Assembly (NCBI GenBank): GCA_021234155.1
Contig: JAJEKV010000054.1
Location: 1,587,933 to 1,651,932 of the forward strand
From: Isoetes taiwanensis
Lineage: Eukaryota > Streptophyta > Lycopodiopsida > Isoetales > Isoetaceae
DNA: 64,000 nt
Direction: 5' to 3'
Position 1 is the first letter of the stretch, and every line of letters starts with the position of its first letter. Both the position numbers and the translations under genes were made by a program. This document shows, one piece after another, positions 1 through 64,000 of the stretch. Below the pieces are notes generated by a model, which had not been told where the DNA came from, searched no databases, and worked only from the letters and a program-made list of their open reading frames with translations.

Positions 1-1320
1 TGCTGCTTGGCGACATGCATTCCTGGAACCATATTTATGTTCTTATTTTCTGGGGCCCTGTTTGGAGAATGAAAAGGTGTCAGTGTAGTTGTGTTCACAA
101 CCACAACTGAGGCATCTTGCTGCTATTTTCTTATTGGTCTGCCCGTTATGGACTGTTTGTGCCCAGAGAAGCTTAGATTCTTCAGAGGAGAGGTATGTCA
201 TTCTAAAGGAGAGTGACAATGTTGGTGGGTTATGCTTAATATTGTGGAGAAATGTTTAGTACCATGTTTCTTAAATGGAAGGATATCTCTTTTTATGACT
301 TACAGCCAGAGGAGAGAAGGCATTGTAGGAACCTGTCATTTTACGATATCTAAGTTGTATTTGCTAGTTCATATGTTGGAGGCATTCTAAGAAATGGTTG
401 ATTGCTGGCAGGTTGCAAAGTGGAAGCATAAGGTTCTCTACCACATGCTTTTTTTGCATGTCATGCGAAATTTACCAAATACTTTGGCATCACCAATTTT
501 GATATTCCTTTTGCAATTCTTTTAATTGCAACCTTGATTGGTCTTATTCTAGCTACAACCATGATAGTTCGAGTAAGCCTTTCACTTATTGGTTCCTCTG
601 TCTGATATTTATTATGTCAGCTATTTCAATTTCAGATTTTATACTAATTCACTTTTTTCTCCTGCAGGCTGGCCTTGCTTTAGAGGAGCTGAATTCACTG
701 TCCAGCTTATATGACTATAAGACCCTGACTACATTTTTCCTCATTGGTCTTATTTGCATCTTTCCAACCTTTGTGGATAGAAAAAGCTCCCCAATGCTCT
801 ATTTATGTGTAGTACATCATATATCCTTGTCCAACAACAATGGACCATGAGTTCACATGTGGACAAGATTATGTACATACTGACAGGCAATTCAATTTAC
901 TTATTTACTAGTCTTTTCTGGGGTTATAGTCTGAAGGTTGAGCAAATGAATTGCACCATCTTATGTATGGTGGCTTCTTATGTTGTGTTCTGACTTTTAG
1001 CCATTCCTGGTTAAGAATTGTTGTGGAGAGCTCTAGAGAAAAAAGGTTAACACCGAAGGTCATTTTTTAGAATTAACATGGAAACAAACAGGGGAACATC
1101 AAGAGGAGGTAATTGCTTATGTTCTTGCACTCTTTGTCACGAGGCATTTTGATGTTGCTAATCTGAAAGAAGCATTAGCCAACAATATGCATGCCAAGAA
1201 TTTACCATGGCTGCCAAACATGAAAAGCAAGGATTATAGCCAAGGAAAACTAATCTCTATACATTTAAACAAATCATTCAGAGGAAGCCTAAGATGCTAA
1301 TAAATGGGGCTAGGTAGCTT
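1..1320. other. Unassigned region with an 87-codon open stretch
   Basis: No gene is recognised. On the plus strand a frame is open from 1037 to a TAA at 1298-1300 (87 codons, preceded by an in-frame TAG at 1034). It reads as balanced, non-repetitive protein (for example EEVIAYVLALFVTRHFDVAN) but has no ATG near its start, so it could only be an exon or a decayed coding fragment. A 78-residue open frame at 614-850 contains a hydrophobic stretch (TTFFLIGLICIFPTF) and follows a pyrimidine-rich ctcctgcag, a possible 3' splice site near 668. I cannot match either to a family. Confidence 0.25.
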
Positions 1321-3435
1321 GAAGATAAAACCTCATTTTTTAAGGGTTTTGTACTGATTGAAGGGACTTTAATCTTCTTTCGTTCTCATTGGTTGACTAC
1401 AATTTTCATGACTAATTATTACTACAAATGTGGACTAAAAGAAAGATGTCCTAAATCACCACTTGCTTTTTTTATTCATTCTTAACGAAGTATCATATTG
1501 CAATGGCTGCCAAGTTCTACGATGAATTGCATTTCCAGACTAAACACCATATCAAACACTTCCGTTAAAAGCATCAACTTAGCTATGAATCTTACATTAT
1601 AAAGCATCATATCAACAAGTTTGTAGACCTCTCATGCTTTTCAATCTGATGATAATCAGTAGTTTCTTTGCCCTGGCATTTATGAACACTTAATGTCCAT
1701 GCTAATATTGATGGGACTTGAGTTCTTTTTGCAATTTCCACATTCCTTCCAAGACACTCCAGCTTTGGTCCAACAAGCCTTTCAAAGAGTATATATTAGA
1801 ATCTTGATACAAACAGTACACTTTTTGGAGCTTCAAACTGCATGGATTTACATAATCTCCAGCATTTAAACTCTGGCGAAAACCTTTATTTACCATTTAA
1901 GAACCAATGAAAGGCAACTCCCAATAAAAATTATATAAATCTGAAGAAACATACTATACATATGAAAATCACCTGCCTCAAGAAAAATCTTCTAAGATCC
2001 ACCGTTTCATATCCATCATCTTTTCTCAAAAACAAGAATCACTAAAATAGCATAGTCCTTTAATTCACATAAAAATTTGCCAATAATAAAACTTATCAAT
2101 GTCAAAGTGGCTTAGATCTGCTCATTGCTATCTTCAGCCAGAGTTTCATGTTCCCATTGAAATGCAGCACAGTTCCATTCTCAATAGCCTTGCATTCAAC
2201 GTTTGAATTATAACCTAATCCCAAAATATGCCACCTGTGATCTTAGCAGCTCAGTGAGCCCATGAAACACGAGTAAACATGGTGGACGTGTGCCAATATC
2301 TTGTCAACACTTGACTCAAGCAACAAGATTCAAATGGTAAAGGCTCTTCAGTACTAATTCAGCTGCTAACTGCCCAAATGTACTGCTTTATACAGCAGCT
2401 GCAATTGCCCATTCTTCTGATGCCTGTATGTGATTGTGAACCTTCAGCTTTATGATCATTGTAGCACTATCATAATGAAGCTCCTTACCTTAATAACTAA
2501 AAGGGAAAGCTTCCGCATAATTGGCTGAGCCTCTGCAGCTATGATGTCAGTTCCTCTTATTGTGTATTAAGTTTGTCGTCGCCTTGTCATAAGCTATGCA
2601 ACCAAGCTTCACAAGAACTGGCTGACCTTAAAGACCATTACTTACATCCCTCAATGGCAACTTAGAGCTCTTATCCAAACAAAGTTGTCATGGCAACTGC
2701 ACAATCTACTATGGTTGTGGTTACAGCCATTTTGCCTTCCTCCAGTCCAGTGTTTCCAGTAAAACCATCACCATATAGATTAGCACATATAGACTGCTAA
2801 TCTTGAGAAAAGACGTTCAATCTTTGTCAAACCTTTCAATCTCATCATGAAAAATGATGGAGCATTTGACGACATGACAGCTCTATTGCTAAGAAGGAAA
2901 GCTCAGTTATTAATAAATCAATAAAAATAAAGAACATGTATTTGTATTAGCTTGGTCTCTGGCTTGAACTACATGTATTCGCATCCTAGGGATGGTTCAA
3001 GGGATGGTGTCTCTGCATTCTTTTTTTGTGCTAGCATTCAAACACCTTGTATTGCATCCAAGACCTTCCATATAACCGCGATGGACGTTTATCTGCAGAT
3101 TGGAAAGAAATGCCAATAAGGCTTGTAATTAATTGAACAAAAGGGAAATGAAGCATCGAGGTCTTTCTAATACACTGACCTTCTAACATGTAATATGGCT
3201 ATGGACATTTAAAAAAAAAGGAACCTTACGTCACCATGTCCTTTATCATCAAACATGCATATGCAATAGAATTCAACATACAAAAGTTTGTAGATGAATA
3301 TCCTCCTCATCAACATTTCCAATAAGAGCCGATGCTATGAACAATGTATATCTGTAAGATATGTGGAAAAAAAATGTGTATATCTAATTCAACTTATGCA
3401 TGTGTACATATGTCACTGGTAGTGCAGTGACTAAC
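1321..3435. other. Intergenic sequence, nothing recognisable
   Basis: AT-rich sequence with stops in all frames. The longest open frame is 64 codons (minus, 1702-1896) and shows no family features. No repeat array or terminal repeat was seen. Confidence 0.5.
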
Positions 3436-3441
3436 TGCAGC

Positions 3442-3877
3442 TCCAAAAGCACTGCAACTAAATCTGAAACTATAAATTCACCTGCCACTATATTACAAAC
3501 TGTCACTATCCCTGCAACTATAACTACCTACTATAACTATGAGCGTTCCAAAAGCACTGCAACTAAATCTATAACTGCAACTATAAATTCAACTGCCACT
3601 ATATTACAAACTGTCACTATCCCTGCAACTATAACTACCTACTATAACTATGAGAGTTCCAAAAGCACTGCAACTAAATCTATAACTGCAACTATAAATT
3701 CAACTGCCACTATATTACAAACCGTCACTATCCCTCGCAACTATAACTACCTACTATAACTATGAGAGTTCCGAAAGCACTGCAACTAAATCTATAACTG
3801 CAACTATAAATTCAACTGCCACTATATTACAAACTGTCACTATCCCTGCAACTATAACTACCTACTATAACTATGAC
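3442..3877 (+). repeat. Minisatellite, four tandem copies of ~105-112 bp
   Basis: Copies begin with tccRAAAGCACTGCAACTAAA at 3442, 3547, 3658 and 3770, so the spacings are 105, 111 and 112 bp. Copy 1 lacks six bases relative to the others (ctgaaact against ctataactgcaact). Copy 3 carries one extra base (ccctcgcaac). Each unit has internal sub-repeats of the type actataact. Copies 1 to 3 are open in one plus frame (Thr/Ile/Tyr-rich, 119 codons from 3400) only because 105 and 111 are multiples of three; the extra base in copy 3 breaks it. I read this as a minisatellite and not as a gene. Confidence 0.9.
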
Positions 3878-5985
3878 TATGACAGCAACAATTGTAGCTG
3901 CGACACCAATTGCAACTATGCAGACCAAGTGGAATGTTTGCTTAACTGAACTTCCAATATACAGATAGTCTGTTGCATTTAAGTGGACCAACTAGCAACC
4001 AATTCAAGCAGTCAATTTGATGTGTCAAACAATTATGAAATGAAAGATTTCAAATCTATATAGCACGGAAAGAAAAGATGCACCTAGATATATTTCATGT
4101 TGCTTGTTCTAATTCCTCCATCTTGGTTGCATGCAGACTGCTCCCTCCATATATAATGTTTTGGAGATGGGATATGACAACAGCAAATGCAACCCATGAA
4201 AATAACACGCAAGAAATTCACATTAGTAGTAAATGATATGCCTAGCAGGGGGTAGAACACACAAATCTCCAATCCGAAACTTTTAAATCCATCAGGTTAA
4301 GTTAAACAAATAACATCCCAAGAAAGTTTACAGATTAAAAGTAACATAATTTCTATAACAGTACTGAAATGATAGGACCTAGGTACAACATTCAAATCTC
4401 TGATTCAAAATTTTAAGATCCATCAAAATAACCTAAGAAATAACATAATCTATAAAAATCTAAACTATTAAACCATAAATGTGTAGTAGGAAGTAGCTAG
4501 ATACAGACCTGTCACAGCAGATAGGATCAAAGACGACGTGCATCTTTCACGACATGTCATGTCTTACACCATATCCATTGTTATGATCATTGCTCCATTG
4601 CAGCAAAGAGATCTGATGTATCACCAATATTATCTCTGATCTCAATCTGGTCCATGGCTACCAGCTTTGAGACTATTTTTGAGCAAAGACTCTGAATGTG
4701 TCGTTTAAACAGTAGCAAAATTAATTTCTGAATGTCCTTTTGAATATTAGTCAGACTATAATGGGCCAAACAAGGCAAATAAAAATCAAGATAGAACTTC
4801 AAATTTCCATGTGTGATCAGCAGTGCTAATAACGTATGCATGTGCTGAACCATAACAACGAAAAACAGGTAGCAGTTTTACTTACGCTGTATGGAGAACT
4901 GCAGACAAGTTAGCAGTACATACGAAGATCCAAATTTGGAAAAGAAATTCTTTTCGGACATCCAATAACCACAAGACACAGAGAAATGGCAGCTAAACAA
5001 GGCAAGGGTTTTTATTTTTTTAACATTCATGACGTGATCCACATTGGACATGCCACAACTCCTTTATTACCTGTAGTAATCAAAAGAAATCATATGTTCC
5101 TTGAAACCCTATCTCCAGATCCTGCACAAAATTTGCCAGCTTTGGGATATCTTGATATAGAATTGGAATTATGATTTGGAATGAATAAATATTACATTTC
5201 TGCCACAGACAGGAATGGCCTTCCTGAATGCAAAAGCTCGTTGCCTATAACTTGTGCTGCCATAGCAAACCCTAAAATCTATTATCGCTGCAAACTCTGT
5301 GCACATATCTATCAATCTCAAAGGGCCTAATTGATCATACTTATCTTCTTGATATGCTACTATAGTCAAGAATACTCAGTGGTAGAATGACGCGGTTAGC
5401 ATGTGGTATGATGATGCACCAAACTTTTGATCCGAGAAAGAGAACCAGCCTCGTTGCAGTTTATTGGGCGGTGCCACGATGGTGGTTGGGCAATTCAAAT
5501 TAAAAATACGCAACAAACTAATAAACTAACTATTTTTCCGACTAAATTTGGGGGGACAGGGGGACAAACATATTGAGACACTATATTGTACTTTAACCCC
5601 TTGGTATAAAAGAAGTCGCATGGTCCAGTCCCAAAGCTTAATTGTTCTACATTTAACTTGCATAGAGAGCTTTCTTTCCACCAAACAATCCTCTTATCTA
5701 CGTTCCATCTATAGTTATTTTTTCCAAAAAAACTGTGCAAGCTTCTCGTTCTTCCAAATGCTAGTGAGGGCAGAGTATACTGTCTTCTGATAATCCTTCT
5801 TGCTAGTTTTGGCAAGCTCTACTTTTTTAAGGCTGAAGAATCTGAGGACTCTGAGCTGGAATCAGATGTGGAAGAGTTAGGGGTGTGCTTGGAACATGTC
5901 GGGGCGACAACAGCCCATCACAAGGCCCCTTAAAATTAACTCGCATTTATAATCATAATGGAAACTGGTATAAGAGTGGTTTTTA
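3878..5985. other. Unassigned region
   Basis: No supported gene. The most protein-like stretch is an 88-codon minus frame at 4587-4853, ending IGDTSDLFAAMEQ, which I do not recognise. A 106-codon minus frame at 5495-5815 lies downstream, in the minus sense, of the LINE RT scrap at 5.99-6.43 kb and might be part of the same decayed element, but no motif supports that. Confidence 0.35.
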
Positions 5986-5989
5986 CTAC

Positions 5990-6430
5990 ATGTAATTCAG
6001 AATGTCAAGAAAAACTTCTACATTAATAGCGTCCTGCATCTCCATAAGCTTTTCCCAAGGCACAGTGTCAAATGTCTTTTTCAAGTCCAAGAAGCATATA
6101 TACATTGACCTATTTATCCTCTTAGACTTCTCAATGGCCACACATATTGTTGCTAGATAGTCTATAGTAGAATAATTTGCACGAAAACTAGCTTGCCCCT
6201 TAGCTCTGGTATCTTGATCTCAGCCCATCTAGACTTTTTCTCCACCATCGTCCCAAAAAGCTTTTCCATAAGATTGCTTATCATGATTGTATGATAGTTG
6301 CTTGCGTTTGCTTTATTCCCGCCCTTTTAGTTAAGGACAATGCGACTTAATTGCCATTTCTTCAAAAATCATAGAGCCATAACTGCGTTAAACAACTCAA
6401 TAATCTCATCCATACTGCGTTCCTTGCCCA
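5990..6430 (-). pseudogene. LINE reverse transcriptase fragment
   Basis: Read on the minus strand, this stretch gives successive RT motifs of a non-LTR retrotransposon: GNKANASNYHTIMIS (6.28-6.33 kb; the family usually has a [DN]-x-NYRPI/RTIM block), then EKLFGT, then RWAEIKIPEL, then ASFRANYSTIDYL (the 'gFR...ST.D' block), then CFLDLKKTFDTVPWEKL (6.05-6.11 kb). The last is RT motif A, F-x-D-hhh-x-F-D. It holds the first catalytic Asp. The order and spacing fit the RT palm and fingers. It resembles the RT of copies A and B at 9-12 and 17-19 kb (NYRTIMV, STIDHIF, FVDFAKAF), so it is probably an older relative of that family. The YADD motif and both ends are missing. Confidence 0.75.
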
Positions 6431-6744
6431 TTTTGTCATCTCTGCACTAAGCCCAGCTATATCTGTGGCGCTTTCTTGAGATATCAGGAGATGGCGGATT
6501 CAACTGGCCTAATGGTGCTCAAGGATGAGAGTTGTAGCTAGGCATAATAGATGGTATGCACGTTCGTCCTAGACTTTCTGGCCTTTAGCGTACTAATTAC
6601 GTCCTTCAAATAATGTCCGATCATCCTCCCTAGATTATCACACACACTGATTCCTTGACTCGTCCTGGAGGAGGACAATTTTCAAGCTCAATGCTCAGTA
6701 TTTGGCTCATGAATTTCTTGAGGGCTGCAAGCAGGCTTGGGTAA

Positions 6745-8290
6745 CCACTGCCGAGCCCCATGAGAATGCTAGTGTCTTCTCTCGATAATGTGAAACCTCT
6801 TGCAAAGCAATTGGGTCGCGAGTGGATTCAACGAAAGAGGGCTATTTTGAAACACAAGTACGATGAGTTAGAGCAGCTCAGGATCCAAAATGTCAATCAT
6901 GCACGAGAGATGGAACTAATGAAATAGATTCAGGACCTTGAGGACGCAGAGATAAGAGTAGACAAAGGGAAAGCAGGTCTTTCTTGGCTTAGAGATGGAG
7001 ATACTTTTTTCAATTCTGATTGCTCAAAATGTCAAAATTTGGCTTTATCCTCTTTGTACTTCGAATGATCATCTTATTTTCCTCCCAAGCAGTTGAAGCA
7101 TTTTTTATCATCACACTTTAGTTCTCTTGTCTAGAATAAGTCTCTCCTGTTTGAGGTTGAGGCACTAGACGTTGTATTGTTTTTCAAGAAACCCACCCCC
7201 CTCCCCCCCAAAGTGACAATGCTTGGAAGCTCCATTCACCATTCGGGATCTCGAGGAGGCTATATTCCTCATTGCTAATGATAAGTGTCCAGGTAGGAAT
7301 GGCATTTCTGTGGAGTTCTTAGTGTCTCGTGGGAGTGGACATCTAACTTGCTTTGGCCAAGGGGGTTGCACATTTATAGTGCGTAAATAACATCAGCGAA
7401 CACTTTTAGGGGTTTTCTATTAGCATTTGCTTACGTATACATGCCAAAAATAATATGCAAGTATGGCCTTAGTTGCATGAAAAATATACTAGGGGGTATA
7501 GAATATGCATAAAAATATGTAAAAAAAGTTGAATATGTGAGGAGAAAACATATAAAATTTTACTATTTTCTATATAGAAATATTTTATGCAGTATACATG
7601 CAGAGGGATGGGTAGGATTATGAAAACGGGTTTTCCGTTACGAAAGTGATAAATAAAGGGTTTTTACCTGATCCCATCTTTGCAGATAACATCCAATATA
7701 CATATAGGTGAATCCCCCAGGGCTTTGGCAAGTATATGAAGATTTTTGCAATCTCAACTCCTTTAAAATCTTAAATACTAGCATCATCATGCTCATTCCA
7801 AAGGCCAAAGAGCCTTTGAAGATTTCTCATTGGAGGCCCATTACTCTTCTACAATGGATTACAAGATCATAGCCAAGGCATATACAGAGAAGTTGAAGTT
7901 CATATTGGGGGACTCCATTAGTCATAGCAGTTTGGTTGTTTGCCTGGACGCTATATCCTAGACAATGTAGCAACTATTAAAGGCTTGTATTGGGCACAAT
8001 ATACCAAGGAAACAACTTGTATTTCTGAAGCTTGACTTCATCAAAGCATATGACAATGTTTCTTGAACCTTTCGCATGCGTATTATGCATAAGCTGGAAT
8101 TCATACCAATCTTTTGTGAAATAGTTCGGAAGTTATTGAAGTCTGCAAAGGCAACCATCTTACTTCAAGGAGAGCCTTCCAGCATTTTTGACATGGGGAC
8201 AAGTATCAGGTAAGGATGTCCAATGCGCCTTTTCTTTTTAAGAGGGTGGCGGAGGTTTTAAGAGGTACTGTTGTTGCATCTTGATGAGGA
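6745..8290 (+). pseudogene. L1-like LINE ORF2 fragment, split by a DNA transposon
   Basis: The plus strand shows a decayed L1-type ORF2. A charged pre-RT segment (IQRKRAILKHKYDELEQLR, ~6.82-6.88 kb) leads to GLSWLRDGDTFF (~6.98 kb; usual form W-L-x-x-G-D-x-N-T-K-F-F). Next come DKCPGRNGISVEF (7.28-7.32 kb; usual form DKSPGPDG), MLIPKAKEPLKISHWRPITLL (7.79-7.85 kb), KIIAKAYTEKLK, LDFIKAYDNV (motif A, ~8.03-8.06 kb) and R-stop-GCP (8.21 kb; usual form RQGCPL). There are several stops and frameshifts, and no YxDD was found after 8.29 kb. The interval 7358-7721 is foreign. Without it and one copy of the 8-bp duplication, the frame reads straight from TSNLLWQV into YEDFCNLNSF and on to LIPK. Confidence 0.85.
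7358..7721. mobile_element. hAT-like non-autonomous DNA element (364 bp)
   Basis: An 8-bp direct repeat GCTTTGGC lies at 7350-7357 and again at 7722-7729. Between these copies the ends are imperfect inverted repeats: the left end reads CAAGGGGGTTGCACATTTAT and the reverse complement of the right end reads CCTGGGGGATTCACCTATAT. The interior is AT-rich and non-coding. An 8-bp target duplication and short imperfect inverted ends starting with C-A-purine are characteristic of the hAT superfamily; the size is that of a MITE. The insertion sits in an L1-like ORF2, and the LINE frame is continuous across the empty site. No transposase is encoded, so an autonomous partner elsewhere must be assumed. 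The assignment to hAT rests on duplication length and end sequence only. Confidence 0.8.
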
Positions 8291-9120
8291 TTGTTATTGG
8301 TCTTCTTTTTAGAAAGCCAAGCCTACTTGATTTTTTCCGTTGCTGGCCTTTTACCTTTTGGCAAATCAGAATCAAATTTTGGTTAAGATAATGGAAGGTT
8401 GTTGAAGCCGATTTGAATGTCCATTACCTTCGAACTTGAACTCCTTACCTGTAAAGAGTTAGACCAATTCAAAGAAATGGTTTTAGAGATACAAATGGTG
8501 GGAAATTTTGTCTGAGGGAAGAACTTGACTAAGCTTGCTTCCTATGGCTAAAAGGTGATTATGGGTCTAGAGAGAATGGGGCAAATTAGAACAATTGATC
8601 TAGGTAATACTTGATATGTTCGAGTGGTCTCTATGGATGAAATCTGGGAACCATTTCATAACATAAACAGTAATGCTTCCTCAGATATTTAATTTCTTAT
8701 TTATGCAAGTAATTGACATCTATTTTATCTCTGCAGATAACTTAAAAAGTCTTGGTGTCAAGCTTAGGAATAGAGGATATGGAGTAATGGTTGACTTGGG
8801 TGATCCAATACTTGACCTCACTTGGGGTAGGACATGAATCAGGGAAATGGCAAATGAGGCCCTTGTCAAGGAAGTTGTTGTATCAGGAAAATCATGGATA
8901 GATTTGGGATGAACTAGCAAGGGGGCTTTAGTGCAGATTGGGAGCCGAGGCTTAATGCCACAACCTAAGCCAATCATGGGGACCATAGTAGATCAATGGA
9001 GTGAGAGGGCGAAGGACGGCAAGGGAGAAAGAAGCACAAAAAAAGAGAAAATTGAACAAAAAGAAAGGGAAAAGCTAACTGGCAATGGCAAACCTTCAAA
9101 TTATCAAATCCTAATAAGTT
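8291..9120. other. Spacer between two LINE fragments
   Basis: No gene is recognised. After a possible 3' splice-like ctctgcag (~8730-8737) a plus-strand frame reads for about 30 codons (NLKSLGVKLRNRGYGVMVDL) to a stop near 8838, and another open frame runs from 8931 to 9125 and ends in a Lys/Glu-rich tail. They could be decayed exon or LINE sequence; I cannot decide. Confidence 0.25.
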
Positions 9121-9125
9121 CTTAG

Positions 9126-9590
9126 GTGACACGGTATGGCCGGCAGCTGCTGTTGCTGGGCAGTATCTTTGACCTGGTCATTTGCAATGGGCTGGCACAG
9201 TGGCCGTCCTCCAGCCGCTTCACTTGTAGACAGGAGAACCAGGGGGGCGGCACCAGTGTGGTGGATTACGTGCTAGCAGACGAGCAATGCCTACACTTGA
9301 TCACTCGCTTCAGTGTCGGGACAGGTGGCCGGGACGAGGAAGTAGACTCCGACCATCAGCCCCTGTTCTTGCAGATAGATTGGCAGGCCAACCGAGCACC
9401 CATTGCCCCAACACCCCATGTACCACGGTTGCGTCTGGACTATGATCATGCGGCGGTCTATGCGAGGATGCTTGAGCATGAGCTGCCGGGAGTGCTGCAA
9501 CTCCCCACACTTCAACAAAGAGATGGCCCACCAAACCAGGCTCCGAGGGTAGGGGACGATGCTTTGGGAGAGGCCGCCGACGATCCATAG
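9126..9590 (+). pseudogene. LINE copy A endonuclease remnant
   Basis: A 154-codon open frame whose first ~85 residues form the C-terminal half of an exonuclease-endonuclease-phosphatase fold: DLVICNG, then a Ser/Gly-rich stretch, VVDYVLADE, and SDHQPLFLQIDW. In this family the SDH motif closes the active site that nicks target DNA before reverse transcription. The N-terminal half, with its metal-binding Asn and Glu, is absent because the element begins here. The remainder of the frame is linker. Confidence 0.75.
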
Positions 9591-11897
9591 GGGCTGCAAC
9601 CACCTTCCCCGCAATCACCGGGTTCGATGACGAATGTCGGAATCAAACGATGGCTCCGCCAAGTGCCGGACCCACCATTCGCCAAAAGCCGTCCGTCCAA
9701 TACCGCTCCTTCCTCAAGACCAAGAAAGCCGTGTATCTTAAGGAGCACCAAAGAATGATGTTTGGTCTTCTAGACCGCCACCCCGGGGCCTTCGAGAAAG
9801 GTCTTGAGTAAGCCTGCATGACCCACATGAAATATTACCCCTAACAATGGGTGAGATACTTGCAGCAGTATATGACCCAATGGGAAGCCGCACACCATTC
9901 TCCTCCATGACAGACCCACCTATCGGTCATTACCGAAGGGATGTCATAATGGGCCTGCAACGCCTCGCTAATCGGAAGGCGCAGATTTGGATGGTATGCA
10001 AAGAGCTTCTCAAGTGGGCGGGCCCCCAATGGTGCCTGGTTCTCACAAAGACTCTTCAACAGAGGGCATTGCAAGAAGGCTTCCCCGACCGGACTACCCG
10101 GTAGAGTTGTGCCCATATACAAAGCGGGGGACCCCCACCGTGACCAACTATCGTACCATTATGGTCGGATTACTGTCTTTGCCAAGTTGCTTTGCGGGAT
10201 TCTTGAGCGATTGACACTTTGGGCGAGGGATGGAGAAGTCTTGGGCTCTCGCAGCAAAGCTTCGCCCGGATTCTACTATTGACCATATCTTCACTCTGCG
10301 AACACTCATAGAGGATAGCCTAATCGGCGCCAGAATCCGGTGACTTTGTTGCTTTGTGGATTTCGCAAAGGCTTTTGACACACAAAGCCTCGGGATAAGT
10401 TGTGGGACAGATTGAGACAGACTAGGGACCCCGTCGACTTGCGAGAATGCTATATACGCATTCTATAATGAGGCTTTCTCTAGTCGCCTCACACCGCTTG
10501 TCGGGAGCCCATTGTTAGTAGCATTGGGGTGCGCCAGGGCTGCCCTCTATCCCCAGACGCTCTTCGGCTTGTACATTGACCAGCTAGAAGAATGGCTAGC
10601 CGAAAGCACCTGAGGGGGGCGCCAGTTGATGCACCACATAATCCGCAACTCATATATGCCGATGATGTTGACTCCGCGATATACCCCGGAGGACATGCAA
10701 CGCCACCGGATGCTTTGGACACTTTCTCGCCAATTCAATCGACATGAGAGTTAACTTGGCCAAGACAAGGGTGCTGCCGGTCCCATCATCCCGCACCCAC
10801 GCCTTCCCTCATTCACTTACCGTAAGGTGTAGTGGAGGTGGCTCGGGCCTTTATAAGTATTTGGGCATTGAGTTTTCTACTACCACACACCGGATGCATC
10901 CATCGTTACGGGTCACCGCAGTCCGGAAAGCCCTCAGATGCAATGCAAAACAACAAATACAAGGCGTAGTCAGATGCATGGGGTCACCAGCACACTTGTT
11001 CGTGGCCTTGGTTGAACCGGTCCTCCTCTATGGGGCGTAAGTGGGGGGCGGTGATATCCCTCACCACTTGGAACGATCTAGAGCAGTGTACGAAGGCCTT
11101 CTTGGCCCTAATCGGAGTGAAATCCACGGTCCCCATATCGATCTTGCTCCAGAGAGAAAGCTTCCTTCCATTACGAGGGTCAAGTACTGAACGTCACATT
11201 ATTTACTTCCGGAAGGTGGTGGCTATGGATGAAGCCCGGCTGCCCAACCTTGCTTTGGCAAGGCGATGGGCCCGCAGCGACTCAAAGCCCGGGCTGGAAA
11301 GACAAGCAAGCCCAATGGTTCTCGCTATGGAATGTGCAGCACACGATGTGGACCGGTGCATACACCGAAGGAACGCTACGCCCTTGAAGCAAAGATTTGA
11401 TGCTTGCTTCATGGCCAAGCTTTGGGATGCAGAGGCCCCGGCACATGTCAAGGTGGCAAATTATCGACAAAGAGTTAATCCCATGCTCACGAGGGGCCCA
11501 CACCACTACCGCGCGCACCCATCTACCCATGAAAAAGCATGGTGATTGCTTCCATTCGCGACAGTGCACACCACCTCCGCATTGAGACAGGGAGATGGAT
11601 TCGGGGGCCGCGTGCACGAGTCCGCCGCTGCCGCCAACAGGCGCCATTGAGGATGAAAGTCACGCCCTCCGCCTCGTCCGACGAGAGCATATCCGGCCTC
11701 TGTATGCTCTGCTAGTTAGTTAATGCCCCATCGCCTTGCATGAGCTAATCGAGCACGGCCTCTCAGAGGGGCTTGTTGGGATCAGACCGGAGGTAATGGA
11801 TACGCTGACTCGCTTATGCCCCCCTGTCTGACATTAACCTCAGTTGTACTTGTGATTATGTATATAACTGTGCAGTATGTCAGCATCCTTATTGCTA

Positions 11898-12046
11898 CTA
11901 AGGTTTTTTCCCGAAAACCCTTCGGGGCGGGGGGTTTTTTAATCCTGGTAGTAATACGCCTGCTGCTCTCTCTTTGTACTTGGGTCCCATAGGCCAGTTG
12001 GTCTCCGTGGACGATAAAATCATATTCTATTCTATTCTATTCTAGT
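11898..12046 (+). other. LINE copy A 3' end: hairpin, conserved box, ATTCT tail
   Basis: A short stem-loop CCCGAA/TTCGGG (10-20 bp apart; arms at 11910-11915 and 11921-11926) is followed by a T run and the box GTCCCATAGGCC...GTGGACGATAAAA (~11983-12019), which is shared with LINE copy B. The element then ends in four to five ATTCT units (12023-12044). In many LINEs a 3' structure is the RT recognition site, and simple-repeat tails replace poly(A); both are inferred here. Confidence 0.7.
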
Positions 12047-13400
12047 TGTAAATTGAAGAAATAAGCTCAATAGTAGACTGGTTCTACATCAAACTCTTCA
12101 GGGACGTCTAGGTGGAAGAGGATTCTTTCAAATATGTTCCTAAGAGCCAAATATCCTCAAGAGGTGTGAGCAGTGACTTTCAAGCACCAAAATCCATCAA
12201 AGCAAAGGATACAGAGGTAGATTATATCGAAAGCAATTCTATAAAAAGTTATCCTAGATTGTGAATCATGCAGTAATTAATTAGGCTGTCTAATGCAGTT
12301 ATGATTCGATCATGATCAAGGGGGTATATGGGAACCTCAACCCCTAGAGAACAACTTCAACTAAAGCCTCGTCCCCAAAGCTAGGAACCGGTACAATTCC
12401 CAAGATGCTAGAGGTAGGTGCTAACATTCGCATTTTTTCAGAACTGCCCCTTTGTCCTATGATTGTTATATTTTCTCACTTTCTAAATTCATCGGCAACA
12501 TTTCACGTTCTTCATAACTAGAAACTACAATAATTTTTCCTGCTCTGTTTTCCATTTTCAAAAGAATAGTCTTTTTAAATGTTATAGACTTTGGAATTTT
12601 TCAAAGATTAGATAAAAATAATGGAAGTAGTAGCCATCACATGCAACATTATATGGTCCTTAATACATATCATTTGATCATAATGTTAGAAGGCATACTT
12701 GTGCATGACCACCATCTAAAACATTTTCTGGAGTTGGCGAGGCAAAATTTTTGCCCATATCTGATTTGTTGATCATTACCATTTTGTTGCTATAAAGTGA
12801 TAAAACCATCGTGGTTCACATCTTTATTGCAATTCATTCTGAAATAGATTGAGAAAGAGCCATCTAAATACAATGATCTTACTAGCATATGAGAGTCTCC
12901 ATCCAGCTTGATAATAGCTATATCCATCATTTTTGTGCGCATCCAAACTGTAGACACCTTAAGAAGCGGCTTTTGAATGAGTGGAGTAAATAGTTGAGAC
13001 TTTGTAGTCTTTACCATTGCATTTCCAGTTGGGGTTTCAAGATTTGGAGAGTCCAATATTCCTAGATAGCAGATTATGTAGAGTGCATTTGTTTGTCTCT
13101 ATATCCGACTGAAGAGAGGGAAGGCCTGCTTGTCAGCGCTTGCATTCCAGGTCCTAAGGCAACCATAGTGTTGAAAGTAGTTTGATGTCATTCTTTGTAT
13201 TCGATTGGGTGCTTAAGAGCTAAGCAGCCCATACCTTCATCAACTAAGTCCTGATGCCAGAAAAAACCAAAGCCGTCAGAAGTTTCAACTAAAGGTAAGG
13301 CTTTGAAGCAAGTAGAAGCTTGGTTCCAGCTTTGATGATTCTACCCATAATTTTAGAGGAGAGTCTGTTAGTTGATGTGGCAAAGGATACTATTGATGTG
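12047..13400. other. Unassigned, probably partly LINE 3' region
   Basis: No gene supported. The minus frame at 12790-13056 (88 codons, for example MMDIAIIKLDGDSHMLV) and the sequence up to 13.4 kb lie downstream, in the minus sense, of the RT of the L1-like copy at 13.4-14.75 kb and may be its decayed C-terminal part. 12.05-12.79 kb shows nothing. Confidence 0.3.
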
Positions 13401-14755
13401 GATTAACCCAGTATCTGATGAGTTGTAATGCAGGAGAGGGAACTTCAGAAAACAACGCCATCCAGACCATTTTTGCAATAGTTATGCCATTTTACAGCCC
13501 AAGTCCCCTCTTTTTTTGGGTAAAGTCAAATTCTCCCAAGATGCCATTCGAGAACCTTGTCCGATGAAGTCCCAAATGACAATTTTCAAGGTTTTATATG
13601 ATATTTTGTTTGCAATAATAGCCGAGAAAGAAAAATATAGTTACTAACAATGACGTTGTTAACAATCTCAATCCTTCCTGCCAAAGAGAGATTTGGTATA
13701 GAGCTAGATTTCTCTTTATCTTGTTAATAATAGGATCCCATAGCACGTGTGCACTCATATTTAATGCCAAGGGAGCCCCAATAATCTAATGGCAGTGTTG
13801 TGCCCTGTTACATTGATTCCATAGATATTTGCTTTATCAGAGTCCATTACAATGGTACATTTGTCCCTGTTTAACTAAACCCCTAAGGCTTTCCCAAATG
13901 TGTCTATGGCTGTAAGAAAGTTTTAAATGTTGATGTCATCATCTTTCAAGAAGACAAATGTATCATCAACATATTGCATGATTGAGAATACCTTGCATTT
14001 TCTGGTACAATAAGGCAGTGAATCAGCCCACTATTTTGCAGGGTGAGGGTAGCTTTGGTAACAAGTTCAGCTACAATTAAGAAAATGTATGGAGCTAAGG
14101 GACATCCTTACCTCACTCCCCTTTTACATTCAAAGAATTTGGAAGGGCTCCATTAATTAGAGCTGCAGAGTAGCCAGTATCATTGAACTCGAACACTTTT
14201 TGAGTGATTCTGTCTACAAAACCCATATGCTCCATGGCTTCATAGAGAAATTTCCAATCAATAGTGTCAAAGACATGCTTGAAGTCTAGTTTTAGGAGCA
14301 TACATTTCTGGTTTGTAAGCCCACTCCAATGTAGACCCTCACAGGCTCTGAAATTATCAAGAATGCTTCTTGTTGCGAGAAAAGCAGATTGAACAAGATT
14401 GATTTGTTGCTGGAAAATTCCATTGATCCTATTGGCTAAGATTTTAGCCAAGATCATATAAGATTGGTAAGGGAAATGGGCCTCCAGTGAAATAAGATCA
14501 CAAGGAGATCTACTTTTGGAACTAGTGCAATTAGCCCCACATTGATAGCAAGGTGTAGTCTATCAGCTTTCCAAGCCCCTTGCACGATACACAAGATCTT
14601 TTTCCATCATCCCAGAAATTCTCATAGAATTCATGGGGTATTCCATCTAGACCTGGGCTTTTCTCTGAGGAGTCAGCTTTGGGACCTACTGTTAGGGGTC
14701 CAAATTTGGGAGAGCCTGTGAGACAATCCTCCTTGAGGACCTTGCGGTCGAACAA
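13400..14755 (-). pseudogene. L1-like LINE reverse transcriptase region
   Basis: Reading the minus strand from high to low coordinate gives a plant L1-type RT in order: EKSPGLDGIPHEFYENFWDD (~14.60-14.67 kb), GLIALVPK and HWRPISLTN (~14.47-14.54 kb), ILAKILANRI (~14.43 kb), a 'QSAFLATRSILDN' block, LKLDFKHVFDTIDW (motif A, ~14.27-14.30 kb), R-stop-GCPLAPYIF (~14.09-14.11 kb), QYVDDTFVFLKDDD (catalytic YVDD at 13962-13973) and AGRIEIVNNVI (~13.66-13.69 kb). At least two frameshifts and one nonsense codon in RQGCPL disable it. It is a different family from copies A and B: it has YVDD, DKSPG and a LxLDF-type motif A. Confidence 0.88.
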
Positions 14756-17353
14756 GCAACTCTTTTACAAAGATAGTCACACAAAATTTTGCAAGAATAA
14801 GAAACCAGAAAGCAAATGAGCAAGAAGGAAATAGAAGAACAATGAGCCAAGACAAGAGAAATCTTGAATGATCACTGAGAATATATGAGATCTTCAAACA
14901 AGGGGGTGAGACAACAAAATATGAAGACTTGTTTAAACTCTAAGTCTAAACTTCTGATATATATAGTACAATGGCCTCCGGCCCAAAATAGCAAAAAGAT
15001 TGCCGTTTCAGATTCTTCGGTTACCTAATCCCCAAATTCTTTGCTGATCGTGAGGATAACTCTATCATAATATTTGGAGTCATAATTGCCATAATTCGTG
15101 GCACTTAAGACCGATGTGCCGTGGGTTCCCTATGCCGTCGTGGACTCTCTTGATCTCTTCTTCTTAGTTGGCATGGTCTTGGCTCTTGAGATGGATGCTT
15201 GGACCTTGCTTTTAGGCTCTTTTGTGTACCTTAGAAATTCCCCCCCACAAAGAACACTTAGAGGAAAAAAAACAAGTATCGTCTCCATAGGAGGGAAGTT
15301 CTCTACTTCATCCGCATCATCCTTGCGGCTATGTGGTCCTAATTACGATATCCAGCAACCAGTTTTTGACGCTATTGGAGGGCATCAGGCGTTGCATTCA
15401 CAAGGAACCCAATTTGAACCATTTCTTCTAAGGCTTGATGAGCTGAGACAAACTAACATTCCATGAGCCGAAGAGTTTCAATGCCGAAAGCACTGAGACT
15501 AGCATTTGGATTGCAGTGAAAGATGGTCGCCGGCGATTCAAGGAGCTCGTGAGGATGCATTGCAAAGCAGCATAGAAAGCAGCTTGATAGAAGAATTTGG
15601 AGAAGTGGCGGCCTTGGTCAAGAATTGTGTTAAGCCAGCTATAGCAGTAGTAGGAGTCTTCCACGATTTGTCGTTGGGGATATAAATTCAATTTGTTGTG
15701 GTATCCAAGGTATTGGTATCATTCCAAGCATGTCTGCGAACAAAACGGGGATCCCAACAAAGATGTGTGGTAATATGTGTGGGTGTTCATTTAGCATGCG
15801 CAGCCAAGGTGCGTGTTTGAAAAGAAGAGCGCCAGTCCGTGGTGATATACTCACAGCGTGGAGCTGCACCCAGAGAAGCACAAAGATTAACATGAGGTGG
15901 TGGATGCATATGTTCATTCTGAGATTGAGCTCATAATTCCTCAACCAGGTCATGATGTAACTGTTTGCAAAGAGTCTCCCAATCTTGAGGCGGCATCAAG
16001 ATGTCCAAAGGGTATAGTTCCCAGTCAATTGGAATGACCTGATTTTCGAGATAGAAACAGAGAATGTTCAAGGTGCCAATGTGCTGCAGAAATAATTATG
16101 CATAGTCGATCCCATAGTCTTTATGCAAATGTGTCTGAGCGCAATAGAGAACTTCCTGAGCCTAAAAGGCGAGGTGGGAATAAAGCTCCAGCATATATTC
16201 TTTCTAAAGAGCAGCAGTGGAAGCCGAGTCGGAGAGATATTTGTTATCCTTTTGGAGTAACAAAATAGTGGACGTATTTTCTTAAGTGCAGGCAAGACAA
16301 AAATCATGCAAGACATAAGCCATGGGTTGAATAATGCGGAAGATAAAAATTGAAGATCTTCAAAAGGTAACAACTAAAAGTTTACCAGTGCACACATGAG
16401 ACCTTGTTCTTCTAGTGTAAGGCTGGGCCACAGACGTGAAAAATCTTGGATGGTGAGCGAGCCTTCCACGGAACCAGAGGCGCTGAGCCACCTTATGAGG
16501 AAAAGATGACGCCGTGCCTTAACATAGTCCGGGTAGATTGTGGAGAGAGGATAATTCCAGCTAATATGAGATGCCAAAATAGTGTACCATTCTGTGTTGA
16601 TGTGGCCCAATCACTTTATATTGAATACGACATATATTTGTTCTAAAATTGATTTGTTATTACTAGATCAAACACCTGGACACATGTTTACCCTGCATCC
16701 CGACTGCGAAACCATGTCGATGTGCAGATCTCGGAGGCATTGTTCCTGCCGGAATGCAAGGTAAACATGCATTCTTTGTATGGGGAAGCCGGTTAGGTTT
16801 TATTCACAAGAAACTCTACCAAAATATCTAAAAATACAACTCAACATAAGGTTCCAAAATGAGTTGGGCAATGGTGGAGCTGGAAAAGGGGGACTTTTTT
16901 GTTTTTGTTATTTTTTGCAAGGTCGTAAATTGGAAGTTCTGCTTACATGTGCTCTTCTATTCTTGGCGAAGGATGATGATCGTGCAAATCTGCACATCTT
17001 GGGAGTCCAGATCATTTTCGTGTGGAAGGTAAAAGACCGTATTTGCAGTCACGACATTCAATATTTGGAAGAAAAGCATCCAAACCATCATGCTCCAGGA
17101 TCCGACAGAAGCAGGATGAAACTGAGTTTCGGTTTTTGCAGGGCAACTGGTTTGAAGGATTAGAGAACTTGGGGTTATTTTTCTCATTCAAAAGAAGGCT
17201 TCTATCATTCCAAAGAGCCTGCTATTGATTTCATCTTAACCTTCATTCAATTTCCAAGGATAGCTGCTCCAAAGAAAGCTTCTATTGATTTAATTCGGTG
17301 TCATTTCAGAGGCTGCTCTTGCTTACTTCTTAGCATTTACTTTTGTTCAAAAT
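14756..17353. other. Unassigned region with a chain of minus-strand open frames
   Basis: The minus strand has four nearly adjacent open frames: 16374-16610 (78 codons), 16068-16373 (101), 15639-15953 (104) and 15428-15691 (87). They read like ordinary protein (for example HAPWLRMLNEHPHILPHIFV and SVEGSLTIQDFSRLWPSL) rather than repeat. The chain may be a broken host gene or element that I do not recognise. On the plus strand there is a 122-codon frame (15098-15466) and a 127-codon frame (16780-17163), also unrecognised. Confidence 0.3.
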
Positions 17354-17465
17354 TAAGGAAGGAAGGAAGATTCTTTTATCGTCCGCGGAGGCCAATCGGC
17401 CTATGGGACCCAAATTACACGGGTGCAGCAAGCCCGTTGCTACCCGGATTAAAAAAACCCCCCTT
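17354..17465 (-). other. LINE copy B 3' end: conserved box and CTTC tail
   Basis: On the minus strand the order is: a T/C-rich hairpin (CCCTCATAAGGG), a T run followed by AATCCGGGTAGCAACGGG, then GTCCCATAGGCC...CGCGGACGATAAAA, and finally a CTTC repeat at 17354-17369. The order and the box match copy A, but the terminal microsatellite is different (CTTC against ATTCT). Confidence 0.7.
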
Positions 17466-19345
17466 ATGAGGGAAAACCCGTCGCAGCAACAAGCCTGCTG
17501 GCAGCTGTACAAATATACATATACACATGAATTCCCGGCACCTCAGATAGGCGCCCGGGGGCAGAGGTGAGTCCGCAGATCTAAAACCTCCTGGAGGTAG
17601 GAGCCAAGAGATCGAACTGACGGCGTAATGAGTAGCTCGTGCAGGGGCAGACTAGGTCGCACCAAGAGAATGTAGCGAGCCCGAATCTTACTATAGGCTA
17701 GACAGCTCTGGAAGGCATGGCTTTCATCCTCAACAACCCTCAGCGGGCAACACTGACAAAGCCTGTCCTGGCGCGGCTCTCCAACCCACCGACCCGTCTC
17801 AAGCCGAAGATGGTGGGCCCCTGTTCGAATGGACGCGATGATCCTGTGCTTCTTCATGGGCAACTGAGAACGCAGGTAGAGCTGTGGGCCTCGAACCAGG
17901 GTGGGGTTTATGTGCTGTTTGTAGTGTGCCACCTTTACCTGTTCTAGAGCATGGTGGTCCCAGAGCTTCCCCAGGAAATAAGAGTCCAAGTACCCCCTCA
18001 GCCTATCCCGGCCGGCGTCTGTGTGCACCTGGACACACCTATGTGCGTCTATGTTCCAGCGCGCTAGCCACTGGGCTCTCTTGTCCTTCCAACAAGCCCT
18101 GAGTCATTGTGGGCTCATCGCCACAATGTAAGCTAAGTGCGGGAGCCGAGTGTCGCCCATCCTGGCCACCTTCTGGAAATAAACAATGTGTCTATCGAGG
18201 GCCGCATGCTGCAGGGGCATGAATCCTGTCTCATGCAACAAGATCTGATATGGAACTGAGGGCTCGACCCCAAGTGCCCGCGTCAAAAATGCCTTCTGGA
18301 CCTGCTCTAAGTCGTTCCAAGTCGCTAAAGACATCACTGGGCCCCATACCTCGACCCCATACAGAAGAACTGGCTCCACCAGTGCCCAGAACAAATGTGA
18401 CTGGTGGCCCCAGTCATACAGCTCGACCCTGTGACTATTGTTTTGCATTGCGTACATCGCCTTCCAACCTGCGGTCACCCGAAGACAAATGGATACATCC
18501 CAATACATTGAGGACGGAAATTTCACCCCCAGGTACTTGTAGCTGGGTGTAATCTCTACCATCTGCCCCTGATAAGTGAGCACCGAAGGTGCTGGATGAC
18601 GTGAGGAGGATATGAGGACCACCTTAGTCTTGGCCAGGTTGACACGCATATCCATCGCCTGGCAGAATGTGTCCAGGGCATCTAGGTGTGCCTACATTCC
18701 CTCTGGTGTATGGGCCAAGAGGTCCACATCATCCGCATAGATGAGCTGCCGGATGACCTGGTGCAAGAGCTGTATACCGTCCCCCCCATTGGCAGCAAGC
18801 CAGGCTTCCAACTGGTCAATGTAAAGTCCAAAGAATGTGGATGAGAGAGGACAACCATGCCTAACTCCAATGCTACTGGCAAATGACTGTCCTTCTGGTT
18901 GCATGCAGCCTGTGCAGCTCTCGTACAGTCTGTACACTGCATTTTGCAGGTCCATAGGGAGCCCCAGATGGTGCAATCTCGCCCACAACTTTTCCAGGGG
19001 TACTATCTCGAAAGCTTTTGCAAAGTCCACAAAACAGCAGTACAGGTCCTCCCGACGGTTCCTGCTGTCCTCGACCAGGGCCCTGAGTGTGAAGATGTGA
19101 TCAATGGTCGAATGTCGGGGTCGGAAGCCTGCCTGGGTAAGTGCCCTGACTTCCACTGCCTCTGCCCATCTGGTTACCTGCTGTTTGAGAATGCCCGCGC
19201 ACAGCTTGGCAAACACTGAGCTGACCATGATGGTTCGGTAATTGGCTGGACAGTGTGGGTCCCCTGCCTTGTAGATCGGAACAACCCTAGGCACACCAGA
19301 TGAGCTGCCTGTTGTGCAGGCTTGTTGTGGAAGGGCTGTTGGATT
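17354..19345 (-). mobile_element. LINE copy B, 5'-truncated, well preserved
   Basis: This is the same family as copy A in the opposite orientation. From high to low coordinate it carries VVPIYKAGDPHCPANYRTIM (RT start, ~19.2-19.3 kb), FRPRHSTIDHIF, CFVDFAKAFE (motif A), GVRHGCPLSSTFF (His where Gln is usual), LIYADDVD (YADD at 18728-18739), then the thumb/connection region (MRVNLAKTKV, YKYLGVKF, EPVLLYGVEVWG) and a C-terminal zinc-binding segment with CQCC, DESHAF and C residues (~17.70-17.76 kb). It ends in a conserved 3' box (17371-17408) and a (CTTC)n-type tail at 17354-17369. The element has no endonuclease because its 5' end is missing. Confidence 0.92.
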
Positions 19346-19387
19346 TGTCTGCGTTACATTCCAGTGCTCTGATCTTGTATTTTGCAA
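17543..19387 (-). pseudogene. LINE copy B ORF2 C-terminal two-thirds
   Basis: Three open stretches (18692-19387, 18104-18655, 17543-18028) lie in one and the same minus frame, giving about 615 codons. Only two in-frame stops interrupt them: a TAG right after HTPEGM (~18689-18691) and a TGA after IVAMSPQ (~18101-18103). Both fit single-base changes in conserved positions, since copy A reads Q where B has the TAG. There is no frameshift, so this is the youngest LINE in the window. It would encode RT plus the C-terminal zinc-binding region but cannot be functional, because it lacks the endonuclease and carries the stops. About 15 N-terminal residues before the RT may derive from flanking DNA. 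Confidence 0.85.
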
Positions 19388-20375
19388 TGGTTCGTGGACT
19401 TGTATTTCACATTCTCCTTTGTATTTTTATACATATACAAGTCCCTTATTATTTATGGACTGTATGAGATTGATTGTATATGGCTACAAAGATTTGATTG
19501 CCTTTGTTGACAAAATTCAATTTTTTTTTTTTTGCTTAGCCTACAATGTTGCCTCTTTGTTATGCTCACAAGAAAGCACTTTCCATTTGCCTAGATGTCA
19601 ATGTTATACAAATTCACGTAAGACTCCCAGTCATACACAATGACACGTGACATAGTGGTATACATAAACCCTCTTGGCATTAAAGACGAGATCATAGATT
19701 TTGTTAATCAATGTTGTCATACTGTTCCTACCAAGGTAAAAGGATTGTTATGTTGAGTACTTGTTATATACGAGACAGAGCATAATTCATGGTTTATCCA
19801 CTGGTTATAGGCCTGAAGAAAAAGAGAGAGACATTAAAATAAAGCTGCACCCATAATTTCTCTACTCAATCTGTTTCTAAGCATTAGATAATAGTAGGGA
19901 CTGTTATGCTGAGTACTTGTTGCGACATGTTGTAACACATTTGGTAGGTGTCGTAATCGATCAAAGATTGCTCACTTGACCCATATTGCCAAGATTCCAT
20001 TTGATATTTAAATTGCTCGACTTACATGTTGTCGATAGATGCATTTATTTGTGGTGGGTGTCACCTCCCTAAAAAAAATTTCTTGATATCTCAATACTAA
20101 TGCAAGTAGAGAATAAGGGAGCCCATTACTTTTCACTAGAATAAAATGATTAGAATCATTGGGGAATGCATTTGTTTCAAATTGTAACACTATTTACATA
20201 ACGAAGGAAAAACTAACTCAAGAACAGATCTAAATAACAACTGGTTGAAGGAGGGCTTCCCCTTGCCAAGACATATGAATTTACATTGTAATGGGAAATC
20301 TAAAATGTGCCACTCAACATTGAGCATGTATAAATTAATCTTCTCAAGAAGGAGAATAACGCATTTTATTCTAGC
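19346..20375. other. Intergenic sequence, nothing recognisable
   Basis: AT-rich, with a poly-T run near 19.52 kb. No protein motif was seen in any frame. Confidence 0.4.
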
Positions 20376-20378
20376 TGT

Positions 20379-20930
20379 TGCATGATGGGTCTTCTAGCAC
20401 GATCAAGATACCTGTATGAGGCACAGAGAGTGTTTGAATCCTTACCATATACTCCATCTGAAGGTATAGCAAAAGGATTTTCCAGGAGAATATGGGGAAG
20501 TAGATCTTGGACTTAATTGCTTTCAGCAGTTACTTCCAATCAATCCAGAAGACACTGTTCCACATGCACTTATGGCAATCATCTATTGCAAGTGCAGGTA
20601 AAATGGGTGATGTAATCAAAATAGAAGAGCTGCTGAACACGTGAAGGGCTTACAATTTGCATGAGTCTGTTATGGGCCACAACACTTGAGATAAAAATTG
20701 AAGTGATGGTCAAATCTCCAAAGTGCATTGACAACTAGATGCAGAACAAAGTCCATGGGCACATATTGGGAAGCTCACATGAGCCACTTAGCACATGTAG
20801 ACATAAATAGTTCAAGGTCTTATTGCTCTGCTGCATATAAGGTCAGAGTTGTACCCGCAAGCACAGATCACGCAGAACAGATTATCGCTCTCTTGCAACC
20901 TTTCTAGAAACACAGAGGCATAACCAACTC
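20379..20930 (+). pseudogene. PPR protein C-terminal (E-domain) remnant
   Basis: Plus-strand fragments read GLLARSRYLYEAQRVFESLP (~20.39-20.45 kb), VDLGLNCFQQLLPINPED followed by VPHALMAIIY (~20.50-20.58 kb), and GDVIKIEELL (~20.61-20.64 kb). That order is the tail of plant PLS-class PPR proteins: the last PPR (DLLGRAGxLxEAExxxxxMP), then E motif (xELGxxxAxxLLxLxPEDxxxYVLLxNIY) and then WxDVxxVRxLM. A later fragment, DHAEQIIALLQPF (~20.86-20.91 kb), is compatible with the HxE zinc-ligand region of a DYW deaminase, but this is weak. Stops and frame changes separate the pieces. No PPR modules are seen just upstream; LINE copy B lies 1 kb away. These proteins normally edit or process organelle transcripts. 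Confidence 0.55.
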
Positions 20931-23900
20931 AACAGCTCGCACCTGTTAAGCATCATTTCCAGTTCTGCGAGAGGACCAAATGAACAATAAACAGTTTATC
21001 TTTTCATCCTAATATGGCTAAATCACAGGAGAAACAATAAACAATTTTCTACAGGCAATAGCTAAACCACTGCAAGAAATGAAGGAAAGGTTTCCCCACA
21101 GGTTTTATCAGAAGCTGCCAGTGTGTTTTCATAATCATATGACAATACATTCTACTGGCAGTGACATAAGCAGTCCGATGCTAATTTCAAAAACCTCATG
21201 GGATTCCAGCAGGACGAAATAAATAGAATGGGTACTCTTTTTAGCCCCATGACAAACACTTACTGTGGCAAATGCTTCATCTGTTAGGCGAAGCACATGC
21301 ACATGCGATGGAAGAAAAAGACAATAAAACTTGGCTATAAAATTGCCATCAGATGGCCATCTCTTCTCACATCTAATTTTCTTAAATCTCTTAGCTTAGA
21401 CATATTTTGGCATAGATGCAAGGAACCTTTGCCGATAATTGACACATGCAAACGACACAATAGAGTTTATTAGATTACCAGATAATTCCATGATCTGCAT
21501 GGTTTTGGGCAAGGAAGTAGGACCTCTCTCATGTACACCGCAAATCGCATAGCACAACGGAATTGGTCTCTTTTCAAGAAAAAGCCTTAAGTTCGCATTG
21601 TGTGGGCTATTTGAGATCTCTTTTAGTTGGCCAACCTGCAATACGCACCATTAAAATTGGTGTGTTAAATAACAAAACCTAAATATCTTACCAAAGGAAA
21701 ACCAAGCAATTAGAACAAATCTTCGTTGCCATTACATCTTCTTAAATACTATATGGAGTCATCAAAGTGCACACAGGCTTTAACGGGGTAACAGTTACTT
21801 GAAACACTTTACATGAGGGTAAGTGCAGAATAATCCTAACATAGTGCAAATTTTCTAAAGAATCAAACGTTAAATAGTCCTACTATGTCATTTATGTTGA
21901 CTGCACTAGGACGATTGAAAAGTCTGTCATTCATCTCGAACTAGATTGCGGCTTCTGTAAGCTAATTCTGGCTTCTAATGGCAGCTCCACTAACATCAGG
22001 AAAATCACCTCTTTCAAATCTTGCTCCAAAAGCATAGGCTCGGGTCGCTATGGCAGTCCGACGACATCATGCAGAATGGCCTTTTCATACACGGCTCTGG
22101 TATATGATTTGCCAAGAATAGAGCAACAAAGACATGATTTAACAACGAATTTATATAGTTGAAGAGTCTTGCTATAGCGAAGAGAAGAAGCAAAATTGGA
22201 AACAGAATTAGAAACTACACTAAAAATGAAATAAGAACGGCAAAACTAATACGACAAAACATACAAAAACCTAGAAGGAAGGAATAATGAGCAAGTTGTG
22301 CAAACGCACAAGCATTGCCATAACTGTGAAACTCAAAGGCCAGGGGATGCTAAAAGCATACACTGTGCAAAATAACTCAAGTCAGCCTTCATAGATGAGT
22401 AATGACAGCCGAACTCATCATGCCGGAACTATTCATGCATGGCAGACTGCCTACATCATTACTTATGGCATGCTCAGATGTTCAAATGCATGTAAGTGGA
22501 AACTCACTTGTCAGATTGGACAGATGCCTTGGTTTTTTCGCCTTTGTTTTGTTGATTGGATGCTTCACCAAGCTTCGTTCGAGTGGTTCCAGCATCGATG
22601 GGATGCCTGATGAAGCCTACAAGAAAATCAAAACCAGAAAAATACAAAACAGATACTGTATTTTTCCATGTCCAATTGTGAGGACATCAGTAAAAAACAG
22701 GGGAGACCACAGATCTAGAAATAAAAAAGTCCAAAACTAGAAAAACCAAGATCATGTTCGCAATTCCGTTATACTTGCCTTTGATACAGTAATTCATAAA
22801 GTTATTTTCACCAACGAAGCTAATACATCCGGTGCTCCACAAATAATTGGAGCTGCAGGATCGCAGCGGAGTATATACAAATCTCAAAACATGAGCACAA
22901 CCTTGTTTTTAGAAAGAACATGCCGTCTTGATATGCACCATTATTTGCATATATCCCTCAGTATGCGCTAATAAAGCATCCCAAATTACCTGAGATGTTC
23001 CATTGACAACAAACGACGGCACTCCAACTTCTCCAGTATATCATATGAGATTGGAGAGCAGCCCTGGCTACTTTACCTGTGCCATGAATGCCCCCTTTTG
23101 AGTTTCTTGACCATTCAATAATCTGGACGACTAGGATACAAAGCCCCAATTTCGCATTGATTTCGACGGCCATGATTGAAAGCCCTAATTTCTACATCTT
23201 CCTTGCACCTGCAAGGATTGGCCCTGCCCCTCCATCCAATGGTTTGGAGATGGGTCTACATGCCCCATGCATGATCATCCCATGACCTTTGTATGGCCTG
23301 CATGACATGTCAAGATTTGGATCCTTCTTTTTTGTTGCTGACAATGGGGATTTTTGGGAATTCATGGGCATACATGCATGGGGTGGGGATGGGAGCATGA
23401 GGAACCCCCCTCATCCTAATACCTTATAAATATTAGGTACTAGGTAATTTGAAGGAGGAGAGGCTTTATGCATTGCCAAAGGCCTTAGAAGCTCCCTTAA
23501 GCGAGATTAGCGCATGGCGTGCGAATCTGTACGCCAGCAGCCATGAGCCTTTAACCGTAAACCCTCCGGAGATCCTTCAAATTAACAAAAAGCGTAATGA
23601 CCGTGGGCTTAGGATTTCCACACCTAGCGTGGGTGAAGTTACCGTAATTGTCCATACAAAGCCCTTGTTAGGGCTTGCGAATCCCTTGTTTTTGAAAGTG
23701 CAGTTTAATCTCCTTTTTTAGGTTTTAACTCAAAAAGTAGTGCATTGAAGACTTTTAGCTCAAGAAATGAATACATTGAATAGAATAGATGCTTAAGGAG
23801 TGGATTAGAAGAAGAAACTAGTTTGAATATTAATGTTCATGAGGCCGGGAGATTCGATGAGAGCTTCTGCAAACTTCAAAGATTTTATCCGGCCAACTAG

Positions 23901-24845
23901 CGAGGTTGGCGGCCGGCAACGAGGTTGGCGGCCTTCCATAGCGAGGTTAAATGATTGAGCCGAAACTCTTAGGTTTTTGATTTGAAATTTTGAGAATGGA
24001 ATCGTGCCTCGATTCGACATCATTTCAGTTCGACAAATCAGAGCATCTCATCTTGATTACGGCAAAAGAATAGCCTTTTTAGCTCACGGCGTGGAAGTGC
24101 ACTCCATAGCTACCTTGTGTAATAAAGAACACGGCATGCTAGAGCCAGTAGCAAAACGGAGCACCGATTCACGTGCTATAGTTTGAAGAATATTGTGATT
24201 AAGCCTAGTTGTTGATAGATGGTTTTCTAAGTTGTGGTCATGGTCTCATCTTGTTTTGGATATTGCAGAATCTGGGATCAATGATCTAAAAACACCCGGT
24301 AAAATCTTGTCCGGTTGAATAAATGCACAGAATGTGGGGGCAGGAGTGGAGCGCCGAAGCTTTGGTCGAGTTCCAGAGATGGCGGCGTTCGTGGCAAAGT
24401 AGATGCAGCCTGCTGCGGAAGGTCGTTGCAGCTTGTGGTGGACTGGCAATAGACCTAAGTAGTCATTTTTGCCCACTGAGACCACTTGCAGCTTGCAGAG
24501 GCGCGGCTTGGGTTATGGTCTTGAGAGCATCAGTAAGTTATACCTATTTTCATGAATGGTTTTAGATAAGTCCCACACAGGTTTTATACATGCTTCAATC
24601 TGATTCTCTTAGATGATTCTGCCTTTGAGCTGGTTCTTACTCAGTTCTGTTGCAAGGAGAGATGCCTGACACACACTGCAGCAAAGTCTGAGAATCGAAT
24701 TGACTATCGAATAGCAAATGGATCATGAGCTCTGCCAATATATGAAAACATTACCAAATGGGCAAAACTAGTCAGTTATCTTCAGTGAGCGCCATGTAGG
24801 TTAAAGGGCCAGATTCAGGTTTGAGAATCCGTATATCTAGTGTGG
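20931..24845. other. Unassigned region
   Basis: No confident gene. Candidates: a possible minus-strand exon at 21396-21635 (separate entry); a 112-codon plus frame at 22402-22740; minus frames at 22958-23173 and 23192-23398; a 90-codon plus frame at 23449-23721 (Pro/Leu-rich, unrecognised). A short triplicate of GAGGTTGGCGGCC lies at 23900-23949 (third copy partial). The 24.2-24.6 kb stretch is GC-richer and holds an 80-codon plus frame of unknown meaning. Confidence 0.3.
21396..21635 (-). other. Possible terminal exon of an unknown gene
   Basis: A minus-strand stretch of about 80 codons is open to a stop at 21396 and reads as normal protein (KEISNSPHNANLRLFLEKRP, then CYAICGVHERGPTSLPKTMQ). 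It is immediately preceded by TGCAG at 21636-21640, a plausible 3' splice site. It has no ATG of its own, which favours an exon over a complete ORF. I do not recognise the family and cannot trace an upstream exon with confidence. Confidence 0.3.
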
Positions 24846-24849
24846 GATG

Positions 24850-26430
24850 CAAACATCCCGTTGTATGGCAACGACCCTAGTGCATATGTACGCTAAATGT
24901 GATATTTGACTCTCGTCAGAAGTTTTGACGAGATTACTCTCATGATCTGGTGTGTGAATATATTAATATTTGATTATATTCTGGAAAATACGAGGTACAA
25001 TTTGGCTGCACAGTTATTTTTCTGCATGCAAGATGAAGGTTGTTTGCCAGATGCTCGAACTTATGTTTTCATACTTAAGGCATTTGCTGCCTGTGCAGTA
25101 AAAGAAGATAGTAGGCAAATTGGGGACAAGCTTGTAAAAGTACATTCTCTAGAAATGGGCATTGCTTTCTCACCAACTTTGAAGAGGGGCATAGGTGCTT
25201 GTTTTGTGATAAGTAAGATGGTGGATGTGTGCGATGTGAGAAAACATGGATCATTTTGTCTTGAGAAGATGCAACATCACGATTTAGTGTCATGGACTGC
25301 TATGCTATTTGGATATGTAGAAGGTGGGGAGACTGATTTGGCTCTCCAATTATTAGTCTGTATGCAAGATGAAGGTTTTACACCAGATGCTCAAGTTTAT
25401 GTCGTTGCACTTAAAGCATGTGCTGGTTGTGCAGTAAAAGAAATTGGCAAGCAATTTGAAGACAAACTTGTTAAAGTACAGTCTCTGGAGAAGGGCATTA
25501 CTCTTCACTCTCAGCTTCGCGGAAAGCAGTCTGGTCTCAGGCATGAGGCTGATACTGGATGTTTATGTCAAATGTGGGAGCATGGAGCATGCTCGCTGGG
25601 TCTTTGACAAGATGCGAGATCATGATTTAGTGTCATGGAGTGCTCTGATACTTGGCTATGTAGAGAGTGGGAATAGTGATTTGGCGCTTGAGTTATTTGT
25701 TCAGATGCAAGATGAAGGTCTTACACCAAATTATCGAACTTATGTTATTGCTCTCCAGGCATGTGCAAGTTGCGCAACAAAAGAAGGAGGACAGCAAATG
25801 GAGGGGAAACTTGTAAAAGTGAAGTCTCTGGAGAAGGGCATGTCTCTTCACTCTCAAGTTGCAAAAAGCAGGTATAAACATGACATATATGTGGAAACTA
25901 CAATGGTGGATATGTATGCCAAATGTGGAAGCATGGCCCAAGCTTGTCAGGCCTTTGAGAAGATGCCGCAACATGATTTAGTGTCCTGGAACGCTATCAT
26001 ATTTGGATATGTTGACAGTGGGGAGAATGTTTTGGCTCTACAATTATATTCCAGAATGCAAGATGATGGTTTCATGCCAGATGCCCGAACTTACGTTGCT
26101 GCATTGAAGGCGTGTGGCAGTCTAGTGGCCTAGAGCTGGAAAAAATTCTATCAATAAAATACAAACCTCATTTGGTTGTTAAGATCCAAAAGACTTTTTC
26201 AGGCAGATGACATCACATTTCTCCGCTTATTCTTAATGCTTGCAATCATGCTGGTCTTGTACTTAAAGAAGGCAAAGGGGTACTTTGGGCCATGTGCACC
26301 ATTATGATCGTTCCTAGTATAGAACATTATACTTGTATGGTTCATCTTCTTGCTCGGGCCAATAACTAGATAATGCAGTAAAGATGCTGAAAATATACCC
26401 CTTTGAACTGATTTGCCAGTTTGAACAACA
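24850..26430 (+). pseudogene. PPR (PLS-class) pseudogene
   Basis: The plus strand encodes tandem pentatricopeptide modules. Clear repeats of the P-L-S cycle are HDLVSWTAMLFGYVEGG.. (~25.28 kb), HDLVSWSALILGYVESG.. (~25.62 kb) and HDLVSWNAIIFGYVDSG.. (~25.97 kb), each followed by QDEGFTPDA-type and YVVALKACAGC-type segments; the cycle is about 345 bp. MYAKCGSMAQACQAFEKM marks S motifs. Frame breaks: ATTLVHMYAKCDI ends at a TGA and the reading resumes in another frame at ~24.9 kb; a second shift falls near 25.51-25.53 kb (24906-25607 and 25444-26133 are in different frames); a TAG follows CGSLVA at 26131. Degraded further modules continue to IEHYTCMVHLLARANN (~26.32-26.37 kb). The role of the family is organelle RNA binding and editing; this copy cannot make a full protein. 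Confidence 0.88.
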
Positions 26431-27680
26431 ATAGTGAGTGCTATGCGTTGATAAAGAAATATCTTTATCCAGTTTAAATCCACTGTATGGATGGCTAGAG
26501 TTTTTGAAAAGCAAGAAATCATCGGTTTGAGAACATAGAGGTTTCACGCAAATTTATAGTTGTGGACTTGCAGGTCACTAGTAAGCAAATTCAAAAGCAA
26601 AGCTAAAGAAAATGTGATAAAGAGATACAATATTTTTGATTGTTGCTGTTGCAAATGCACTGCAACATTTCAGAGGAAAAGCACCAGAGTCATTTTAGTT
26701 TTGTGATGATTCACAAAGTCCATTATCTCTCAAAGTATTGGTCGTCTACCAAGGTGCTATATGGTTCTGCATGCAACAATGATGCGATTTTTCGTGCTCA
26801 AAGTATGCAACCTTGCAAGTGTCAAACATAATTTAAAAAGTATATACTTTATGGGATCTACCATTATATAACCATAGCCCAGAGTTTACATTCTGTAATT
26901 CTGTCGAGGTGCTTACTCATTTGCTTGCAATAAAATATTTAGCACAATGATTCTTTTATTCAAGGTTTTCTTGCTTTGCAATCATGTTGCTAATTTTAGA
27001 AAGCTGGCAGAATTTTTTCATGCTTTACACTCCTGCTTTCAAATTAACATTAATGCTAGTAGCTGCCATACCCTGTCATACGATATCTATGTGCATATGG
27101 TATCTCAGTGGACGTAACGTAAAATTGAGAAAAGAAAATAAAATAAAAAATATTAAAGAGAGCGCCTCTTCACGTTGAAAAGAAGTATAGTATAAGATTC
27201 ATGAGCTTCTAGAATAGCAACAAATGAGTGCAAGTGACCAATGATGCAGCAGAACTGATTTCTCACCATGCTGCAGTTTACAGCTGATGGGTGCTCTGGC
27301 AAAAAATTTACCCAGCACTGCCATGAAATCTGTGCTTGGGATCATTACTTTTGCAGCCGGCGTTTTTTATTTTATGCATGTGAGCAGGGTTGTTTTGTAA
27401 TGGGTGAACTCTTATAATATCAATGACAATTGGATGGAGCCCATTCCTTTTGGCAAGATAAAGTACATTAAACTCTTCATCTTTTGACATGGGACATCTT
27501 TGCTCGGTGTGTTCTTCTTATGTTACTGTCATTTATCAAATTTAGTGGTCAATCTTCTTCTTACTCTTATCTTAAATCTATTCCATACATCAAGGCAAGA
27601 AATCTGAATAAACATTAGAAACCAAGTCAACATACTTGATGCATTAAATACAAGACAAATTTGATACATAAAATAAAGGC
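26431..27680. other. Intergenic sequence, nothing recognisable
   Basis: AT-rich. Open frames stay at or below about 65 codons and none shows a family motif. It separates the PPR pseudogene from the convergent extensin-like gene. Confidence 0.5.
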
Positions 27681-27742
27681 TGAGTAAATGGTTTCAAAGT
27701 ACAATGAAGCTACAAGGAGACATATTAGAAAAGAAAGGGAGG

Positions 27743-28287
27743 CTAGTAGGCAGGAGGAGGAGGAGCAGAGTAAGCAGGTGGGGGAGGGGAAGGAGGAGGA
27801 GGAGAAGGTGGAGGAGGGGAGTAAAGAGGCGGCGGAGGCGAAGAATAAACAGGCGGCGGAGGCGGCGGCGGAGAGTAAACAGGAGGAGGAGGAGAGAAGG
27901 TGGGGGGTGGAGGAGGGGAGGTTTCACCATAAACAGGAACCCAACCAGAAGTTGGAGTTGGAGGGCATAAGTTGGAGTTGGAGGGGCTTGAGAAATGGGA
28001 GGAATTTGATAGACTGGTGCAGCTGCTACCACTGGAGGGCTTTCATACACTGGAGCTTCTGCTACCACTGGTTTTGGAGGGCTCTCATACACAACTGGAG
28101 GGCTTTCATACACTGGTGCCTCTGCTACCATTGGAGGTGGCGGTGCTTCTTCTGCTACAACTGGAGTTGGAATTTCTCCTCCGTAGTAGCCTGATATTCT
28201 GCTTCGCCCCCCCTCTGCTCCACAGCTTAACATCAGCAAGCCACTCAGTATTGCTGCATACATTGGCGCCCTCATTCTGCCTTCCAT
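27743..28287 (-). CDS. Extensin-like proline-rich cell-wall protein, one-base frame break
   Basis: This is a small secreted structural glycoprotein of the hydroxyproline-rich class, expected to be cross-linked in the cell wall. The ATG at 28285-28287 opens a signal peptide (MEGRMRAP, then hydrophobic MYAAILSGLLMLSC). A repeat region follows with VAEAPVYESPPVV and VVYESPPKP units, then PVYQIPPISQAPPTPTY. After TYA the annotated frame turns Leu-rich, while the frame one base over continues as a textbook extensin: blocks of SPPPP, VYSPPPP, LYSPPPP and SPPPPSPPPP with Tyr between them, ending AYSAPPPPAY at a TAG (27743-27745). The switch falls at a GGG run on the plus strand (27963-27965); one missing base there explains it. 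With that base the product would be about 181 residues. Either it is a recent frameshift or a homopolymer sequencing error. An upstream TATA box fits expression. Confidence 0.8.
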
Positions 28288-28339
28288 CTCTCAACGAATT
28301 ACGTTCGCTCTGCAGCTTGCCACCCTTGCCCTTGCCCCT

Positions 28340-28347
28340 CTTTATAT
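28340..28347 (-). promoter_or_regulatory. TATA box of the extensin-like gene
   Basis: On the minus strand ATATAAAG lies about 53 bp upstream of the ATG at 28287. With the usual ~30-bp offset, transcription would start near 28.31 kb and leave a 5' leader of 20-30 nt. The sequence just upstream is rich in GGGCAAGGGCAAGGG, a GC-rich contrast to the surrounding AT-rich DNA. Confidence 0.55.
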
Positions 28348-28390
28348 TGCTTTCATCCAACTGATTCATTAATGCATCTGAAGACATCAT

Positions 28391-28696
28391 ACACTCCCCA
28401 CTTGTCTTTAGCTAACTAACTCCATTTTATTAGGTGACCTCTCAGCAGCCATTGGTTGTAACTGTTGGCGGATCACCATCATCGCGGACACGGTTTCCTC
28501 CCGTTGAGCAGACTAACGTAATATATTTATTCTTGGATTTTTTGCTTGCCATTCATTGACCAGTAAACGTGGCTGGTTGTCAATGTCTTAATGACTAATC
28601 AATGCTCAAAGTCACTCAAAGGTTTTCTCTAGATTCCAAAGTGATTGTGATCAAGCCTTATGGTGGTATCTCCATTTTTTTAAGGGCAACTTTTAG
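28391..28696. other. Sequence upstream of the extensin-like gene
   Basis: This is the 5' flank of the minus-strand gene. Apart from the TATA box region nothing specific was seen. Confidence 0.3.
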
Positions 28697-29824
28697 AGTT
28701 GCGATTCACCTTGAATGGCAATTTTGTCAAGATGCCATTTATTTGAAGGTTACATTTTTTTTCTTAGCCATTCATTAAAGCTGCATGCAAATCTTTGATA
28801 TAAAAGCAAAAACACTTCATCATACATATTTCACATATATAAAGCTTGAAGGCCTTCATATTAATATTCAAAGTAACTAGCCCAAAGTTTACAATAGCAC
28901 CATGCGGCGTTGCTTATGATCCATCCAATTAGCATAGATCATGTCATAGTCTGCGCATCGCCGTCAGAACTCACGATGAATGAGAACATCAACATTTCAA
29001 AAGTTTTCAAATTCAAAGATTCGATCATCATCCTTTATCAAGTTTTAGCCAGATCACGTCCACATTCTACAAAAGATATTTAGGAAGAACTAAATGCTTG
29101 CCATAACAAGCTTTCCTCGCGTGGTATCAAATAAATCACACACAATCTCAGGCATTATATAAAGTCTTCATGTTCTTACGGCTTTGTTGCACTTGTAATC
29201 TCACTATAAATAGAAGATAGCATCGCTTTGCACTTTTCAATATCAAGAAATGCACATTTCCCTTCCCCAAAATTATTGCATAAAGTGCTAGTCCACTTAT
29301 CATTTGATCTTCCATTTCCGCCCGAATCCTTAGGATATTCATTTGTGGAGAATAACATGCTTGCTAACAAATCTTCCTCTCGATCATTAAATCTTTGCTT
29401 CAAACAGGTATGACTTTTCCTCACAAATTCATGACCAACTTTGCTTTTGATCCAAATGAGATTCATCAAAGGAAAGCATGTAACTAGTAAGCAATAAAAT
29501 ACACCTTCTGAGCGACAATCTGAGCGGACATTGCCTCAAAAGAATTCATATACCTATGATGCAAACTCATCATCCTTATAAAGCAAGTGGCCTTGATGCT
29601 CTTGAGAATATGTAAAATTCGGTGGTATCTTGGCGCTTCAAATTCAATTAAGGGAAAGGCCGGTTGGGGATTTTTACTTCATCCCTCTTACGGAAATACA
29701 TGCATATCAATAATGAAATAGAGACAGCAGCGGAGAAAATTATAAAGCAGCAGAATATGTACCGAAAATTGTATTATTATTTTTTAAAAGCTGCCATTCA
29801 ATTGAAGGTGACATTTTGCAACCG
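28697..29824. mobile_element. Possible 1.1-kb element with imperfect inverted ends
   Basis: The left end (28697-28726) reads AGTTGCGATTCACCTTGAAT then GGCAATTTT. The reverse complement of the right end (29787-29824) contains GGTTGCAAAATGTCACCTTC then AATTGAATGGCAGCTTTT. The two share GTTGC, TCACCTT, TGAATGGCA and TTTT in the same order, so they are inverted relatives. The right end also has its own perfect 11-bp hairpin (TGCCATTCAAT at 29792-29802 with ATTGAATGGCA at 29828-29838). The interior has no transposase, only 60-97-codon frames. I see no clear target duplication, so the boundaries are approximate and the class is unknown. Confidence 0.35.
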
Positions 29825-29839
29825 TTGATTGAATGGCAT

Positions 29840-32200
29840 TTTTACCTTTTGCAGATTTCATTTGCATAAAGTGATGCGTTCTTTGAAGGGCCGGGGCTCT
29901 GAATGCCGGTGCACTGTGCAGTTACCACTGGGCATGTCACGTGCATAGGGTTAAGAAATTATCCTCGCAAAGAAAATTTCCCTGAAAATATACCTCATAT
30001 TTTATATACTATGTATTTCTCTCATATATATCACGAATTCAAGCAGAAAATACCCCCCTCCCTTATATGGGTGGTTTAGCCCCAAAATCCCTCACACTCA
30101 TTAGCTTTTCTACGGTTTTCTTTGAATTACCCAAGACTGAATGGCATTGTAATTTCAAATTTAAGGCTTGTGATTGAAACGCCAGTTATGATAGTATTGA
30201 AGATGTGACACACAAAAATAAACTTCAATCTGATTTTTGATTCGAATAGAAGAAAGCAGGACATCAACTTCGGCTTGCATAAATATTTAGAATAGAACTA
30301 AATAAGCGTGTGCGTCTTTGCGTTTGTTTTACTCGATCTGTAACATTCATATGTATGCGACTTTTTGTCAATAGCATTTTTGATATTCATAAGAATGGAC
30401 ATTATTTGCTTTTATAGTGTTGTGTTATTAGAAATTGTCTAATATTGATTATCATCAAAATGTGCTTTGCGTTTGTAGTTTAGTAGAGAAAGCGATGCTT
30501 TATAAAAGAAGAAGAAGAAGAAGAATGTTGGGAGGCAATTAATTTACCCTCTAAACACAAAAAATTAGAAGAGCCGGATCAAAATTTGTAATAAAAATTT
30601 CACTCTACAAAAGTAGTTAAAATTATCAACAATGGGGTATAAATGCGCTTAAATTTTGTCACAGTTTCATTGACATACTTTAGTTCATGATGGAACTCTA
30701 ATGCATCTCCCCATGATGCTGAAAGGCCTAATGTTGTACTTTGTTGAATGATCCGTGATATCTTCCTTCTCCTCACGGATATAACACCTTAAGCGGGATG
30801 GTGAATGCCATTCACTTTCCTAGTAAAATAGTGCGTGGCATTGCCATACTAAATAACTTATGTTTACTCGATCATGGCGTTGGAGTTGTTCAAATCAATC
30901 TTAAAGGTATTTCAGAAAATAGTTGGAGTTGCTTGTGAATAAAGGCACCATTAAATGCACTATCAAATCAAAGAGATGCAAGCATAGCGGCCCCCTCGTG
31001 AGTAAAAATGTCATATCATCTCAAGAAGAACATAATATTTAAGACAAACATATACCAGATGTAGGTAACACCTTTCTACTTGGCCGACTCTTGAACCCAT
31101 GGAATGTTAGACCATGAAATGTTAGAACATAGAAATGGTAGGCCCAAGAAAGCGTAGAAAAGTGTATCAGCAGAACAGTTGGATAAAGCAAGCAGGGAAC
31201 GATATAGGGTATTTTAGAAATTGGGGGAAATTACTATTAAAGCGGAGGCAGATTTTCCAATTCACATATGTCAATTCACATTATGTAATTTAATAAGAGT
31301 GAGGAATAGACACAATTCACATGCAAGCGGTGTAATTTGCCTTCGCCTTTGTGTTAAACCCTATTGTAATCTCTTGGTTTTATAAATGAAAGAGCATTGC
31401 ATTCTTTGATCATTCTTGTCCATTTTGTAGTTCTTATCTTGCTTCACTTATTCTTGTGCCAAGTTCAAGTTGGATAGACCAAAGACTCCAACGTGTTGAA
31501 AGGAGAATAATTGTGTTTGATGAAAGTCGGTTCGGGAATATGAGGATGCATAGAAGTAGCAAGGCTAGGCCACAGACCAATAAGCTTTGCACACTAGAAG
31601 CGAGTAATATGACCCACATATCACAACATACGATCACATACCACAGAAGCCAACAAATCTTACAAACTTCAAATCTGGGACCAAGACCATAATGGGAGGA
31701 AAATTTGTGGAGGCGAGCGGATCAGGACCATATTCAGGCATACCCTGCATAGCTTTAAAAAATATCAGTAATTTCAATTAAACAAATCTTTATATGCTTC
31801 TGAGTTATTCCTCGGTGCCAAAATTAAGTTCCCTTATTTCAAATGCAAATCTTCATAAAGAAGGAATAAAAAAACAATATATCTGCAAATTGCGCACTCT
31901 AACACATTGGACTTTGTCTTACGACAAAAACAGACAAAGAAAATAATGGAAGCCACAAATGCCACAAAAATAAAGATATATGGGGAAACAATGATCAGGC
32001 CTTACCATTTGGAGTGCCCAGAGTGCCCTAAGAAACCTAAGAACATCGGCAAATTGCTTTGGAATTGTTATGGAGGATCTAAAAAACCATTAGCCTCAAG
32101 AACATCATTTAGAAACAAAGTCCTATTTAATTAAAGGTGGGACAAATCTTGAATTTTGGGACTCAATTTGAAAATGGGACTCACACACCATAAAGAATTT
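29840..32200. other. Intergenic sequence with short simple repeats
   Basis: AT-rich. A (GAA)n tract of about six units lies near 30.51-30.53 kb. The 31.35-31.45 kb stretch (tttataaatgaaagag followed by a T-rich run) resembles the end of an LTR, but no partner copy was seen. Open frames reach only 78 codons. Confidence 0.4.
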
Positions 32201-32277
32201 CTGAATTGATTGTAGATAGAATTACACATGACCGCATAGAATTGGGTTACTTGTTTTCCTCCTTGATTTTACAAGCA

Positions 32278-34206
32278 CTAGTTGAAAGTTTTGAGCTTCT
32301 CATGTATACACCCCTCATGTACAATGATAGCATGGAGGTTGCTCATGGCCTTGTCCATCTCCTTTCTTGGGATCTTGTGTGTTGTCTTTTGCAATGTGAG
32401 AACTTGGATGGGCCTTACCACACTCCACCAATTCCCTCCTTTGATTGACATATGGCCTCCACTTCTTCTCCCAGTCCAGGTGTATTGCTCCTTCAGATTT
32501 GCCCTTCTTGTGCACTCCCAAGTGGTAATACTGAATTTGGAATCGGGTGCCAACTCCTCCCGCCAGGCGCCCAAGTGGTGGTCACGCCCGAGTCTGCTGG
32601 CACTCTGGGCCCAGGTGCAAGCATCGCCGGACCTTACTGGCACAAGTATCCTTCCTTGATGTCTCAAAGGTCCTCAGGAAGATCAAACCACTTGACGGGC
32701 CGCCCACAAACACTTGGGACCGTGAGCATTCTTAGGCGTGCTTGCACCTTAGAACCTCCACAAACAAGCAGGCAATCTCTTAGCTCCCTCCCACATGGGC
32801 ATTTGGTTCATGTCACAACTTTCTCCGACCACTTGATTAGAGTCCATTTAGTTTTCTTGAAATTAGGTGTGCTTTCCATTTCGAACATCATCCAGGTGGT
32901 ATAATCATGGTGCTACTTCTGCAGTTGGCTAGAGTCTTTGGTATCTTGAAGGGAGTAGTGGTTTTAACACCCTTTAAAGATAGGAACTTTACAGCCGGCA
33001 CCCACACAACAATACCTTATGCAGGCATCCACAACATCACCTGGTCTCCACTTATATTGCATGATTGGTATTCCATCTAACCCAAAACTTGAATTAGTGA
33101 CTTGTGTGTCTGTCAAGCTGGTCTTGCCATCTAGCAAGTATCCTTCTACAAATGATTTCCATCCGCAACTCAGCATCCATCAAAGCCATTGGGTTGGGGT
33201 CCAATGCAGCTCTCAAACACATCCATTAGTTCGGGGGAGGTGGTCACGTTTTTCTCTCTTGAGCTTGGTGGAAAGTTCCAAAGAATCATCTATATGTCAT
33301 ACGTGGCACCCAACATCGCGGTCGCTGCAACTTTGAATACTCCCCTTTCTTTATCAGTATGACATTGCCCCAAACATCCATCTATTCTTGTTTTCTTTCC
33401 ATGAGTTCTTAAGCTGAACACATAGCTCCTCGGGCAGTGATTTCTCCGTGAAATCATCCAGTCTCTTGGTTCACTAGACACACCACGGATGTGACTTTTT
33501 GCTCCCCTTTGGTAACAAAGCGGTTGATCATCCATCAAAGCCTCAAAAATGGGTCTTTGAAGGAATACCTCCTCCCTTCTATCAGTCCTTTCTCTAGTGT
33601 TCTCAAGCACTTGAAAATAAATCACATGGAAGTTTGGATCATCTCCACTAGATCAAGCACAAAATGACCATATTTCAGTTCCAGCGACCATGTATTTAAT
33701 ACCCGCCCGGACTTACTTTCCTTCGGCGTTTTTGACAACGCTTGGGTGAATCTAGCTTTGGCAAAGAAAGTCTTGTGTTAGTCCATCTTATCATGAATTA
33801 TACTACAAAAATTTGTCCGTTGCATCTCGAAAATGTTCTCCGCCAATACAATGTCTACATGATATTTGGTCATGGTGATCTTTTAAATTGCTCCTAATTG
33901 CCATTCTTTCTTTCTCTATTACGGTTGATGCAAGGTGTATCCTTAGTTTAGATACAGAGTGTTGCACTTTGAGAATATGGCATGTGTTGTAGGACACTCG
34001 CGTCCAGAAGTGAGTGCTCCATAACTGCTGAAATGTGATTGAGAAAGAGCCCTCCGGTGGTTTCTAGGATGGAGTTGACCTGTAAAAGCCTCCACCGGAT
34101 ATAGTGTTGGCAACCTCTTTTGCACCACTACTTTGCCGTGCTCGTTCACCTGACTTATGGGGCATAGATTGAGACATGTATCTCTACAAACTCTCGAAGA
34201 CTGCAA
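32278..34206 (-). other. Series of unrecognised minus-strand open frames
   Basis: The minus strand has open stretches at 33943-34206 (87 codons, NEHGKVVVQKRLPTLYPVEA), 33290-33625 (111 codons, REEVFLQRPIFEALMDDQPL), 32964-33176 (70 codons, GIPIMQYKWRPGDVVDAC) and 32278-32667 (129 codons, DACTWAQSASRLGRDHH). Between them the same strand still reads as protein-like with scattered stops and shifts. The order and shared strand suggest one decayed coding unit of about 1.9 kb. I do not recognise its family; a retroelement or a dead host gene are both possible. The plus-strand frames here (125 and 150 codons) are more likely shadows. Confidence 0.35.
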
Positions 34207-35055
34207 TGGCCTTTAGAGTGTTGCTCCTAGGTTTCTAAGTAGTCCATTACCATGTTGGAACAAAAGTGTGCCCTTTTCTAACCTGCTCGATGCTCAGCGA
34301 AATAAGACTTGCCTGCGCCCAGAATCCATCTCAATGCTCTCATACATACCTTCCCATTCCCTCAATTGATAGCAGCCGTCACAATGTTTTTCATCCTTGG
34401 CTAGTTCCTACACAAGGAGTAAATGAAATTAATCCTATCTTTTTGAAGCTGTCAATGGGATGTCTGCCTGAGGTCATCATTGCTTATTTTGCTAAATCTA
34501 GGTTGCAACACTCTGTCCCTAATTACTCGAGGTTTCACAGTTTGGTGCCATACTCCATCCTTTCTAAATATTTGTCACTTCTAGGCCTCTTGGGCTGCAT
34601 CTTTTATGAAAGACGTAAGCGTCTCTTCCTTGTGATCAAAGGATGCTCATCGACCACCAAATCTTCACTGGCCTTGGGTGGGCCTTGGGGTGTGTAATAA
34701 CCGATGGGCATTCTAGGTATACCATTCTTGTGTGTAATAAATCTAATTGGCCATCTCAACTGGGCTTGGGACTCCAGTGACCACAGAAACTTTAATCACG
34801 ATCACTAGAGCTTCCACAGGACGCAGTAGTATCAACGATGAAGCTACAGTACCATCCAGATGTTCATCTCGACCTCTCATCAATTTCACTATCAAATGGA
34901 TCAAGCTGCGATTTATTATGCCCCTCTTGCAAATCTGATACGGTTTGCGAGGTGCGGCAAAAACAACATCTTCCTCCATTGGAGCCTAGGGCAATGGCCT
35001 CCTTTGGAATTCCACCCCGGCTCCATTTTATCATCTCACATACAGATAGAAAAAG
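34207..35055. other. Unassigned region
   Basis: A plus frame of 143 codons (34266-34697) and overlapping frames on both strands at 34.74-35.15 kb compete with each other. None shows a motif I recognise. Confidence 0.3.
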
Positions 35056-35345
35056 CTCACAGAAACCATATAGCCCCAAACACCACAAATATGACCATAT
35101 GAACCATATGAGCTATACAAACCACACTCCTTACAAACCATACATATAAAACCATACAAACCACACCTCATATACAAGGCCATACCTTTTAAACCCTTGC
35201 AACATATTAACTAAAATCCTTATAACCATATTAAAAGCTGGCCGCTCATTCTAAACCATATATATGAACATAACCATTGAAACCATATTAAATACAACGT
35301 TAAAACCATATTAAATACATTTGAAGCCTTATTAAATACATAAGC
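35056..35345. repeat. AACCATAT-type simple repeat cluster
   Basis: The words ACCATA/ACCATAT/ACCACA recur roughly every 10-30 bp (agaaaccatata, gaccatatgaaccatatga, aaaccatacatataaaaccatac, gaaaccatattaaatac, aaaaccatattaaatac). The last two are near-exact copies of a 17-20-bp unit. This is a degenerate low-complexity array. Confidence 0.65.
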
Positions 35346-36240
35346 ATATAACCTACTGCTGTATTTTATGTTCTTGGCCATGTAGGCGCCTCTTAGAGGC
35401 TGAAACACGTGTACGTCGGCTCGTCATGGAGGGCATAGCAGCCCCTGCGTGACAATGGTTTTATTATTGCCTGCTTTGTGAGGGTTAGGGGTATGACGAG
35501 TCATGCACCCTCTTCCCTCTCCCCAAACCATTCTTCCTCCTGTTTCCTCTGATCTCTCTTCCTCTATTTCCTTAGAGGCAGCACAGGTCAGGCGTCGATC
35601 GAGCCAGGCGATTCCGAGCCATCTTGTAGCCTGACTTGGTCGTGGTCAGGTGCTTCAGTATCCGAAGTTCTCAGCGTTCAAATTTCAATTTTGGTAGGCG
35701 TTACGCACAGGAAGAAGTGGGGCCCTTTTTTGGTGCTTTCACTTTTCCCAGGTTTGAAGTCTTTTAGTGCTTTTCTTATATTACATTGTTAGAGGCTCTT
35801 ATTAATCCACGATACAATTTCTGACAGAGCAAATCCTTATTTAAGCATCATGACTATACCCACATGGGCGAACTCGACCTCCCCTCCTCATCCAACAAAT
35901 CTTTCGGGTATGTTTTTGTAATATCATGCTTTTAATCTCATTTTAACATCTTATTCTCCACTTTTCATCTTTGTTCTCACTTTGTTCTCTGTTTCTCGTC
36001 TTAATAATCTTTATTTATTTTTGTTTTGTTATCTTTGGGGTTAGTTGAATATTTTTAATTAGAATAGTGGATTATAATGGCAAACAGCAAGGATAGAAAT
36101 CCTTCGAGGAGGGCCGGGTGTTAGGAAGTAAGATGTGCAGACATTAAAATAACGAGATGTCTTTGTCGGCGGGCAGAATAAAGGGTGCTTCACGGAATCT
36201 CCATCCAGTAAATCCTGGGGTGGCGAGTTGAAATGTCGCT
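35346..36240. other. Intergenic sequence, nothing recognisable
   Basis: Mixed composition with a T-rich tract at 35.9-36.06 kb. No gene, terminal repeat or array seen. Confidence 0.4.
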
Positions 36241-36281
36241 GGCTTGTAACAATCAGTACGGGCCTTCTTTTCATTTCATGA

Positions 36282-37505
36282 TCGAGAACTTCTCGACTTC
36301 GCGTGAGAAGAGAAGTCTGGACTGGCCAACGGAATTGAGATTCGACTCGCGTTGGATACCTGACTACCCAATGTCTTCACATTCTTTTAGAACCTATTGC
36401 GGCCTTCTCGACTCGTGAGTCGAGAATGTGATACCACATAATGGCTCTTTAATATGCGTTAGCGGTGCCTCCACCGATCGAGCCACTCTCCTTGAACCAT
36501 GCTCCTTGAATGTTGCGGGGGGCGCTCGGGGCTGGGTGGAGGGCTCCAGCGACAACAGGTCTTTGGCGCTTTCTCGACTGAGTCGAGAAAGCATGACTCA
36601 GGCTGCACTCTCTAGGCGGCACAGTGATCTCAACCACTCTCCTTCTATCTTCCCTCGGACATTGCGAAGGGAAGTGGTTTGTTGTCTGCGGAGAATATCT
36701 CTAACAACCAATTCTCACAATGTGTGGTGGCTCTGATAAAGGCCCGAGTCTCGCCGAACCTTCTTCCATTAGTGTTAGAGGGGATGGGCTCGGTCAGGTG
36801 GAAACCTCGACAACAACCGCGAGTTGCTGGCTGCTTTACCTAGGCCGTGGTCGAGAAAAGCGCCGACTCTAGTGCACTCTAGAGCTGGCTGGGTGGTCTT
36901 AACGCTCGCCTTCTATCTTCCTCAGGACATTGCGAAGGAAGTGTTTTGTTGTCTGCGGTAATCACCAGCAACCCAATTCTCATGTGTAGTGTGATGGCCT
37001 CTACAGTAAAGACCGTCTCCTTGAACCTTCTTCGTCGAGATATTGCGAGGGGATGGAGCTCTGATTGGGTGAAACCTCTACAACTCCCACGAAACCGAGG
37101 CTTCTTGTATGCATTCTCGGCTCGCCCGAGTCGGGAATGCCTTACCAACAAGGCACTCCATGTGTGTTTCTTGGGAGTTCGGATGGCCAGGCTTGCGGGT
37201 GGGGAAGCTCATGGAAACAGGAAACCAAACGTCTCGACTACTTGGTCGAGAATCATATGACCAATTCTCCACATGTGGGCGCGTTGGCTGTTGGTCGGAG
37301 TGCTCTCCTTGAACTATCTTCGTCGAATATTGCGAAGGGGAGGAGGCCGGTTGAGTGAAACCTCTGTTTCAACCACAGAAACCAGGAGGAAAGCCAAGGC
37401 ACATTCTCTCTAAATCTTGCACTTTCCTATTCTCTGTAGTCCCAAGTGCCTCTAGCTGTCAGGCCTCCTGAACCATCTTCCTGGTATTGCGAGAGGTGGT
37501 TCGGC
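36282..37505 (+). repeat. Degenerate ~270-bp tandem array with palindromes
   Basis: A module CTCCTTGAACCATCTTCGTC...ATTGCGAAGGGGA...GAAACCTCTACAAC recurs with 'gaac' at 36494, 36756, 37023 and 37311, so the spacings are 262, 267 and 288 bp; a further partial copy sits at 37470. A second module, TTCTATCTTCC...GGACATTGCGAAGG...TTTGTTGTCTGCGG, occurs at ~36643 and ~36911 (268 bp apart), and CCAATTCTCACA-type words precede the main module. Palindromes sit at roughly one per unit: 36405-36426 (arms TTCTCGACTC), 36568-36592 (arms of 12 bp, one-base centre), 37111-37140 (imperfect) and 37232-37251. GC content is higher than in the neighbours. No protein is encoded consistently. Confidence 0.75.
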
Positions 37506-40500
37506 GGACTAACTTTCTAAGAGGTCATTTGAGCGCATCTCTGGGCCATTACTAGCCCTGATCTATACGACATTTAAATCGCTTGGGTCCATGGCACCTA
37601 AGCAGGCTGACTCTTTACCCAGAATCCAGTATTTCCTTGCCGAGCATCTCAACCTAGAGTAAATCATCTCTCGAAGCTGAAAAATGCCCAGACGAGAAAC
37701 TAACGTCCCGAGCTTATCAGTGAGTTCCATTATTTTAAACACACTCTGGCATGTTCTACAAGCTAAATAACATAGGCATCTCTGAAACTCACCTCTTCAC
37801 CTTGATGATTCCTTGGGCCCTTTGTATCAGGATAGAAACCTCACCCAGTCTTTGCTTCTACAGCCGGTCTCTTCAAGAGTGTATTCGCATCTAATACTCG
37901 TATCAACTGCGGATTCTAAATATCCCTTTTCATAGATGCAATTCTCTAAGCTTCCTACGCAGCTTAGTATGTGAATTCGAAATCAATACCTTTGCAATAG
38001 AATGATGGAAAAACACACCTGCAATGCGACTACACATTATTGGTATTAGGAAGTCGCTAACGTTCGATGATCCTCATTACCGAGTTCCCCAATCTGCGGG
38101 GAAGATAAACTACATCCACTCATAGTCCCTTGATGTCTTGGGTCAATTTCGAAATAGTGTTTAGAGACTAAAACCCGACGTCAATACCCTTAGCCTGCTT
38201 TTCATAAATGATTGCATGTCCTTAAATTCAAGCTAAGAATTACGCCCGATCTTTTTACATGCAGGTCCTGAAACTCACAGCGGAGAAACTTAATTCTGAG
38301 TAAAGTAGAGATGAGGGCATCTGAGACGTGACTCCGTCCAAGCGGAGGATGCTTACCTTGTGGCGTAAGAAGAAAGACAGCTTTGGTGAGCTCACGAGGT
38401 TTCTTGATCCATCCTTTCTTCTTGACATTCTGGATATGGTGATCCATTCTGTCATCGAGGGTAGAGAAACTGACGTGATTCTTGGTGTTATGTCGAGGAG
38501 TATGAAACAGTGGAAGGAAAGATCTGTTTCTACACCAAAGGGACAAGAGCTCGGAGACAAGTACGAAATGGTCAGTCATGAGTTGAAGCATTTAACACAC
38601 ACTACATGTCGAGGTGCGGAAGGTAAGTTCTCCTTTCAAGTGGCGGTTCAGTCATTCTCTCTTGCCCATTTTAATGGCACTAAGTGAACCCGGTGTGGAG
38701 GATGGGGCTGAACTGCATCAGGAGCAGGCCATGAGATTTTAGGTGGGGAAAAAGCATTTCAATAAGAACTATCCATGTGACTCTGGCATACTCTAGGTGG
38801 GAATGGGGGTTATGGTTCATACACAAAGTCCACCAAAACCACAGGAGTAGGGATAGTAGCTGCAGGAGTCGGATAGCTGAGAGACGAAGATATGAGTCGA
38901 GCTCTCCCAAACTCGTCGGATGATGGATCGAGTTTCCACGAGAGAGGGGCCTGAGAAAAATGGGCGTCCTAGCTCAGTGTGTCCGTTAGAATATCACACA
39001 AAATTTCTTTGGTTTGGGAATCGTCTTGTTCAACCTGAGAATTTAATCCATTTTATCTTGAAACAGATGGTGAAACTCTGTTGGATCCAATGCTGGATGT
39101 CAGCTGCCCTGGCGATCAATGATTGATTGATTTGGAAGTCGAGGAAGATCTGGAAGAAGTACGGATTACGGGTTGTAGGCGGTCAGCATTGGTGGGCGTC
39201 AGTGTGTGCGGGCGGAAGGTGCGCGGATCAGGATGAATATGCCAGTGGAGTTCTTTGGTGAACCCAATGACATGATATTGCTGCCAGAACTTCATGATGA
39301 GTGCAGGCTGGTAGTCGTATCTCCAGATCTTTCCATTCATTCGCGGTGAAATATAAATCTAACATTTGGAGTTATCTGGGTTTCTAGGCCTTTCATGATT
39401 AGAAACCAGTGGCTGGAAAATCGAGGATGTGGAGCTTTTCTGAAACTTCATGATCGAGAAAGGCCGAGATAAAGAAGGTGGACATTCAGTGGGACTTTTC
39501 TGACTCGCGGTCGAAAACCCTCATTTGTCGCTGGGTTTCTCGACTCGCGGTGAAAATCAAAGGATGCGGGCTTCATGAAAAGCCAGTAAAGAAAATTAGA
39601 CTGGGGACTTTCTAGGCTGCGCGGTCGAAGGGCAAGACTACTATTCTTGTTGTTAGGGTGGTATGCTGTAGATGGTATATCGGATCTTTGGTGGTGGGCA
39701 GTGGTTGTCTCAGTACGTCCACAAAAGCGAACTCTCGGATGATGAAACTGTCTGGGATATATTACCTGCTTTGGAGGAGACTGAGGAAGATAGCCGAGGG
39801 AGAGAGAGGAAGAAGAGAGAGACACCCAAGGAGGCGGTCTCGGACCAATGAGGCCTCATTCATGAGGCGGTGCAGGAGAATGGGAGGTGGCGCCTGGGCT
39901 CAATGGATGAGGGTGGTGAAGGACAGCAATGGAGGTGGGCCGGACCCCAGGTTGTTTGACAAACAGTTCATGAAGGGGATCGGGGCTCAGGCAGCAGCTT
40001 GACCTACAAGGCAAAATCTTGGAGGGAATTAATCCTGAGGAAGACCCGAGTTCCTAAATTGCGGGACGCAAAGTTATACCCGCGATTCAGCGTCGCGTTA
40101 GAAGAGGCATCACGGGTTACATGGCGTTGCATCTAATGAATACCATGATTTTGATTATTACAAGGAAGGCTGCCCTTGATGAGAGACATGAAGAATTGAA
40201 CCGTCCCATATCAGCCTACATCAACACCAAGGCAATAACGGTCGAGGCCGCTGCTTTCACACAGGCGATGCTGGCCGTTAGGAAGCTTGGATTGAGGTGT
40301 GGTCCCATTTAAAGTAGATAGCTCCCCCATTTAGTTCTTTTACAGGACCTAGAGGTTTGGTGCACTGGACCCGTGTACTCTTGCCATCATCATGATCGAC
40401 CCTTTTTGTGACTGACATAGGTGGTACAAGGCGATGTCTGGACGCGTGACTGGATACTTCCGGTTTCCTTGTCTTTTTGCATGGGGCAATCAAACAGCTG

Positions 40501-42330
40501 TCTCCCAATGAGCCGGTGATATTAACCACCAACGGATGCACTCCATGCTCCCAGACTTGATCAATTTACAGGACAGCTACTTAGAAACTCAAACTTGCCA
40601 ACATAGTTTTGGTTTTGATTTCAAGATCGTGATCGACACGGATGAAGTGGTGGTCTAGGCGTAAATTATCTCGACAAGTTCATGATCTCTCAAAATGATG
40701 GAACCACAGGAGGGGTGGGTTTATGGAGGATGTTCCATGCGATGGACAAAGTCGACCAAAGATGATGCGACCCGGTCCTCATAGAATTCCTATCCGGCCA
40801 AGAGTTATCAAGTACTTCATAACCCGACGGTCGAGGAGATCAGTGTCGGTGGGTATGAATGGCACATTCTCTCGGGGCTATCTTTGTATGGAATAGAGCT
40901 ATATCGGTAGTTGAAATAAGGACATGGATTGAAACCATTCGGTCCTTCTGGATCTGCTGGGCATTTCCAAGGGAGGAAGACAAATCGACGGTAAAGGCGG
41001 CGAGGACGAGGGAGACAAACTGGCCGGAAGGGATGTCGAAGGTTTGGACAGTCTTGAAAACATTCGTGAAAACACGGAATTGAGGTGGTTGCTCTGGTGT
41101 TTACCGACCCTGCTTGAGTCGAAAAACTACATTCAATACCTTTTTCTTTCATTCTAGGCTTCGCGGTCGAGAAAACTCGTTCCTTCGTGGATGTAACTCA
41201 TTTCGAGAATTCGGGTCAACGACTCGGATCCCATTGTCATTTGGCAGCGGTTCACGTCGGGGATAATGAGAATGAAAATCGAGCAAGACAACACTCACGG
41301 CCCGAGAAAAGACACAGAAGATAATGATCCGCATTTGGATCCAGGTGGGCAGTTGAATGACTCAATTGGATCTAGCTGGTCTACCAAGCTTGTAATATTT
41401 GGCGTCAATGGGTATTAGCTCTGGGTACCCGTAAAGGCGTCCACGAGATCACTGAGACCCAATGAAAGCGAGCATAAAATATGGTGTATCAGAGCTAAGG
41501 CTAAGGAAATTGTGTTGATGCACATGCGGGGATTGAAGTGGGCATATGATGTATGGCAAAGAAAAATATTCCAATGTTCTTGAGTGTCTCGGCATTTCAG
41601 TTTGAGGTTTCAAGTTCGTTTAGGGAAAGCGAAGGGTCGGTATGTGAGAGGACCTCGATCCGGCCATCACAAAGGGAAATATAATGGTAAGGCAGGGGTT
41701 TGAGCAATTCGGGACTATGGCAAACACAACACGCTCCTGCTTGCGCCAAAATACAACATTGCTACAGCATGAGCAGAAGAATATGAAGACGGATGGAGGT
41801 GGTTGTCCTTCCGGACTGCAATATCTTGGCCGGAATCCTCTTTGCCATTCTTGTCGTAGGTGTGCTTCCCAGAACTATATCAAAACCTCACGGGCCGATC
41901 AGGCAAGCCGTCGCGTATAGACGACAAATACTTTGGTAGACAAGAAAGAGTGACTGCTGGGTGGTCAGTGTGTAGAATATTGTAATCGAGCGTGAACACA
42001 TGTATTGACCATTTTGTAATGAATATACTTGTATGAGTTTTCGATGCTGCAAATGCAGTCGAAGGCATCCTCTCTGTTGATGAAAACCATTTGTATGTTT
42101 GATTGTGTCCTTTGGATGCGGCCACAATCTATTATGATAATCTTGTACATTGGGTTTCTGGGCCTTTCTCTCGACCATGAGTGAAGCATCTTCTTCGTTG
42201 GCGAAAGCATTGTATGCTTGATGTGTGATTGGATACAACATAGGCTAATGAGTATGGTTGTACTTTGACTTTACGGGCCTTTCTCGACTCGCGAGTGAAA
42301 CCTCCTCATCAGTTTGACTAATGGCCAGTA
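37506..42330. other. Unassigned region with dispersed palindromic words
   Basis: No recognised gene. Plus-strand frames of 119 codons (38328-38687), 114 codons (39658-40002, Arg-rich tail) and 63 codons (40121-40312) read as protein-like but match no family known to me; stretches such as TVWDILPALEETEEDS (~39.75 kb) and KTRVPKLRDAKLYPRF (~40.04-40.09 kb) lie on the same strand in different frames, as expected for a decayed coding element. Copies of the TTTCTCGACTCGCGGTCGA word occur at ~39.49-39.52, 39.53-39.56, 39.61-39.63, 41.15-41.18 and 42.28-42.30 kb. It may be an old retroelement. Confidence 0.35.
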
Positions 42331-42875
42331 ATTGTTAATCATGCTCTCCTTGCTCAGTGGTTGAGCCTGGTCAGGACCTGACAGGATCGCTCGAGGCATC
42401 AGGAGACCGCTTGACCCCGGGATCGCTCAAGGCGGAAATCTGGATGCAGCACGGATCCCAATCCGCTTCGCTCCTGCTGGCCTTTGCGGGACGGTTGCTC
42501 GCCCGAATTGGGAAGTTTTGCTCGCCTACACCACAGGGATAAAACGGTGAAGAACAAAGAGACGGTCAGCAACAAAGCATCTTGCAAGCATTGCATAGCA
42601 ACATCACGGAGGGTGGGGAAGGGAGCATAATGCGATGAAAATTGCGGGAGCGAGTGGAAGTCGGGTGGGCGGCGGTAGCTCAGAGGCACCTCCACGTGAG
42701 GCATTCCGCTCTGGGTTGCCCCCAAAGACTGGGCGCCAGAAGCGCCACAAGTTAATCCCACAAGGTTGGACCACCTACGAGATGATGTAAGCTGTGTTAA
42801 TGACCAAGACCACCATAGTCTCTGCGTCCAGATGTAAATACATTGTATCCTATTCAATTTATTAATAAAAATTCT
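42331..42875. other. GC-richer island ending in an AT tail
   Basis: A 152-codon minus frame (42399-42857) and a 61-codon plus frame overlap here; neither is recognised. On the plus strand the sequence ends with catccagatgtaaatacatt-type text and ttattaataaaaattc, which looks like the 3' end of a transcript or retroelement. Sharp composition change against both flanks. Confidence 0.3.
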
Positions 42876-45800
42876 TTTTCAACTACATCTTTGGTTTAAA
42901 ACTTTAATGAATTTTGCTGTTTGATTTAAAACATTTGTTCTAGGCTCATGACCTAGGAAGGCTTTGAACCAAGCTTCGGTTCCAGTTTATTCAAAAATTA
43001 AATTTGGACCAGTTTTGGATTGGGGTGCTACTTTTATATAGCAAATTATTAGGGTTTGAAAAAATGAGAATAGATAAGTCCCTTTGTTAAATACGACATA
43101 GGCCATTGTAGAGCGGAATAAAGAGAATGATTTTAACATGAGAGAGAACATGCAGTAGAGAATTCGTTAGTGCAAGCAAACTTCTCTAAATCTTCGAGGC
43201 ATAAAAGCCCATTTGGAGTTAACTGAAAACTGCTAAAGGATTGCATTTAGAAATTGTACAGCGAATTTATTTTTGATCAACAAAACACACACTGGTTCAA
43301 AACAGCAGCAAAAAGCATACATAATTGTATTTTGCCATGCGTACATTGCCATCAACATAACTGAATGCCTAAACAATCTCTATAAAAGCAAAAAGAATAG
43401 AAGGTGACCTTAGAGTAGAATTTGGAAATACTAAAATGGTGGATACAAAAGTGTTCAAAAAGAAAATTTCAGGTTAGGCGACAAAATCAATGGATCAGCA
43501 TGCCTTTTAGGTACTTCAAGAAACCGAGCGGGTTCAAGGCACGTATTCTGCCAAATGGTTCTATTACCCAATAGCAATGGTGAGGCCAAAGGAAGTGTCA
43601 ATATAAAAACCATTAAAGAAGGCAGCTCAATGTCATTGCAAAGCAGAAGCTTACTCTGAGCCATGTCAGATCGAGGGAACATAAATTTCTTCTCTTACAA
43701 TACTTTCTCTTCAATATTTAGATGTGCTGCAACTTCTAGAATATTTAGATGTGTAATCACACGTTATTACCTTTGTTGCACATACTAGATGCGCCTTACA
43801 GAAAACTGATAAAAGTGAATCTCAGAGCAGGACACAGGTTACCTTGTACAGATACAAGTAGGACGGATGTACTCCTCCATAGATAGAATGAGCAATAAAA
43901 AATATAAAGTAAAACAAAAAGGAAATGAATTGTCGAAAATCGAAGACATGTACTAAAATATCTTGAGCTTTGGCTTGCCCTGTTTCGAGGCGGGAAAGAC
44001 ACTTAGAAGCGGGGAGTAAATGTCAAATAAAAAGCGGACATCATTGCCCTAAACATTGAAGCTAAAGTGAGGAAGATTTACAATGACTCATGAGACCTTG
44101 TAAATCACCGGATGCTGCACTTCTCAACTCATACAAAGATATAAGCCCAGCTTTCCATGTTACCGCTTGAAGTCTTAATGCAGGCCTCTGAAGCAATGGC
44201 AAGGTGTGCGGAAATCAAGTACAAATAGCTGAATGAAAATTAGATGCAATAAGGAGGAGATTCTATTGGAAAGAAAAAGGAGATTCGTGAGGGAAAACAC
44301 GATAAAAAAATGAGCGAACTCAGCACAAAATGAATGTCTTTACTCGTGAAATAGAGATCTCTGTTTCCTTTTGTGAGGAGATAGGCATTGCCATGAAAAT
44401 AAGCTACGGATTAAGTATACTCTCATATAAGGCAGAATGGAATGTAAACTGTAAGTAAGATAAAAAATGCACGGGCAAAGAAGGTCGGATCGGAGAGAAT
44501 ACAAAAGGCAAAGAGAGCGCCAAAAACCAGTACACGTCTCCCATCACCATTACTCGAGGGATTGCTCTTGCTCTAAGCTCCCTCCGATCCTCTCCCTTTT
44601 CTACAAATCCTAAGAAGGAAGGCATTAAAATGGCCAGCCATCATCAAAGATAGATCCTCCCAAAAGCAAACGTTCAAGTCCTCTCATTTAGCTATTTGGG
44701 TTGAGAGGCAAGGGAAAGACAAGCAGAAAAGATAGGTATCGTGAACCCGAGTTTTTGCTTCAAGAAAGTCACACCACGAAAGGCTGTAAGCATGAAAGAG
44801 AATGGGCGAAGTAAGTAGATAGAATTGATTTTGCAAGACCAAAAGATCAAGAACGACCCATACAATGAGCTAGTAAAACCATTATGCCTCTAAACAATTT
44901 CAAGGGAAAAAACTTTGCAGCAAAGATATACTAAATAATCAGCAATAAATAACTTTTGTGAAGAATATCGTGGTGAATGCACCAAGATGTATATAGCTAC
45001 AGCTTGAAAGAAAAAAAATTAATTGCTTTTTTTTATATTCTAATGTGGACCTTAAAATAATGCAATTTGAACCTTTTATGTGTGATATGAACCATCTATT
45101 TGTAGGGATAATATCTCAGCCGTAAATGTTCAATGAAGTAATATGCATTCTGCGGCATTTTGCAATAGGTTAATAACTTCTTGGCACGGGAAGGCAGTGA
45201 AGGTATTGGGTTCATAAGGCATGTCAGGCACCAGAAACTTTGAAGATCCAAAACGTAAAGGCAAGATTGTGTTTTTTTTGTTCTCTCAGGCTTAGACGTT
45301 TTGAATACATGAAGATTTAGGAGATGGCATAGAATCATGAAGAGAAAAATTATATGTTTTGTATGGTGGTTAAAGAAAATAAAGCGCAAAAATAATGGTG
45401 AGGATATCCTTGAAAAAAAATGAAATAGGAATGGCCCTCGTTTTAGCGACCATCTTGAGCGATTCCAGATCTTCCATATGAGATACTTCACTGTTCTTTA
45501 TCATAGAGATAGGTACTCGTGTGGCTAGCTGATCAGAGAAAACGTTGATCTATGGGAGCAATTGTTCATTCATTGTGATCTATGGAAGCAATTGATCATT
45601 CATTGATTCTTCCCTGATGACATATTTACCCCAATATTTTTAGCTAGAATAGAATAAAAATTAAAGGTGAATGTGGTAGGAACTTGGCTAGACAAATTTG
45701 TGATGGGAGGCCTCAAATTGACTGGGGTATTCCGCTCATTTTTGAAGTTAATGATTGGCCCAGCGAAAGTTCGATTAATTGTGAAATATAGCGTTGATGT

Positions 45801-47370
45801 GAAGCGGGTAGGGTATGAGGAGCGAAGGGAAAGGATCACGGCTCCACTATTTCCTTGAGAAATGGATCAAAAATCGAAAAAGAGCTGATTAAGTTCGGGT
45901 ACAAATTTCAATCGGGAAAAGTCGATTAGATCACGGCGGATAAGTAAACACTATTGCGTATTAAATAGGAGCAAATCATCGAAACAGGAGCGAAGGAAAT
46001 ATTCTCGAAATTCATAAAAAAAAGCATTTAAAATGAAATTGTAAAAGGCTTTAAAGTGTATTTTATCCCCCAAAAAAAAACCTTGAATCAACTCATTTTT
46101 GTACCGAAAATTGATTATGTCGTGATACTTTTCTAACAATTATTTTCCTGAAGTATTTTTAGAGGAACCTCTAATTTAAGAGAAATATCTCTTTTAAACA
46201 AAAAGATTAGTGAAGTCACATCAATAAAGCTCATTTAACTATTCATTGTATGTGACATTGTGAGTGTTGTAGCGATTTTGCTTCTTAAATCGGTGAAGGG
46301 CTGTAATGCAGCTGCGGTGAAAAAACACTCATTATTTTTCTCATGTTATAAAAAATCATTCTCATTTTCTTTGTAGAGGTTGCCTCCTAGCCTTGAAGGT
46401 ACATCATTACCTCGAGAACATAATCGTGTAGTTGCATTTCTCTGTATCTTAAATCTTAGGGAGGCTACTTTGCCCCTTATAAAAAAGGTAGAAATTGGAG
46501 CCACTGGGTTTGCTCCTTATCTTATCCTTCAGGTTCCTTAAATGATCTGCATAATAAATCTTTGAACTTGAACAAACTCCTCCAGCTCTAGTTTTAGGCA
46601 ACGATCTGGATATAAGCGGCAAATAATAAATAACATGGTGCACAAACTTGTGTTTCTCTACTTTGAGGTCTTGTCAATTTTCACTCTTGCATATGGCTTT
46701 TTAACCCGAACTTTTTGCTTTACCTTTTGTGTGGTGCTTTCCTCACCGGAACTTCGCCTAGTGCGCACTTTTCTTTTCTTTGGTTCCGCATGGCTGGATC
46801 TTCCAGCCCCTCTTGGGTTTCTTTTGCTTCTTTGCTCTTGATTCCCTCTGTGGACTTCCTTCTTCTTTATCCACGACTAGAACTACTAACAATGGGGCTT
46901 TATTTCTTCATCTTCCCCTCATGCTCCGGACTCCTTTGAATGGAAGAAGTCACCTCCTTGTATTTGGAACAAACTTCCCCTTTGTATAGGTAGCAGCTAG
47001 GCTTTACAATTCTTTATTCTGTAATAGATGTAGCATGAGGTTGCAGTTTGTAATTTGAAAATGGTGTGCTTTGAAGCTCTGGGATGTCTTGAGCAGCCTC
47101 CCTGCCTGTCTATTAGTAACTGAGATAGTTCCTTGATGGCACCGGGTCTTGAGCCAACATGTCTTGTGTGGCTTTTTGCTTGTGCAAGAAAGTCAAACTA
47201 CTGTATTTTCCCCCTGCTCCCCTTGTGACAAATTATTGGGTTTGAAAATTTTCATAAACTGCAGGCTCGGTGATATATAACTTCCTGGCGGATGAGGCAC
47301 ACATTTTCAGTGCTTTTGGAGTTTTCTTAAAGTGCGTCTTGCACATGGAAAAGTTTTTGTTAATAAAACA
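42876..47370. other. Intergenic sequence, nothing recognisable
   Basis: Long AT-rich tract with no open frame above 131 codons (minus 45096-45491, low-complexity and unrecognised). A near-exact 30-bp tandem duplication lies at 45546-45605 (TGATCTATGGRAGCAATTGW followed by TCATTCATTG). Overlapping hydrophobic plus frames at 46.64-46.99 kb are Leu/Phe-rich and not assignable. Confidence 0.45.
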
Positions 47371-47374
47371 GACA

Positions 47375-47770
47375 TTGAAATGTATTCTGGAATAAAAGGT
47401 ACTAAAAAGTAAGCTTAAGCTAGGCATATATACGACGATTTAAACAAAAATATGTTTGTGGCAAGTAAGCTTTTTTGTGCAAATTAAGCTCAAATAGTCA
47501 ACAAAAGAGGTACTTTTAAATTACAATTAGCCCTCTTAGCATTAAAGTCTTAAACTCGTTTGTGATCTCACAGTGTATTCCGAAAGACACATTTACTTGT
47601 TTTAAAAGGCAAAGTGTATTCCGGAATACACTCTTGATTCGGAGACCAGTGTAGAATACACTTGCACTTTAAAAAGTATATCGGAAGAGTATTGAATACA
47701 TGGCAAAGTGTGTTCAGATACTGTTGCATTTTGAAAGTTCCGGAATATACTTTTGTTGTCGAGAATAAAA
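47375..47770. repeat. Cluster of TGTATTCCGGAATACA-type palindromic repeats
   Basis: A perfect 20-bp palindrome AGTGTATTCCGGAATACACT lies at 47613-47632. Related words occur at ~47.38 kb (aatgtattctggaata), 47.57 kb (cagtgtattccgaaag), 47.65 kb (gtgtagaatacacttgcac), 47.67-47.70 kb (gtatatcggaagagtattgaat), 47.71 kb (aaagtgtgttcag) and 47.74 kb (gttccggaatatac). The spacing is irregular (~25-65 bp over most of the cluster). No gene frame is conserved across them. Confidence 0.6.
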
Positions 47771-49418
47771 GTGATTCAGATATTGATGTCAAGATATAAT
47801 GTACTTTTTGTATCCAGTTCTCTATGTCGAACCGGGGTTGTTGGTGGGATGTGGCGGAATGCAGTGGGGCACTAATATCTCCTTTTGGTGCTGGTCTGGT
47901 ACTTTCTTCTGGGTGGGTCACAGGCTTGTCCCAGTGGGTTGGTCTAGTGTGTTCAGGAATAGCTTTTAGTTTCCTTACGCCTTCATTAGCAGAGATATAT
48001 TGGATAACAAATATAATAATAAAGTAAGTTGCTTATATTTTCATTTGCGGTTTGAGATGGTTAATACACTGTTGTCTCCGGTTATTTCCTAGTTCAGAGC
48101 AATTGGCCAGCGTGTTTGCTGATGTAGCCTCCATCCTCCTACCTCAATAAGGTCCTTGTCGCCAGTCTGCACTGGAGTCCGACCAATTCAGGCCACTTTT
48201 GTCCTTGGCAAGTCACACCAAAACTACTTGCTTCCACCACGTTTTTTATTCCATCCCAGAGGCACATGCTCCACACCTCAGCAGGTGATTTGGAACCAAG
48301 CCCCCTCCCCTCCACCACCATTTGTAGTTCTGCTTTACAATTGTAGAGTCTTAATTGTAGAGAAACTACAAAACTTTTTAGTCACCCAGGAGATGTCGTG
48401 TAAGAGTGGCTGATTTGATGTGAACTCCTTGCAGTTCCTTGGAGAGGGCATTCCTCCTTTTCATATTGACTAGATTGTCCGGGGCCCTAGCTATGTAAAA
48501 GGACATACAGCTAGCGGGACATTTCCATTAGGAGGAAGATTCCCAACAACAATTCCTTGGTACCTAAATGGTATTCAAAACTATCGGACTCAATTTGCCA
48601 TAGCACAACGTCCCCGTTACGGGCAATATTCTATAGATTCTCTTCCTTTTTACTGCAGGCCGAGTGAGCTCATTATTGTCGTTGGATATTAGATGATTGA
48701 CCCTTGGGGGTACCTTGAATCACTTGCCAAAGGAAGGCATTGATTGTGGAGAGAGATATTTCAAGCTGACATTTCTCCACTTTAGTTTTAAGGTTTATTC
48801 TCCGGGAACACTAGCTCTCCCACTTGATGAAATATTCCGCCATTCTTCAGCTATTGTAATTGACTTCACAAACTTGTTTGCATTTGTATATCTAAGTCTC
48901 TACGACCCATGGGTTTGATCTTCTCTCTATATTGTATTTGGGGTCTCACTGCTTCACACATTCTCAAGTTGTTTTGTCACTCCTTTAAACTGGCAGACAA
49001 TCTTGCTATTAAGTGTCTCCCTTATACAATTATGGTTTTCATCTCTTTACGATCTATTTTTTTCATACCTAAGAGGCCTTGTTTTGTTGTGCATTCCATT
49101 ATTCATCCTGTGGAGAAATTCCTACACTTCAAGTTGCTGATGTCAGCGTGAATAGTTTCTTTATGGCATTCCAAAATGACCAAATTCTACTTCGAGAGGA
49201 GCATTTACATAAGATCAAGAATAATCATGGGACGAGACCATATTGGGGCTTTGCTTATAAAAATGACTGGGCTGATTAATACAAGGATACTTTGAAAAAG
49301 ACTGCATTTTGTGAGGTAATCCATATGATTTGGCTATTCAAGGCTGCTCTTCAATATATTATCTCTAATTCCCCCTTGTTTTCTCTTTTGCCTTCTGCAG
49401 CTATATTTTCCTTATATA
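47771..49418. other. Unassigned region upstream of the LTR element
   Basis: Overlapping plus frames (48156-48413, 48697-48918, 48909-49151, 49079-49279; 66-85 codons each) are hydrophobic or low in information and match nothing known to me. No repeat structure seen. Confidence 0.35.
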
Positions 49419-49968
49419 TGGTTTCATTGGTTTGACACCTATGTAATGGTTGCCAATTTAGAAGAGCAGGATGTCATTTTTGTGGGTGAGGAGAAAGCAA
49501 TAAAAAGGATGAGTACACATGTGTGTAATTGGTGCTGACTATTGATCTGTATTACGGTCGAATCTATCGATGAATTAAATAGGTATCGGAGAGGATCGGA
49601 TCATTGCAGTTTAATGATTTATTTATCAACAGATGGGGTTAGGAGAGGTCTTCTGGATTGATTGCATAGCATTCTCTGAGGTTGATGCTGGTTAGTTGGG
49701 TGCTTCATTTTGTCTGGAGAGAAGGTTTCTTTGTTTGAAAACCTCCGCCGTGAAGGAGGTTGGTTTTAATCCATTCTTCATTGATTCCGGGAAGAAGAGC
49801 TCGGTCTCAATTTATCAGGAGTTCAACTAGATTGGGTAAACCTTTGTATTAGTTTGAATACATAAGTGTCGACATTACCTTAAAGCTTAGTTAAGCGAAT
49901 GGATTCAGTTTTCATAAATTCAATTCAGTTTTTAAGCTTGGTTTATGTAAGATGTTGACAATTTAACA
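49419..49968 (+). repeat. Left LTR
   Basis: Start and end were set by alignment by eye to the right copy: TG at 49419-49420 and ACA ending at 49968. Similarity is patchy with many indels, which implies an old insertion. It may extend a few bases upstream, because both copies also share agctat before this point. Confidence 0.65.
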
Positions 49969-52834
49969 GTGGTGTCAATTTAGGAAAATTATTCTGGGTT
50001 GCATTGTGGTTAGGTATCTATGCAGTGATTTGGTTTCAGGTTTGGAAAATAAAAATAATTTTCTCATTGGAGGGTTTAATGGTCTTGGAAGAATGGTTCA
50101 AGGAGGTTATTTTGGCTGGAAGATGAGGTGGAGGGTGGGAATATAAACCCTCTCTGAAGGTGCAGTAGAGTCGAGGAAGCTAGTTCTGTGTGTTAGATAG
50201 CAAGATTAGAAGCAAGAGGTGTGCATACCAAGGTTGGACCTAGTATTTTGTTGAGGCATGAACCCTAGCAAATGTGGACATATCTTATAAATAGTATGAA
50301 CAAAATGTATCTGGATGTTTTAGACGGAGGAGACTAAAATTTGTTATTAAAATATGGTAGTGAACATCAGTTTTCTCAAAGTGGAATATTTTTGCTGATC
50401 TGAATCTGTTGGGGCTGGTTGAGTAGATTCAGGTTTGCTTTGACCAGCTGTTTCAAATTATGATATATTTGTGATGGGACAGATATACCAAGGCCGGATG
50501 ATAGAAGTTATGCGAGCAGGCTGGGGCAGGAAAAGATAGTAAGTGAAATGAAGTTCGTTATCCTTGAAATCAGGAAAAGGGTATTAACCAGAAAGACATT
50601 GGTCCATTTAATGCAGTTGTTCAAAATTAGTGAAATCTCTTGCTATAATTTGACGGGGCATAGATTCATATGTCTTCTTATTCGAGCCTAAAATTATAAT
50701 AGGGACGGTGGAGATGTTGAAAGAGGCTCTTTCTCTAGAGAAGGAGAGGCTCAGTCAGGGAGAGGAGGAAGTGGCAGCAGGTAGAAGTCTTTGTATCAAT
50801 ATAACTCAAGAATTACGTAAATGAGGATGACAGGACGGATGATCAAAATTAAAACCTTTTGTTTTATCCACCTACATGGATGAATATTGTATTCTGTTGA
50901 CAATTGTAATTGAGCAGGTGATGGTTAATTCTCTTGATTACTAAGAATAACATATTTCATTGATCTTATAAATGGAGTATTAAGATAGTGTTTGACTTTT
51001 GAAATGAGATTAAAATATTTCCAATGTTTTGTCTCTTCAGTTCTGCAAAATCTCATGTCAATTCATTGACTTGAGGCTACAAACTAAGATTTCAAAGTTA
51101 ATCTTGATAAGTGAACCAATTCTTTACCATGTATTGATCTTTGGGTTCTCAATCAAAGTCTAGTATAAATATAATCGATTTAAATCATTCAACATACATG
51201 ATTCAAGAGTTATTAGATGGTCAGTTATTATTAACTAGCGGATCAGAAATTCTCTTAAATATGGATAATATATGAAGGTAATGTTCTGTCTGGTGATGAT
51301 TTTGGTGATCAAATGTATCTGGATAAATTTCACGCGATGTGATGGAAAGAGCACAATGGCTTAGTAGTCAAATCAGGAGGAGATTGAATCTCATGATAGT
51401 TCAATTTTATCATTATGAATAGAGGTGTTATTAAAAGAATGAGATGGTGAACGGTTTTGATCTTTATGGTCAATAGTAAAATTTAGATCTAAATTTGGAA
51501 AATTCTAACGATCAGTTAATTTGATTAGTGTGCTAAAACAGGTGGTGAATCAGTTATCAGAATCATTGAAAGTCAGTGGGGCGTCATTTTGAGATGAGCC
51601 AGTTAAGTGAATAACAGTAACACAGATTGGGATCAGATCAATGAGATCACTGAAAGATATGATGGGTACAACCATCTGGCGAAAAATGGGTGGCTCAGAT
51701 CAGTGAATCTTAGTATGATGAAATTGGAGAAGGCCTCAGTTGATCATCCTTGATTTCGAGATGCTAGATCTTTAAGCCTAATCAGAATGGTTGAAAACAG
51801 TAGAAGATGGTCTTTAAAGTACATTTAGTAAAATAAAACTTGGTTGAAACAAATGGGTTGTGAAGTCATTAATCTTGATGGTCAAAAGTTCAAACAGTTA
51901 ACAAGGTTTCTAAAGAATGAATATGGTTAATCATTGTTTCCTTCAAACAATTCATCATGGATGTGCATTTTCTAATCTGGAAATATATGAGACATCGGTT
52001 TGAAGGAGAAAATAACGGTTTATGGATTGTTAGCTTCTAAGTTGAATGATACATGGACAAATCATTCGACAAGTTCAATAATGATCATTCTGTGTTCATA
52101 ATGTTTATGGATATTACAATGCGAAATTTCAAGCAGTTTAAGTATAGGCCAGTAGGGGTGAGCAATTTGAGTTGATAGGATCAAAGAAAATGAGCAACTA
52201 AGCTCTGGATGAACATGATAAAGTTCCATTTGAATAGACAGAACTCCTATTATGGCAGATCTGAGATCTGGAAATGGTCACATCAGCCAGAATGTGAAAG
52301 AGGAAATATTCCATATAAGGGAGCTTATTGGATGTTTACTTTGTTCCTTTTTCGTCGGAATCTTTCTTGCGGTGGTTTGAAATGAGGATACAATAACGAT
52401 CGGAAAATGGTTCACGATAAGAATCACGAGATGTCAAGGATCGAAGACGATTTTCAATTGGATAAATAGACCTGCAATTTGGGCGGAGATCATGATGGTG
52501 CCAGGGTTGTCTTTAATGTACCAATATTTGGGGCAAAAATATTAATGTCATATGAGCGAATATACGTCCCTAGGCGCGAAAAGAGTGTGTTTGGTGAAAT
52601 TTGTTGATTGAAATAAATTATACCTCAAATGCGATCCTGATGCGTTTGGGTTGTATTGCTATGAAATCACAGCTGCATCACGAGGTTCAGCATTGGTGCC
52701 ATTACGAGATCTTATTACTAAAAATGATTGTCATGCAATATGGAACTTCACCATCAGCAGTGGTTGTTCAGAATAGCTTCCGAAATCTCGATATCAAAAT
52801 AATATGGCATGAAGGTAGTAGCTATCATGCCATA
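49969..52834. other. Internal region of the LTR element, non-coding
   Basis: 2.87 kb of AT-rich sequence with stops in every frame, rich in gatca/tgatca and tcagatca words. No RT, integrase, protease or gag motif could be found on either strand. A 95-codon plus frame at its end (52601-52888) runs into the right LTR and is probably chance. Confidence 0.55.
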
Positions 52835-53411
52835 TGGTTCATTAGTTTTGACACCCTATGTATATATAATTTAGTTCATTATGGATAATTTGAAGGATGG
52901 ATTTTTTTTGTTGCATGTAATAGGTGAACAGGAGAAAACAATAAAAGGATGATGCATGTGTACTTGAGGTGAGTATGAGAGAAAACTATTAGCGATCTGT
53001 TATGAGATGAATCTATCATTGAATTAAATCTTTTTGGTATCTTGGTGTGACAGATGGGATCCATTTGGAGTTGTTGTTGCTCCTTGAATGCAAGTTCAGG
53101 AAGGGTCTTTGGATTGATTGCATAGCGACTATATATATTGGAGCCTTTTGTGTGCGGGATTGAAGGCCGGTACTGGGTTTGTTTCGGTGCTTCATTTGTG
53201 CAGAGAGAAGGTTTCACTGTTTAAAGCATCACTTAGGAAGGGAGGTTCGTTTTAAGCATCAACAGTTAAACGGAAGAGGTCTCATTGTCACGGAGATTCA
53301 ACTCGGTCTGGTAAAACCTTTGTATTAGTTTAGATACGTTATGATGATTCTTATAAAAGTTCTGGTCGGTTTTTGAAAGCTTGGTTTTGTAGAATCTTTG
53401 TTGTTACAACA
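52835..53411 (+). repeat. Right LTR
   Basis: Direct-repeat partner of 49419-49968, about 25 bp longer mainly through an insertion near 53.13-53.18 kb (tatatattggagcctt...). The sequence before it (GAAGGTAGTAG) is only loosely purine-rich, so no convincing polypurine tract is left. Confidence 0.65.
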
Positions 53412-53589
53412 ATTTTTGACCCATATTCTTGTCTCCCCCTCCCCCCTCCCAAAAAAAAAAACACACCTACGGACAAAATTGAATCAGCCCTTCTAATTTC
53501 CTATTCTGCGTTCTCTTGGAGCCAAGTAGAGATTGATGGCGTATATACATATTATTTGCTGTTTTTGCCACGGTAATCCTTCCCACAAG
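53412..53589. other. Spacer between LTR element and LINE
   Basis: Contains a C-rich then A-rich tract (ctccccctcccccctcccaaaaaaaaaa, 53.43-53.46 kb). Nothing else seen. Confidence 0.4.
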
Positions 53590-55380
53590 AGAGAGCTTTG
53601 CCACCTTCCACCAATTTGATATTTTACGTAGGCCTCACAATATTTCATCCCATATTTGTGCATTGGCGATGTTAATACTCACTAAATTCCTAACAATTGG
53701 TGTTCACCCTCGGTTGTTCCATGGTAGACTTTCCAAGCATGTGGGATGTAGGTTCTCCATGACCCTGCACTTTGAGCATTTTTCCAATTTATGAGGCATC
53801 CTGACTATTGAGAATGAGGCATATTGATTACAAATTTGTTGAGGGCCATCCATCATTTCAATCCACAGACTGAGACTGTGTCTTGAGGCTTGCGAGGAAT
53901 ATTTGTGAAAGCCTTCTTTATAAAAAGAGATGAGCCAAGGGACAACCTTGCAGTCACCCTTTTATATAAAAATAGAGGCTTCACCAGCCGGAATAAGACT
54001 AAGGTCAGTCGTTAAAGTTTCATGACTCTTTTTGTGAAATATTCCCACAACCTGAAAGCAGGCATTATTTTGTCTGACTCCATCTAATCTTTTGTCCTTG
54101 TGCTGATGAAGTCTAGCTTTGGTGACCCTTTTATCTGTTTTCTAACCGGTGCAAGCCTTCAAATCTTTTGCTACCACATTACTTAGGATACTCACCTGCC
54201 CGGGTAGAAAGCGGGTTAGACTTTGAGATGTCTTAGTAGAATTGGCTTAGCTTCTCGCCATGGCTTTAGCTATTATTTTATATAAGCGGATAAAAAGTGT
54301 GATAGGCCTCCGGTCATTGATTATGCTTGGCTCCTTACACTTGGGTACACCAAGATAATCCCTTGATCGTGGGCTTAAATTTTCAACATGATACGTATAT
54401 ATGAAGGCATCATACACATGATCCATTCCCAATTGTATTGGTAGCCATATTCTATAGAATTCCGTTCATTCCTAGACGCCTTGTTTATTTTTGTCGATTA
54501 AAAGGTGGCGTATTGCGGATCCTCAATGAGAGGGAAGACTTAGGAAATCTCTTCCACATTTTGTTTCCCAATATAGTCGCGAGGACTTTTACAGAATGGG
54601 CTCTCCATAAGTATCTTGGAAGGCAGTTGTGTTTCCCAAAGAGGCGAAATTGTTTATATAAGTACCTTTTGAGATCTCTTAGAGCTTTGAGAATGAGAAT
54701 GGATGAAAGTGTGAGCGACCTTTTTTTTTCCTTTAGTTGTCTTGAAGTACTTGGTACATTTATAAGCTATTTGGCGGTCAATCATTTTACTTTTATTTTC
54801 AACTATCTTTACTTCTTCAAGTATTTGTATTTTGGTCTAGGATCCTTCTCCTCTTTCAGTCATTGGGGTCCAATGTTACGAGTGAGTGGAGGCGGCAATA
54901 AGGTTGTCTAGCTCTCCCTCTCCCTTCGTGCTTTATCTCTGACTTTTTAGAAAGGTCTTTTTACTCTGCGGGCCTTGGTATCCATCCTTGAACCATCTAA
55001 AAAGCGAATGTCATATATTTTTGCAAGCCTCCACAAATTACAGTTCGTTCGGATATCTTGTGAGTTTGAAGCTTTTAAAAGTTCTAATCATGGGTTACAG
55101 GTAGACTCCTCACATGTGGATTATGATCTGAGATAGCATTCTTCAGTTGGTTAGATCTATGGAGGTTGGGAAGGATGGACAATGCCAAGTCATTGATGTA
55201 GCATCTGTCATGCCTTGCATATGTCCTTCCATATCCCACCCAACCATTACACCATGTATACCCCTTAATCTCCATCTAATTCAATGAAGCCATTATCTTC
55301 TAAAAGTTTACATCACTGAGATAATCAGCAGGCTACACATGGACTTGCACCCAGCAGATGAACCAAAGACAAATTCTTGG
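53590..55380 (-). pseudogene. L1-like LINE with endonuclease and RT remnants
   Basis: On the minus strand, high to low coordinate: endonuclease end MEIKGYTWCNGWVGYGRTYA with RHDRCYIND and ISDHNPH (55.08-55.28 kb; the Trp-Cys-Asn and SDH positions are the conserved ones), then about 0.65 kb of pre-RT sequence with many breaks, then VPKCKEPSIIND, RRPITLF and YKIIAKAMA (~54.25-54.36 kb; usual form IPK...FRPISL...YKI.AK.LA), and further down GCPLAHLFL (~53.97 kb; usual form RQGCPLxPLLF) and decayed sequence to ~53.6 kb. The distance from endonuclease to RT is normal for an L1 ORF2. Frameshifts and stops are frequent. The plus-strand 157-codon frame at 54438-54911 is its antisense shadow. Confidence 0.82.
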
Positions 55381-55408
55381 AGAAAGCGGCGCAACGAGCA
55401 ATACGTCC

Positions 55409-55452
55409 CGTGGGCATGGTCTTATTGATCCATGGGCATGGTCTTATTGATT
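55409..55452. repeat. 22-bp tandem duplication
   Basis: TGGGCATGGTCTTATTGAT occurs twice in direct succession. It lies just beyond the 5' limit of the minus-strand LINE. Confidence 0.7.
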
Positions 55453-55859
55453 AGATAGAGCAAAGCTTGATGATCCACAAGAACTTGGTTTTCCATCAGG
55501 AAGATAATGCATGGGCCTTTTTGAGAAGATGAGTCAAAGCGCTTCTGTTAGTGGCACGAATATTTTTTCTGCGGGGTTAGGTTTCTGCTCGCATAGCGAA
55601 TCGATTTGTCATTGCGAATCATATTCCTGGGAAAGAACACCAATAGCAAAAAGCTGAAACATCCATGAACATGAAATGGTTTATACATTGAGGTGGAACA
55701 AAACGAAGGAGGAGCTTGGAAGTGCATGAGAACCTTTAATTTTTTGAAGGCATGCACGAGGGATCGCTTCGCCCGTGGATTATCATCAGTGAGTTTATGA
55801 ATAGGATCCGCAATGGCGGCCCCTAGTCGATGTGTGTGTTAGTCTGTCACGTCACAGTA

Positions 55860-56425
55860 CGGGGACTATTCATCACCACAGCCGGACCAGGTCAAGGCCA
55901 AGGATCCTGATCGGTGTAGGTCGGTCGTCAAAGGCCCAGTGATGGGGCAAGCCCCTTGAGACCCTGTGACCCACAGGCACGAGGTCGAGGCGGACAAGTG
56001 GCGGGTCCTCAGCGGTGGTGTGGTAACCCGGGCACCTCAAGAGCCTGCTTGACTGCATTCCTGCGTCAGGCCTCCTTCTAAGTCGACGAGATCGGCGGGT
56101 ATCTATATTGGGCAAGGGAATGGTGCTATATATATATAGGAGTAGAGCCAGCAACTATGTTGGGCAAAGGCCATTGTCTTATATATATGAGTAGAGCTGG
56201 CATTCACGAGGCTAAGACAGGTTTTGGTCTTATCTCCTTAGAACCTCTGGAGTTTGAGGAGCTCATATATCATCATTGATGTATCAAAGAGTTTTGTTCT
56301 CATCATAGTGTTCTTATTGTTTTCTTTTGTTTTTCTCTTTTCTCCCTTTTCCTTTGTTTCTTTTACACCGATCTGGTAACCACTACGAATTCTCTGTTTG
56401 ATCCACTGATTCCTCATAGAAGGGG
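55860..56425 (+). other. LTR-like or promoter-like segment
   Basis: GC-rich text (55.86-56.10 kb) passes abruptly into two tandem copies of a TATA-bearing unit (56109-56152 and 56160-56202: TTGGGCAARGG, TATATATAT, GAGTAGAGCYRGCA), then a T-rich pyrimidine tract (56.28-56.37 kb) ending near tctgtttgatccactgattc. This order (GC-rich part, TATA, pyrimidine-rich end) is that of an LTR, and a gag-like stretch follows. No second LTR copy was found in the window, so this is inference. Confidence 0.4.
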
Positions 56426-56429
56426 CATC

Positions 56430-57470
56430 TTGCGGGAAGTTCAAACCAGGACCCCAAACAACATCGCCGCATTTCTTGGTCACGATTTCTTTTCCTTCCT
56501 TCTTCTACTATACTTGGGAGGCTTTCACCCCAGGAGCTTCTTAGCCCAGGCAAGGCGTCTGGGATGGGCGCCATCAACGTGCTGCCCAATTTTGCTCGAG
56601 ATATGTATATTGGTTATGATATTGAGGAGGCCATATTCGCTCCACAGGCTCAGTAAGGCGCCACCTACTCCTGTTCACTCTGTTCAAAACCTCCCACGTG
56701 TAAACATTGTTCCACAGCCTCAGTCACACATCCTTTTATTCGTACCCCTCCGACTTATTTCCTCTCAGTACTACATTCATATCTCCTCTGGTCATACTCC
56801 TGCTTCCTGTATCATCTCCCACGGAGGGCGGTTATCCCCATGTCTCTTTGGTCCTCCCAGTTCAGATATATCCCCAATCCCCTTCTTTTCACTGACTCCT
56901 TTGGGTTGCTCAACAAATCTCAAACCTACGAACAAAGCTCTCAAGGACCATCTCCGGATCTCCTTTTCAAGACTCTCAGGTTTTTCTTGCCCCTTTGCAA
57001 CACCATCCAAGGACTATGCATTTGTACCACCTCATTATGTGCCTCCTCCTACTCAGTAGCTCTATGCATGAGTCGAGTCACAATCTTCTTTCGAGACTCT
57101 CAATGCCCTATTCCACTTTTAGGCGGTACTAAAGGCAAAACATTGGATGAAAGTGCTCAAACACACATGGAAGAATTTGAGAGGCTCACGGCTGTCCTAA
57201 ATGGTCACGCTCAACCTCGATTGGAAGTTCCATATCTTTTTCGACTGTTAAGTGGATCCCCTCATGTCAGCTGTCGCATGGCAAACAAAAGCCATTGGAA
57301 ACAAAACTGGTTGAGGCAGAGATGCTTTCCTTTCTCATTTAGCATTTCCCACTGAGATGATGATCAACCTCAAAGCAACTCGTGATCTTGGCCAAAGAGC
57401 CCGCAGATGCGACCAGGGATTTCTGCGGATCGTCTCCACATCTTCCTCGTAAACCTACAAGAATGGGGGC
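56430..57470 (+). pseudogene. Possible gag-like remnant of a retroelement
   Basis: Three plus frames overlap. A 209-codon frame (56430-57059) is Pro/Ser/Gln-rich in the middle (APPTPVHSVQNLP, VPQPQSH), and a 171-codon frame (56840-57355) ends with GKTLDESAQTHMEEFERLTA, which looks helical. In a third frame EMMINLKATRDLGQRARRCD follows (~57.36-57.42 kb). A Pro/Gln-rich part followed by a helical part is the usual plan of plant retroelement gag, and the position after an LTR-like segment agrees. No zinc knuckle, protease or RT was found. An unknown host gene remains possible. Confidence 0.35.
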
Positions 57471-57579
57471 TGATTGTCAGCATAACCAAAATTTTGACAC
57501 TAAGTAGACCTTCAATATCCTTAAATTGGTCAAAATCCACGACACTATACTAGGCGTCATCATTAATCCTTTGGGGTGA

Positions 57580-57960
57580 CCACCAAATTAATCAGATTTG
57601 AGCCAAAAGGTTCGACACTAATAGAGTTTTCCTACAAAGCAGCTTTGTGTTGTGACAAATTGGCATCACATATAATAGTAACGATAGAATATCAACAAGC
57701 ATTATGTTGCGGTTCTACTATAGTTTGTGACAAAGGTTACATCAAGTTTAGTTATTATTTTTACAGCACCAAAAACAACTTTTGATGACAAACTTTGAAA
57801 CCCTCTTTATGTATGAAACTATAGTATTAAGCATTGTGTTGAGATGGAATATGGTTTATGACAAGCTTGCGTCAACACCATTAGTTGTCCAATGAAATAT
57901 GTTGACTTTTAATTATGTGTGTCAAAATTACACCAAAATTATACTTTAAAGGGGCACTAG
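57580..57960 (+). repeat. Direct repeats around TTGTGACAA words
   Basis: Related units start with AAGCA..TGTGTTG at 57637, 57697 and 57829. Each is followed by TGTGACAAATTGGCATCA, TGTGACAAAGGTTACATCA or TATGACAAGCTTGCGTCA and later an ATAGTA/TTAGTT word. CGACACTA words occur at ~57540 and ~57613. Such spaced repeats resemble the subterminal repeats of CACTA-type DNA transposons, but no terminal CACTA pair or transposase is visible. Confidence 0.5.
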
Positions 57961-60300
57961 TTGTGTAATAGTATCAACTTGTGACGAGCACAATATGATT
58001 AACAAGCACCAAATTCTCAAAATAAATGACAATCCCCTTTGAAACGAACATCGAGAAAATACCATACCAGACTGGTGCACAGGCTAAATTGCAACGTACA
58101 CACATTTGTAGAAATGTAACAATAAATTTTAAAAAATGGGAAAAGTAAAAACACCTTTGTTGATTGAAGACGAAATAACCAATTTCATTATAAAAGGTTG
58201 ATTGACAATTGAACATTGAGGTTCATTATCTCTTATTATTTCAAATCGTCATGACATTGATACAAAAATTGGTCCTCGTAAATTACGTGTGTCATGAAGT
58301 CTGAAACTAGGAAATCATTTTGTCAGCCATCTGTTCATCTATTTAACCCGGATAGTGCAATGACCTGTTTCAGGCATTTCGCTTGCATTTAGCCATAGTC
58401 ATTTGCCTTGAAACTCTAATTTGAATCTGACCGGAATGGGTCGGTTGATCAACATGGAAGAAGCTAAAAAGGGTGGATTGTTCAACAACATAAGGAAAGC
58501 TAAAAAGCTATCATGGCTGCACCTAGCCTCCGTTCTACTGCCATGAAAGGCGAAAACCCATCAATCATCAATTAAACCCGCGACATTTCTAAATTACTAT
58601 AGATATTAGAAAACTTTAAGAGCGGAACAAAATAAAAGAAAAGCGAGGTAAGACTGCCAGGAACAAAGTTAGATATGAAAAATGACGGTTTCTGAATTAA
58701 TACCTTCTTGTGCATACGTGGCCAATGAGTGATTTTCTCTTCTGTGATTGTATTCAATGTGGTGGAAATTTTTGTTTCCATGCCCATACCTAACCTTGCA
58801 AAACCACATTATGCCAGAAATACAAATACATAGCCATAATTGCTTGACCTCGCCTTGACATGGCCATACCTTGGCACGTTTCACTCTTGGTTGCAAATGT
58901 TCTAGGCTCTTCAAATGGTTGCCCACTCTTTGGGGAGGTTTTGGATGAGGCATAGTCGTGTTTCTTGCGGAAGCTGCGTTTGCTAGAAATGGAATCAGCG
59001 GAAAAAACCTCTGAGGCCTCATCTTGCAAAGCGAAAAAGCCAAAAGCGAGATGTGATTCAATGACCAATTCGACTGAAATAGAAACGGAACCCAAAATAT
59101 TAAGGCTGGCGTGAATCGATGCTTGAATTTTACTATGCTTGGTTCTCGGAAGACCCATTTGAACTCATAAATCATCAGGACGGAAAAACATATATCGGTA
59201 GAAAGGAGAAGGGTTCTTTAATTTTGGCATGCCTGCCTGCGATCGAGAAGAAGAGGTTGCAATTGAAGGCACTCAAATCCGATGAAATACCTTCAAGAAG
59301 GGCAATTTGTGGAAAAGGCTCAAATTCAGTATGAATAGCTAAAAACAGACCACAATGGAAAGGAAGACCGGATAAGTCCAGCCCTTGATTTATCATGATG
59401 CAGTCGGCTTGTTACGATCCTTGGACAAATGAGGTTAAACAGTAAGGGGTAATCCGGTTCCTTATTCACATTTAGGGCAAAAGGCCCTATGGGCATCATG
59501 GTATTAGTGAAACTTTATACCTAGTGATATACCAGAACACATCATACATATTAATCCCAAAAATTGGTAGGTCACACTAAGTGACTGCTAGTTATGATAT
59601 CAAACTAAGTCTGCATTATTGAAAATAATATGTATTAAAAATAAGATATGTAAACAAACTTATTATAAGCATACTTATCGATTTATTTCCTTTTGATTTG
59701 GTTATTGGCATTCATTTGTTGTTACGCCACAAGTTTTGAGGATGAAGAAGAAAGCGCTTATGCCGCGTCTTGAGATACCTTCGCTAGCCATGAATGATAG
59801 TTTGTTGCCCTTGGACTCTTGAACTATTTCTTATGATTTAGCCGATGCCTTCTACTCCACGTTAATATTACTTTCTTTAAGTCTCTTAGATTGCATTTAG
59901 TTGATTTTGTCTTTTGTGGTTGGTATGACGAATTGAACTTCAAATGCCATTAATTTAGCTAAATCATGCATAATGCAGGAAACCAGTGTTCTAAATGAAA
60001 TGTGACATATAAATGTTGTACTGTTTTCATGCCCCAAATCCTATTGTTTAAATTTGAATTTTCCAATCTAAAAAGAAAACTTTTTGGATTTTTTTAAAGT
60101 TAATTCCTAAGGTTTACTTGGGCTTTTGATGCCGGAAGTTTTCAGATTCAAATATTAAAGATTTTCGTAGTATGTTTATGGAGTTCAGCTTTGATGATAC
60201 GAAGGCATGGACTTCCACGAAAATTCAGAATGGGATGACGGAGAAATCTGCATGAGAGACGTGTGAAGTAAGAAAATAGAGGTTCTTCTGATTATCTGAG
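57961..60300. other. Unassigned region
   Basis: Competing frames on both strands at 58.67-59.40 kb: minus 58669-59175 (168 codons), minus 58790-59158 (122 codons, Ser/Lys-rich), minus 59175-59396 (73 codons), and plus 59119-59334 (71 codons, KEKGSLILACLPAIEKKRLQ). They cannot all be real and none is recognised. The rest is AT-rich with nothing seen. Confidence 0.3.
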
Positions 60301-63005
60301 CGTGGGCCCGTCTAGGTTCTTGGATAATATTTTATTTAGGGCTATTTCATATTACTGCAGCAGTTTAGATTCTGGCCATGGCAGATGCTCGAATGGGACT
60401 GGCAATTTTGGGGTTTATTCGCTCCTAGATTCTCTGTGTGCTCCAATGCTAGAGAGCTTTCAATTTTTTCGCCATATAGCTTTTTAGCACAGCCATGGCT
60501 GCATGAATAGAGCTCAGTTTGAGCAGGCTTCTTAGTGAAATTTGCCTCATTACATGGCTTCCTGCGAGAGATCTGTCTCTGTGCAGAATCGACGCCACTA
60601 CTGGCCCGTTTATGTCATGGTGCCAGTTTTGGGGGCCAAGCTGAACAAATGAAAACAGTTGATGCTGAAGGCCGCTGTTGAAGGTGATGGCATTGTTTTC
60701 TTTTGTTTGTACTTTGTTTTGAGGATGAAGCAAGGGCTTCTTGACGATCTTTCTACCGGCGACCTGTGTTGATCTTATAATTTTAGGAGAGGTCTTGAGG
60801 TAGAGTTTATATGATTCTTAGAACCGTCTGATTTGGACATCATCAAAACCCTGCATCTGGAAAACCTCTGTTTGATAAGAATTTTATTTTAATCCATCAT
60901 TTTGACGGATTTGTCTTGCAAGCTTTATAAATCACAATCTGTTTTGATTTGCAGGAGATGTGGTCGGTTGATATTGTTGTGCATATAGCAATCAGCTCTA
61001 TATAATTTCGGTACTGGAGCTTTGTGCCAATGATCCTCACGATTTCTGAGGTTGTTTAACAGGGAATCTCAAATTGTTGCCTTACATAGTGATCTTACTT
61101 AATCTATTCTGTTCGAGGAATTACAAGGGTTGGTGCTCTCAATATAGTTGTGCAAAATCCTCATTCCGGGTATCAATGATCCTACAACTTCTGAGGAGCT
61201 GTTTAACATGAGTTCCTCAGAACAGAATCTTATACCATGGCATAGGGAGCTACAGTGCAGTAATCTAGAAGGGTGCAAAGGTAGCTTCTCTGTTAGCATG
61301 TCTGTACAACCTTTTGTTACATTCTGATTTCAATTTTACTGCATTTTTCAAGTACCTATTACACACAAGACCATGCAACAACGAAAAAGAATGAATTGTT
61401 CAGCCACTAAGTTATGAGCTGTTGCAGAAGAAGAAAGCCAGAAGGTCGTTTAAAAGGATGGGAGGTTGAGAATAAGTTTCCTGTTCCATCAAGTTTTACT
61501 ACCGCTGGTGACGTGAATTGTCAGCAGACGACGAAGAGGAAAAGAGAGTCTAGGAGGGATGCATTTATGGAGGTGGGACATGCACTTCCTGGTTATTTAA
61601 TACTAAATCTTGACAAGTTGCCCCAGCACGTTGAAGCCATTATTATGTATTGATTTCAGGGAAGGATAAATACCTCTGACGGGCAATCCTCAAAAGCGCT
61701 TAAAAGATCTCCTTCACAGCAATTATCCTTCAAACATTAGGTGCTTTATGACGGAGTTGCTGATAGGGGCTGCATGAAGATGGCGTCTCGGTGTAGCCAA
61801 AGTGATGAGTGTTTGCTTCTATTAATCTAGTTTGGCCTGCTACTATAGGAGGCGAAAGGCATCATCAGATCAATGGTGAAGAAATCTGGTTTGGCCTGCA
61901 ATGCCCAAGCGGATGAGCATCAAACAAAATGTCAATCTGAGGCAATGCAATGCGGATGAACCATAGTTGTTTTTCTGTTTACATTTTGGATCATGTTGTC
62001 TATCATAGTAGCCCTGCCATTTTGTAGAAGCCACCAGTTTGCGCCTTCTGCCCTTACTGTTCAGGACCACGATCCTTACAAAGAAGACAAGCGAGGGTGT
62101 TGCTTTGTGAGCTGCAAATGTAGTACCAGCCTAAGCTTCTAAAATCAGGTCTATGCTCTGGAGCATGACAGCATGTTGGCTTGGAATGGAAATGCACTCC
62201 TAAGCATCAAGCAATCCCTTTTTCTCCCAGATTTGCAATTTTGTGTGTTTTGGCTACTAATTGTATCTCTATGGGATAAAGGCATATTCGTGATGCTCCA
62301 TTTTAGGTGCATAATTTCAAATCAGTAGTTTGTCCAAATGAGTTATAGTTTGAAACTTTGCAAACCAGTAATTGGCTCTAATTTACATGGCCTGATCTGG
62401 GTTCTGCCAAAACATTAAATCCTTCAATGTCAGGTAATGGCTGCATCTGTGCATGATTTCATGTGGTTTTTCCAACAATAGATGGTCAAAGATGCCTGAA
62501 ACACTTGGCATGCATGAGCATCTTGATGGATCATTATCTTCATGCAACTTCCAGCTATGGCATCTTGAACCATGCCTTGAACTTCTTTGAGCTCTGTTGA
62601 AATTGTGCTCGATGATTATCAGATCAAGCGGTGGCTTTAGATCATCATCATTATCATCATCATTCCATATTTAATATTCATTTACGAGTAAAATCTTGTT
62701 ATTTGGTTTTAGAATTGGCGGTGATGATGTTGTTTGGCTCGATCGGCAGGCATTGTATAGTTTTTATAGCTGCGATAAAAAGCTCCCTTCTAAACTAATT
62801 TGTTGCCTCAAACACTGCAAGTCAGGGCTGTGTTAGCCAGCACTAGCAATTTGACAAAAAAACTTTTAGACATTTTTTTTATCGGGTAGAAAGTTTCTCT
62901 TCTTTTTTGAAAGAGTTTTTTTCCTAGAACAAACCATCATTGACAACATTTTTATATGATGATGGGCCGGAACATATATTGGGGTTAGTGACGATGGCAC
63001 ATACT
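60301..63005. other. Unassigned region
   Basis: Short frames only. The 79-codon plus frame at 61414-61653 (basic start, then FMEVGHALPGYLILNLDKLP) is the most protein-like but unrecognised. A degenerate (ATC)n tract lies at 62641-62667. No transposon ends seen. Confidence 0.35.
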
Positions 63006-63009
63006 GAAA

Positions 63010-63290
63010 CATTGAGAAGGCCAAAGGACCTTTCAATTGTACCGAAATGCAACCCATTGTTAGAGAGGCCAAAGGACCTTTTCAATTGCATCAAGAAATG
63101 CAATTGCAAGTGCTGCCTAATAAGTATGTCTAATCAGGAATGCACCCTAGCCCGACATTGAGAAGATAAGGACATAAATTATATCAAGAAATGCAACAAT
63201 TACAGTGCGGCTAATAAGTAAGCTTCGTAAAAAGGAATGCACCTAGAGTCGTAATAAGTATGTTGTATTGTAGATAAAAAGTAATGCACA
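63010..63290 (+). repeat. Degenerate tandem repeat of ~50/~100 bp units
   Basis: CATTGAGAAGGCCAAAGGAC (63010), CATTGTTAGAGAGGCCAAAG (~63055) and CATTGAGAAGATAAGGACAT (63156) each lead to a GAAATGCAA word. The last two then share GTGC-GCCTAATAAGTA and GGAATGCACC-CTAG in the same order, giving a ~101-bp spacing; a partial further copy (taataagtatg...gtaatgcac) follows to ~63.29 kb. Confidence 0.7.
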
Positions 63291-64000
63291 ATTAGTATGT
63301 AAAGTGTATACTGCTTGAATAAGCTAAGTTAGGATGCAAAGTAGAACTAATAGCAAGGGCCATGCTCTCAACAAGTTACGAGTGGATTGTATAAGTTCCC
63401 CAACATTTACAAGTTATCAAATAATATTTAGTTTTCGAGGGCACTCAAAGAGGTTTCGCTAATTAGGTGGCTAAATGTTTCGTGGTCACAACTCAAGGCA
63501 TGATATCACAATGAATTGGAAACCAGGCAACATTGGCGTTCAACTAGTATATTTTAACCCGACTATGCAGCAACTTCTTATACAAGCATGTGGGACATTC
63601 TCTCTCAAAGATCAATCAAACCACAATATGGTATACATTGTTATCGGTTCGGGTTATATATTTCTAATATTAAAATGAGATATTTCTACACAAGCACAAA
63701 TAACACTCTTTTCTCTGTTTTAGTAAATTTGGAAAGGGTAACAATCATCTTAATATCTTCTGTTGAGGACTAAATGGAATTAAAGTAGTCTATCATGTAG
63801 TTTGTCCCTAACCTATATTTAGTTCTTTATATTCATGAACAAAACAATCCCTAATAGAACATCTAAGCAGAAATTGCAAGTTAAAAGTAGAAAACTACCC
63901 AAGAGGTTAAGCAAACCGATATTACGCTAAATTGTTTGCATTATCCACACTATAGCACATTGTACACCTATGTTCAACAACCACAATCTTGAACTTAAAA
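63291..64000. other. Intergenic sequence, nothing recognisable
   Basis: AT-rich. Open frames of 61 and 67 codons at 63.48-63.77 kb have no features. Confidence 0.45.

Follow-up and report, generated by a model that had tools for sequence, protein, structure and literature searches.

The window analysed here, a stretch of 64,000 nucleotides from the genome of Isoetes taiwanensis, contains a 364-bp non-coding element nested in the remains of a LINE (Table 1). The element is bracketed exactly by GCTTTGGC on both sides, its AT content is 67%, stops are present in each of its reading frames, and its tendency to fold into a hairpin is weak (z -1.75). Our analysis confirmed the 8-bp duplication and the 364-bp non-coding insert at 7350-7729, which an earlier note on this DNA had described together with imperfect inverted ends; the latter were borne out as well, with 10/14 matches. 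The terminal inverted repeat is imperfect in the consensus of the main family (10/14) and stronger in the sister family described below, and it exceeds chance, being equalled by 2 of 2000 shuffles of the main consensus and 1 of 2000 shuffles of the sister consensus. The element is short, non-coding and multi-copy, of uniform length and with fixed ends, as expected of a MITE, and the terminal inverted repeats that characterize MITEs (about 10 bp or more) are present in imperfect form.

Table 1. Features of the nested insertion, in window coordinates.
Feature	Position	Strand	Remarks
Host L1-like LINE, left part, decayed, limits approximate	6470..7357	+	paralog alignment (L001 631-1518)
Left copy of the 8-bp target-site duplication, GCTTTGGC	7350..7357	.	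duplication length tested on 30 copies
364-bp non-coding MITE, probably hAT-type	7358..7721	+	89% identity to the 365-bp family consensus
Left terminal inverted repeat, CAAGGGGGTTGCAC	7358..7371	+	
Right terminal inverted repeat, reverse complement CCTGGGGGATTCAC	7708..7721	-	10/14 matches versus the left end of the family consensus
Right copy of the 8-bp target-site duplication, GCTTTGGC	7722..7729	.	
Host LINE, right part, reverse-transcriptase start, limits approximate	7722..8255	+	LIPK at about 7792-7803

The I. taiwanensis genome contains dozens of copies of this MITE family. The window copy has at least 40 matches in its own genome (1.66 Gb), most of them at 76-85% identity and over nearly the whole element; further copies with the same ends, which the earlier note had named as a test of its reading, therefore exist at no fewer than 40 places. 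The 365-bp consensus, built from 30 copies, likewise finds at least 40 places when used as the query, at 84-91% identity. Most copies are 351-374 bp long with sharp ends, and the terminal patterns of the family have at least 52 left-end and at least 42 right-end matches within the allowed mismatches. Divergence from the consensus amounts to 36 of 363 positions (K2P 0.107) in the window copy and to K2P 0.09-0.19 in most of the others. Two copies (L036 and L044) share about 1.2 kb at 93% beyond the right end of the MITE, with the inner MITE part duplicated, and represent a larger repeat containing a MITE.

The length of the target-site duplication is a property of the family. Flank letters were compared at duplication lengths of 2-14 in 30 copies with both ends; a few of these go back to segmental duplication of a single insertion (such as L011/L022, L008/L013/L026 and L021/L041), and somewhat fewer than 30 sites are therefore independent. 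Flank identity was 0.588 at 8 bp versus 0.207-0.322 at 2-7 and 9-14 bp. A perfect 8-bp duplication is present in 9 of the 30 copies, all nine with different sequences, and flanks paired across different copies match at 8/8 positions in only 0.08%. Duplications of 8 bp in other copies, the second test proposed earlier, were thus found both here and in the sister family (11/12). Could the repeat around the insert in the window have arisen by chance, flanking unrelated decayed sequence and no mobile element? The window contains GCTTTGGC five times, against an expectation of about one, and a single 8-bp pair is therefore weak evidence when taken alone. However, the multi-copy family, its common ends, the family-wide 8-bp duplications and the empty sites described next refute a chance repeat, to which we assign a negligible probability.

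Homology to LINE paralogs spans about 6470-8255 of the window. The protein of a paralog matches LINE-1 ORF2 chains at an E-value of about 1e-8, and a LINE-1-related ORF2 reverse transcriptase of this kind identifies the host as an L1-like LINE, in line with the earlier description of an L1-like ORF2. In this segment the host resembles plant L1-type LINEs; it differs from them in that it consists of decayed fragments only, whose weak RVT_1 match scores below the Pfam cut-off. Two further LINE-like stretches were noticed by eye. A second reverse-transcriptase remnant (FLDLKKTFDTV) adjoins the host in the other orientation, at about 6050-6100 on the minus strand, and a decayed stretch of higher G+C lies at about 9140-10460 on the plus strand, apparently from a different LINE lineage.

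An empty-site query, made by fusing the LINE sequence on either side of the insert at its duplication, matched many LINE paralogs, and in 22 alignments the paralog crosses the junction with no insert and with the target present once; one paralog (L063) has exactly GCTTTGGC at the empty site. The MITE is absent from all LINE paralogs found at other loci. Because paralogs with empty sites exist and none of those found carries the MITE, the insertion postdates the LINE family and is confined to this one copy, and the order proposed earlier, LINE first and DNA element second, is upheld by paralogs with an uninterrupted target. The opposite course, in which the MITE already resided in an ancestral LINE and both were copied here in one retrotransposition, has a precedent of sorts in a LINE-like repeat that carries a 117-bp MITE piece elsewhere, in two copies. 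Such joint copying is improbable, since every other LINE locus found lacks the MITE at this site and these LINE flanks were not seen around any further MITE copy.

The reading frame of the host contributes less than had been thought. When the flanks are joined with one copy of GCTTTGGC removed, they read VSWEWTSNLLWQVYEDFCNLNSFKILNTSIIMLIPKAKEPLKISHWRPITLL in a single frame, as claimed in the earlier note, but its conclusion that excision restores the frame did not survive. Element and duplication together measure 372 bp (3 x 124), so the native LINE flanks already share a frame with the insert in place, and excising the MITE eliminates stop codons and repairs no frameshift. The host open reading frame is decayed on both sides, with a frameshift between KCPGRNGISVEFLVS and WEWTSN upstream of the insert and a stop after WITRS downstream. 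Because 372 is a multiple of three, the frame provides no independent test of the MITE boundaries; it is compatible with them without fixing them. Of the three independent lines once said to fix these boundaries, the one from the frame was rejected.

To which superfamily does the element belong? From the duplication length and the weak inverted repeat, hAT is the best assignment, likely but unproven, and 8-bp target-site duplications are present in both families. The AT-rich body with no coding capacity speaks for hAT as well. The ends of hAT elements are of the YARNG type, with A at position 2 and G at position 5. The left end, CAAGG, fits this pattern (A2 in 15/15, G5 in 13/15), and the right end departs from it (A2 in 0/15, G5 in 11/15), with C or T at position 2 in all 15 cases and CC at its start (reverse complement) versus the CA expected at hAT ends. 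The target preferences nTnnnnAn (Ac type) and nnnTAnnn (Buster type) mark subgroups of hAT and not the whole superfamily. Among 20 perfect duplications, nTnnnnAn occurs once and a central TA twice, and no preference is apparent; since no target preference has been described for the hAT group Tip (PMC3942097), the missing motif is compatible with hAT.

The right end without A at position 2, the missing target preference and the failure to see a transposase in the elements sampled would also suit a MITE of another superfamily with duplications of about 8 bp (P, Merlin, Novosib or atypical Mutator-like) that inserted into the LINE. However, the duplication is sharply 8 bp in two families with no 9-bp signal, which disfavors Mutator, and the left end matches the hAT pattern. 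Moreover, plant MITEs with 8-bp duplications are conventionally filed as hAT (PMC7385995), and this genome is rich in hAT domains, with 1152 dimerisation-domain candidates in a search directed at hAT. We therefore consider another superfamily unlikely. The designation hAT-like in the earlier note is an overstatement: its support comes from the 8-bp duplication and the weak ends, and no longer, transposase-encoding copy was found among the candidates sampled.

The closest parallels are BniHAT-1 and BniHAT-2 of Brassica nigra, which are also short, AT-rich, non-coding and multi-copy, have short terminal inverted repeats and 8-bp duplications, and were assigned to hAT from the duplication length (PMC7385995). 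They measure 673 and 666 bp, whereas the families described here are shorter (364 and 237 bp), and the terminal repeat of our main family is weaker (10/14). The derivatives of the Drosophila hAT element BuT2 are likewise short non-autonomous copies that keep the outer ends, and their 8-bp duplications differ from copy to copy but are identical on the two sides of each, hence they spread by transposition; for BuT2 the autonomous source is known (PMC3942097), in contrast to the families here, for which none was found among the candidates searched.

The variant CAAAATACATATAGGTGAATCCC is present in roughly one in three right-end matches, and one such locus (L094:1529-1765, on C1053) holds a different, 237-bp MITE flanked by a perfect TTTCATCC duplication. 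This copy, too, lies inside a LINE reverse-transcriptase region. The sister family has at least 40 copies in its own genome; at least 95 left and 107 right ends match within three mismatches, the right-end pattern also picking up some copies of the main family. Among 13 copies sampled, perfect 8-mers flank the element at 11/12 sites. The two families have about 63 bp on the left (75%) and 67 bp on the right (87%) in common. Copies of the sister family diverge from their consensus by 1-8%, the tightest by about 1%, and the family is younger than the main one. Because both ends and the 8-bp duplication are common to the two families, the simplest reading is that one transposase source moved both, the sister family more recently. 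The asymmetric ends (CA... / ...GG), the 8-bp duplications and the lack of an evident target motif might even reflect a transposase from a lineage that falls outside the hAT groups described so far and has been active until recently, given sister copies within about 1% of the consensus, but we regard such a lineage as a long shot.

Taken together, we hypothesize, with a probability of roughly 0.88, that a hAT-type MITE, mobilised in trans, inserted via an 8-bp staggered cut into a pre-existing L1-like LINE. A transposase supplied in trans would have moved this non-autonomous cut-and-paste element into a staggered cut inside the LINE already in the genome, and repair of the cut would have duplicated GCTTTGGC. 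The multi-copy family with common ends and 8-bp duplications, the empty sites and the private insertion are direct observations; membership in hAT and an unseen transposase source, presumably the one that also moved the sister family, are what we infer from them.

A search for this source, covering 150 of the 1152 hAT candidates and sampled long elements, revealed no transposase-bearing copy. No pair of a MITE end and one of the 150 scored dimerisation-domain hits lay within 10 kb in a comparison of positions only. Several candidates could be dismissed. A 2.7-kb 5'/3' pair at C1060 (L091) is a MITE interrupted by a non-coding stretch of 2.25 kb, and perfect 5' ends at C1027 and C1030 (L092 and L093) belong to a 117-bp MITE piece inside a LINE-like repeat. 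No hAT-like frame was present midway between the paired ends at C1045 (3.05 kb) and at C9 (5.4 kb; L107 and L108), or in the 340 bp upstream of the four-copy TATGCAAAATAGATATAGGCGAATCCCCTGGG variant at C1044 (L109). In L092 and L093, which share 95% identity across 565 bp, LINE-ORF1-like sequence is joined to the initial 117 bp of the MITE; apparently, a retrotransposon-like repeat has taken a MITE fragment along.

The nested insertion is ordinary genome history and leaves general understanding unchanged; the superfamily assignment is moderately secure. Its value is that of a neat case study, in which both the limits of a nested insertion and the order of events can be proved from a single genome. 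In addition, it brings to light a pair of related MITE families, one of them young, that would be useful as markers, and it makes the missing transposase source of both families a concrete search target.

Two clusters of end matches stand apart. Three identical left-end matches on one strand of C1089 (11217443, 11221381 and 11225339) are spaced 3.94 and 3.96 kb apart, which suggests a tandem array or clustered longer elements. Four identical copies of the divergent right end TATGCAAAATAGATATAGGCGAATCCCCTGGG occur on C601, C921, C1027 (6797834) and C1044 (1824108), possibly another young related family.
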